DNA from: Sipunculus nudus
Taxonomy: Eukaryota > Annelida > Sipuncula > Golfingiida > Sipunculidae
Assembly (NCBI GenBank): GCA_026874595.1
Contig: CM049313.1
Coordinates: 64,298,159 to 64,362,158, forward strand
DNA: 64,000 nt
Reading direction: 5' to 3'
The notes under the pieces are model-generated. The model did not search any database. It worked only from the letters and a program-made list of their open reading frames with translations, and was not told where the DNA came from. Made by a program: the position numbers and the translations under genes. Shown here piece after piece: positions 1 through 64,000 of this stretch (the stretch's first letter is position 1; each line of letters starts with the position of its first letter).

Positions 1-530
1 GTACCAGTATCATCAGATATCAACAGATACATTACAACACAGAGTCAGACACTGTACCAGAATCATCAGGTGTCAACAGATACATTACTATACAGAGTCA
101 GACACTGTACCAGAATCATCAGGTGTCAACAGATACATTACAACACAGAGTCAGACACTGTACCAGAATCATCAGATGTCAACAGATACATTACTATACA
201 GAGTCAGACACTGTACCAGAATCATCAGGTGTCAACAGATACATTACAACACAGAGTCAGACACAGTACCAGAATCATAAGGTGTCAACAGATACATTAC
301 TATACAGAGTCAGACACTGTACCAGAATCATCAGGTGTCAACAGATACATTACAACACAGAGTCAGACACTGTACCAGAATCATCAGGTGTCAACAGATA
401 CATTACAACACAGAGTCAGACACAGTACCAGAATCATAAGGTGTCAACAGATACATTACTATACAGAGTCAGACACTGTACCAGTACAGAGTTAGACACT
501 GTACCAGTATCAGATGTCAACAGATACATT
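1..530. repeat. 53-bp minisatellite, about 9.5 copies, cut by the window edge
   Basis: Unit begins GTACCAGAATCATCAGGTGT and recurs every 53 bp. Two variants, with ATTACAACAC or ATTACTATAC at the same place, mostly alternate, so part of the array has a dimeric 106-bp order. The last units are truncated near 485-530. Because 53 is not a multiple of three and no frame contains a stop, several frames stay open over 140 codons. This is a by-product of repetition and not coding evidence. The array probably continues left of the window. Confidence 0.95.
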
Positions 531-3412
531 ACAGGTCACATGAGAAATAGCAATTAAGTCCTTCACATTCATAAATATTTTCAAAGTGCCAATTTAGACA
601 TGTTAGGTGAAGCGCCATCTGTCTGATATGAGTTTAACACCATCAAACTGGCCAATTAATAATAAGTAAAAATATTCATAGTTTTGAAATAAATTTTAAT
701 GAGGAAGTTTGGTAATCTCGCAGGCACAAAGACTAAACATTATGTACGTGGAACCTTAACTGTAGTGTGCCTTAAATGTATCATATTGTGGGTCATACTG
801 TGTGTTAAATATCATGATATATAAAGTATCGTGAGACATGGGGATAAATAACTACTTGCTACATATAATGTGCTAATTTTCAGTATTAAAGCTTATAAGA
901 GTAACCATATGACTGTTTGTCCTTGGAAAATATAAAATCACTCCATGCCTATAGTGTGTGCACTGTCATGGTCTTCAGCTTGTTTCTGTGTAAACCTGTA
1001 CAAATATACAGCATCAAAACTGGCAGCATCATCTTGAAGTGTATACTGGCTCTGTATCCTTAATAAACAGTGCGTGATAATAACTGATGTAACAAGCTGG
1101 CAATTAAGTCAAGGGGAACAAGGTCAAATCAACAAGACATGACTAAATGTGAACAAAGTCATGCACATAAGATGTATAGTTGGTGTTCTGATGTTAAATA
1201 CTAGAACTAGATCATCTAGAATTAATATCAACAGCTTTGAGCCAAATTAACAGGGTGTATGGGTGGTAACAGAAACAAGTATGAACTATCTGTTCCCATA
1301 TGGAGGTATATCTGTACATGAGTCACTAGTTCAAGTCATAAATTTGAACCAGTGAAGTATGTTGTACTTTTGGAAGTCTTGTAAAAGAAATGAAATAGAT
1401 CTCCATGATGATAAACATTCTGTAGGAGATACTACCTGTAAATTAAGATGGTCTTCAACAACATTAGAGGAAATGACTCATCTTTAAACTTGAATTTGTT
1501 GTATTACATCTCCCCTGAAGAAAGGAAGTACCTATGCTTAATTCCTTTTAAGGTATCCTGCTCACTAGGCAAAATATAAATAATAAAAAAATTCATTAAA
1601 TTAAGATTTCATAGGTGGCACCACCAACCTAATGCACCCCTTACAGATCACCCAGGCCAGTAATGACTCCTTATTTCATAATGACCTATCAAGGAGTTCA
1701 TGTGAGAAGCGGATAACATTTGTTTCTATAAATAGCTCTGTGACCTTGAAGAGTAGGTCAAGGTCACCCATGTTTGAGCTTGAACCAGATTCTGTTCATA
1801 TGCATCTGCAGTGAAGAAATGGAGTTCCTGTGTTGAATTCTTTTTGAGATATCCAGCTGTCAAAGTTTAAATTAACAGATGCCAAACGGACAGACAGACA
1901 CTTAGACAGACAGCAGTTTGAAGGCATGGCCCATTGAGTAATAACAATAGCCCATCAGCCCTTATATGCAGAGGTTTTAGCAGAATTTCGCAAAAATTAA
2001 GAAAATACATTTAAATAACATAACGAGTAAAGCTCAGCATATGAAACCTTCAATGATAGAGGAATGGTGGGTCATTAATAGGTAATAGGTTACTCCCTAT
2101 TATGTTACCTGTACTTGATCCAGGTCTGTGGTATTTCAGCTAAGCTTGTGCTGGATAGGTTTTCCACTTACTGAGTTGATTATACCATAATTCACTGACA
2201 CAAGTTCTGCTAGATGGCACTGGAATAGCCAATTAGTGAATAAATGTAAAATTCACAAGATTTTATACAAAAATAAAGGATTATGACCCCCTTAGGACAC
2301 TCTTGGCATCATTCCTGACACATCCAGTGTTTTGTTCATACCCACGTACTTATAACATGCAGGGAATGTACCAAAATTATCAAAACACCTATGACAAGGA
2401 CATCTTCCGGTGTCAGACAAACCAAATTTTTGCAAAGTGCTTTGCGAAAAGTCACCTTTCACAACTTCCACTGGCATTTCGGAGGCATTTCCACAAAGGA
2501 AATTGCATGACAACAGTTGCAAGCCACCATTTATAATACAGACTGCCAATAAGTGGTAGGAAAAATCATGTTTGGTGATTGAAATTTAAAAAAAATGACC
2601 AATGATTGATTATAAATCAATTATTTTATGTGTCATCCATCTTACAGTGAAATTTACTGTCTAGAATCACACCTAAAATACTGACCAAGTAAATTCAGTT
2701 TAACTTGAACACCACTTTGAAAGGTCAAGATCAAGGCTGATTTGTTGATACTTATTCATTGCACAATGATATACTCTGTTCACTGTTTAGTGCCCTGTCT
2801 TTCCTGTATCTCTGACAGAATTAGTATATCTTATTTGGATACTATGACATTTCTGGATGTACCTACTGCCTATATCATTGTTTATGAAAAATTATGCAAA
2901 AATAAAATTGTTTTAATAGATTATTATTGAAAACAACTAATCATCAATATTATTCACTGATTGGCACATGACTAATGCCAATCATTATCACTCGTTTTAC
3001 CTCTCCAATTAGAAAAACAAATTCAGATAAAAAACAGAAAATTATAATTCCTTAATAAAACAGCAAAATCTAAACCTCTCAAAACATTTTCAATGAACTA
3101 TCATAAAATTTATATGTATGAACTGAAGTCCACAAATAGATACTCATCCTTGTGACTGAATGCTGTATAATAGCAAGAGCTAACAAGCCAGCCAGGGTAT
3201 GTGTACAGCGAGGATGTGTTTATACAAGGCAAGTGTATCTCCTGTATGATGAACAGTACAGAAAGACCGCCTTTGCACCACCTGTTTACACTTAACACAT
3301 CCCATAAGAGATCCCATGTTGATCAGAAACAAATGTTCTATATCCTGTAAATACATCTATATCAACTATAAATGCCCCCTGGCAGAGTCAGTAAGGCTTA
3401 GTTCTTTTTTAG
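531..3412. other. AT-rich non-coding DNA left of the plus-strand gene
   Basis: No convincing exon was found. Apart from the dispersed repeat at about 1500-1960, the stretch looks unique, with short stop-rich frames. Upstream exons of the plus-strand gene may be hidden here or left of the window, but none could be defined from splice signals and phase. Confidence 0.5.
1500..1960. repeat. Dispersed repeat with paired TGACCTTGA/TCAAGGTCA words and an ACAG-rich tail
   Basis: It contains the phrase CTCTGTGACCTT, then AGGTCAAGGTCACCCAT, then a degenerate GACAGACAGACA run near 1890-1915. The same order of phrases (CTCTGTGACCTT, TCAAGGTCACCCATCTTT, then an ACGG/ACAG run) is seen at 27290-28020, so the two are diverged copies of one family. 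A 60-codon frame inside it (1632-1814) is judged accidental. Confidence 0.6.
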
Positions 3413-3505
3413 TCTATGCTGTAGTTTCTTCCTCTGTTCCTATAATGTTTTCATGCTGGAAACACTTCAACGCCGGACTTCAACAGTCACATGGTCATGC
3501 ACCAG
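3413..3505 (+). CDS. Possible upstream exon of the unassigned plus-strand gene
   Basis: It follows a good acceptor (GTTCTTTTTTAG) and ends at CACCAG|GTAGTT. The frame gives 30 full codons, starting YAVVSSSVPIMFSC and ending QQSHGHAP. It enters and leaves in phase 1, which is the phase required by the exon at 4373. Phase 1-1 exons are typical of extracellular modules, but the family is not recognised. Base composition is richer in CG than the surroundings. The call rests only on splice signals and phase, so it is tentative. Confidence 0.3.
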
Positions 3506-4372
3506 GTAGTTGTACAGCACGACAAGATCATTGTTATTTAAAGTAACTACTGCTTTTGCTTCTCAGCGCCATCTAGTATTCAAATTCTGAATGATTTCAA
3601 AGTTTAAGATATCTATCTTTTTTTCGGTTAAACATTAGCTTTAATCATATATCAGCTCAACAAATTTTATTTATTCTCACTGGCAATCCACTCAAATGTA
3701 TAACAATATACAAAAGAATTATCCAATTTTAATGCCTCACTCAAACGTCATGTGTTTCACTAACACAAGATTGCGCTGATATGCTATAGCAGTTTACCGA
3801 AATTAATAATGAAGACATATGCTGAAGTACCACATTACTGAGTTTAAAAGCTAACATATTTATCATGATAAATGTTAAAAATATGTCAAAAGCATTTCCC
3901 CCCTGATATTCCTGTTGTACTGACATAAGCAGGCTTGGATGATTTATGGAATATCCCCCAAAAATGTTGGGTGATTTGGAACCTTTTTTTCATTTTTATT
4001 TGGTCCCCTTCACTATATACTTGTATAAAAATACTTATCCAAAGAACCATAAAATAATTGTGTTGATCTCCAGCTTTTTCTAGTATTTCACACTTAAATA
4101 TCAAACATAGCTAAGATATCTGGTTCCATCTAATAAGGGATAGGAGGTAGGCCAGGTCAAAGGTGGTGACATCAGGCCAGAAACGCACACACATACACAC
4201 ATGCATATATGTTCTAATGCAGCTTTCTCAAATTATAGCCTTGTTATTTCTAATGCGAAGTATGAATCTGTTTATCCTTTTTCAATTACAACAATGAGTG
4301 GGTGTGGAATTCTTATATAAAAAACACATATTATGTGCATTGTTAGCCTTAATGTAGCATATATATCTTTAG
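3506..4372 (+). other. Putative intron of the plus-strand gene
   Basis: AT-rich DNA with a short CA-rich stretch near 4185-4205. No repeat family or further exon was recognised. Confidence 0.3.
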
Positions 4373-4838
4373 GAAAACAAGAAATCAAATATGCCTTTTT
4401 TTCTGGAAATGCCACAAGAATCTTTGGTAAGCCACTGTACAAAACATACACATGCACACAAACACACAAAAGATCTCTGAATCTTAGATGGGAAGATAAC
4501 AGCCTTAATAAAAGCATATCCTGGATAATTCCACAATTTTAGTGTACTTGGCAAACAGAGCCCATGGGGTCATATGTCATAAAACACATAAAAGACCACT
4601 TTGGAGAAGGCCGGTATGAACAATTTCCAGAGGAATCGTAAGTCTTCATAAAATGTTTTTAACCTCCTTCTGTAGCTGCTCTGAGGGGGTCATGGGGCCT
4701 TTGAGACTGGCAAGGGACATCACTGGGGCTCGGTTGGGTAGTCAGCTGGTGCTGTGCCAGGTGGTGGTACAGCCTTACATGCTGCTGGCAGTGGATGGAG
4801 AGGACATAAAAGAGGAGCTGAGGGAGGGGAGTGTCTGA
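4373..4838 (+). CDS. Unassigned multi-exon gene, 3'-terminal exons
   Basis: Three short exons fit by both splice consensus and phase. Exon 4373-4426 (acceptor ATATCTTTAG, donor TTG|GTAAGC, phase 1 to 1) reads KQEIKYAFFSGNATRIF. Exon 4559-4637 (acceptor AAACAG, donor ATC|GTAAGT, phase 1 to 2) reads PMGSYVIKHIKDHFGEGRYE and onwards. Exon 4676-4838 (acceptor CTTCTGTAG, phase 2) reads SEGVMGPLRLARDITGARLG and onwards, ending REGSV and TGA at 4836-4838. The phases join without adjustment and the joined frame is open, which is hard to get by chance in DNA this rich in stops. Product unknown: the alternating hydrophobic pattern and phase-1 junctions would suit a beta-rich secreted or extracellular module, but that is a guess. 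No polyadenylation signal is obvious before the satellite at 5.04 kb. The gene converges on ULK3. Confidence 0.55.
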
Positions 4839-5039
4839 ACGTGCAGCACTGTGGATGATGCTGAATTTATTCCTCAGATTCTCTGACCTCACTGACCTTT
4901 ATGAGTTTATGCGCTATAAAGTTTGTGTACCACCTTCCTTCGGCAACTCGTTTGCGCAGCACACGCTACCAAACATCTACCACTACCTTATTTTAGAAGT
5001 TATTCATCCAAGTAGCATTCATTGCAATTGCATTCTTTA

Positions 5040-7515
5040 AACCTTCATCACACTGGAGTTAGTAGCTTCAATTGCAAATATATCTTACAATAGTTCTGCA
5101 TACTGGAGATATGTAGCTTTCATTGCAATCGTATCTACAATATATTTGCATACTGGAGAGAATTAGGTTTCATTGCCATTGCAGCCTACAATACTTCTAC
5201 ACTTTGGAGATGACTAGCTTTCATTGCAATTGTATCCTGCAATACTTCTTCACACTGGAGATGAGTAGCTTTCATTGCAATTGTATCCTGTAATACTTCA
5301 ACACACTGGAGTAAGTAGCTTCTATTGCAGTTGTATCCTACAATACTTCTGCATTCTGGAAATATGTAGCTTTCATTGCAACAGTATCCTACAATATTTT
5401 TGCATACAGGAGATATAAAGTAGGTTTCATTGCCATTGCAACCTACAATACTGCTAAACTTAGAGATAACTATCTTTTATTGCAATTGTATCCTGAAATA
5501 CTTCTTCACACTGAAAATGAGTAGCTTTCATTGCAATTGTAATCTTTAATACTTCAACACACTGGGGTTAGTAGCTTCCTTTGCAGTTGAATCCTACAAT
5601 ACTTCTGCATTCTGGAAATATGTAGCTTTCATTGCAATAGTATCCTACAATATTTTTGCATACAGGAGATATAAAGTAGGTTTCATTGCCATTGCAACCT
5701 ACAATACTGCTAAACTTGGAGATAACTATCTTTTATTGCAATTGTATCCTGAAATACTTCTTCACACTGGAAATGAGTAGCTTTCAATGCAACTGTAATC
5801 TGTAATACTTCAACACACTGGGGTTAGTAGCTTCCATTGCAGTTGAATCCTACAATACTTCTGCATTCTGGAAATATGTAGCTTTCATTGCATTTGTACC
5901 CTACAATATTTTTGCATACAGGAGATATAAAGTAGCTTTCATTGCCATTGCAACCTACAATACTGCTACACTTGGAGATAACTAACTTTCATTGTAATTG
6001 TATCCTGAAATACTTCTTCACACTGGAAATGAGTAGCTTTCATTGCAATTGTAATCTTTAATCCTTCATCACACTGGGTTTAGTAGCTTCCATTGCAGTT
6101 GTATCCTACAATACTTCTGCATTCTGGAAATATGTAGCTTTCATTGCAATTGTACCCTACAATATTTTTGCATACAGGAGATATAAAGTAGGTTTCATTG
6201 CCATTGCAACCTACAATACTGCTCATTTGGAGATAACTAGCTTTCATTGTAATTGTATCCTGAAATACTTCTTCACACTGGAAATGAGTAGCTTTCATTG
6301 CAATTGTAATCTTTAATACTTCAACACACTGGGGTTAGTAGCTGCCATTGCAGTTGTATCCTACAATACTTCTGCATTCTGGAAATATGTATTTTTAATT
6401 GCAATTGTATCCTACAATATTTCTGCATACAGGAGATATAAAGTAGCTTTCATTGCCATTGCAACCTTCAATACTGCTACACTTGGAGATAACGAGCTTT
6501 TACTGCAATTGTATCATGCAATTCTTCTACACAATGGAATTAAGTAGCTTTCATTGCAATTGTACCCTACAATATTTTTGCATACAGGAGATATAAAGTA
6601 GGTTTCATTGCCATTGCAACCTTCAATACTGCTACACTTGGAGATAACGAGCTTTTATTGCAATTGTATCCTGAAATACTTCTTCACACTGGAAATGAGT
6701 AGCTTTCATTGCAATTGTAATCTTTAATACTTCAACACACTGGGGTTAGTAGCTGCCATTGCAGTTGTATCCTACAATACTTCTGCATTCTGGAAATATG
6801 TTTTTTTAATTGCAATTGTATCCTACAATATTTTTGCATATAGGAGATGTAAAGTAGGTTTCATTGCCATTTCAACCTACATTACTGTTACACTTGAAGA
6901 TAACTAACTTTCATTGCAATTGTATCCTGCAATACTTCTTCACACTGGAGATGAGTAGCTTACATTGCAATTGTATCCTGTAATACTTCAACACACTGGA
7001 GTTTGTAGCTTCAACTTCAGTTGTATCCTACAATATTTCTGCATTTTGAAAATATGTAGCTTTCATTGCAATTGTATCCTACAATATTTTTGCATACAGG
7101 AGATATAAAGTAGGTTTCATTGCCATTGCAACCATCAATACTGCTACACTTGGAGATAACTAACTTTCATTGTAATTGTATCCTGAAATACTTCTTCACA
7201 CTGGAAATGAGTAGCTTTCATTGCAATTGTATCCTACAATACTTCAACACATTGGAGTAAGTAGCTTCCATTGCAGTTGTATCTTACAATACTTCTGCAT
7301 TCTGAAAATATGTAGCTTTCATTGCAATTGTATCCTACAATATTTTTGCACACAGATGATATAAAGTAGGTTTCATTACCATTGCAACCTACAATACTGC
7401 TACACTTGGAGATAACTAGTTTTATTGCAATTGTATCATGCAATACTTCTGTGTACTGGAGAAAAGAAGCTTTTACTGTATTTGCATCCTACAATACTTC
7501 TGCATACTGCCAATA
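5040..7515. repeat. Higher-order repeat, 256-bp period built of about five 51-bp monomers
   Basis: Monomers share a core like GTAGCTTTCATTGCAATTGT followed by ATCCTACAATACTTCTGCA. The marker phrase GCATTCTGGAAATATG falls at about 5351, 5607, 5863, 6119, 6374, 6785, 7041 and 7297. Steps are therefore 256, 256, 256, 255, 411, 256 and 256. The 411 step is one period plus about three extra monomers. Flanking monomers at 5.04-5.35 kb are more diverged. Minus-strand frames inside it (for example 6080-6298, 7234-7443) are repeat artefacts. Confidence 0.93.
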
Positions 7516-7755
7516 CTACAGCATGCTGTCATATGTTAAATAATAGGACAACCTGGTCCATAACCATGAAATGCAAAATGTTACAAAGAGCGAGATGAAT
7601 GTTTTAGGATGTTCAGTTAAAACTTGAACTTAATATAATGGTGGTACAGTATACAACATTCCTTTCTAAACACATACATGGGTCTGGTTCAGTAAATTCT
7701 GTCACAGTTTTTGCAGTCTTTTTTTAATTAGTCAATCTGCACTCACAGGATGCAG
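7516..7755. other. Short spacer between two satellite arrays
   Basis: About 240 bp of AT-rich DNA with no gene or repeat recognised. Confidence 0.5.
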
Positions 7756-10700
7756 AGATTATCTTATCCAGATATCTGCACAGGCTGTGAGGCTTATCTT
7801 TTCTCATATAGAATCCTATATAAGCAGATTAAGACTTATCTCAAACAGAATTTTTTTAAAGGCTAAGGGGGATATCTCATCCAGAAAACTGAACAGGCTG
7901 GGAGACTTATTTAATCCAAATACCTGAACAGGCTATAAGGCTTATCTCATCCAGAAACCTGAAAAGGCTGTGAGGCTTATCTCATCCAGAAACCTGAGCA
8001 GACATGAGGCTTATTTCACCCAAAAACCTGAGCAAACTGTGAGGCTTATTTCACCCAGAAACCTGAACAGGCTATGAGGCTTATCTCATCCAGAAACCTG
8101 AACAGGCTATAAGGCTTGTCTCATCCAGAAACCTGAACATACTGTGAGGCTTATCTAATTCAGATCTGAACAGGCTGTGAAGCTCATCTCATTAAGAAAC
8201 CTGAACAGGCTGTGAGGCTTATCTCATACAGAAACCTGAACAGACTGTGAGGCTTATCTAATTCAGATCTGAACAGGCTGTGAAGCTCATCTCATTAAGA
8301 AACCTGAACAGGCTGTGAAGCTTATCTCATCCAGAAACCTGAACAGGCTGTGAGGCTTATCTAATTCAGATCTGAAAAGAGCTGTGAAGCCCATCTCATT
8401 AAGAAACCTGAACAGGCTGTGAAGCTCATCTCATTAAGAAACCTGAACAGGCTGTGAGGCTTATCTCATCCAGAAACCTGAACATACTGTGAGGCTTATC
8501 TAATTCAGATCTGAACAGACTGTGAAGCTCATCTCATTAAGAAACCTGAACAGGCTGTGAAGCTTATCTCATCCAGAAACCTGAACAGGCTGTGAGGTAT
8601 ATCTCATCCAAAAACCTGAACATACTGTAAGGCTTATCTAATTCAGATCTGAACAGGATGTGAAGCTCATCTCATTAAGAAACCTGAACAGGCTGTGAGG
8701 CTTATCTCATCCAGAAACCTGAACATACTGTGAGGCTTATCTAATTCAGATCTGAACAGGCTGTGAAGCTCATCTCATTAAGAAACCTGAACAGGCTGTG
8801 AGGCTTATCTCATCCAGAAACATGAACAGGCAGTGAGGCTTATCTAATTCAGATCTGAACAGGCTGTGAAGCTCATCTCATTAAGAAACCTGAACAGGCT
8901 GTGAAGCTCATCTCATTAAGAAACCTAAACAGGCTGTGAAGCTCATCTCATTAAGAAATCTGAACAGGCTGTGAGGCTTATCTCATCCAGAAACCTGAAC
9001 ATACTGTGAGGCTTATCTAATTCAGATCTGAACAGGCTGTGAAGCTTATCTAATTCAGATCTGAACAGACTGTGAAGCTCATCTCATTAAGAAACCTGAA
9101 CAGGCTGTGAAGCTTATCTCATCCAGAACCCTGAACAGGCTGTGAGGCTTATCTAATTCAGATCTGAAAACAGCTGTGAAGCCCATCTCATTAAGAAACC
9201 TGAACAGGCTGTGAAGCTCATCTCATTAAGAAACCTGAATAGGCTGTGAGGCTTATCTCATCCAGAAACCTGAACAGGCAGTGAGGCTTATCTAATTCAG
9301 ATCTGAACAGGCTGTGAAGCTCATCTCATAAAGAAACCTGAACAGGCTGTGAAGCTTTTCTAATCCAGAAACCTGAACAGGCTGTGAGGCTTATCTCACC
9401 CAGAAACCTGAGCAGACATGAGGCTTATCTCATCCAGAAACCTGAACAGACTGTGAGGCTTATCTAATTCAGATCCGAACAGGCTGTGAAGCTCATCTCA
9501 TTAAGAAACCTAAACAGGCTGTGAAGCTCATCTCATTAAGAAACCTGAACAGGCTGTGAGGCTTATCTCATCCAGAAACCTGAACATACTGTGAGGCTTA
9601 TCTAATACAGATCTGAACAGGCTGTGAAGCTTATCAAATTCAGATCTGAACAGGCTGTGAAGCTCATCTCATTAAGAAACCTGAACAGGCTGTGAAGCTT
9701 ATCTCATCCAGAAACCTGAACAGGCTGTGAGGCTTATCTAATTCAGATCTGAAAAGAGCTGTGAAGCCCATCTCATTAAGAAACCTGAACAGGCTGTGAA
9801 GCTCATCTCATTAAGAAACCTGAACAGGCTGTGAGGCTTATCTCATCCAGAAACCTGAACATACTGTGAGGCTTATCTAATTCAGATCTGAACAGGCTGT
9901 GAAGCTCATCTCATTAAGAAACCTAAACAGGCTGTGAAGCTCATCTCATTAAGAAACCTGAACAGGCTGTGAGGCTTATCTCATCCAGAAACCTGAACAT
10001 ACTGTGAGGCTTATCTAATTCAGATCTGAACAGGCTGTGAAGCTTATCTAATTCAGATCTGAACAGGCTGTGAAGCTCAGCTCATTAAGAAACCTGAACA
10101 GGCTGTGAAGCTTATCTCATCCAGAACCCTGAACAGGCTGTGAGGCTTATCTAATTCAGATCTGAAAATAGCTGTGAAGCCCATCTCATTAAGAAACCTG
10201 AACAGGCTGTGAAGCTCATCTCATTAAGAAACCTGAACAGGCTGTGAGGCTTATCTCATCCAGAAACCTGAACAGGCAGTGAGGCTCATCTAATTCAGAT
10301 CTGAACAGGCTGTGAAGCTCATCTCATTAAGAAACCTGAACAGGCTGTGAAGCTTTTCTCATCCAGAAACCTGAACAGGCTGTGAGGCTTATCTCACCCA
10401 GAAACCTGAGCAGACATGAGGCTTATCTCATCCAGAAACCTGAACAGACTGTAAGGCTTATCTAATTCAGATCTGAACAGGCTGTGAAGCTCATCTCATT
10501 AAGAAACTTAAACAGGCTGTGAAGCTCATCTCATTAAGAAACCTGAACAGGCTGTGAGGCTTATCTCATCCAGAAACCTGAACATACTGTGAGGCTTATC
10601 TAATTCAGATCTGAACAGGCTGTGAAGCTTATCTAATTCAGATCTGAACAGGCTGTGAAGCTCATCTCATTAAGAAACCTGAACAGGCTGTGAAGCTTAT

Positions 10701-11508
10701 CTCATCCAGAAACCTGAACAGGCTGTGAGGCTTATCTAATTCAGATCTGAAAAGAGCTGTGAAGCCCATCTCATTAAGAAACCTGAACAGGCTGTGAAGC
10801 TCATCTCATTAAGAAACCTGAACAGGCTGTGAGGCTTATCTCATCCAGAAACCTGAACAGGCAGTGAGGCTTATCTAATTCAGATCTGAACAGGCTGTGA
10901 AGCTCATCTCATTAAGAAACCTGAACAGGCTGTGAAGCTTATCTCATCCAGAAACCTGAACAGGCTGTGAGGCTTATCTCATCCAGAGACCTGAACATAC
11001 TGTGAGGCTTATCTAATTCAGATCTGAACAGGCTGTGAAGCTCATCTCATTAAGAAACCTGAACAGGCTGTGAGGCTTATTTCACCCAGAAACCTGAACA
11101 GGCTGTGAGGCTTATCTCATCCAGAAACCTGAACATACTGTGTGGCTTATCTAATTCAGATCTGAACAGGCTGTGATGCTCATCTCATTAAGAAACCTGA
11201 ACAGACTGTGAAGCTTATCTCATCCAGAAACCTGAACAGGCTGTGAGGCTTATCTCATCCAGAAACCTGAACAGACTGTGAGGCTTATCTAATTCAGATC
11301 TGAACAGGCTGTGAAGCTCATCTCATTAAGAAACCTGAACAGGCTGTGAGGCTTATCTCATCCAGAAACGTGAGCAGACACGAAGCTTATCTCATCCAGA
11401 AACCTGAACATACTGTGAGGCTTATCTAATTCAGATCTGAACAGGCTGTGAAGCTTATCTCATTCAGAAAGCTGAACAGGCTGTGAGGCTTATCTAAACC
11501 AGTAACCT
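7756..11508. repeat. Satellite of about 35-bp monomers, around 105 copies, with a 998-bp super-period
   Basis: Monomer types alternate: GAACAGGCTGTGAGGCTTAT with CTCATCCAGAAACCT (35 bp), the same core with CTCATTAAGAAACCT (35 bp), and a 33-bp form with CTAATTCAGATCT. The rare variant TCTGAAAAGAGCTGTGAAGC (with close relatives) is at about 8371, 9163, 9748, 10161 and 10746. The second and third recur exactly 998 bp later as the fourth and fifth. A second marker, AGCAGACATGAGGC, shifts by the same 998 bp (about 9411 to 10409). Monomers at the left edge (7756-8100) are the most diverged. Confidence 0.95.
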
Positions 11509-13229
11509 ATGCAAAAAACTTCAGTAAAATGGACAAGGTCACAGTTTTTTTATCTCTTTAAAGATATTGGTAGACAATTAAAATGTCATATTTAATGCAA
11601 AAATATGGAGTGGTTAAAAAGTTATCGCATTCACAAGAAATGATACAGATGATAACTATGGATACTTCAAAACACTATATATCCCCCATTTAGGGATGAA
11701 ATAAATATCTTAAGTACTATATCATGAAATGTTCACAAGTACTGGTACATGGCATTGTTAAAGGGGGAAAAAATTAAGTGTAAAAAAATTTACCTCAGTT
11801 ATAAGTTAATTGCATTAAAATAATTTTTCTATTTGGACAAACTGAATTGGCATCCATGATGATTAATCCCCATTGACTGTGTAGTGCTGACATATTCACT
11901 GGATTTCATAAGACAAACACATCTCTCAATTGTCAATATCAATGCCCTATAAATAAAGTAGGCTGAAAATATATCAATATCTTCTTCTATGAATGGATAA
12001 TTATTATTTACCCAGTATACAAAACAATGTAACAGCTTCAATTGTGGCAATATATTGCTTATATTATGGCCCACTGAACAACATTTGATGTTTATCCAAC
12101 CAAGGAAATTACATTAATTGACAGATATTTTGAGAGAATATTTACCAGAACTGCTTGATATTTAATTTATAGGTATTAATTGTATTTGATATCCATGCCA
12201 TAGCCATATTAATCAACATACAGGCCTATTATATCAGTCTGGCCATTCAGGTAGATTGGGCTATTATCAGTGCATTGCTTATCCTGCAGCCTGGATCTGC
12301 TGCAGTTACATATGTACATCCTTCTGCTACAAATTCACAAAGAGAATTCCCTGAGGCCTCTTCTAAATGACTCATTACTTTATTCAGTCACAAGTTTTTT
12401 TTTCCATTTACGTGTTTAATTACAAGCAGGGAATAGAAATATTGAATACCAGATCAAAGAACATGTTTTAAATATTGTAATCAAAAGGTTTTTGTAATTG
12501 CAAAAGACTTATTTTCATAGGAAAAAGGTTTTGACAATGGAAGTCTGGTGAGATGTAATTTGTTTTGACCAAATGAGACTTAAAGAGTTTGAGATATACA
12601 GATATCTGAGTACACTATTACAGAATTAAGTGACTATCCATATACTTATTGTGTTTATCCAGAGAATCCAAGTGATTTCTTCAGTTTCCAAAATAAATTT
12701 CCTATTAATTTTCCATAAAAAATTTTCAAAATCCAAAAACCATCTGTATCTATAATTTATTTGAATCTGGAATCAGGTGGGGTTGGGAAGGATGGCATCT
12801 TTGATGATCAATATATATTGAGCGTAATGCATCACTTCAGATTTAATGGTAATAACATATCAAAAGTTTGATTATAATTCCCAAAGATCTAATGGCCATA
12901 GGGGGCCTATGATAGCCAAATTTTGTCAGACCCTTAAAATTCTGTTGGTCCAGCACTATTTTTAAGCCCTGTGTATGTAAGTACCCATTATATACAAAAT
13001 ACACTAAATACTTTACAGTAATTCAGATGCAAGAAAATAGGATTTAACTTTTAACCAGTATTCAACTTTTGGATTGCATGCCTCACTTGCTTTATGAAAT
13101 TTTCATTAAAATTTCACTTATTTCGTCTTCTTAAACATCATCATGATTAGGAATAAGAGGAAAGACTTGCAATGTTCATTCTCTTATATCATAACCATGC
13201 TTTGAAACAAGTGACAGTAAAAAAAAATA

Positions 13230-13680
13230 AGCAGTATTATTAGGAGTTAGTTCACTCAGCAGGCAGTAACATAAAGTAGATACAAAACATGCTTTCATGA
13301 GCACATCGCTGGCAGAACCATGTGATCGTTAGGGCATTAATATCTTGTGTATAGTGTTAGTTTTACTGATTATTAATGACACTTGTGACATACAGTGCTT
13401 AAGAAATCACTTTGGTCGCTGGGCACATAAAGCATCACAAGCCAAGTGGAGCTGTTCCGCTCCACAGATTTTGATAGAACCAATATTTTTTAAAGCAGAT
13501 TCTTTTGCTTAAAGCTGTCATTTTCATCAGGCTTTCATTTACGCTTTGGCGATGTCTTTCAAATTTGATTTAGCCCAGAGTGACACATTCTCTATTGCAC
13601 AGGCGCCTATCTCCTGTTGCTGTGCATACATTGACCACATTCAAGTTTTGTTTGATCATCTCAGATGAGAAGGTAAAAAA
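13230..13680. promoter_or_regulatory. Candidate conserved non-coding block with a hairpin
   Basis: This block is less AT-rich than its neighbours, lacks repeats and long frames, and contains TAATGA/ATTAAT words of the homeodomain type. A perfect 7-bp stem with a 6-nt loop, GTGGAGC-TGTTCC-GCTCCAC, lies at about 13447-13466. Composition and texture suggest constraint. Nothing in a single sequence can prove it. Confidence 0.25.
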
Positions 13681-14339
13681 AAACTTTATCTGGTCTGGTT
13701 ATCTATCTTAAGTAGAAAAATAACCGTTTTTGTAGAGCTACATAACATTATAGTCAGCACGTAATGCTAAAACATGAATCAGATAACAGAGGAAAGTTAA
13801 ACATTTTTGCTTTTTTTTCTTGACCTTTAAGACTGATATACATCTACAGATTAAATATGTCATTTGCAGGTAGTCAATCATGTTAGTATACTCAAGGTGA
13901 AAATCAAGTTCAGTAGACACTGATGCATGTATGCAGTACCTGGAGCATGGCTAAACCATGGGAATCTAAGAATAAACACAGTACAGCTGAACTTATATCT
14001 TCTCACTTCCCACAAGTATTTCAAGTTTTTATCGCTCATTATTTTGCTTCTGCTCGCCTCATTATCTGAATACCTGATACGTGTCAACTGGCAAATGGTT
14101 TTTAAAGCCCAAGGAAACAGGTGGCTTATACTGAATGAACTGTCTCAAATGAACTGATGTTTAACACAGGTCTCTCTGTAAATGACTCCCAATTAAGATT
14201 CAGGCCAGATTTGACAATTTTTTAGTTTATGAAGAATTTGTAGAGCTGATGGCAGGAGGATGGGAAAAAATATTTTTATAGTTTGTACAGACAAATATTG
14301 CCTTTTTTATATATTCAATGCAATGCCACTGCAAGTCAG

Positions 14340-14508
14340 AAATATTATAGCATTTGATGGGACCGCGCTAGATTGGCTGCTTTATCAAGGTAGTTGCCTT
14401 AGCAAGGTCTGATATAAAGGGCAAAACTGAACAACTGACTGTGAAAAAGTGGTTGTTATTTTGAGGTGGTCACTAACCTGAGGTGGTCCTTAGGCAGGGT
14501 TTCACTGT
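14340..14508 (-). mobile_element. One end of a pogo/Tigger-like DNA transposon relic
   Basis: Read on the minus strand from 14508, the sequence begins CAGTGAAACCCTGCCTAAGG, followed by ACCACC...GTGACCACC...ACAACCAC. That is the layout of Tigger-type termini (a CAGT-G-AACC start and repeated GACCACC words), as in the clear element at 50414-51626. A TA follows the terminus at 14509-14510. The opposite end was not found, so this is a fragment or a strongly decayed copy. Confidence 0.4.
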
Positions 14509-17387
14509 ATTTTGTTACAAAGCTGGCTGACTAATGTTTATTTTACTTACACTTTGTGCCAATGTTGAAAAGCTCAATAGAGATCTCAGAAAACCTAAGA
14601 TATTTTTACACAAGCATATTTTTCTCTGATTTACAAGGATTATTACTTTTAGTCTGAATATATTTATTAAACCATCATTTTCATTTTGACTGCTCAATCA
14701 CAATCATATATTTTAAACATAAATTTAAACGAACATCCGGGAAAATATCTGCCTGAAGTACTTCTTATCAATTTAAGTAATTTTCTGACAAATAAGGAAT
14801 ATATAGGTGTCATTAAAAAATTTATATGTGAATGTGTGTACTCTTAAACTTTGAAATAAGCTAATGTTCTTTTCAGCAGGGAGAAAGATTTACTGGAAAT
14901 ATTACAACGTTTGAGTCAATCACTACATATTCATATTTATATAAATTCATATTCTTATTTACTTAGTATAATATTTACCTCTGACTGATCTGAACTGGTG
15001 TACATGTTTTATTTTGGAGAATGTTTGCCAACCACACTCTGGGTACATCAGTAATATATACACATACACAAAACGACTGAAGTCAAGAGTTAAAAAAAAA
15101 TGTTGTGCATGCATGGTACCACTTGAAGAAAGACAATAATTATACCCAATCAAGGCAGAGTGAAAACAGAAACCTGAATGTGTGACTTGATCTGTGGTGG
15201 TGTCAGATGTCCAAACAAATGGGTGGGAACTCCCGACATGGGAGGAGCCAGGCTATGACAGATACAAATAGAGGTAAATATAAAGACCATGTGTTGTGAA
15301 AACCACAAAATTTAGGCCAAAAATTAAAAAAAAAGGTGCTCTCTGGAAAAGTGTTACATATAAGCATATCACCCAATACATGAAACTGCTACATAACACT
15401 AGCTAGACAAGGTACTATATTTATAATATTCTAATAATAAATATTTAATTTCTTTCAGTGAAAATGATAGTGCTATAATACTAGTTGTTAAAGTAGCATA
15501 TCAATTAACATACATAATATCAGGGATATTCACAAAACTCTTGTGGATAAAGTAACAAATATCAACCATTTTTTTACAAATGATAGTGATATAAAATGAG
15601 CTGGAAACATTAACATATCAACCAATTTCTCTTTGCAAAAGGGGCATACAAGACTTGTTGAATACAGGAACATCTACACATACATTAAGCTGTGTTTCCC
15701 TGTGCAGGTATATGCATGAAAAATCCCTATATGATTTTTAACTGGAGTGTATCCATGTGTCCATCCAATTTATGCTACAGGAGTGATTTTCACACAGGGT
15801 TTGCGTTAACTCAGGAATTTGGGGTAAAATGACATCTATTCACCATCTTTGTTTTTGGAAGCTAGCACTGCGGAGTTCCACTGTACAATTATATACCGGT
15901 AAGTCTGCCAGTTAATGCATATATATGTGCACATGAAAACACACACCTACTTTTATCACACATACAGTTAGATATACATACATGATATGCACACATGAAA
16001 ACATAGTCACATGAAACTAGCTGGATAGAGTAATATATTAATAATATGATACTTCAATAAATACTGATTTCTGTCAACTAGTTTTATTGTTTAGTTCCTA
16101 ACCTTAATGCAATGATCACAAGCCAATGTTTCATTTAAGGGTGCATCCAAGGCAGAGAATCCTTCATTTAAAATCAACCCAAAATTAAAATCTTTAAAAT
16201 TAATATTAGACCCATAAAGTATATACCAGTTTAAATCTAGTGGAAAGTTCTTTCAGATAGTCTATATATTTATGAAATTCACATTCATCTTTATGTGATA
16301 TGTCAATATTTGTTTTAATTTTATTTTTTTTTTAAAGTACATCATTTAAGCACCCGGCCAATATACAAAAGTTGACTAATACACAACAATATCTCAAAAA
16401 TATTTTTTTTTCTGCCATGTTGAATTTTTAATTATTTCATGCTAAACCTGGCAATATTTTGGTACATTTATGTTAAACTACCTCTCAGGATATATCTCCC
16501 AACATATTTTTATTTGACGTGTGAAAAATGACATATTACCAGTACACAACATTGCATACATATTACAAGTTTTAATTCTGAATTTGTGTATGGTTGCTCA
16601 TATGGGGATTTAACAAGATGATGCAATCAATCTAAAATTGTGCAACAAGTAAAATATTGGATTCTTGATAAAAAAAAAAAAAAATCTGGATCAGACCCTG
16701 TAAAATCACCAATGAGGCCTGGTACTCTATACATAATTTTGCAGCTGCTCTCTGCCTTAGAATTTACGAATATTTATAAGTATTTTAAAGTCACCAGAGA
16801 AAAAGATATTTTTCATTTGGTGTATACATCTTGGGTCTGTGGTACAAACATTATATGTCCTAAAGAATGATTTTAGTGGTATACTGTCCTAAATAAGCTG
16901 TCTTTTAAAATCTCATATACTAGTGTCAGGGTATCAGGGTACACTCAATTTACTCTGAAACATAATTTGTGCCATTAATAACATTTTGAGACAGGTACAC
17001 CATTTAAATAACCAAATCATTTGTATTGACTAATTTCCCACAAAATAAATCTAGTTTATAGCTTTCAAAATGGTCAATTAGCTTTTAGGAGATGATATCA
17101 TGCGTGAACTATTGATATCAGACTTCAGACAGAATTTGTATTGAGGTACATTTAACCTCAGTTAGCAGCCCTATGAAAAGTCCATTAGTGTCTATGGTTC
17201 ACCTACCTTTAAGGAATGTACCCTGCATGATGTACTGATGGATCTATTCTTATGAAGGTGAGTACAACCAATATATATAAATCTGTTGCAAAAAAACAAA
17301 ACATCATAAGTGTCAAATGAAACATCCTAAATCTTTGATATTTTCATGGAAGAGGTCAATGAGCCACCAGCCCCCTCCCTCCCTTTT

Positions 17388-17409
17388 TCTCTCTCTCTCT
17401 CTCTCTCTA
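17388..17409. repeat. (CT)n microsatellite
   Basis: About 11 CT dinucleotides after a C/T-rich lead-in (CCCCCTCCCTCCC). Confidence 0.95.
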
Positions 17410-17963
17410 GCTCATACAAAAACTGAAAAATAATTCCAGTAAACATAGCAATTCTACACCGCCTCCCCCACATGAACACACACACAAGTGTTCCTCTTGT
17501 TAATGACACAAACCTATTGCTTGAGTTCTTTTAAAGCCCCCTTTTTTTAAGTTTTTCTTCAACACCTTTACTTATTTATTAATTTTTCAGACACAAGTCA
17601 ATTGATTATGTGTATCCCTTAAGAAGCCAAAACAATACAACATGTCATTTTTTTAAGAAGATGTACCAATGATTAATGGTAACCATCTCTTTCCCTGGCT
17701 AAGTACAGCTGTACTGGTACACCTAATTTGCTGGAAAAGGTGTGTTGGGCACCACAGGACTTCCAGTAAACCACATGTAGGTTTTTATGTGTACACACAC
17801 ACATGCAACATACACAATAATTAAAACTGAAAATGAAAGACAGGAGAACTGCACAGAGTTTCAAAGTTAAGTATGCATTAAATCTTTTAAATTAAAAATA
17901 TTTCATATACTACTGATTAATTTTTTTTGTTACTAAATTGATTTAATCAAGAGTCAGATCCCT

Positions 17964-17996
17964 CCCCCCCCCCCCCCCACACACACACACAGTCAC
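17964..17996. repeat. Poly-C tract followed by (AC)n
   Basis: Fifteen C residues at 17964-17978 run directly into about eight AC dinucleotides, with more CACACA to about 18015. Confidence 0.95.
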
Positions 17997-18034
17997 ACAC
18001 TTAATCTAAACACACATACTGCACTGCCGCAAGA

Positions 18035-18320
18035 AACTTTGAAGATGACAAATGGTGGTTTCATTGTAGTGCTGGAATACTGGGACTACAGCAGCCCTGG
18101 GGTTGAACTGTCAGCCTATCAGGAGTAGTGTCTGCCAGTGGATGACTGGCAGAAGGGGGAGTGTTGTGTTTCTGCGGCTGACCTCTGTGATAACCTTAGC
18201 ACATCTGACACCCTTTAAAGCCTTTTACACTTCAGCATTTGACTGCTGTACATCAATCATGCAGCAGCCTCACTGGCTCCCTCTGGTGGAGATCCAGTGA
18301 TCAAGTTTCTCATCTCCAGT
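18035..18320. other. GC-richer non-repetitive block, function unknown
   Basis: Noticeably richer in G and C than its flanks. The 65-codon plus frame at 18103-18300 matches no family I know and has no supporting splice context. A short direct repeat (ATCCAGTGATCA...TTTC, then CTCCAGTGATCAC...TTTC) lies at 18291-18331. It could be a regulatory block or an untranslated exon. Confidence 0.25.
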
Positions 18321-18364
18321 GATCACGTTTCCCAACCACCTATATTTTATTATTGTTTAAAATG

Positions 18365-19640
18365 GCCTGTGTTATATGATAACTCTCTATCAGTTAAAAC
18401 TGATGCTCAGGTTGCATAATTACCCTTTATTGGTTACAATTACTTGGGTTGTATGATAACCTTCTATTGGTAAAACGGAATGTTTATAGGTTGTATGATA
18501 AACACCAATTGGATAAAATGATTGCTTAGATTTAATGAAAACCTCTGTTGGTTAAAAGGCTGCTTGAGTGTACGATTATCCTCTCTATTGGTTACAATGA
18601 ATGCTTAGGTTGAATGATAACCACCTATTGGTTAAAATGAATCCTTGGATAAAATGAAAGCATGTATCTTAACCCTCTTTTGGTTAAAATGAATGCCTAT
18701 AGGTTGTATGATAAACCTCTTTTGGAAAAAAATGAATGCTTAGGCTGTATGATATCCCTCTTTTGGTTAAAATGAATTATTAGACTGTATGATAACCCTC
18801 TTTTGGTTAAAATATATGCTTAGGTTGTATGATATCCCTCTTTTGGTTAAAATGAATGCTTAGGTTGTATGATATCCCTCTTTTGGTTAAAATATATGCT
18901 TAGGTTGTATGATATCCCTCTTTAGGTTAAAATGAATACTTAGATTGTATGATATCCCTCTTTTGTTTAAATTTATGCTTAGGTTGTATGATATCCCTCT
19001 TTTGGTTAAAATAAATGTTTAGGTTGTATGATATCCCTCTTTTGGTTAAAATATATGCTTAGGTTGTATGATATCCCTCTTTTGGTTAAAATAAATGTTT
19101 AGGTTGTATGATATCCCTCTTTTGGTTAAAATAAAGGCTTAAGTTGTATGATATCCCTCTTTTGGTTAAAATGAATGCTTAGGTTGTATGATAACCCTCT
19201 TTTGGTTAAAATGAATGTTTAGACTGTATGATAGCCCTCTTTTGGTTAAAATGAATGCTTAGGTTGTATGATAACCCTCTTTTGGTTAAAATGAATACTT
19301 AGGTTGTATGATATCCCTCTTTAGGTTAAAATAAATGCTTAGGTTATATGATATCCCTCTTTTGGTTAAAATATATGCTTAGGTTGTATGATAACCCTCT
19401 TTTGGTTAAAATGAATGTTTAGACTGTATGATAGCCCTCTTTTGGTTAAAATGAATGCTTAGGTTGTATGATAACCCTCTTTTGGTTAAAATGAATGCTT
19501 AGGTTGTATGATAACCCTCTTTTGGTTAAAATTAATGCTTAGGTTGTATGATAACCCTCTTTTGGTTAAATGACTGCTTGGGTTGCATGATATCCCTCTT
19601 TTGGTTGAATGACTGCTTAGGTTGTATGATAACCCTCTTC
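18365..19640. repeat. 40-bp tandem repeat, about 31 copies, with a local 200-bp order
   Basis: Consensus unit: TAGGTTGTATGATAACCCTC followed by TTTTGGTTAAAATGAATGCT. Two main variants have GATATCCCTC or GATAACCCTC. The variant AGACTGTATGATAGCCC occurs at 19221 and again at 19421, five units apart. Units are near-identical in the centre and steadily more diverged at the left edge (18365-18700). Confidence 0.95.
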
Positions 19641-21050
19641 AATGATTGCTTCATTCGTTTAGATTGGGACACAGAACAGGCCAGCAATAAGAAGTGCAAG
19701 CTATAGATCCAAGGATACTCAGCTCAGGAAAGAAATTATAACCATTATGGCATAAAACTGGACTGTTTTATGGCATTTGATGGAGTGGCCACAGCCTCAG
19801 GGTACACCCTGGGTACTAAGTATGTGGTAAATGCCTGAGGGTAAACTCAAGAGTGCAGGGCATAATGGCAGGAGCATATCCCAGTAAGGGGGGGGGGGGG
19901 GGGAGTAGGTGTACTGAAGAAACAATTTTGCAGTGTTTATCACCCACAATTTGTTCACATTTTCCCAAGATTTGTTGCCTTATTCTTTACATATAAGCAA
20001 GATTTAACACCTATATGCCTGAGGCAAATAAAATACTGTGTGGGTGAGTGCCCTTGTGTCGTGTTTGCACTCTCCCCTGAATTTTTTTATCAGGCCATGA
20101 ACTTGGCATGAATTTAACAATCCATAAAAACACAGAGAAAATCATAATAATTTTGACAAGAGCATCATATAAGGTTTCACTGGGCAGTGTTAAGAGAGTC
20201 CCTTTTCTTTAGTGAAATCCAGAGGATGAAAAACTAAAAACTCAGGAAACCTGTCTCACTTTAAACCTGTCTGACTAAATGGAGAAGGTATGGTTTAACC
20301 AGGCCTTTACTTTGTATGAATCAGTTAAAATAAGTCCATTTTGAGAAATTCTTGTGTGTTTTTTTTTGTGAGGACAGTGATTATTTTAATAAACTGAATT
20401 CTGGGCAAAGGCTATTTTTTTTAACTAAAGTCAATTAGTCTATAATAACATATATATAAGTCCCTATGTTAAACAAAAAAGCCCTCACTTCCCTGAATGG
20501 TCAGTGCCTGTGGGGAAGGAGTGCAGATCAACTCCAGGGAAGTAATACAGATCATTGTGCTGTGCTAATATACAAGGAGTCTGCATCACCTCTGACAGTG
20601 CTGATCTAAACCTATGCTACAGTAATCATTTAACATATCCTTACTGCCAGGCAGGGTACTAGTATACACACACCTTAACTGAAGCCACATATAGCTCAGC
20701 ATTGGGGCCAGGCTGGTCAAATCACATCAAGTGTCAGAAGTAAAAAGCCAGTGACTGGTATGGTGTTGTGAGTTAACTTGAACAGGCAGGTAAATTCTTC
20801 AACTGGAACTACTTGTCACTGCAATGCATTACATCTCTTCAGAGCCTTGACTGAGGGTGCACTCCTATATATATATTTCATTTATAGGCACTCGTAAATA
20901 CTGTGGTGGCCTTTATGTTCCTGAGGGTTTCAAAATTATTTAGAAAATAAAATTTGTGAATAAGAGGCCCCCTCACTGAAGGCAATCCAAGACCGATATT
21001 ACAATTAAATAATAATTGAACATATAAATGTTACTGTTAACATAGTAGAA
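19641..21050. other. Intergenic DNA, no gene recognised
   Basis: It contains a 16-G run at 19888-19903. The piece at 20480-20850 is somewhat GC-richer and non-repetitive. No exon with usable splice signals was found. Confidence 0.45.
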
Positions 21051-21244
21051 GCGGATCCAAGGGGGGAGGGGGGGTCCAGGGGGTCCGGACCCCCCCCTTT
21101 TTCACCCGAAGCAACCTTTTTTAAAGAGTTTTAGACGAAATTTTGCGACATGAACCCCCCTTTTTCGGACCTGATGACCTTTTTTTTAGGAATTTCATTA
21201 GTCCTCCTGGGTTTGATCCCCCCTTTTCCTAAATCCTGGATCCG
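21051..21244. mobile_element. Small MITE-like element with GCGGATCCA ends
   Basis: It starts GCGGATCCAAGGGGGGAG and ends AAATCCTGGATCCGC, so the ends are inverted copies of GCGGATCCA. Inside are G- and C-rich phrases including GGTCCGGACC. Related, more decayed copies are at 42538-42690 (sharing CATTAGTCCTCCTGGGTTTG) and at 53936-54395. There is no reading frame, so it would have been mobilised by proteins encoded elsewhere. Confidence 0.6.
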
Positions 21245-23299
21245 CCCCTGCTAAGATAGTTATCATAAATAAACATCATAAAATTATTTGCCAACAATAA
21301 ACAGGTTTCTTCTTATTCAATAATGACATTGGTCCCTGTCCAATTTTTTTTTCGATTTTGTGAACATATTACTTTGTATAATTTATTTATAAAATGATGG
21401 ATATACTGTGTGTAGGTTATATTGTATGCTGAGATCATGAAAAATTGAACCCTTGTGAAACAGCGAAAAGGTTAAAATCGCGAAATTTTAACCTTGTGAA
21501 TATGAAGCCAACCACAGTATTTGTAGTATAGTTACACCAATGGGAGCTATTTTAATTTTGTTAATTATCAATGCATGGGGTTATCAGTCTAACAGTTGTC
21601 GCACACTGTATATGTTAGTGGTCAGTGGCTGGACACGGACTCACAAAGAGATGAGTTATAAGATTCCAGGCAGCCGATAGCTATGTTTCCCCGACATGGA
21701 AATAAAGCTATTTACATCAAACTGCATCATCAGCATGACATGATCCCTGAAGAAAGAGAGGGCTACTATATAGCAAGTGCCCTACTACATTATGTCTTAG
21801 GTATGTATATCAAGAATCACACACATTTTTATATTAACAAAAAAGTATTTACTATAGCAGCGTATATACAGAAATGCTTACTTACATGTCATGGGCTTCT
21901 CATTTGCAGGTATACTTTTCAGTATTTTGCAAAGGTTGCGGATTTTGTGATTTCATCATAAAATTATCTATAAACAGAGTATATACATAGTTATATGAAC
22001 TATTTAATATTTGCAAAATATCTTTGCATTTTTACAAGGACCCAATGAAACACTGAACAAGTGAAAATTTATGTTTTCATTTTAGGCAATTAATATAAAA
22101 GATATGATATTATCTATTTTATAAAACAACTTTTTGCCTTTTCCATATTCAACACTACACTATGATGCATGCTTAATGTACATCAGATATGATATAATTG
22201 ATTATTCACCTGTGTAAATGGGTTGTTTTATTCACAAAAGGTTCAATTTAGTGATAATTAAATTCCCTTCGCAAATATTGCAAATCTGATACCCTGTTAA
22301 AATAAGCAAAAACAGTATTTAACTTCTATTAGAACAAACTGTAACAGAAATATGCCATACAGAGAATACCAAAACTAAAATTTATGTTAGTAGTTGTTCA
22401 TTTATTGTATAATTAATTCATCCCCTTGTTTAAGGGTGGTTTTGATTAATAATTTTGAGATATCCTCTTTCATATGAAAAGCTTATGGATAAACAGAGTT
22501 TATCACTATGACTCCCCCTTTTAAACCATTTATCACCGGACCAAATGATATTCATTTGACATATATTATTAACAGTTGATCTGTCTAAGAGTTGTGCAAT
22601 TAAGTTTTATATGACAGTTGAAATTGAAACCTTCCTGAACAGTCTTCAACCTTATCAATCACAAATAAAACATATTAAGGTGGGAAGACAATATCATTTC
22701 AATCACACCTGACATGTTACCTGGGATTAGATATAAGTCCAGACTTTTTAAATGTTAACTACCATATAAAAAGTTTACAGACAGACATAGAGAGCTGATC
22801 ACTGTCTTCCCTACCAGAAGCAAAGCTGTTGGAAAGGGTGGGTGGGGGGGGGGGGGGGGAATCCTGAACAAATTTCGCAAGAATATTTTAAAACTTCACA
22901 AAGTCAGATTCACATATAAAAACTTTCTCATGGTCAGTAATAACCTATTAGAACATTCTCCTGTAGAGACTGACTAATCAAATTTGGTGATATAGTAAAG
23001 TACAACTTGATACATCAGGCATCATCTGAAGGTAATACTAACAGCAACAAGGGAAGCAGCTGGACTCTTTTATAAGGACAACAAAAACACACAGCAGTTT
23101 CTAATGGTGGGCAGGACCCCTGTGTCCTTACTATAGTATACACCCGGCATTCCCACAGTTGACAAACATGGTCCTTTTGAAAAGACTGGGCTTAATCCAT
23201 GGTTCTGCTTTATTCCACAGAGCCTCAATTCTCTATTTAACACTTGAATTCTCCATGCATAGCTCAGCAAGCAGTGTCTATGAGCGCTGGATTCTCTTT

Positions 23300-23590
23300 C
23301 CACTCAGTTGAGTCGTAAAAATGATCTCTTTCATGCCGCAATCACAAGGTTTGGCACACCGGGAGAATCGTCGGAGGTTTCTGAAGCAGCAGGTATGCTG
23401 ACCTGTCTGTGTAATCACCACAGACGTACAATGAAGTCAGCTTTCCCTGTAATTTGTATTCACGGCTCAGGGTCGCTTCATTACGCTCACACATTCTGCC
23501 GTGAGGAACAGGGAGATGAAAACATGTTATTATCGTCCTTGCTTTTATGTAATGGTACCTGGACTAGTTTCAGGCCTCACCTGCCCTGAC
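23300..23590. other. CG-richer block with a 93-codon plus frame, identity unknown
   Basis: A frame of 93 codons runs from 23308 to 23589, and the block has more CpG than its surroundings. A donor-like site GCAGCAG|GTATGC occurs at about 23394. The translation (MSRKNDLFHAAITRFGTPGE and onwards) resembles nothing I know and is not repetitive. It could be an untranslated exon, a regulatory element or chance. Confidence 0.2.
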
Positions 23591-23823
23591 CACTGTATAT
23601 TAAAGTTTAAAGGTTGCTGACAGGATCCTGTATTTGTATTAGAGACATACACGAATCCCAACCCATTCTGATGTTGTCTGTATATGATTCCATAAAAATA
23701 ACTGAAATCAAAACTTATATACATTTACAGTTATATCTAATAAACGGAAATAGTTTGTTGTACACTGCATGAAAACTTAAGGATACTGATAGAGGTGCTA
23801 CTGCAACAAACACATGACTATCA

Positions 23824-24140
23824 GAGGGTATCTAACAGAACAGAACAGAACAAAGTTTATTCAGGAAAACGAGGCCTCAGGTCCAAGTTCCTATATGCAC
23901 ATGGTACATATGTATTGTCAACCAAAACATTCAATATCAAGCAACAAACTACATTACAAATACAAACTAAGCAATAAAATAAACTCTAAATAGTAATCAA
24001 AATATTATAAATATCAAAAGGAAAGACAAATGTGAAAAAAATAAATAATTTAATTGATAAATAATCAAATTAATAAAACATAAATGAAAAATGAATGAAA
24101 AAATAAAGTAAATCTCAATAATATGCAAATGAAACATATA
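23824..24140. mobile_element. Possible 3' end of a non-LTR retroelement
   Basis: It starts with AACAGAACAGAACAAAGTTT, then ATTCAGG, and then turns into a long A-rich stretch. From memory, AACAGAACAGAAC phrases before an A-rich tail are common at retroelement 3' ends in invertebrates and fish. No reverse transcriptase frame is present, so this is a weak call. Confidence 0.25.
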
Positions 24141-24685
24141 CTAATACAGCTAGAATTTCATACAATACACTCACATCCATAGTGGGTACCTATCAAATAT
24201 ATTTATAATTATATAATCAAAAATCTTTCAAGCTCTGAGGTATTTTCACGTAGGTCTATCTGTTTGTTTGTTTATTTTCTGTAAGCAGGATTATGTCAAG
24301 ACTGCAATTTCACTCAAAACTTATTTGAACAGATGGGATTTGGGCTTATAAAGGGAGACCCCATTTTACTTTAAGGGAGATCTGGATAAAGCTGCAGCTT
24401 TGGTAGATTTGCATTGCCTTAATTGGTAGAGGTTCGCCCGCTACAGAATGTCAGTCTAGTTGAACATGTATTTAACAAGGTGGATAGGTGGTAAAAGTGC
24501 ATTTTTCTTTAAAGGTTCATATTCCTTGCAATAATACCAATATGTGTATCATCTCACATTCTTAGCTCATTTTGGCTGTATTTATACAAAGTTTGTCAGC
24601 AAAACCATCCTGGCACATGTGGTTAATATCTCCAGTGTACCTGTTTTATATGTTGTTATTGTTCAGTGTGCGAGTTAACAGTCCC

Positions 24686-24748
24686 AGGGGCGTAGCCAGG
24701 ATTTACGAAAGGGGGCTGCAGGAATACCTGCTGGGCAAAAAGTTCAAT

Positions 24749-24779
<31 letters not shown>

Positions 24780-25218
24780 TATAGATTCTGCAAAGAATCA
24801 ACTCAGAATTTCAATATTCTTATAAAGTTAATACACAAAACAAGAGAAAAAATTGCCAGAGCATTGAGAAAATTTGATAGAAAATTTGAGAATGGGTGAA
24901 AAAGATTCAATTATTACAATTAACTCATTAATTATTTATTTGAAATCCATGATTTCTTATCTCCAGTCTCTTAGTAATCTCATGACAGATTACAAAATAA
25001 TGTCCTCTGGACAGATCTCTGAGTAAACATTATTGCAAATGATAGTGTGCAGTAATGAAAATTGACTGGTATTTCCATGTTTTATTTTAATTACTGTTGT
25101 GCTATATTTTTTCCAGAATCTAGTTATTTAAACTTTATTAAATTTAAACAATATTATATGCAAAGTTGGATGGGAAGAGGGGGCGTGGCCCCTGCAGCAC
25201 CCTCCTGGATACGCCTCT
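24686..25218. mobile_element. Non-autonomous DNA element with 16-bp inverted ends
   Basis: The left end AGGGGCGTAGCCAGGA and the reverse complement of the right end, AGAGGCGTATCCAGGA, match at 14 of 16 positions. The direct repeat CAGTCC lies just outside both ends (about 24679-24684 and 25219-25224). The 533-bp interior is AT-rich with a (TA)n run at about 24752-24785 and no long frame. The family cannot be named from the ends alone. Confidence 0.55.
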
Positions 25219-25224
25219 CAGTCC

Positions 25225-27100
25225 ATATAAGCATAATCATCAGAGGTCCATTCTTGCACATGCTTGACAATTCCAAAACAAGAAGAAGAAACAGGAAAGA
25301 TGAAACACAGATGAACCACCAGTTGAAAAATCTTGATTTGTGAAGTTGCACGGTACAGCCACTTGGTGGCATGCATGCTATGTTTATGTTTAACACCACT
25401 GATTGCACAGAGTGCAAGCTTCTTTCCACTTGTGTACAGGAGTAAGCAAACAATTTTAGAACAAAATACTGACAGATACGATAATATTATATGGAGAGCA
25501 AACTATATATTTCATGTATACTTAATAACCTGGTGTGTCAACAGGTCCCTTTGAGTTTGCATATTCATCTTAAGTGAAACTGACAAATATTTCAGAATGT
25601 ATGATTTTTATTAACATGAATTTTGATGTTTACAGGCCTCATCCTGAACAAGATTCTTTTTTTTTTTTTTTTTACTCTGAATACAGAAAACACTTCAACA
25701 AATGGGCAAAATCACAATTTCCTTTCCATAAAAGACATGTCTCTGTATCCTACAAAAGGAAGCTCTCCTGTAAATGGACTTCATTATTGATTCTACTCAA
25801 CACAGATAGTTCTATTATATGTCAGAAAAGGAACGCACTTCAGAAACATTTTCTTCTGACTGCCTCTGGCATATTGCATTCATATCTATGACCCATCACA
25901 TGCCTATTCAACTGACTGCACATACGCAAAAGAAAGTGAAGAAATTTATTTTCACAAATGAGCTTTGTTCAACTACTTTTGGCTACAGTCCACATACCTT
26001 TTACAAATCCTCAGTTGTAATATGTTTTTGGATATGAAAGGGAGATCAAATGAAGCAAACCTGAGGTGGAACAAGATATCCTCATTTTACCCTTCAGTAA
26101 ATAACAACAAGAACCCTGCTGTCAAAAAGTATGATGTAAGATGCTTTATCAATCAGTAACAATAAATACGCTATACATTGGAAAAAGAAAACAGTTGACT
26201 ACTTAATACCCCCAGTGCTCTTCAATAAATCTGGCAATGCCTTGAGAGGCATAAATATTCTCTAATAAAGGTACATTACCATTGGAAATTCGGCTTTCAA
26301 TGGAACAATTCTCTTGACACAGCTGTATATATATTTCTAAACTTCATAAATACAAGGCCGGACCTTGTCAAAGTTTACTTAAGAACATAAAGTTGGATTT
26401 TTTTTATATTTTTCTTTTTGCAGGACCTCCTTAAGGCCTTGAAAATTTATTAAAATTTTAAAGGATTTTTTAGGATATTTTATAAAAAGCTAAGATATAA
26501 GAGATAAAGAACATCCCCTTTTACACATAAGGCATTCTTCCATTAACTAGAAAACTGACAGGTCAGGAAGGGCCCCGCAAAAGATGCAGTCATTATAAAT
26601 TGAAGTACTGTGAATTTGTTGTACTTTGATAGCATGGGCTGATAGAGTGATATTTGAAAATTAAAGAACCTGTAAAGAACAGCTGACATGTATAAACTGG
26701 AAGAAAAGATATGGTAAAGTGAAAATGTTCAAAGCTATCAAAATAATGATATAAAAGATCTGCATGCATTCTTAGTTTCTGTATTTGTGTATTACCTGTG
26801 CCAATTATTCTTGTTTGAAGTCTTGGCTGGGCTGTGTCAAATATTTTTCCAGTATTTGTATGTTGAATTGGCCTTATTATATGTGAGGCTTGAGTCTGTA
26901 CATGAACCTTGTAGTATTAGAGAGAGTCAGCTGCTGGTTAGTAGTGATAATATAGTGATTCTGTTGAACTGAGATTCAGCTGTTCTTGGGCTTGGGTCTA
27001 TCTTGGAATCTTCAAATTGTCTGTACAAAAAATGCTGTGAAAATGTAATGCCGCTGTACATGAGTGACTTGAAAAAGATTCATCCATTTCTGACCTGCTG
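25225..27100. other. AT-rich intergenic DNA
   Basis: Short frames up to 105 codons (for example 25574-25891) are stop-bounded chance frames with no recognisable motifs, and a T-run at about 25658-25674 sits inside one. No repeat family or RNA gene was identified. Confidence 0.45.
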
Positions 27101-28030
27101 AAGGAGACATCAGCAACTGAACACCAAACTGTGTATTACTTTTTTTTTCCTTCTGACCCAAATATCAATAAGCTTCTCTCTTAGGCCATGGGTGATACAT
27201 GTTAAGTTTGAATCCTATCCATCATATGTTAGGGGAGTTATTATTTGATTGTTCATCAAATTCTTTGTGAGTTATTGCATTAACATCATTTGAGAATTAT
27301 CGCCTCTGTCAAGGTCATCCATCTAAGAACTTGATCTAGCCCTTCATAACAAATATTACTGGTGCAAGTTCAGTGAGTGTTAGTCAAATTGTTTGCAAGC
27401 TATTTGGTTAACATCATTTTAGCATTATCACCTCTGTGACCTTAAAAATCCATCAAGGTCACCCATCTTTAAACATGATGTAGCCCATCAAAAGGTCCAT
27501 CACTGCCGTGAGTCTGGGGACCTTATATGAAATACTTTTAACGCGTTATTGTGTTAACAATGTGTGTCCTTTTGCATGCATATTTGCTAAGAGAGCACAA
27601 CCTTACTAGGTGTTCAGTAATGATTTTTACCGCATAACTTACAGAAAAATGGCTGACTATGACCATATATCATGCCTCGTTGCTGCCGACATCAGGACCT
27701 GTCCTACTGTTAAGGTGGAACAAACAATTATGGTTACAATTATGATTTCTGCCCTGCTGAAAGAGGGACCTAAAATTTAACACCAAACTGTGAATAACTT
27801 TTTTGACCTTTGACCTCCGGACCCCAAAATCAATAGGGATCTTCCATAATTGATGGTTAATACATATTTCAGGTTTGAATTTAATCCATCAATCCTAACT
27901 GGAGTTATCATCTGGAAAAGAATTTGTGGACAGACGGACGGACGGACAGACAGCTAGACAGATTGATGGACAGACGGGCGGCAAGACAGACAGACAGACA
28001 GGTCGATTACCATAGGGCACCCGCATATCA
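27100..28030. repeat. Dispersed repeat, two related modules ending in an ACGG/ACAG microsatellite
   Basis: The phrases AACACCAAACTGTG and TTTTGACCTTTGACC-like text appear twice (about 27118-27165 and 27780-27815). TCAAGGTCA is present at 27309 and 27453. A degenerate (ACGG/ACAG)n run lies at 27930-28010. The element is related to the repeat at 1500-1960. Confidence 0.6.
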
Positions 28031-29737
28031 AGTGGGGCCCTAATCATCGATGTATGTGAATTTACTCGCATCCACTGATGACGGAGTAGGATGTTAATCC
28101 TGTAAGTTGCTGATTCCTACCTAACAGTATACACAAATTGAGGATAACAATTAACTTAGGGTATCATTATTGTCTATAACCCCTATATCTAAAATAAATT
28201 CAAATGTGGTTAAAATACACATAAGCCCATATAAAGTGTTCATAATATTTTAAACCTGGTACCGTGATCTTTCTGAAAGTATACATATTTTTTAACTTTT
28301 CATGTTTTAACATTTAATAAAATATTTAAATTTTTAAAAGGTACACAATTTAAGCCCCTAGTAACAATAATTTGTTTTTGATGGACTTATCGTTTCTTTG
28401 TTTTTCCCCTACTGTGTTTCTTGTTGAAAAATAAAGTTTTAAATTTAGTATTGAATTAAAATTTTAAATTTCAATTTTAGGGTAGAGAGAAACATGATAA
28501 CCTAAGGATAACAATTAACTTAACTAGGAAATGACTTCTAATATGCCACCACTAACCACTGATACAGGACTATACCTCGTACTCAAGTCGCAACTTTAGT
28601 CCACCTGACAGGACTGACTTAGACTCAGCAGGCATAGACTCTACTTTTACTCAAACTGTGAGGTATAAGACCTCATGAAATCAGGCTGAGTCCAGCAGAA
28701 AAATAAAACTATGTCATGAATTTTCTTACTTTAAGATCTGATCACAAAATATCAACTCAAGTGACATGGGCAAAAAATTTTAAAAATAATGAAAGTTAGA
28801 AATTACATAGTACACATTTAGCTCAACAATAATAAAAAGTTAGTTAACAGTCGTAATTTGTCTGAGCACTCATTTATTTGGATTAATGGTTTGTTATCTT
28901 ACATTGTAATCTTGTTTAATCAACACCCTTTCATCCATCAAATTCACCTTCCACTAATAAAATGCTAAGTCCTGATGTAGATCTTGAGCTCCATATAAAT
29001 AAAAGCTTAAGCTATTTAGAGTATGGACATGTAAATTAACATGAATATTTTAAAAGCTGTTCTGATTTTTAAAAAATTTTTATTACAAAGTTTACTTGGA
29101 CTCTGACTTGGTTTTCAAAAGGCACTCAAAAACTTAAAACCTGGACTTAAACCTCAAGGCCAAGGACCTGCACTCAAGACTGAGATAGTGTAGATTTGAC
29201 CTAAACTGACCTAATTAATGTCAGTGGCTAGGTACTGCAATTGCCACTAAAACAGTCATTACAAGGGACTATTTTGGGTAAACATTGCTTCATTGTTTGA
29301 ACATCAGTCATTCAATGATTCATGCAGTAACAAGTAAACAAAAGGCTCAGATCTATATAAATCAAGACCTGCACAACACATGGTGTGTGACAACATTTGG
29401 TCAACTCATTAACATATATGCCTGTACAGTTCTTGAGACATGAAAAATGAGTTTTTCTACATTTACACAAAAAAATAGAAGAACCATGTTTCAACTGCAG
29501 ACTGTCAGTAGCAATTCCTTGATCAAATGACTGCTAATTAATATGCTTATTTTCACTTTACATGGTAGAACACTCACTTCCTTGCAAACCATGACAAGAC
29601 AGTCAGCACCATAATAGAAAAAGAAAATTTCAAATAAAAAATGTTTTATTTACAATAAAAATTGTTTACAACAATACAAGAACAAGAAATGATGCAAAAA
29701 TGTATCACTTAAGTCTTAACAAAACAAAATTAGTAAA

Positions 29738-29788
<51 letters not shown>

Positions 29789-31162
29789 CCTGTAAACAAT
29801 ATATTCATAATTTTATAAAGCTTACTTTATAAACCTTATCAGGACTCTTTCTGAGTGTGCCGTACAATAAATAAACATATATATATATATATGCCTGATC
29901 AGTATCAGGCAACTTGTTGGTAGTTGTCAACACACATTCTCATTATAACAAGACTGAATGTCACTGACAGGGTGTCATGTGACTCCTGTAGGCCACTGAC
30001 AGGCCGGTGACAAATTGCTTGACCTGTGATGTACCACATGATGTAGCATGTGACCACAGATCATACCCAGTAGCAAAGGGTCGTCACAGACCCGCAACAT
30101 CACATGACATAACTGACGGTTATTTTATTTAAATATTAGTACAACATATCATGCCGGTTTCCACTCACTGGGGTGTAACTACTGACAAGTTGTCAACCAA
30201 GACCATAGCCTAAAATATGATCAATCATTTTCAAATGACACTCGCAAAGCATCAGTACTGACATATCTGCAAGCCAACTTCTTAAACATGAAAAAAATAT
30301 AAGGCTTTGGATCAAATCTTAATTATGATAATTCAGGTAACTATTTTTTCCTAAGCACTATATTTTTATATTTAAAATTTTTAATTTTAAATATCTTAAA
30401 TTTCACTTATCAATGTTTTTCCATACCATGCACACTGATGCACTTAGATATATTTTTCATTAAAATTACCACAACACAGTATGTTCTTAGAGAGACAGAT
30501 GATCATTATTTGGTCTATAGCTATATAAATGTATTTGAACTTTTTTTATTTTAAATTACATATAAATAAACTAAATAATGTAATTTTGCATTATGTTCAC
30601 TGGTGCAATTAGATCCATTTTTTACATATACCTGTAGGTCTCTTCATTAAAACTATAATTTCCTTTATTTATTTTGCATCCATAATTTGCTATTATTAAA
30701 TCTTTAACCTGTTTTAAATCTGATTAAATCAAGTTTTGTCTGTCAAAGTTGTTCATATTTTTTTTTTCATCATATCTGAATATTGAGTCTGGCTACTGAA
30801 CACAAGATTAAATCAGTTTAACAATCTTCAACGTAGACTGGAAATATGAAACATAATAATTAACACTAGTTTTCATCTCTCTGAATATCATTTGAATATA
30901 ATAATACAGCCATACAGCTAGGCTTCACCAGATGCTCAACACAAGATGGTCAAATCAGACCAGCTACACAAAGTAAACAAAGTGAAAAATATGGCAGATT
31001 TATGTGGTAAGACTTGGGACCTTGAATACATACAAATGTCACTAGGACCACATTAATTTCTAAAGGCATTGTGATTTTCTTGGAAACTAATTAGTTCAAA
31101 GCAACAAATAACAGCCAATGAGTCCAAAGCAACTTGCAACGACTGGTGCCCACCAAACTCAC
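28031..31162. other. Region downstream of the last ULK3 coding exon, possibly including its 3' UTR
   Basis: No exon could be defined here. An (AT)n microsatellite is at 29741-29782 and a shorter one near 29877-29891. Minus-strand AATAAA words occur near 29645, 30125 and 30665, but none can be chosen as the polyadenylation signal. The block 29900-30130 is GC-richer and could be transcribed. Confidence 0.3.
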
Positions 31163-31204
31163 CTCTCCATTACACTGTTATTCACTACTGGATAGTACAA
31201 GAAC
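31163..31204 (-). CDS. ULK3: ULK3 last coding exon (SSCTIQ and stop)
   Basis: The acceptor TTTGTCTTTGCAG precedes 31204. Two bases complete a serine codon begun in the previous exon, then SCTIQ and TAG at 31187-31185. This matches the vertebrate C-terminus SSCTLQ as I remember it. Only 20 nt are coding. A strong donor, GGAGAG|GTGAGT, lies 22 nt after the stop, so this may be a 42-nt internal exon with further untranslated exons at lower coordinates. Alternatively the donor is unused and the exon continues as 3' UTR. Confidence 0.8.
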
Positions 31205-34200
31205 CTGCAAAGACAAAGAAGTATTAATATCAGTATCAAAAATCAAATAATAAATTTAACATTTTATAGCTCCAGGTGAAGATTTAATGCACACCAATGA
31301 TAAATAAACTGTATATTCTAATTCACATAGGCACTGAATCACTGCCATGTAACTTCTCTGACCAAGTCGAGGAAAAGCCCATTTTATGTCTTGAAGTGTT
31401 GGGAACATTGACAAATATGTCCAAAGGAGGGTTATTTCTAATATTTTATCTTAAACCCTAGTGATTTTACATTATTTAAGAATTGTTGCAAGTCTATCTT
31501 GGTATGTCCAGTGGGTGAACCATTCTATCTCCATGATTGAACTAGGTCCATGGATCTTACCCGAAGTCCAAATGCAAGAAAAGGTACTGGTAATATTCTA
31601 GTGATTAAAAAATAAAGGACAATGAAATGTTTGTGCCATGGAATTCTAGACCTTGACAAAAAACTTTCTTTTAAATAAGCTCTGTGGTCTGACTCAGTCT
31701 GCAATTTTTTTCCTAATTATCCCAATGCATCCCAATTTTTATATCTATGACTGAAACTGCATTGGGAAACAACACTTTCGTAGTTTTTGTAGTTGGTGCC
31801 ACATGTTTGTTCACAGAATAAAATTATCCTAGACACACCACATTTCAACACAGAAAGATTATCATGGTACATCTGAACAAATAAAATATGGAAAAACATC
31901 AGAAATGTAAATTATAGAGTAAATAATAGAGTAAATAAGGGTGAAAACTCTCCTATGTCATTTGCTGAGAATTTTTGATTTATGAAATTTCAATAAAAAA
32001 AAAAAATTTCTGTAGCTTTTCTGTCAGGGTGTTAAAAATGCTGACTCAGTAAATATGGAGCCATCCTTTGCATTTACCATGTGATTCTTACATGGAAAAT
32101 CTGTTTACAGCTGACTAGCTCCTTTGATAAACACTCCTCTTTCAGACCATGCATACCTGCCATTGACAACAAGTCAACCAGAAACATCACAAGAAAGCAG
32201 ATTAACAGTGGCTACTCGTACGTCTCATTTTGTCCTTACATCTTCAGGTTTGATAGCTCTCGCCCTGTCATTTCACAGGCAGACATATTACACCTTTCAG
32301 ACTCAAAGCTCTGTATTAATTTTGTCATAACTGCTGCCATACCCTTGAATTTCTCACAGACAAATGACATCAATTATCTGTACTGCCCATCTACCAGTTT
32401 CCACCTTTTGTAGTATATTATTACAGCAACTATTTAGTTTATGGAGCCTGCAAAATGAAACCTTGAACCCCGAGGTATGATGCACATTTATTACTACACT
32501 GAAGGGCCTAGCCTGGTATCAGCTCTTTGGTTACTGGGTGGAACAGAGTCATAAGGCATATTTGATATTAAAATATGGCTGTTAAAACAAGATGAATGCT
32601 TCTGGATTTCCACATGGATTCACCAATTAGAGTGCAGTATCGCAACAGGATGTTACTGCTAATAATGATGTACGCAGTCTGGTTTCTGGGTTGTTCAACT
32701 GATGAACTCAGTGAATCTTTGTAAAGGGTCAGACAGTACTTTCAAACTAATATGCTTCTTAACAAAGGAAATTTACATTTTTTAATGAATGCATGTTTGT
32801 ATGTAAGTGTATGTCTGAACATATGACCTGAAACTATAACCTGAACCTGTATGCATGCATGTATGTATGTATGTGTATGTCTGAACCTATAACTCTACAA
32901 GAGCATTATATACCTGTTGTCTTTTGAACTTTTACTTATGAAGTATGGCCACATTTGGTAGACAAATGAACCTAGAGGAGTTACTTTATTGGCTAATAAT
33001 TCATAGTGAATGTCAACAAAATCTATCAAATTCCTAGTAATCACAACAATATCACAAAGAAGTCTGGTGACCTCTGACCTCACTAATTATGCATGAATTT
33101 GGCAGGATCAAAGTTATAGGTGAGAAACTCTATTGGAAAATATTTATTGTAAGTTTCATGAAAATTTATTAGATTTTTTTTTCGTAAATAAGTCATCACT
33201 GCCCCACTAATCCTGGTGACATCTCACCTTGTTAAATATGCATGGATTTTGCTGAGAATTTAACTTAGATGAGACATTATATATAATTTCTGTATTTTTT
33301 TTTGCAACAATACCACAGAGAAGCCTGTTGACCTCTGAACTTTTTAGATATGGGTTGATTTTGCCTGGAACTGAACTTGTGGGTTTTGTGAAAATTCATC
33401 AAATCCATGGTAATTTATTGCAGCGACACTATAATGACATAAATTCTAGACTTCAATGTGGATAAAGGTAACCACATATATAACATTATGATATTAAGTT
33501 ATTGTGTACCAATGGTTTTAGATTTAAGGCGTGTTCAATTGATTGGTGCTGGGAATAATAAAAAATGTTGAGCCAGTTATTCAAGTATTACAAGGAATAT
33601 GTAAGTTTATAAGTATATACCAAAATTTACTTTTCCTCCTTGCTCAAACCATAATCTACAAGGTTAAATCAGACCCCACTACAAATGATAAACAATCATT
33701 TCAAAAGTTAACTTTTAACACATGGGTGTAAAAAACTTGTGTCAATTATTATTGTCAATGTAGTTGTCACCAGGTGCCACCAGCTATAGTGCCATCTGTT
33801 GCAGTATTAAAAACTGTACCAGTATAATGTACAAGTACTAAGCACAAGTACTGATTACTGAAGACTTTTAAAGATTTTTTCAGCTGTTTCCCTATAAAAT
33901 CTAAGCAAATGCAGATAGCAAAAATAAGCTGAATCCAACAACATTTGATATGTGACAGATAATTGCATCAAATCTGGGGATGGTAGCTCCTGCTATTCCT
34001 GAGAAATTATGAGTTAATGTACCAATGATATCTAAAATCATAAATCTACATTTAAAAAAAACTTTTAAAAGACATTCTTGTCAATATTTACCATAGATAA
34101 CCTGAAATCTAAATGTCTAGAAGCATGGTGTAATGGATGCTGATAAACTGGTGCCAGGCTAGATGTATCTGCTTCACACAGCTAACATATATGGTCAAAT

Positions 34201-37200
34201 GACTCAAATCAAATATTTATAATTCAGCCAAAATTCATTCTTTAGAACCATAAAAAGACAATTATTATCAGAATTATTCAGGGGGATATTCTTGTAAAAT
34301 TAATATTAAAACTAGAATACGGGTAGTCGACAAGCGACTACGTGTATCTGCCAAAATCAGAGTAGGACGAGTGAAGTGAGGCATGGATTGAGTGGCAAGG
34401 GGAAACAGAGTTACATCTGTTACATATTAGAATGGATCTGTGCAACATTAACATGATTGTAGGTGGCGCCACCTGTTATTTGAAGGAGAAACTATCCAAG
34501 ATGTATACACATGCAAAATTTCAGGTGGAAAAGTCAAACTACTGCAGAGATATGAGTGATTTTAACCCAAGGCAGACAAACAGATGGACGCTGTGCAAAA
34601 ATTGCTGCAGGTGGCGCCATCATTTTTGTGTACGTTATAAAGCTATCCAAGGGCTTCATTTGTGTAAATTTTTTTTCCTGATTGGTCAAACAGATCCAGA
34701 GATATAGGCATTAATGTCTGCAGCGTGAACGTGAACGTAGGTGGTACCACCTGCCATAAAATCAAGAAAGCTATGCGGGATGTATACACATGCTGAATTT
34801 CAGGTAATTTGGTCAAACCACTGCAGAGATATGAGTGATTTTAACCCAAGGCAGACAAACAGATGGACGCTGTGCAAAAATGGCGTAGGTAGCGCCGCCA
34901 TTTATGTGTATCTTATAAAGATATCTAGGGGCTACATTTGTGTAAAATTTTTTTCCTGATTGGTCGAACGAGTCCAGGGATATAAGCTTGGATGTCTACA
35001 GCGTGAACATGAATGTAGGTGACGCCACCTGTCAAAAAGTCAAGAAAGCTTTGCGGGATGTATACGCATGCCGAATTTCAGGTGAATTAGTCAAACAACT
35101 GCAGAGATACAAGTGATTTGAACCCAAGGCAGATGAACAGATGGACACTGTGCAAACATGGTTGCAGGTGGCGCCACCTTTTTTGTGTATGTTATAAAGC
35201 TATCCAAGGGCAACATTTGTGTAAACATTTTTTCCTGATCGGTCAAACGGTTCCCGAGATATGTGGGTTTATGTCTGGAAACAAACGCACAAACGGATGC
35301 TGGGCAGAGAGGAAAGGTCAGAGGTCAAGGCCACTTGGTTAGGCACCAGTTCACATGTGACCTGATAATTTGTGTAAGTTTCAGAAAAAATCCGTCCAGT
35401 AGTCTCAGAGAAGTTCTCCGGAAACGAACGCGGCGGCTGCGGTGGCGGCTGTGGACCCCGGTCAAGGGTTTTGGCGGATACAATTAATATAAAAAAAATT
35501 AAACAATTGCTGAAATACTTTCATGGGTGCACACAACACAAAAATTACTGTAGGTGGCTCCATCAGTCATCTATACCGCAAAGCTATCGGAGATGTACAT
35601 ATATACCCAATTTCAGACTGATATACCAAACCCCTCCTGAGAAATAAGCAGGGACATACACTTTGCAAAAATGATTGTAGGTGGTGCCACCAGTTTTGTA
35701 TTCAACAAAGCTATCAAGTATGTATAGATATGCACAATTTCAGATCACTCTTGGGAAATAAGCAGATACATACACAGTGCAATAATAACTGAAGGTGGCA
35801 ATACCAGTCTTGTGTATGAGGACACAGTCCAAGATGCATGGACAGGCCAAAAATTCAGGCAGATACATCAAACTTCTCTTGAGTCAGATACACTTGGCTG
35901 ACCAAGCTAAGCTGAGGCAGAAAGCTGCCACAAGTCAAGTGAAGCTAATTTGCCAGCTGCAGATACTGCACTGAATGAACTATTGACCTGTACTAGGCTA
36001 CACTGAGTGAACTCTTGACCTGTTGCAAAATCTGATACAGTTGGCAGTCTGCCAAAGCTATTAATATATCCAGATTGAAACCTGGTGTGTTGCCAAATCT
36101 GATGAAGTTGGCAGTCTTCAAAGCTATTTATAGATACAAAAAAAATTTTGGCAGGTTGCCAAATCTGTTTAATACTTTATACATACTGAAATGCTTCAGC
36201 TACAATGCTTTTTTTCAAGCTGCATATTCATAAATTATTTTACCAAAATGTTTTGGGTAATAAAAAATGCCTATTTAAAGAAAAATCAGAATAAAGATAT
36301 ATATTTTATTCATGGATTTATCTTACACATATGCTGGATATTGAACAAATTATTTATGTTGCCTGTACAGCTTTGCACTTATACCCAACAAGCTCAGTTT
36401 GTTAATACAATAAATCCACTTACTTTGTTTACCAAAGTATATACAATTCCTTCATTGTTAAATGTCCAATAAATCTACCAAAATCATCAACACAGGCCAC
36501 CTAAGAATAATCAATGAGCAATGTTACAGAAGTTGAAACTATTGCAGCCCTTAGTTTGAAATAAGGTTACTAATGGCCACAAGACCAACTTCAGCTTTCT
36601 AAGAATCTTCCAAAAATCAATGAATCCATTCTATCCTTTTATGCAATTGAAAGAACCCTACCCTAGGATAATTCTTGTGAAAAATTTAACCATTAAGCTT
36701 GATAGTTTCATCATAAATCATTTTCAAGCTGAAAGAGGCTTAAATAACGAGGTTTTTGCCCGTAAAAAACAGGTCAATGTATAAAGTGCTACAAAAACCT
36801 CAATTCCAAATAAGAGTCAAGTGACCAACATTGGCACAAAACTTGGTGATGCTAGCTCCTGCTGTTTCTGAGACTGTTATGTCTATATTCTTACTTGGCC
36901 AAATGACAAGTTCAAATTCTTGTAACTTGGCCAAAATCAATCAAACATTTGAACAAATTTAAGAAAGCTTGTCTCTGGGATCATTTCTGTTAAATATTGA
37001 ACAATTAGGCTGAATTATTTTGGAGAAGATTTTCAAAGGTTTTCAAGCTTTTTCCCTGTAAAATGTAAGGTGATGCAGGTGGCCCCACAAAAAGGCTCAA
37101 TCCCCCAACATTTGACATTTGACGGATTTTTGTGTAAAATTTGGGGATGCTAGCTCCTGCTATTCCTTAGAAATTATGAGTTAATGTACTGATGACCAAT

Positions 37201-40200
37201 GACCTGCTAACATGAAAGGTCGATGCAGGTGTCACTACCAATACCTCAATTTCAAATATGACTCATGACTCATGTGAACAACATTTGCATAAAATTTGGT
37301 AATGATAGCTCTAGCAATTTCTGAGACTGCAATTTAAGTATGCATTTTTGACCAAATGCCTCAGTTCAGCATCATTAAACTCAGCCAAAAATCACTGAGC
37401 TGCAACCATTCAAACAAACTTGAGAGAGATTGTTCAAGGGATCCTTCTTTTCAGTATTGGAGAATTTTGCTGAAACGTTTAAGAGAAAAAGGTTTTTAAA
37501 TGTGTTTTAGCTTCTTCCCCTATAAAATCTAAGTAAATGCAGATAGCATAAAATAAGCAAAATCCAATAGTTGGCATGGGACTGGCATTTTCTTGAATGT
37601 TTTTATAACAGGTTCAAGGGAGTATCTTTAGTTAATAGACATAAGATATCAGAAAAGGCCCCTTTAAACCTCTGTTTAAACATATATGTACTTAAAATAC
37701 TTTTTCATCAAACATCTCCTTGTCTCAACCATACAAAACTAAAAAATATCTACTTAACAGATCTTTCATTTCTGAGGCCCATGCAAGTTTTTCTAAATCA
37801 TTCACCTGTTAAAGAGTGCTAACACAATCTAGTGAATCTTGATTTTTCCAACTAATCAATTTTCAGTTAGCTGTGCTGAAAAATTAGGTGATATCACTAA
37901 GGTTTACTTCATGGTGCATTTGGCAAAATAAATGTGTGCCAGTACTTAATTTTATAAGAATTTCAAGCCCCTACCAAGAATGCCTGCTAACAGACAGATG
38001 AAAGGTCACAGGTGACAGCTAGTGGGAAAAGGCCAAAAAGCAGGTGAGATGAAAGATTAAATTGTTTGATAATACTATTCATCAAAATCTGAGGACTAAT
38101 CAATACAAACAAATACCATACTCAATGCATAAGTGTATCATAGTTAGTTAAAAGCAACTGATATGAAAGCTTGTGTTTCTGAAATGCAACAAATCATTAT
38201 TCAATGTGTATATAAGAGTCCCTGACTTCACAAATTCAAACAACTTATACCGGCATAATTGTTGGCGTGTAACAATGCATCAAATAATTGATGCAGTGAA
38301 TTTGTCAGTGTCCATATTAGTCCCTGACTTAAAAAAATTCAAACAACTTAAACTAGCATATATGTCAGCATGTAACAATGCATTAAATTATCGATACAGT
38401 ACTTGCAACACCACAATTAAATTGAAATCAAATCTTAACATCTGAACTGATTAATTTCTATTATGAACATTTTTTGCAAGTACCGTCTAAAAACCATAAG
38501 TGAGCTCTCACATCTGATAGTGCATGCCCCAATGTAGAGGTTATTTAGCTATAGGGTGTATGTACACTAGGGCTGAAAAAAGTACTTGAATACTTGAGTC
38601 TGGGTAATACTTACAAAATTTGGACTCAAGTACTCTTGTATGTACAGGCATATCTGAAGATTACTGCAAATTTACATGCAGTCTGTAGGCATTTCATATG
38701 TTACTGAGTTAACATTATACATAATAATCATACTGTACAGTTTATTTCAAAGGGACTTAAATTTATGAGTTATATGCTTTCCTAAGTATTTTTCCACTCT
38801 GTTTAACTTAAGTGTTTTTATTTATTTCTTTGTTTGGAAAAAGTTAAGCTGTCAAAAATTCAAATTTATGCATACTGATCTTTATAGCTTTGCCATGGTA
38901 ACCAGTACTTATGTCTGAGTCGGGTAATGCCTATAGAGTACTCATGTCCATAATTTTGTACCAGTTTCAGCCTTATAGTACACTAGAGTTTCAATGCTTG
39001 CTGGTAGACCCTTAAGCTTTTATAAAAACAATAACGGAGGTGAAAAACAGGGAAGAGGTGTATTTCTCTTTTACTTGCTAAAACTTTATCAAACTTAACT
39101 ATTACAGTTAAATATTTGATTTTATTTTAAAAGAAAGTCTGAAATGTACTATAAAAGTAAAAACCGAAAACTGATTCAAAGATGAAGAATAAAAGATAAA
39201 GAATCAATTAATCAATGGATTCTTAGGCCCCTTACAATTCACGGGCCTACATATGTGATCAGCTCACTCAATATTAAAGATTTTCTGGCAGCCAAAGGAC
39301 TTGTATTTTTATGTGTGGGTATATGTATTAATCATCTAACCTTTTATGCACATAACAAATTCTATGCTGAGTCATAAGTATAATGAGTGTTTTCTTTTTC
39401 AACATTTATAAGCTAGTGCATCTGAATGCCTTTGCACATGCCCTTCACACCAGCAGTGTATCATGGTTTAATGAATTCATCAACTTTTCTCAAGTAGCTT
39501 GCCACTTAATGTATTTCTTCCAGGCAACCTTACACAAAATCTTCACTGAAAAACAAAAAGTGAAAGCAAGTTTCAAATACTGAATAATTATAAATGTGTA
39601 TGCAATGTGTCATTAGAAATGCACCAGTTGTTGCGGACAAAATGACTTATATTCATTTACATGAATAACGATAGCAATATATTCCCAACTGATATGAATC
39701 ACACAGGTGAAACGCATCATGACTCCTCTAGACGGTAGTTAGTGGATAAAGGCAGACAGGCGATGTTACAATTAAACAGTACATAACCTTTAATTATGTA
39801 AAACACTGTTATCAGTGGCCGATCTTGAGATGAAGGAATGCAGTAAATAACATGTCTGACACCTGAGACTGGGATGGGATCTGTCTGGCAGAAACTGATG
39901 ATGCATGCGGCCTCCACACAAACAACATACATTGCAGCATATCGTGGCACCCACTGCCACTTTGTGCTTCTCCCAATGTTCTACTAGTCATGCTTTAAGG
40001 GGGACGAGAAGGACTGTTGTCATCTGGTACAATGATGCCCCATCATTAAGCCTCGGAGCTCCCCTGCAGCCACTGCTGAGGCAAAGACACACTATATATA
40101 ACTGATCTGTTTTTCAGACTGAGCCTAATATAACATATATATCATTATAATAATTTTGTTTTATTTATCCCATTTAATATCCTTCATCTGTTAAAGTATT

Positions 40201-41101
40201 TTATCCACTTTAGTATCCTAAAGCTGTCCTATTCTTTTTATTTATTTAAACATTCTTAGGTTGCAAGCTTTATCTTATCCAATTTAAAATCCTCAGGCTG
40301 ATCTATTGTATTCAGATAAATGTTCTCACGCTATTCTATTTGAAACATGTCAGTATCCTTAAGCAGTTCTATTTTTTTTTTTTTAAATCAAACATTCATA
40401 AGTTGTTCCATTTTATCCCATTTAATTTCCTCAGACTTCTATTTTATCCAGATAAATGTGCTGAAGCCATTCTTGTTCATACATGTTAGCATCTATAAAG
40501 TAGTTATATTTTTTTTTATAAAAGTAAACATTCTTGAGTTTTTTTATTTTATCCCATTTAATATCCTGAGACTGTTCTATTATTTCAGATAAATGTTCTG
40601 AAGCTATTCTATTTTATTCATGTTAGTATCCTAAAGCTGTTCTATCTTCTTATTCATTTAAACATTCTTGGGTTGTGCAATTTCATCCATTTTATTGTTA
40701 CATATTCAACATTTGACAAAAGACACTCTGCCATACAAACTATCACTTCAATGAATCAGAAAATTTACACAACACAATACCTCAGTCATACAAACAGATA
40801 CAGAAACACCATTCTCAACTGTTTTGACTCAGACAGTCAAAGCTCTGTTGGGCCTGGTGGCTGTGACCATCTGATTACTATAATCATGTTTGACAGCTCT
40901 ACACCTTCCCATATTGAAAAGATGCCTGTTGCCTGCCAAAAATGACAACCTTTCTTGTACCTGACACATGCAGAAATTTAACTGACTTTGGTGCCTGGTT
41001 TTGGAATTTGTCTTTAAATACACTTTAATGTGACAAGAAGCTGAAGAGTTATCAGCTGTGTTTATAGAGGCTGTTAAGGGTGACATGTTGTTAGAGCATG
41101 A

Positions 41102-41166
<65 letters not shown>

Positions 41167-44100
41167 ACCACATGCACACACACATCTGAATTTTAGGGAA
41201 TTTCTTTAATAGTTACCATATATACTAAATATCCTAGATTATTTAATATTTCCACATTCTGGTTAAAGAAAACACAGCCTCTCACATTGCAAATACAGTT
41301 TATAAATGATTCCCTTTGACAATGAGAAAAAGACAAAAAAAATCATCCAGAATTTGTCCAGTAATCATCCATGATTGATTACCAGGCTCACACGCTTTCA
41401 CTGCCTGACACAACCTTACACATGTGAAATAGACATTTTTATCTGAAAAAGTTTGAACAATAATCAACTTTGTACAGATGGGGCCCACATGAATAAAATT
41501 TCATGTACAGCTTAAATTTTTCTAAATTGGTCAGCCATGCTGAATGTGACTTGATTATGAGCAAATGAGATGAAGTCAACATGGATAAATTTAGTAAATG
41601 TTGTTAAAAGGTATCACCTTGTTAGTGATCACTACATACAGCCCCGATTCCCTTGTTACTCGACATTAGAGCCACTGTAAATCATACATAATGTGTGAAT
41701 ATGTTATAATGGGCAAGAAGAATCTGATACAGGCAGGATTAACATCCAATTATTTGGTCGGTTAAATGAAAACTGTCACCTGTCAAGGCAGATATCATAG
41801 GTCAATTGCCACTGCATTCATTTAAATGTACAGTCACTGTGAAGAATGATTCATATGTACAAGAATTTCTTTCTTATAAAAGAACTTTAATTTAATGTAT
41901 GAAAAACTGGGTGACTTTTTAATGTATCATATGTCACCAGGATGATATACAGTGACACTGCATGCTCACCCCATGTGATAACTATCTGGCTACATGCTCT
42001 GATTAGAGGAAAAAATAATCCCAGACAGCTAGCTGTTCCACAAACCTGGCACACAGGCCACAGTATCACTATCTCATTCTAGGCACTGTATCATGCATGG
42101 TACTATCATCTAAGTATGATGTACAATTATATAAGGTACTTGAATGCATTGATTAAAAGTCACTAGTAAAACAGAAAGTTATTTCATAAAACAGATGACT
42201 GTTTAGGTTTTGAATTATTCATGGAACAAAGCATCCATACATACAAGTAGATACAGATCTTAATACCCATGCCAATATTAAGAGCTATGTACAAAACGAC
42301 ATGTTCCAAGATTTTAAGTAATTATACACATTATGATTCTTTTCTCTTTTTCTCTGAATGCTATATTCAAGATTTTCCCCCAAATCATTTTTATATATAT
42401 ATATTTATCAATATATAAATTATACCATTTCCATTCTCTCATGCAAAACTGTATGCATGCAGAAACATAATGAACCAAAACCTAAACTAAACCTCCAAAT
42501 AAAACTGAACTTTATAATTTTATAATTTACATAACCCCCTCCCCCTTTTTATCAGAAGCAACGTTTTTCTAAGGGCTTCAGACAAAATTATGAGGCCTGG
42601 ACGCCCCCTTTTCCAGACCTGGGAACCTTTTTATAGGGTTTTCATTAGTCCTCCTGGGTTTGACACCCCATTTTCCTAAATCCTGAGATTCCACTGAGCC
42701 TATAATGTACTATACAATTGTGCAAATGTGGCGACCTAATTATAAAGGTTTTATTTTCAAAATAATTTCCTCTTCATGACTATAGCAAATTTGAAACCCT
42801 GGCCAACAAAAACCACAACCACAGTATGTGATTCTAAGGTCATGACACTTGTTAGGGTGGTGTATCTACTAAAACATCAAGGCTGCAGTAATAAACACAG
42901 CCATTAAGTTAATTTATAAGATTAAATTAAAGAACCATGCATTCAGTCTGAGAAGTTGTTATCTGGCATCCATTATCTTTCAAGTACATGTATCTGGCAG
43001 AGATGGATATCGTATTTGTTCAGGGCTTTTCATTCGGCAAATGGCACCCCATCTGCTGTAACAATATTTAAGACATCAGGACGGATTTTTGTATATATTT
43101 TCTCATTGTCTACTGTGCTTATGGTTGTGTGCAGTTGTTTATCTTTATAATTAGTACTAGGATAAAATAACTTAACAATAACAATGTGTTAGGCTACAAT
43201 CACCCCTTATTAACAATCTATTGTTCACACTTAATATCTATTACTACTGTCGCCTTCTTTCATTAATACATTATGATGAAACTAAAACAGAAAGTTGAGG
43301 ATCTATTGTTTTTGGCCCGGTGATAAAGCAATGTTTATTACAGAAATTCTTACATCTTGTGAAAAACTGACTTTGAATGTGTCCACATGCTAAACAATAG
43401 TCTATTATAGGCAGTTCCTTAAAAAGTCAACATGGGCAGAGTGCAACAAACCACAATATCAGTTAATTTAATATTCTGAGCTATCATACAATGTCTATAA
43501 AGTAATTATACATATTCATGATACAACAAGTGACCAATGGACCAAGGTGCTCAGCAGATGAGCACAACCTGTGATGCTGTGATTAATTCAAATCTTCACA
43601 CCAACAAGAAAGGAATCAAACAGTGAAATGAAAAATTAGAGTGAAACTGCTTATGCTGAAGACAATTTTAAACTTTAACTGAATTTCATAATTCACATTT
43701 TCTTGATAACAGCTATAAGGAATTTACTAGGTTAATTAATGTAGGTGGCACAACCAATCTTATGTTTTGAAAAAAATGTTTCAATCAATCATAACATGTT
43801 TTACTCAGATGACCTACAAAAGGCTATTTATAATGAAACTTGTCTTGTGTACCTATCAAGACAAAGACATATGACCAAACCTGAAAGATCCAAAGATCTA
43901 TGACCACACCTAAAACACAATCCACTGAGCAAAGATCTATGACCTCACCTGAAAGACAATCCATTGAGCAAAGATCAATGACCACACCTAAAATACAATC
44001 CACTGAGCAAAGATCTAAGACCACACCAAAAAGAAAATCCGTTGAGCAAAGATCTACGGCCACACCTAAAACACAATCCACTGAGCAAAGATCTATGACC

Positions 44101-47100
44101 ACACCTAATACACAATCCATTAAGCAAAGATCTACCACCATATCCAAAAGACAATCAATTGAACAAATCCTAAGTCATCATTTGTATGATCTGGATTAAA
44201 ACAGTTCAAGGTTATTCTTGCAGCAAAGGTCATGAGATGAATTACCCTAATTTAAATAGACTTCATACTCTGACTTATTTCTGCACCTCTGACTTATATC
44301 TACAAACACACACTTTGAGAAATTCTTAAAATATTTTTTTTAATAAATTCACAGGCAAAAAAGGTTTATAGAAAGAAAAAGAGAGAGAGAAAGAAAGAGA
44401 GAGAAAGAGAGAGAATAAATAAGGTTTCTCAAGGCTGATTTGCTTCGATATATGAGAGAAATGAGTCAGCTGTGCAAACAAGACTGATAAAAGCACTCAA
44501 AACAATAATCCTCATGTTCAGCAATTATTATGTGTAATTATATATTAAATGTAAGATTGTTTTCTGATGGGTCACATCTATATTTCAATTGCCTGAAATT
44601 AATAAATATAAAGCAAACTGGATAGGGTGCTAAAATTATTTATAACCCTACATGCCCATAACTCAGAAAATTCAAAATGCATTATGATTGTTTTTTTTTC
44701 ACATGCTTGATCAACTTTTAACTGGCTGTCAGGTCCATCAGGTTCAAGTCTTTATGTGTTAAGCCATTTTGTATCTCATGTAATTTAAAGAAAAGAAACC
44801 TGTTTAACAGAAATGACTGATAAATGGCATCAGTTGTCGATTTACAACCCCTGCTGCCATCTGTGAGCACACTAACACACTGATTGGCTCAAATTCTTGT
44901 GCAGCCATCTGGTGTTGAAACTACCAACTACCGGGTATGCATCATCTGCTAAATGATAGGAAAAGGGAAATGTCACTCCATTTTTAACTTTTGCCACTCA
45001 GAAGGCCTTTCAGACATACTTGAGACTGACAGATGATACTCCTTCATTTGGCTAGATTTTCTGTGTTGAGACATTCTGCATACCAGGATATATACCCCTT
45101 TCAAAACAATAACATGATCAGTAATTATCATAGCTTCAGTCTTCAAATTCCATTTAGTTTCTAGCTATTTAAGAAATATGAACAGAGCAAATGATGAAAT
45201 ATGTTGCCTGAAAATATAAGCCTTAAGGACTTCATGTTTTCTACACACAAAATAATCAACAAACCTTAGATGTTATATTGTACTCCAGCAAAAGTCTGTG
45301 GCTTTGTGTAAATTCATTATTTAGAATTTGCAGTGACCAAACATGACTTTAGAAGCTTTAGCTGTGGAATCAAATGCCTAAACCTGGCATGTATTTCACC
45401 AGTAAGGAACTCAACTTATTATTCTGGTCTTATAGCATCTGCCTAACAAAGAAAGAACAATGCAAATACTGAAATAGCACTCAGTGAAGCGCACACCTCA
45501 ACACCTCAACCCCTGCAAAAAAATCAATTCCATCTGCCACTTATAATATCTATAAACCAATTTCAATTGACTGAGGTCTACCCTGGCCAAGCATTAGCTT
45601 TGTGAACTTTTTATAACAGGTAACTGGCATTACTTGTTGCCTGTTCAACCCAGCAAGAATTATTATCAGGTTACATATATAAACTTATTTATTTTATATG
45701 GATTGTACAAATAGTTATTATAACTAATTGAGGCACTCTAAATGGCTCAGATGCTGACATTCAGTAGTCTGTAGGGGTGGAGGAAACCAGAGAACCAGGA
45801 GAAAACCACCAACCTTGGGTGGCCAACTATAACTCACTCTCATGGCCACACCTGGGATCAAACCCGGGTCCCCAGTGTAGGCAGCCAAGCCTTTACCCCC
45901 TTAACTGTCCTGGCCCTTAGGTTACCACAGCAGAAGGATCAGTGCTTAAATACAGTGAAAAATGCCCTTGCAGGGAGCAGATCAGATGTTATAATTAGAA
46001 TCTTAATGGATCCAACCCTTGGTCTAGATCTGCACTGAGATTTAATTGATTCTTCACTAGTAAATTTCCCACCCCTACAAAAAAAATAATCAAAATCAAT
46101 TCAGTTTTTGTGTAGCCTCAATTACAAACAAACCATAAAAAACAACCAATTAAACATGGGTGACAACACGTCCTCCCTGACACAGGTAAGGAGCTCTGAG
46201 GGCACCCAACAGTTTCATGGAAATCGGTTCTGTAGTTTTTGTGTAATCCTGCTAACAACCACACCAACAACCAAACTGAGGAAAAAAACATAACCTCCTT
46301 AGCAGCACTATCAAGAGTACGAATGAGAACCACTCACTCATAAGCTTCTGCTGGTCTTCTTCGTCTGCTGCTGATCGGTCTGTGGTGTCTAGTTTCTGTA
46401 CCTTCAGGAATTCTTTAAGTTCTTCTGCCCTTGTCATCCATTTATTCACCTGTCATAAAGATTTAACATGAACCACAGGTTATATTCAACCACAGGGATC
46501 AAAACTGTATTCTTTCAACTGGTCCAATTATTGCATTTTCAAATTATAAATCAATAAATCCTGCTGCCTACTTTAGTTTACCATGTGAATATTTCCTGGG
46601 CATGTTTTTCCATTCTTTGACCTAAAGTTGGTATTTTTATGTTTTGGCATATTTTGGTGCTATGGTTCACAATTCTGTGATTGAGACAAATGAAACTAAG
46701 AAAATATTTCAGATCTGCAGTTAAACCCTAATATGCTCACTTTCTGAATGTATGATATCCGTCTATAAACAAATGCATATTTTACAAAGGCTATAAAATG
46801 TTGATACAGGTTTTGTTATTTGAGAGATGCCCTTTATTATAACTGAGTTGTATTTCAGAGCCTTTTGGCTACCAGCTTCTGTTCACAACAAACCAAACAC
46901 CTCACAAAAATGCATCTCTGCTTCCTCTGTGGATTTGCTGGTGGTAGTATGTGATAAGTATAGCTCTGGTGGACAAACAGCCTTAGCTTAACTTATTGAC
47001 ATATTAATTTTTAGTTCCCTTGTTGAAAAACAAGTCTGTTTTACCTCTCTAAAGAAAACTATACTCTGTTCAACCAAACTGTATCCACATGTTTTTTTAG

Positions 47101-50100
47101 ATATTTTTCATAAAAGTTTTTATTTTTAAATAATTTCCCTGAAACTCCATTTGAAAGGGACAACCTAATATATGACATTTCAGAATATTAGAATAAATGT
47201 CCAGTTTATGTTTATCAACTATTTTGTCATTTCAGTGATCTAGGTAGATCAGATGTTTCCCTGCAATAGTAGCCATCCTTGTTTTAGCAGGGTTTTTTAT
47301 ACAGTGTTTACATTACATATCATCAAATCAGCAGCTGTTAATTGAATTTGTTTTTGCATGTGACTAATGAATTTGTTGTAAAATGTAGATTGATTTCTCA
47401 TACTTTTAAATAATTCTGTTTCTAAATAAGATGTAAGTTAGGTATATATTTACCTCGTTGAAAATTAGATCCTTCAATCATCTATCTACACTATCATTTA
47501 CTCCCTTGAAATGTCACTCATTAAAATTTTCATAGCCAAATACAAGTGGCTAATGTGTGAAACTTACTTCTCTTTGCAAAATGCCCTTCCTGACTGTCAT
47601 TCTTTCATCTGAAACACATGAAGGCCAAAAAATATTGAAATCTATTCAGCCACAAGATTTCTAAGTTTGAAAAATTACAGGGGATAATGCTGGAACTGTC
47701 ATCATCAAGTGATATTAGACTACTGGTAATACCCCAACATTTGATGCTATTTTTATAAAACACCTTTCTGGCATAACTCCTGCTGAGGTATAGTATACTG
47801 GAAAAAGAGGTTGTTAGATTTGATTTTTGAAATTTTAACTTAATTGTTAAAAATTACATTTCTTACAGTTGTGGAAAATCTGATGTTATATGACATGAGA
47901 ATGAATCAGGTGCTTACTACCAATGAATTACCATAGTATAAGTGTTCTGCAGCCACATGTCATCTAATGGCCACACCCCTTGTTAAATACCTGGAAAGAC
48001 CCTTCACTTAAGTAAAATTATCCAAAATCTTATTTAATGGCTGCACCACATTCTCACAGAGTTCCTTTGCCGTGTGGTATATGCCGGGAACATAGATGCA
48101 GAAAAACTCAAAGCTCCACAGTGGATGTCAGTCATGGCTGAGTCTTCAATCAGTCTTCATGGCTCTTGTCCACACATTCAACAGCTGAATATTTGCTATA
48201 AATTGCAATTTTTCAAATGTGAGCTGATCCTTTACTAATTTACTTATCCTTTACTGCTGCAGTCAATTCTATCTAAGATAGTTCTATCTATCAGTTCAGA
48301 TATTAATATATTCCCTTGAAAATTACTGATGGCCCCCTGAACCCATTTTAACACCTTGAGTCTAAACCAACCTATGGATATTATCTGACTCAGCATTTTT
48401 AAACCAGTGTTTAATATATACTGACAGTTTTAAGGGCTTTGACATAACTTACTTTTTAATAGCACCAGCAGAGATTCTATAGCCTTTTCATACCCTTTCT
48501 GGGCTTCTTCATAATTTTCTTTCCGCTCCTGTTGTTTAAAATAAAGTGATAAAAAAGAATGAGTAACTGATCAGATCTTCAAAAGATGAGATTATTAATC
48601 AAATCATACCAGTTTAAAACTAGAATACATGTATTTGACAAGCAACTACATGTAGTTGACAAGCAACTACATGTATCCGCCAAAATCAGTGTAGGCTGAA
48701 GTGAGGCATGGATTGAGTGGTAAGGGGAAACACAGTGAGGTGTGTTGCATATTAGCATGGATGTCTGCAGCCGAAATGTGTATGTAGGTTGAGCCACCTA
48801 CCACAAAATCCAGAAAGCTGTCCAAGTAGTATACATATGCCAAATTTTGGGCAGATAAGTCAAACCACTACACTTATATGAGTGATTTTATCCCACAGCA
48901 GACAAACAGAAGGACTTGTGCGAAAATGGCGGCAGGTGGCGCCACCAATTTTGTGTATAATAAAGAGCTATGTGAGTTCTATACACATGCAAAATTTCAG
49001 GGGGATATGTCCAACAAGTCCTGAGATATAAGCATGGATGTCTGCAGCGTGAACGTGAATGTAGGTGGCGCCACCTGTCATAAAATCAAGAAAGCTATCC
49101 TGGATGTATACCCAAGCCAAATTTCAGGTGAATTAGTCAAACCACTGCAGAGACGTGAGTGATTTTAACCCAAGGCAGATGAACAGATGGACGCTGTGCA
49201 AACATGGTTGCAGGAGGTGCCACCATTTTTTGTTTATGTTATAAAGCAATCCAAGGGCTATATTTGTACAAAATTTTATTCCTGATTGGTCAAATGAGTC
49301 CGAAGATATGTAGGTTAATGTGTCAAAACAGACACAGAGTTGGAGGCTGGGCAGAGAGGAAAGGTCAGAAGTCAACGCAAATTAGTTAGGCACCAGTTCA
49401 CATGTGACCTGATAATTGGTGTAAGTTTTGGGAAAATCAGTCCAGTAGTCTCGTGGGAGTTCTCCGGAAACAAACATGGCAGCGGAGGTGGAACCTGGTC
49501 AAAAACATAGTATCCGCAAAACTTCGTTTTGGCGGGTACAATTAACTAAAGCAAAAATCATGCACCTGCCCATAGAAAACAACAAAGTAAAGTCTGTAGT
49601 ATCCAATGTTTGTTCAATTGCAACATGGATTCTTAAATTTGAAGTTGCTTTATTTGTATGAAATTTGCACTGTCAGATTAAAACGAAAGACCTCCTTAGT
49701 CACAGACAGAAGGAAGGACACAAAGTAAAAGTTATAAGTTAAAGTTGAAGTATCCTTCCCAATAACTGGCTCAGAAGACTTTACATACAATGAACTTCCC
49801 AGTGTTGCTACAGGTTTTTAAGACCCTAGGATCTAGCTTACACTACCACGCTCCACATAAACGCTCCACATAAAGTAGTGACATAAACAGAGTGACATCA
49901 GGGGTGGATTTAGGGGGGTTGCAGGGGGCGTGGCCCCCCCCCCCCCCTTTTTTGACCTTACCAAAATTATATGGGGAAAAAACTCAAAGAGTACTCCGTC
50001 ACACTTTAAGTTTTAATGTATATCTTGCTTTATAATGCATTTAAGCTGCCCCAGATTGCTTTTTTCTAACAATCATAAAAATTTGATTTAATAATTAATT

Positions 50101-53100
50101 CCATACATTACTGATCATACGAAATTGGACAGGTCAAATCAATTATGATAAAAAATAACCTATTATTAACCTAAGAATTAATCAGCACAACACCAACACA
50201 CGGCCATTATCATTTCTGAATATATACACGTTTTTTAATGACAATAAATGACTGTGTCTAGAGTGGTCTGAAATTGTGTGGTTTGACATACAGTGGCTGC
50301 TTTCTCATTTGGGAGGGTTTTTAATTTGCAATTTTTGTGAAAGGGAAATAATCACAAAAAAAAACCTTCGTGAATAAGACCCCTCATCTAGGTATGAAAG
50401 ACCATTTATAATACAGTGGAACCCCACAATTATGACCACCCTGGGGACTGAGCAAAGTGGTCGTAATTTGGGGGGTGGTCGTATTTGTGAAACTCTTACC
50501 ATGGTCGCATATAACATGCTAATATTTAATGTGTATCAGAGTTTATCTATTGAATATCTTTAATGTGAAATATAACAAAATATTTTACTTAGCGGAGGAC
50601 CCTTATTATGAATTTTTTGTGTGTGTGTAGCTGAACATATTTATTCATGATAAAAATTAATATACATGTACACATACGTAGTGACTAATGATTAACAAAT
50701 AATAACACTAAGGCAATACAATTACTACCTACTAAATGCATTTTGAACATAATATGTGGCTGTCATATATTTAGCCTTCCGCTTGAGTATATATTGCGTG
50801 CACTTGAGTTTTCCCGACCCTAAACTGCTGAGACATTTGGTGCTGACTGCGCGTGGTGTTGCCACTTTGATTAACGCCACTTTATCCTTCAAGGAGAGCT
50901 CTTTCAGAGGCATGGTTGCCTAACAGCAAGCAATTTAAGTGCAAACTTAACCAGTAGAGAAATAAACTGACAACGATCTATCAGAAAAGGCAAGTTAATG
51001 TGATAGATTTCCCCCCCATGCAAGCTTTATATATACATTTTACTGACTGCTGAATACTCAAGTGTCAGTAAGGTATGAACACATTTAGGACTATCTAGGT
51101 CGTTATATTTTACCAATGAGGATTGAACAATATGTGATGAGTTGAAATATTAAGCCCGCAACCTCACACTTAGGGTAGCTGTAATTCAGGTGATCACTGA
51201 GGGGCAATTAGCATCTTACCCCAGGTCAGACCGGCTCATTAAGTAATCAGGCTTATGGTTACCCTCTTTGATCTAAAACCTACACCTCAATGAGTCTCAG
51301 CAAAGACATCAAGTCGGGAAGATATGAGGGACCAGATTAACACTCGGGTTAAGAAACCTTGTTATCCGCTTTGATCTTTCATTAAGGCGCCTGTGACAAG
51401 ATGCAGCCATTGACTCATGACAAATGTTGTTTCAGTACTTCTCGGCGGTGGTGCATTAGTGGGGTCGCATTAGCGCTGGGGCCAGGAAATCTGGTCATAA
51501 TTCTGAATTCAGGGTGGTTGTAATTTTTAAACATAAATAAACTAAAAAAAACTCGGGACCAAGCAAAATGGTCATAATTGTGGGGTGGTCGCAATTGTGG
51601 GGTGGTCGCAAGGTGGGGTTCCAATGTATAATCAAAATGGAATTTTATGTATTTTATCCACCAGACTTTGTCAGTAGGTTTTAATTTTGAAAGGCAAAAT
51701 ATTGATATTATGATTAAAATTATACATTTTTTGTTACCTGTAAATAATAAAATAGATAATATAGATAATATCAAATCTTCCATTTTATCTGCATATCAGT
51801 GACAAGAATTTCTACTCTTTCTTTGGGTCCTCTGCAAACTGTTAAGACCAAGAACATACATATTAAATATCTGATGAATGTGCTATGTGTAGGTATGATC
51901 TAGAAAATAGATCCCTCATAAAATAATGAAAAAGTGAAAATTTCAAAGTATTAGCCTCACGAATATGAAGGCAACCACAGTAGGTCTTAACGTGGAACAA
52001 TCTGAGGACTCCAAGCATTGACACTAATTATGACAACTCGCCTGTATCTGAGCCGCATATGCTAGTCTGAGGGCCTTCTTGAAGTCTTCTGTATAATCTG
52101 ATTCACTACCTGAAATTACAAAGGTATCAGCATGTTATAAACAAGGGGCCAGAGGCACAAACATAGTCTCCAAGCATATGTAACTAAGAAAGTGTTACCA
52201 GTGATGGGGCGGGAAGCAAGGACAAATGGACAAACGGACAGACAGACCTGAACCATTTTAGAAGTCCTCCCTCCTTAAGGCGGGGGGGGGGGGGGGGACT
52301 TATAATAACTGCCTCCACCAGGAGGGTAAGCATTCATCCCCGTTTGTGTGTGTTTGTGTGTATGTTTGTGAACAATGTTTGTTTGTCTGTGTGATTGTTC
52401 ACAATATAACTCATGCAATCTTGAATGGAATCTCGTAAAATTTTAAATGAAGAATCCATAGAATACAGATTTTTAGTAGTACACAATTCTAGTATTCTTG
52501 ATTTTATGTGTATATTATGTATGCTTTAATACATAATATAGTTCAATGTGGCAAATAATTACCCCAAAACTCAGAGAAAACTGACCTTATTCTGTTCGAA
52601 CTGATCCTGTTGATGGTGCAGTTGTGGCACATTAATTTAAACTGTATTAACCAATATAAAATATATGTTTTGTTACCAGAACACAGAGAAATGGCTGGCT
52701 TCAGGGTACAGAAGGATGTTTTAACCCTTAGCTTAGGTAATACTGGCCACCATGACACAATTTCAGGTTTCCAAAGATTTTGCCATGACATTCTAGGATT
52801 TTGTAGGTCTAAAAGTTACAATGTGTGCTCTCAGACGGCTAACTGACGGAGGCCCAAATCTTATTGTCCAATGTTATAGATGACCCTTAGCCACTGGAGC
52901 TAAAGCAGGGTTACCAGCAACCAACTCTGAAAAAATTCCCTGAGGTTTCCTGACTGTCAGTTTGTTTTGGAGGAATTAATCATCACCAAAATTTTAAATT
53001 CGGTCTTAAAAAACTTCATTTTACAGCTAACCAAACTCAAAACTTCATTGGAAATATATTTGGAACACAAGAGTCATACATTTGATCCTGAATTCCCAAA

Positions 53101-56100
53101 ATATCAAAGAATTCCCTGACTTTTTATGAAATTCCCCGACTTAAAAATAAATAAATTTTCCCCCGTCTTTTCCCTGACTGCTGGCAACCCTGTTAAGACT
53201 ATCATGATCACCATGTCAAACATTTTTTCAAGAACAGGTAAAGCCAATAAGGAACCCTCCACTTTTCTTGAATGAACTATGTCATTAAAAGCCAATGTGA
53301 ATGATACAGCAGGAACCCTATTTCTCATTATTGAAATTATTTCTGACCCTAGCAGCTGTATAACTATAAGGCAATAAAAAGTGTGACAGATGATCTGATG
53401 AGTTTAATACACACCATTAACTGCATGGGAGTCATTTAAGGACGACACCTGTCTGGACAGTCTGGCATCCTTCATTCTGCTGGTGACTAATTTCTTCAGC
53501 TCCTCAGCTCTTTGCATGTACTCCTGTACCTGTCATCAGCAAAGTAACAAGACATAACAGGCATCTGTGTTGCCACATTATATATTCCCTGCCCCTAACA
53601 AAGACACCTTTTTCCCAAAAAGGCTTCAAATGAAGGTTCAATTATTCTGTTCAACTTTCATCAACAAGACATTTAACAGGCTTATCTCCTTCAAACTGGT
53701 CTACAAATGATTGATTATGATAAAGGCAGCTGGATGATATAGCATATTTAGCTCTGCCAATTTCACTGGCTATTAATGGGTTTTGACAAAGGAAGTGAGG
53801 GGGGAGGCAAGCCCTAAAATGTTTTATTTGTAAGGTGCACTGGTATCCAATCAAACGCATTCTCATGCAACATAGTGCTAAAATACCATGCCAATGGTCA
53901 GCTTCATGCTGTCTTAGTAGTAAACTTTCCAAAGCAGAGGCAGATCCAGGATTTAGGAAGAGTCTAGCCAAGGAGGACTAATGATCAAGCCTTAAAAAGG
54001 TCCCTAGGTCCAGAAAAGGGAGGTCCAAGCCACAATAATCAGTCTTAAGCCCTTAACTAGTGGTCCATGGGCCATGACACTCAGCCGAATTCAAGGAATG
54101 TCGAACAATGAGCAAAATGACTGCCAGAGTGCCAAACAATCATGAATTTTTTTAAGAGTCCTTAGAAATGTCTGAGTACCTAGGAGATTTTTTATGGACC
54201 TCCCTGGATGTCAAGAAAGAAGATTCCAGGTCCAGCGGTAACAATTTGTGCCCTGTTAACAGACGGCCTGAAGGAGGGTCGATGGATAAAGAATGATCGC
54301 TATAGCCCAGATGACTGAAAGTCATCTGAGCTAAAAACTGTTGCCGTGGTTGTAAAAGTAGGGCTTTGGAGCCCCTGGACTCCCCCTCTGGATCCGCTTC
54401 TGGGAAGGTACACAAAAAATATGTGTTTTAGGTCAACAAGCTGAATTAACTTATCAGGCAATCACAATGCATTTGGTGACTGGCCATACCTTTAGTAGAG
54501 CAGTGTACTTTTATGGTCAAAACAAGACAAAACAATCAAGTCCTATGCAGTTACGCAGTGTACAGGTAGGTAAAGTGATATGTACAGGAAGCAATGAATG
54601 ATGAGATACAGGGCCTATACATGTTGCTGTACCAAGTATTAACTTGTATCCTAATTAGTAAAATAATCAAGAATTTATAAAGTTAGTGCTAGCTGGTGGG
54701 TTTCTACTTTGCTGAGATCATGTATGCATAAGTTTGTTTCAGATTATTTTTTTCAATAGAAATACTTTACCATATACAAATATTTCAGTATATTTACATG
54801 AGGATGAGAGACACTGGAACCGTCAAAGGAAAAAAAAAACTGTTTCTGAACTTGAGTCATCCACTACATTTATAAGAAAAATTTACAGAAATATTCAAAT
54901 ATTCTGACAAAAATAAACTCTTAATAAACTCAAGATAAAAGAGCTACCTTTTTGCGGATTGCTTCTTTTTTCCTTACATCTCTCTCATCTAGAAACATAA
55001 AGCAAAAGATGAATAACCATTGGACATATTATTTAACATTTTATATAAATGAAGATTCAGATTAATGAACATTTTATATTTATGTATAAAGGGTTTATAA
55101 AATATGTAGAAAAACTGAATAAGATGAAACCATCATGAAAATTTTGAAAAAGTTACTTTTGATATCTCATGATGGTTTAATTACAGAGAGTTTTCAATTT
55201 CTATTGTTGACCCAAAAGCAATTAGTGTTTCCAATTTTACAAAAATATGAAATTACGCGAAAGGAAGTCCCCCATTTTTTTTCTTACTGCAATGTGTAAC
55301 AGTATAGTAATATCAGATCTCAAATCTGTTTTACTGAAAAAAAATAAACAGATTTAAAACTGTCATTTCCAAAACAAACATAATACTTTTAAAAAAGTAT
55401 GACTTCACAGGCCTGCCCTGAAAAATAAACAATTGTTCATGAATGCTGTAGACTGGATTTGTTTACAAAACCAGTTAACTGAATAGTATGCACGTATAAC
55501 AGGAGTTGATTAGATCATGAGAAAAATGCTTACAGTGTATGGCAGGCATAAAGTGTTCCAAAGCTTTGCAGTACAAGTCTATAGAATGCTGTAGACTGGA
55601 TTTGTTTACAAAACCAGTTAACTGAATAGTATGCACGTATAACAGGAGTTGATTAGATCATGAGAAAAATGCTTACAGTGTATGGCAGGCATAAAGTGTT
55701 CCAAAGCTTTGCAGTACAAGTCTATAGCTTCTGCGTAATGGCCTTCTGTGTCTTTATTAACCGCTTCTGAGACTAGTGATATCTGAAACAATAATTTTCA
55801 AACCAGGACTAAAACCATTTTTTTTTCTATGACTTTTCATGGAGATACAATTAGATGGATTAGCACTGGAAAACCCAGATTGCGTCTGATGTTGCTTGCA
55901 ATCAGAAAGCATGCACCTTCGTGTGAAAGCTCTTTCATCCAGCTACTGGCACTTGTCTATTGCCCAAAGGTTATCCCTGATGTATCACCAAGGATACCAC
56001 AGTATCACTTAGCAAGGAAGCTGTCATACCTTTCCTGACTAGATATATATTCTTTTCAGATGTAATGAATTTGTAGGATATAATTTAGTTAGCACTGTAA

Positions 56101-59100
56101 TGTGGTGGGTAATTTTGTGTTGAACTAGATTTCACAAGGGATTTGTTCACATGAAAATAAATCTGCGAAAATTATGTTATCAAAAAGGAAAACCCACTCA
56201 TTTTTCAGCCATAATAGACCAATCTTTAGGAATGGCTGCTTTGTTCACTGACAAGTTACAGGCAGAGAAATTACATCAATGGCAAGCAGATAACTTAATT
56301 TTTCTCGAAAAATAATGGTGTAACTGTGCAGTTAACCAGATACAATAAAACAAGGCCAAATCTGTGCAACGGAATATACATCAGGTATAATACTTCCATG
56401 ATAACATGCCTGACCATTATTGTAAAAGTACTTGATTACTTTTCAAGTACATGGGTGACACGTACAGGTTCAAAGCTAGTGCTAAACATTTTTAACCTGA
56501 GTACAAGCTCCAATTACACAAACATCATTCCTGAAATACTGGCTATACACATAATGGATATACACAACACAAAAATAATTGGCACCACCAGTCTTGTGTA
56601 TGAGATTGCCATCAAAGATGTGTGGACATGCACAATTTCAGGCACATACTTCAAACCACTCTTGAGCTTTGAGATGCATGAAACCCAAAAACAACTGTTG
56701 GTGGTGCAACAAGTCATCTCTATTCGAGATGTACAGATATGTACAATTTCTGGCTGATATATCATACCCTCCTGAGAAATAAGCAGGGATATACACTGTG
56801 CAAACATCACTGTGGGTGGTGACACCAGTCTTGTGTATGAGAAAGCCACCAAAGATGCATGGACATGCCAAAATTTCAGGCAGATACATCAAACTTCTCT
56901 TGAGTAGGATCCACTCAGCTGAAAAAGCACAGCTGAGGAAGGCTGTTGCCTTTAAGTCAATGGTTGCTAAGTGCCAGGTGTTGCTTCTGCACTGAGTGAA
57001 CTCTTGACCTGAACCTGGTTGTACTGACTGAATTCTTGACCTGTTGCCTAATCTGAAACAGTTGGCAGTCTGCCAAAGCTATAAATAGATACAGACTGAA
57101 AAATGGCCTATTGGCAAATCCAAAATATACCTCTTCACAAGGCAAAACTTTTTAAACTGATTTTTGCAAAGCGGTCTGGCCAAAACATTTTAGTGCGTTC
57201 ACTCGGGCATAAGGCCAAATCATTTTCAAACCATTTAGAAAATGTTTCAGAGCATTCACACCACAGTTAAGCAAAGCAGATAAAACTATTCACATTCAAA
57301 ACATTTTGAAACTACCTCCTGAGCTGGATCTAAAATGCTTTGGCCAAAACAGTTCGAAAAAGCTGTTGATTTCCTCGTGAACGCTCAAAACATTTTCAAA
57401 ATGGTTTGCATTTGCCATGTTTAAGGGGTAATAGTTGCAAGTCTGCTAAGCTATTTACAGATACAGACACAATTTTGGCCAGTTGCAAAATCTGTTTACA
57501 CGTACTGAATCATGAATAACTGTAAACATCTGAATTTTGTTATGTTGCTGGGAATATGATCGAAACAAATTGTTGGGCAATAAATGGCACCTGTAACTAA
57601 CTGAACACATACTACTTACAGCATGTGTAAACTAGATATTTTTTGGCACCTATGTGCCATAGTATCCTAAGACAATTAATCCCCCCCCCCCTTTAAGAAT
57701 AGGCCTCCATTCTTCAGCAGCAAATACTGACACTTTGCAAGCGACCATGGTTTCTGCCATCTATCAACCTGAGAAACAATATTTTTCACCAAATATGGGG
57801 ACCAATACGTTGAATTTCTGTTGAGAAAAGAGCAGTAATTTATTTTATGGAAATGGGAAATAAGGTGGCACCACCTGTCTGGTTTACAAGAAAATTTTCC
57901 TAGATGGATAGACATGCCAAATTTCAGACCAATACCTTGAACCAATCCGGAGATATGAGCAATTTTCACCCAAAGCACAAATTCAGATGGAACACCACAC
58001 CAAAACGATTGCAGCTGGCGCCACCAGTCATGAGAACAAGATGGAGGAGTCCAAGATCTATGGATATGCATATATTCAGGCCAACAGGGCAAATCTATCA
58101 TCAGAAAAGGGCATTAATTTATTCTACAAAAACAGGAAGGTAGGTGGTGCAACCTGTCTGGTTTACAAGAAAACTTTCCAAGATGGATGGATATGCCAAA
58201 TTTCAGACCTATACCTTGAACCACTCTGCAGATATGAGCAATTTCCACTGTTGACACAATTAGGATTGCAGATAGTGCCACCACTTTTGAATACAAGATG
58301 GAGGTATCAATGGACATGCACAAATTAAGCCCAATCTGTCCATTAGTTTTAGACTTATAATGCTCACAGTACTGTCAAGTGACAATGATGTGTAATTTTA
58401 AAGGCCCAAAACAAGAAAAGGACAGAAGATGGTGCTACCTGTCTTCCGCAGCAGACAAAGCTTTCCAAGATCTTCAGTCAATTTGGTTGTTGGACCAATC
58501 CATGCGTCCCTTATTGAGATGGCAATATTAAAGGTCAATGAACTCTCATTGGTAAGGTCATGACCCAAATTTTAACATACATCATCTTATTCTCATGTCA
58601 ATGTATATATACATAATATGAAAGAAATATGTCCATTAGTTTTTTTAATTATAATGCTCACAGTACTGTTAAGTGGCAATGATGGGGTATTAACAGCACA
58701 AAAAACAGAAAAGGATAACAGGTGGCACCACCAGTTTCCAGTAAATGACAACACTATCCAAAATCTTTGGTCAATTTGATTTTTGGATCAATCCATGCCA
58801 GATTTCTTGAGATATTTAGGATTTTGAGTGATTTCCCCCCAAAATGGACCTACTCAAGGTCAAGGTCACTCTCCTAGTTAAGATCATGACTCCATTTTAA
58901 AAAGGCTTCGTCCTCTCACCAATATCTATGCACATGTCAAGTTTCCTAAAGATCTGTAAAATATTTTTTGAGTTATCATGTCCAAACAAAAATCTCTGCG
59001 GTAGCAGCGGCGGTGACGTGACCGTGCTTAAACCATGTAGTATCTCGACTTTGTCTACGGATATAATAACAGAATTTCAATCTTAAACTAAACATTTCCA

Positions 59101-62100
59101 TAGTATCCCCAGACAATTAATTCCCCCGCCATCCTTTAAGAATAGGCCCCAATCTTCAGCAGCATATACTGACACATGGCAAGCAACCATGGTTTTTACA
59201 TCTATCAATTTGAGAAACAATATTTTTTCACATTATTTATTATTCACAATACGAGGGGCCAATATGGTGAATCACTCTTGAGAAAAGCGGATTAATTTAT
59301 ACTATTAATATGGTAAGGTAGGTAGAGCCACCTGTCTGGTTGATGAGGAAACTCTCCAAGATGGATGTACATGCCAAATTGCAGAACAACACATTGAACA
59401 ATTCCTCAGCTATGAGCAATTTTCACCTACAGCAAATGTACAGATGGATGCGACTGAAAACTATTGCAAATGGCGCCACCAGTACTGAACATGAGATGGA
59501 GGTATCCAAGATGTATGGACAAGCACAATTTCAGGCCAAACCAGCAAATCATTCCTGAGAAAAGGGCATTAATTTATACTATGAAACCAGTAAAGTAGGT
59601 GGTGCCATCTGTCAGCTTAATGAGGAAACTCTCTTAGATGGATGTACATGTTCACAGTACATACTGTTAAGAGGCAATGATGGGATATTAGAAGGCATGA
59701 ACACATGAAAAGGACAGAAGTGGCCCCACCTGTCTTCCACAGAAGACACAGCTTTCCAAGATCTTCAGTCAATTTGATTTTTGGACCAATCCATGCATCC
59801 CTTATTGAGATATTTATGATTTTGTATTATGTTCACCATATATGGCAATATTCAAGGTCACGGTAACTCTCATACATACATCATCATCCTATAAGCCATA
59901 CCTATGTATATGCAAAATATGAAAGAAACCTGTCCATTAGTCTTTGACTTATAAAGCTCACCGTACTGTCAAGTGGCAATGATGGGGGTAGAAAATGGCT
60001 GAAAACAAAAAAAGGATAATAGGTGGCACAACCAATTTCAGTACATGGCAACACTATCCAAGATCTTCAGTCAACTTGATCTTTTGATAAATCAATGCAA
60101 TATTTCTTAAGATATTTAAGAATTTTTGTGATTTTAACTCCAAAATGGACCTTTTAAAGGTCAAGGTCGATCTCCTAGTAAAGGTCATGACCCCATTTTA
60201 TATAGCCTACATCCTCTCATCCATATCTATGCACAGGTCAAGTTTGGTAAAGATCAGTGAAATATTTTTTTAATTATCTTGCCTGAAAGAAATCTCTGCA
60301 GCAGCGGTGCAACCGTGCCTAAACCATACTATTCCCGACTTTGTCTGTCGATACAATTATTACAGTTAAAATAAAAGTTATCATAATTAGTTACTGAGTT
60401 TTTTATCAAGGAGTGGTTCAGGAGGTTTTAAATTGTAAACCCAAATGCAAGAACAAGGGACCTATGGGTCACTGTGCTCAGCTGACGTTAACCTTGAAGG
60501 TAAAAATCTAAAATAATATCTAATGGAGATAAAGTGTAAGAGGAAGAGGTAATAAAGGCCATGGTTGGTTTATATGATTGGTTTGTATTGATGAGCAAGA
60601 AATTGTTGCCAAAAATATTTTGTGACCTGACCATGTGTTTCCTAATGTTGAAACTAAAGCATGTGAGCAGTTTGTGAACAAATGATCTGTACTATTACCA
60701 TGATCATTAGTTGGTTTTTCGATTGACTGTTGACATTTCAGTAGTTTACACATTTGTTCAATTGAATCTATTTTTTTGTATAATATATATTATTAAATAT
60801 ATATGTATTTTTTTATGAAATGTATACAGTTGAAATATAGCTAATTAACAACATAAAACAGGGCAAACAAAGCCTGATCTCAAATTCTGCTGAGGCAGGA
60901 AAATAATGAACAAATGTTTGTATTAAATCCTGATTTTTTTATCTCATCAATTATTTTCTAATTTAAGTTTATATTTCTATTCATTTCCAATATAACATAT
61001 ATTTCTGAATATAAAAGTTGATTCATAATTCTCAATTGCATCATCATAAATCTTAATCTTGTCAGATAACACCACATCATGCATACAAGTGTTTATTTAT
61101 TTTTTACCACAAAAATATATCTTTTAAATCTGTAAAACAATAAATATCTAAAAATAATACTTGATTTAGATTTCACAATTTTTAATTGTGTCTTTATTTA
61201 TCCATAATGTGCTTCATATTTTATAATAATTTAAGCGTACTGATGGGTTCATTTATATTTGTTAAAATCATTTAAAAGAAAATTGATTTCTTTAAAAATG
61301 CTACAATACACAACATTGCATCTTCTGGATTACACCTTGAATTATTTTTTCAAGGAAAGTTTTTGCATATCGGAGTGGAAACAGCATTACAATTAAGGAG
61401 ATACAGTGAAAACAATAACAATTACTGCATAACACTTGGTGGGTTGGGTTTGCGGGGGGGGGGGGGGGGGGGGGGGGGGGATGATTGGGGTGGTGATATG
61501 AGAATAACTGTACACCTGTCACAGCAGGGGATCTCCCCCAGTGACTGTAACAAATCAGAAACCCTGGCATAGCTGACTTCCAGTGACCTGGAGTGGGACC
61601 CTGCATCTGTAATCAAAGCAAGTGACTACAGAAAAAAATCAATAACTAGCTTAATTTTCAAGCTTTTATTTTCAAATTTCAGATTTAGACAAACTAAATA
61701 TTTATGTTTACATGCTGTGAAAATTAAATCAATGGTGCTTACAGGAAAAAAACGTGCCATGGTCAAAGTTGGGCAAAATTTAAGGTACTGATTTTTTTTT
61801 ATGCTAATAACTTAAAAAATTTACAAAATTCAGATCTAATTTTGGGTAAACAATTGAATCTTAATTAAACATAGTTATATACTTGATAAAATAGACTCTA
61901 GTTTCAAAATTTTTCATGTTAAGTGAGTTATTATTTTTCCTGATTTTTTTACAAAGTCTATTATGTTTGGGCCAATAACTTAAAGAATTTATACTTTACA
62001 GACTTAATTTCTGGCATGTACATAGGAACTATATAGAGGAATAGTTATGGTAAATATGAGGAAAAACAGATGAGTGGTTTCGATATTAGGCAGTCCTGAA

Positions 62101-62622
62101 GTATGAAAATAGGATTTTAATAAAAAATTGAGGTTTTTCCTTAATTTCTCAAAGGAACGAAGTCGCAAAGACCCAGTTTTTGGCTTGGTAGGAGATCTTG
62201 GGGACATCTAACATTATGCTGAATTTTGGATTCCTAGGTCTTACGGTTTCAAAACGTGCCACATCTACAGACGGACGGACGGACGGACAGACGGACGGAC
62301 GACGGACAATGGACCACGACTATAGCTCAGATGACTTATAGTCAGCTGAGCTAAAAATAGTTAACTGGTACACAAGTGTGAATTCCTGAAATACATTACA
62401 CACATTTACACAATCCTATTCAGGTAAAACATTTGTGGTCATAACAGTACTCTCACCACTACCTACAGCTTTAGGTAATGACTTGGCAGAAGGTTTGAGG
62501 TCCAGATCAATGAATGGATGGTCGAAAAACTCTTCAAATTCTATCCTACAGTCTGGGTTCTTCTGAAGCAGTCTAGACAGGAGGTCCTCACATTTTTCTG
62601 ATACTTTCACATCTGTAGATAT
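31185..62622 (-). CDS. ULK3: Serine/threonine-protein kinase ULK3, 3' half of the gene
   Basis: Nine minus-strand exons join in phase into 244 codons plus stop: 62622-62467, 55782-55677, 54988-54948, 53529-53415, 52109-52042, 48528-48453, 47608-47568, 46449-46338 and 31204-31185. In order they encode the end of the kinase C-lobe (residues 1-52 of this part), a first MIT domain (about 53-118), a linker, a second MIT domain (about 145-225) and a conserved SSCTIQ C-terminus. From memory, human ULK3 has the same order and ends SSCTLQ. ULK3 is a cytoplasmic kinase of the Atg1/Fused group. It acts on GLI factors in Hedgehog signalling, in autophagy, and in the abscission checkpoint, where its MIT domains bind ESCRT-III subunits. 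The catalytic core (ATP site, HRD, DFG) lies beyond the right edge, so activity cannot be judged. Introns range from about 0.7 to 15.1 kb and hold many repeats. Confidence 0.92.
33030..33420. repeat. Degenerate tandem repeat, about three units of roughly 135 bp
   Basis: Each unit contains variants of GTGACCTCTGACCTC followed by AATATGCATGGATTTTGC. Units begin at about 33050, 33200 and 33310. Divergence is high. Confidence 0.5.
33760..34110. repeat. Dispersed repeat related to the one at 36.8-37.5 kb
   Basis: It shares GATGGTAGCTCCTGCTATTC and GAAATTATGAGTTAATGTAC with sequence near 37145-37200. The shared part is about 150 bp and the outer limits are uncertain. Confidence 0.6.
34313..35486. 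mobile_element. Non-autonomous element with internal tandem units and a hairpin end (copy A)
   Basis: The ends are inverted copies: TGTATCTGCCAAAA at 34343-34356 and TTTTGGCGGATACA at 35469-35482. Just outside the left end is the perfect hairpin GTAGTCG-ACAAG-CGACTAC (34323-34341). The interior has three tandem units of about 278 bp, each with a palindromic GGTGGCGCCACC-type word. Short frames inside repeat from unit to unit and carry no known domain. A second copy is at 48618-49546. There is no transposase. Confidence 0.65.
35500..36180. repeat. Dispersed repeat, copy 1 of a two-copy family
   Basis: It shares long phrases with 56540-57530, for example CTCCTGAGAAATAAGCAGGG, CCAGTCTTGTGTATGAG and CAGATACATCAAACTTCTCT. 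Both copies have internal modules starting near a GTGGTGCCACCAG-like word. Confidence 0.7.
36480..37560. repeat. Dispersed repeat with internal modules
   Basis: The phrase GATGCTAGCTCCTGCT (or a close variant) recurs at about 36850, 37146 and 37305, each time followed by TTCTGAGA or TTCCTTAGA. The middle module matches 33760-34110. Confidence 0.55.
38210..38420. repeat. Diverged tandem duplication of about 110 bp
   Basis: GTCCCTGACTT, then AAATTCAAACAACTTA, then CAGCATGTAACAATGCAT-like text occur in both halves, starting at about 38218 and 38328. Confidence 0.75.
38571..38986. mobile_element. hAT-like non-autonomous element, about 400 bp
   Basis: A 9-bp direct repeat GTACACTAG flanks the block (38571-38579 and 38978-38986). 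The inner ends are GGCTGAAAAAAG on the left and TTTCAGCC on the right, that is, inverted GGCTGAAA. hAT elements make 8-bp target duplications and often have GGG-type ends, so this fits within a base or two of boundary ambiguity. No transposase frame remains. Confidence 0.5.
39700..40110. other. Intronic GC-richer block, possible conserved element
   Basis: Non-repetitive and richer in G and C than the rest of the intron, with frames of up to 77 codons on both strands but no motif. It may be regulatory. No direct evidence. Confidence 0.2.
40145..40690. repeat. Degenerate tandem repeat, period about 138 bp, nearly four copies
   Basis: The phrase GTTAGTATCCTAAAGCTGTT, followed by AAACATTCTTAGGTTG, appears with changes at about 40208, 40348, 40487 and 40622. 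Between them is ATCC(C)ATTTAAT...CAGATAAATGTTCT text. Confidence 0.75.
41107..41166. repeat. Compound (CT)n(CA)n microsatellite
   Basis: About 21 CT units pass directly into about nine CA units. The arginine/glutamate-rich minus-strand frame over it (40829-41185) is an artefact. Confidence 0.97.
42538..42690. mobile_element. Decayed copy of the GCGGATCCA-type MITE
   Basis: It shares CCCCCTTTT...AGAAGCAAC, AACCTTTTT and CATTAGTCCTCCTGGGTTTG with the element at 21051-21244, in the same order. The terminal GGATCC words are lost. Confidence 0.55.
43880..44165. repeat. 39-bp tandem repeat, about seven copies
   Basis: Unit: AGCAAAGATCTATGACCACA followed by CCTAAAACACAATCCACTG. The 39-bp period is a multiple of three, so one frame stays open on each strand. 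The plus frame (43900-44199) repeats 13 residues like [13 protein letters not shown]. The minus frame (43824-44147) repeats [13 protein letters not shown]. There is no start context, splice context or known domain, so a repeat is preferred over a gene. Confidence 0.9.
44372..44415. repeat. (GA)n-type purine tract
   Basis: Irregular GAGAGA/GAAAGA run of about 44 bp. Confidence 0.95.
45765..45916 (-). mobile_element. tRNA-derived SINE fragment
   Basis: Read on the minus strand from 45916: a box-A-like GTTAAGGGGGTAAAGG, then GGACCCGGGTTTGATCCC, which resembles a tRNA T-arm/box B (GGTTCGAATCC) at the right spacing, then GGTTTTCTCC, GGTTCTCTGG and TTTCCTCC. That body is, from memory, common in animal SINEs. 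No cloverleaf forms beyond the T-arm, so it is not a functional tRNA. Confidence 0.6.
46080..46320. repeat. Dispersed repeat fragment next to a ULK3 exon
   Basis: It contains GGAAATCGGTTCTGTAGTTT and TGTGTAATCCTGCTAACAAC, then ACATAACCTCCTTAG. I associate these phrases with a family widespread in marine invertebrate genomes. A related inverted phrase (CCTCCACCAGGAGG) is at about 52311. It ends about 20 bp from the exon edge at 46338. Confidence 0.45.
46338..46449 (-). CDS. ULK3: ULK3 exon: last helix of the second MIT domain and linker
   Basis: The acceptor TATGACAG precedes 46449, and the donor ATGA|GTGAGT leaves phase 1. It encodes 37 codons starting [16 protein letters not shown], the third helix of an MIT domain (compare RAEYLKEQ in the human protein, from memory), then an acidic linker with DEEDQQ. 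Confidence 0.88.
47568..47608 (-). CDS. ULK3: ULK3 exon: middle of the second MIT domain
   Basis: The 41-nt exon lies between acceptor GTTTCAG and donor GAA|GTAAGT. It reads [13 protein letters not shown] after a shared asparagine codon. The phases (1 in, 0 out) fit both neighbours, and it matches the MIT helix pattern of basic and hydrophobic residues. Confidence 0.85.
48453..48528 (-). CDS. ULK3: ULK3 exon: second helix of the second MIT domain
   Basis: The acceptor TAAACAACAG precedes 48528, and the donor AAAA|GTAAGT leaves phase 1. It encodes [20 protein letters not shown] and continues LVLLK, a typical MIT second helix with the YEEA...YEKAIE spacing. Confidence 0.9.
48618..49546. mobile_element. 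Non-autonomous element with hairpin end (copy B)
   Basis: It has the same architecture as 34313-35486. The inverted ends are TGTATCCGCCAAAA (48672-48685) and TTTTGGCGGGTACA (49527-49540). The left hairpin is GTAGTTG-ACAAG-CAACTAC at 48652-48670, preceded by a 21-bp duplicate of itself. It has two internal units, against three in copy A. It sits in a ULK3 intron. Confidence 0.65.
49902..49965. repeat. G-rich and poly-C fragment of a small element
   Basis: The phrase GGGGTGGATTTAGGGGGGTT, then GGGGGCGTGGCC, then 14 C at 49934-49947. The GGGGCGTGGCC phrase is also at 25180 inside another element. Probably one end of a MITE. Confidence 0.4.
50414..51626 (-). mobile_element. Internally deleted pogo/Tigger (Tc1/mariner superfamily) DNA transposon
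   Basis: The ends are inverted: CAGTGGAACCCCAC at 50414 and, as reverse complement, CATTGGAACCCCAC at 51626. TA lies on each side (50412-50413 and 51627-51628), the target duplication of this superfamily. Subterminal GACCACCCC/GGTGGTCG words are repeated in both ends. At 1.2 kb it is shorter than an autonomous element, and only the first part of the transposase frame remains. Confidence 0.8.
50725..50913 (-). pseudogene. Tigger-type transposase, N-terminal helix-turn-helix fragment
   Basis: This 62-codon frame starts [18 protein letters not shown] and includes [14 protein letters not shown]. It matches, from memory, the first DNA-binding domain of pogo/Tigger/CENP-B proteins ([11 protein letters not shown] then a recognition helix ending in ILKRK). 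The rest of the binding domain and the DDE catalytic domain are absent, so it cannot be a working transposase. It lies inside the inverted ends of the element at 50414-51626, in its expected orientation. Confidence 0.7.
52042..52109 (-). CDS. ULK3: ULK3 exon: linker and first helix of the second MIT domain
   Basis: The acceptor AATTTCAG precedes 52109. The exon encodes [20 protein letters not shown] and ends IQ. The donor is ACAG|GCGAGT, a GC rather than GT start, in an otherwise near-perfect donor context. Phase 1 in and 0 out fit both neighbours. Confidence 0.88.
52240..52480. repeat. Dispersed repeat with poly-G and TGTTTG-rich run
   Basis: Sixteen G at 52282-52297, then GCCTCCACCAGGAGGGTAAG, then a TG/TTTG-rich run to about 52395. 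It is related by the CCTCC...GGAGG phrase to the fragment at 46080-46320. Confidence 0.5.
53415..53529 (-). CDS. ULK3: ULK3 exon: end of the first MIT domain and linker
   Basis: The acceptor GATGACAG precedes 53529, and the donor AATG|GTGTGT leaves phase 1. It starts [17 protein letters not shown], the third MIT helix (human has VGQYVSRAEELKALVSS as I recall), and continues into a serine-rich linker. It has 38 codons. Confidence 0.92.
53936..54400. mobile_element. Composite of the GGATCC-type MITE and a hairpin-tailed repeat
   Basis: One end reads GCAGATCCAGGATTTAGG and the other CCCTCTGGATCCGC, that is, inverted ends like those at 21051-21244. Inside, at 54303-54333, is the hairpin TAGCCCAGATGACT-GAA-AGTCATCTGAGCTA followed by AAAA. 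This suggests one element inserted in another. Confidence 0.5.
54948..54988 (-). CDS. ULK3: ULK3 exon: middle of the first MIT domain
   Basis: A 41-nt exon between acceptor GTTTCTAG and donor AAAAAG|GTAGCT. It encodes [13 protein letters not shown] after a tyrosine codon split with the previous exon. Its length equals that of the matching exon of the second MIT domain (47568-47608), also 41 nt and with the same phases. Confidence 0.9.
55441..55727. repeat. Perfect 143-bp tandem duplication across an exon-intron border
   Basis: 55441-55583 and 55584-55726 are identical base for base. The right copy contains the last 50 nt of the ULK3 exon 55677-55782 and its donor. The left copy places the same 50 nt plus donor inside the intron at 55534-55583. 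Confidence 0.97.
55677..55782 (-). CDS. ULK3: ULK3 exon: first helices of the first MIT domain
   Basis: The acceptor ATTGTTTCAG precedes 55782, and the donor CACT|GTAAGC leaves phase 1. It encodes [20 protein letters not shown] and continues [15 protein letters not shown]. This aligns without gaps to human LVVQAVKKD...ALSLYCKALDFFVPALH as remembered. Its 3' 50 nt and donor are duplicated in the following intron. Confidence 0.93.
56530..57530. repeat. Dispersed repeat, copy 2, interrupted by a MITE
   Basis: It shares modules and order with 35500-36180, including GCACTGAGTGAACTCTTGACCTG-type text near 56990. The stretch at about 57168-57412 is absent from the other copy and is listed separately. 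Confidence 0.65.
57168..57412. mobile_element. MITE of about 245 bp nested in a dispersed repeat
   Basis: The left end GCAAAGCGGTCTGGCCAAAA, then ...GCGTTCAC, and the reverse complement of the right end GCAAACCATTTTGAAAATG, then ...GCGTTCACG, are imperfect inverted repeats of about 40 bp. The flanking repeat resumes on the far side (AAGTCTGCTAAGCTATTTA), as in the copy at 36.1 kb, which supports insertion. Confidence 0.5.
57655..59060. repeat. Dispersed element, first of two neighbouring copies
   Basis: It starts ATAGTATCCTAAGACAATTA, then a C-run and TTTAAGAATAGGCC, and ends in a CGACTTTGTCTACGGATA-type phrase. Within it are sub-modules with GTGGCACCACCTGTCTGGTT and AGATGGA(T)GGA. Frames on both strands (up to 141 codons at 57676-58101 minus) recur between modules and have no known domain. 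Confidence 0.7.
59098..60355. repeat. Dispersed element, second neighbouring copy
   Basis: It has the same order as 57655-59060: TAGTATCCCCAGACAATTA, TTTAAGAATAGGCCCC, internal modules with ATGGCGCCACCAG, then TCCCGACTTTGTCTGTCGAT at the end. About 40 bp separates the copies. Divergence is clear, so the duplication is not recent. Confidence 0.7.
60456..61275. repeat. About 0.8-kb direct repeat, left copy
   Basis: It starts ACAAGGGACCTATGGGTCAC, then TGTGCTCAGCTGACG, and is followed by AT-rich text nearly identical to 63188-64000. The offset between copies is 2732 bp. Substitutions and small indels are scattered. Confidence 0.9.
61454..61480. repeat. Poly-G tract, 27 bases
   Basis: Uninterrupted run of 27 G followed by ATGATTGGGG. 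The glycine and proline runs in overlapping frames are artefacts of it. Confidence 0.97.
61640..62360. repeat. Dispersed repeat ending in (ACGG)n and a hairpin
   Basis: Two similar sub-modules (AATAACTTAAAAAATTTACA-like at 61807 and 61975), then a (GACGGAC)-type run at 62270-62305, then the hairpin TAGCTCAGATGACT-TAT-AGTCAGCTGAGCTA at 62323-62353 followed by AAAA. This layout is, from memory, characteristic of mollusc small elements. Confidence 0.65.
62467..62622 (-). CDS. ULK3: ULK3 exon: end of the kinase C-lobe
   Basis: The acceptor TTTTACAG precedes 62622. A second possible acceptor (TCTACAG) would start the exon at 62612. It reads [20 protein letters not shown] and then [15 protein letters not shown], the final helices of a ULK/Atg1 kinase domain, and ends SLPKA. 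The donor GCT|GTAGGT keeps phase 0. A stronger-looking GTGAGA site 11 nt further would break the phase and the gap-free fit with the next exon. Confidence 0.9.
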
Positions 62623-63187
62623 CTGTAAAATGAGAAGTTCATGTGGAAATATATGTCACAGAGTGTGTACAGAATATTGTAGCAATTCTGCCCCTCTGAC
62701 CAAAGAATGTCTACAGAGGTGTAAGAGTGGCAGCACATGCTATGTGAAAACTGCAGTGAAACTCTTGATGAGGATTCAATCTGTATCATCACTTTTCACA
62801 AAGCCTCACTGCTTACAACAGGCGTGCCAAAGATAAATGACTGAATAAAAAGAGCAAATGCTTGGAAAATAAGAGCAGACTTATTTGAAATAAGAGTGAA
62901 AAAAACTGAGTAAAAATTAGCATGAATTCCCTTTTTTTTATCACAGACTGAACAAAGATGTGCTTCACATACCACATTTGTGTATATATATCGACACATA
63001 TTGTTCCTGAAAACAGATACATACACAGTGCACATCAAACTGTGTGAAGATGAGGGCATTTTCCGCATGTTGTAACACGTGATAGACATTTGCACACAAA
63101 TAAATTGCCAAATGTCCTCTTCTTGTCCTAAATGGACTGTTAAAGCAGGAGAGAAATAGTATATATCAGAATTCTTTCACTGAAAAC
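62623..63187. other. ULK3 intron, no exon seen
   Basis: No kinase-like frame with splice sites is present. Frames of 60-99 codons here lack any motif. Confidence 0.5.
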
Positions 63188-64000
63188 AAGAGACCTATGG
63201 GTCACTGTGCTCAGCTGACGTTGACCTTGAAGGTAAAAATCTAAAATAATATCAAATGGAGATAAAGTGTAAGAGGAAGAGGTAATAAAGGCCATGGTTG
63301 GTTTATATGATTGGTTTGTATTGATGAGCAAGAAATTGTTGCAAATAATATTTTGTGACCTGACCATGTGTTTCCTAATGTTGAAACTGAAGCATGTGAG
63401 CAGTTTGTGAACATATGATCTGTACAATTACCATGATCATTAGTTTGCTTTTCGATTAACTGTTGACATTTCAGTAGTTAACACATCTGTTCAATCAAAT
63501 CTTTTTTTTTGTATAATATATATTATTAAATATATGTTTGTTTTTTTTTATGAAATGTATACAGTTGAAATATAACTAATTAACAACATTAAACATGGCA
63601 AACAAAGCCTGATCTCAAATTCTGCTGATGCAGGAAAATAATGAACAAATGTTTGTAATAAATCCTCATTTTTTATCACATCAATTTTTTTTTAAATTTA
63701 AGTTTATATTTCTATACATTTTCAATATAACATATATATCTGAATATAAAAGTTGATTCATAATTCTCAATTGCATCATCATAAATCTCAATCTTGTCCA
63801 TTACACCACATCATGCATACAAATGTTTATTTATTTTTTACCACAAAGTTTATCTTTTAAATCTTCAAAACAATAAATATCTAAAAAAAATTCTTGATTT
63901 AGATTTCACAATTTTTAATTGTGTCTTTATTTATCCATAATGTGCTTCATATTTTATCATAATTTAAGCATACTGATGGGTTCCATTATGATTGGTAAAA
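63188..64000. repeat. About 0.8-kb direct repeat, right copy, cut by the window edge
   Basis: It starts ACAAGAGACCTATGGGTCAC and tracks 60456-61275 to the end of the window. At 63222 it keeps TGACCTTGA where the left copy has TAACCTTGA. Confidence 0.9.

Follow-up and report, generated by a model that had tools for sequence, protein, structure and literature searches.

A perfect 143-bp tandem duplication copies a splice donor into an intron of a ULK3-like gene in Sipunculus nudus

A ULK3-like gene lies on the minus strand of the 64-kb stretch of Sipunculus nudus DNA analysed here (the window), and the end of the exon that opens its first MIT domain is part of a perfect 143-bp tandem duplication. 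The two units, 55441-55583 and 55584-55726, adjoin and are identical at 143 of 143 bases; at a lag of 143 the exact match covers 144 bases (55441-55727), position 55727 being a 1-bp extension. The right unit runs from the real end of the exon (55726-55677) into the intron, of which it takes in the first 93 nt (55676-55584), and the left unit is an intronic copy made of 50 exon-derived and 93 intron-derived nucleotides. The exon end CACT/GTAAGC (the slash marks the junction) is found at 55677/55676 and again at 55534/55533. Both the perfect abutting units and this partition of exon end and donor between them had been claimed in the original prediction, and the coordinates hold. We think it probable that this is a real and young tandem duplication that is mostly silent, the natural donor being mostly kept.

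The identity of the gene was deduced from four exons, 62622-62467 (156 nt, end of the kinase domain, ISTDVKV...SLPKA), 55782-55677 (the natural exon, 106 nt, that is 35 residues plus 1 nt, start of the first MIT domain), 54988-54948 (41 nt, middle of this domain) and 53529 to about 53412 (its end), which join in frame to give a kinase end followed by a complete MIT domain. When compared with Pfam, the joined exons match the MIT profile PF04212 (3.2e-24, 85.2 bits), and the Pkinase score of 18.3 bits, below the cut-off of 31.7, is that of a kinase of which only the tail is included. Compared with solved structures, the kinase tail hits ULK3 (6fdy, 4e-07); for the MIT part the best matches are VPS4 chains (8e-13), and ULK3 is a weak one (4wzx, 7.6e-04). 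Since a kinase followed by an MIT domain is the layout described for ULK3 in PMC4475061, and a kinase followed by a first MIT domain is what we found, the predicted product is ULK3-like and the earlier naming of the gene and of its first-MIT exon stands. Further downstream, an open frame at 48570-48433 on the same strand is a candidate piece of the second MIT domain (PF04212, 21.4 bits; curated cut-off 30), and the minus strand of 46252-46452 gave no MIT match in the profile search. The natural exon is flanked by introns of 6,684 nt upstream (62466-55783) and 688 nt downstream (55676-54989).

The 144-base match is the longest exact direct repeat in the window (lags of 25-2999, five minisatellite arrays masked). 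In five order-1 Markov simulations the longest exact repeat reached 14 to 18 bases, and a chance repeat is therefore excluded. With the unit as query, blastn against the window (E up to 1) found the two known units and no third copy, and no 15-mer of the unit was found again elsewhere in the window; nothing in the window thus suggests that the unit belongs to a longer satellite or to a mobile element. A 20-mer of the exon end had no match in the viral and none in the prokaryotic contig collections, a result that is little informative for a eukaryote. The breakpoints can be read directly: the left flank ends in TTCAT and the unit in CTATA, the right flank starts with GCTTC and the unit with GAATG, meaning that flank and unit share 1 base of microhomology at one end and none at the other. 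Abutting, near-identical copies with simple ends and little or no microhomology are the marks of a short tandem duplication. Such near-blunt ends, with a single shared flank base, fit end joining or a slip of replication or repair rather than recombination between repeats. In the Drosophila copy-number set of PMC4056370, 35% of the breakpoints are blunt; tandem duplications account for only 2 of 50 insertions in that set, from which seven putative ones had been filtered out beforehand, and this low share would, by analogy, weigh against reading the repeat as a duplication accident.

How unusual such a repeat is was judged against a sample (L002-L027) of twenty 10-kb stretches of contig 1 (200 kb, no N) and six of contigs 2 to 5 (60 kb, with 366 N, which are gaps or else withheld sequence). 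Two-to-three-copy rows, defined as TRF rows with a period of at least 40 and fewer than 3.2 copies, numbered 20 in the 200 kb and 7 in the 60 kb, with 75-96% match. None of these 27 rows in 260 kb is perfect, the rows not all being independent (three in L006 overlap, and four in L026 are parts of, or lie beside, one array). Periods near 278 and 322-344 recur among them, as if inside mobile elements. Perfect tandems with a period of at least 40 occurred in the 260-kb sample only in L002 and L026, inside minisatellite arrays; L002 also contains a perfect 2.1-copy repeat of period 25 (7077-7128), and pairs at least 95% identical over the full period were also present in L007 (inside an 11.6-copy array) and L014 (a 3-copy repeat, 96%). 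In the window itself, one of the four two-to-three-copy rows is perfect. Short tandem duplication is a common process in this genome and a perfect copy is unusual, which fits either a very young duplication of this common kind or, with less likelihood, an assembly slip. If substitutions accumulate at 1e-9 to 1e-8 per site per year (assumed rates), ages of up to about 10 or 1 Myr, respectively, are compatible at 95% with 0 differences in 143 sites; the probability of such an outcome is 0.24 at 1% divergence and 0.056 at 2%. The original prediction had taken zero differences to imply either a very recent event, perhaps still polymorphic, or an artefact; a very recent event is not forced by the numbers, given that range of compatible ages, and polymorphism in the population is plausible. 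The copies may be no older than the allelic divergence in a variable species.

Several other repeats of the window are recorded here in their own right. Three older short tandem duplications lie at 34500-35262, 36022-36167 and 40269-40645, with periods of 278, 66 and 136 and matches of 84, 77 and 76%, respectively; rows with a period of 277-278 are also present in the sampled loci L016 and L017. Five minisatellite arrays (1-519, 5010-7528, 7873-11508, 18371-19639 and 43891-44167, with units of about 53, 51, 35, 40 and 39 bp) together make up some 8 kb of the window's 64 kb. The GTCCGTCCGTC and AGCTCAGNTGAC repeat types are reminiscent of bivalve molluscs. In the long ULK3 intron, 61454-61480 is an uninterrupted run of 27 G. 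Two direct repeats, 60452-61267 and 63185-64000, are 93.5% identical over 819 aligned columns and bracket the last ULK3 kinase exon (62622-62467), the right copy reaching the end of the window. They resemble a mobile element present twice, and recombination between them would delete this kinase exon.

We then considered the donors. The natural, exon-proximal donor has its GT at 55676-55675 (ACT/GTAAGC) and the copied, distal one at 55533-55532, in the same sequence context (50 nt upstream, 93 nt downstream). Splice sites were scored, here and below, with crude matrices set up from general background knowledge; on this scale the two identical donors tie as the best between 54990 and 55782. The donor is moderate (4.5% of the 3,789 GTs on the minus strand score as high) and the natural acceptor poor (23% of 3,870 AGs reach its score), so that exon definition at the natural exon could be leaky and the choice of the natural donor could leak as well. 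Intron lengths of 6,684 and 688 nt place this exon in the class with long introns on both sides. For that class, the human data in PMC9225289 indicate a preference for the donor nearest to the upstream acceptor across the exon, and the older rule, by which the donor nearest to the downstream acceptor wins, holds there for short introns. In its minigenes, two identical donors combined with 365-nt introns resulted in exclusive use of the upstream donor, and weakening both donors caused the larger exons to be mostly skipped; among natural human events with donors of nearly equal strength, the upstream one is favoured but not used exclusively. The minigene splice sites are much stronger than those of the ULK3-like exon. 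With long introns on both sides and equal donors, the analogy predicts that the natural donor at 55676 should be favoured and the distal donor chosen only in a minority of cases.

Three other readings of the repeat have to be weighed against a real and mostly silent duplication. It might be an assembly artefact in which 143 bp shared by the overlapping ends of contigs or haplotypes stayed uncollapsed when these were joined, the animal having a single unit. The absence of any difference between the units points in this direction, as does the way in which the repeat stands out from the 27 imperfect rows of the sample; against it, the window contains no N, its 2.5- and 3.6-kb minisatellites are resolved, and the assembly is chromosome-scale, the five contigs sampled measuring 93 to 111 Mb. 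Contigs of this size and N-free minisatellites make it likely that long reads were used, and from this we infer an assembly built from reads that would span 286 bp, the unit being far shorter than any long read. We thus regard an artefact as unlikely. If the repeat is real, the distal donor might be the one in use. The exon would then grow from 106 to 249 nt and run into an in-frame TAA after 19 codons, close to the 20 or so originally predicted, and the allele would be a partial ULK3 loss of function tolerated when heterozygous. The equal strength of the two donors and the frame of the TAA are in keeping with this reading, and for intron-defined sites PMC9225289 does uphold an intron-centric proximity rule; however, both flanking introns here exceed 250 nt, the range in which the same source reports the exon-proximal donor to be preferred. 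Predominant use of the distal donor is, in our opinion, improbable.

The third reading concerns the small exons that the intronic copy could provide. Six AGs are able to start an exon running to the copied donor; the frame stays open for two of them when the exon is added to the natural one (55578, 45 nt; 55563, 30 nt) and for two when it replaces the natural one (55621, 88 nt; 55588, 55 nt). The 55-nt potential exon behind the acceptor GTCTACAG (55588-55534, minus strand) exists as it had been described. Added after the natural exon, as envisaged at the time, it shifts the frame and a stop follows in the next exon; two in-frame outcomes had been missed. Both 106 and 55 leave a remainder of 1 on division by 3, so replacement of the natural exon by the 55-nt one keeps the frame with a net loss of 17 codons, and this truncated MIT1 retains positions 24-66 of the 66 of the MIT profile (51.8 vs 85.2 bits). 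The other outcome is addition of a 45-nt exon (55578-55534, minus strand) with the acceptor TATAG, which inserts 15 residues, in effect a second copy of 15 MIT1 codons. A single mutation would in this way have instantly made a new alternative exon, either the 45-nt one added or the 55-nt one swapped in, with most other uses of the copy ending at stops. The acceptor at 55578 scores better (-0.81) than that of the natural exon (-1.48), but GTCTACAG is weak (-3.37, 37.6-37.7% of the 3,870 AGs scoring as high), and TATAG lies 10 nt after the CAG of GTCTACAG, so that a spliceosome that scans in from the upstream side would come to this CAG before TATAG. Moreover, only 88-98 nt separate these exons from the natural donor, and replacement requires that the natural acceptor be skipped. 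All in all, the candidate acceptors in the duplicated segment are weak to middling on the crude matrix and are paired with a donor identical to the natural one. We consider a protein outcome from either small exon very improbable, and the instant birth of an alternative exon is, to the same degree, far from expected. If it were true, the allele would express a second form of ULK3 with MIT1 altered and the second MIT untouched, and exon birth would have been caught at an age near zero, possibly still segregating. Such a form would be of interest because human ULK3 binds IST1 mainly via MIT2, and MIT1 and MIT2 each have a share in CHMP1 binding and in the abscission checkpoint (PMC4475061). The same intron contains, at 55409-55417, a possible 9-nt in-frame microexon, GGCAGGCCT, preceded by CAG and followed by GTGAAG; its acceptor scores 1.6 (8.7% of AGs score as high) and its donor -1.5, and it is very likely due to chance.

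Returning to the real, young and mostly silent duplication, we propose that a single accident of DNA repair or replication, with 0-1 bp of microhomology, would have duplicated 143 bp across the donor of the first-MIT exon. The downstream intron would thereby have grown from 545 to 688 nt and acquired a second, identical donor together with potential small exons. By exon definition, the spliceosome would mostly keep the natural donor at 55676, leaving the ULK3 protein unchanged, and low-level use of the copied donor would give a stop-containing transcript that decays. The mutation is of an ordinary type, unusually placed and most likely silent. If carriers and non-carriers exist, the repeat offers a natural test of the choice between identical donors 143 nt apart in one gene, and also of how often a boundary-crossing duplication yields a new exon; if they do not, it is an ordinary intronic insertion.

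A literature search on tandem duplication, 143 bp and ULK3 gave none with ULK3 among the matches listed, and the repeat is best compared with duplications described in other genes. The nearest of these is the potato RdRp gene, in which a duplication across an acceptor boundary gave a new spliced intron (PMC4974935). As in the ULK3-like gene, a short tandem duplication over one exon-intron boundary copied ready-made splice signals, and there too an assembly artefact had to be excluded. The potato duplication copied the acceptor side, has accumulated ten differences and is documented by genomic and RNA reads, with the new intron spliced, whereas in the ULK3-like gene the copied part is the donor side, the units show zero differences, and the evidence is the DNA sequence. 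Tandem duplication also led to intron gain in ATP2A1, where it supplied both donor and acceptor when an AGGT segment was duplicated (Hellsten et al. 2011, as cited in PMC4974935), and Drosophila intron gains by tandem duplication are described in PMC2891723. The ATP2A1 and Drosophila duplications lie inside exons and involve a proto-splice site; in the ULK3-like gene, by contrast, a real donor was copied and the acceptors are AGs present by chance. The recent insertions by short tandem duplication of Messer and Arndt (2007, as cited in PMC4056370) are likewise two-copy insertions beside their source, and compared with them the ULK3 repeat is longer than their 1-100 bp range and straddles a splice donor.
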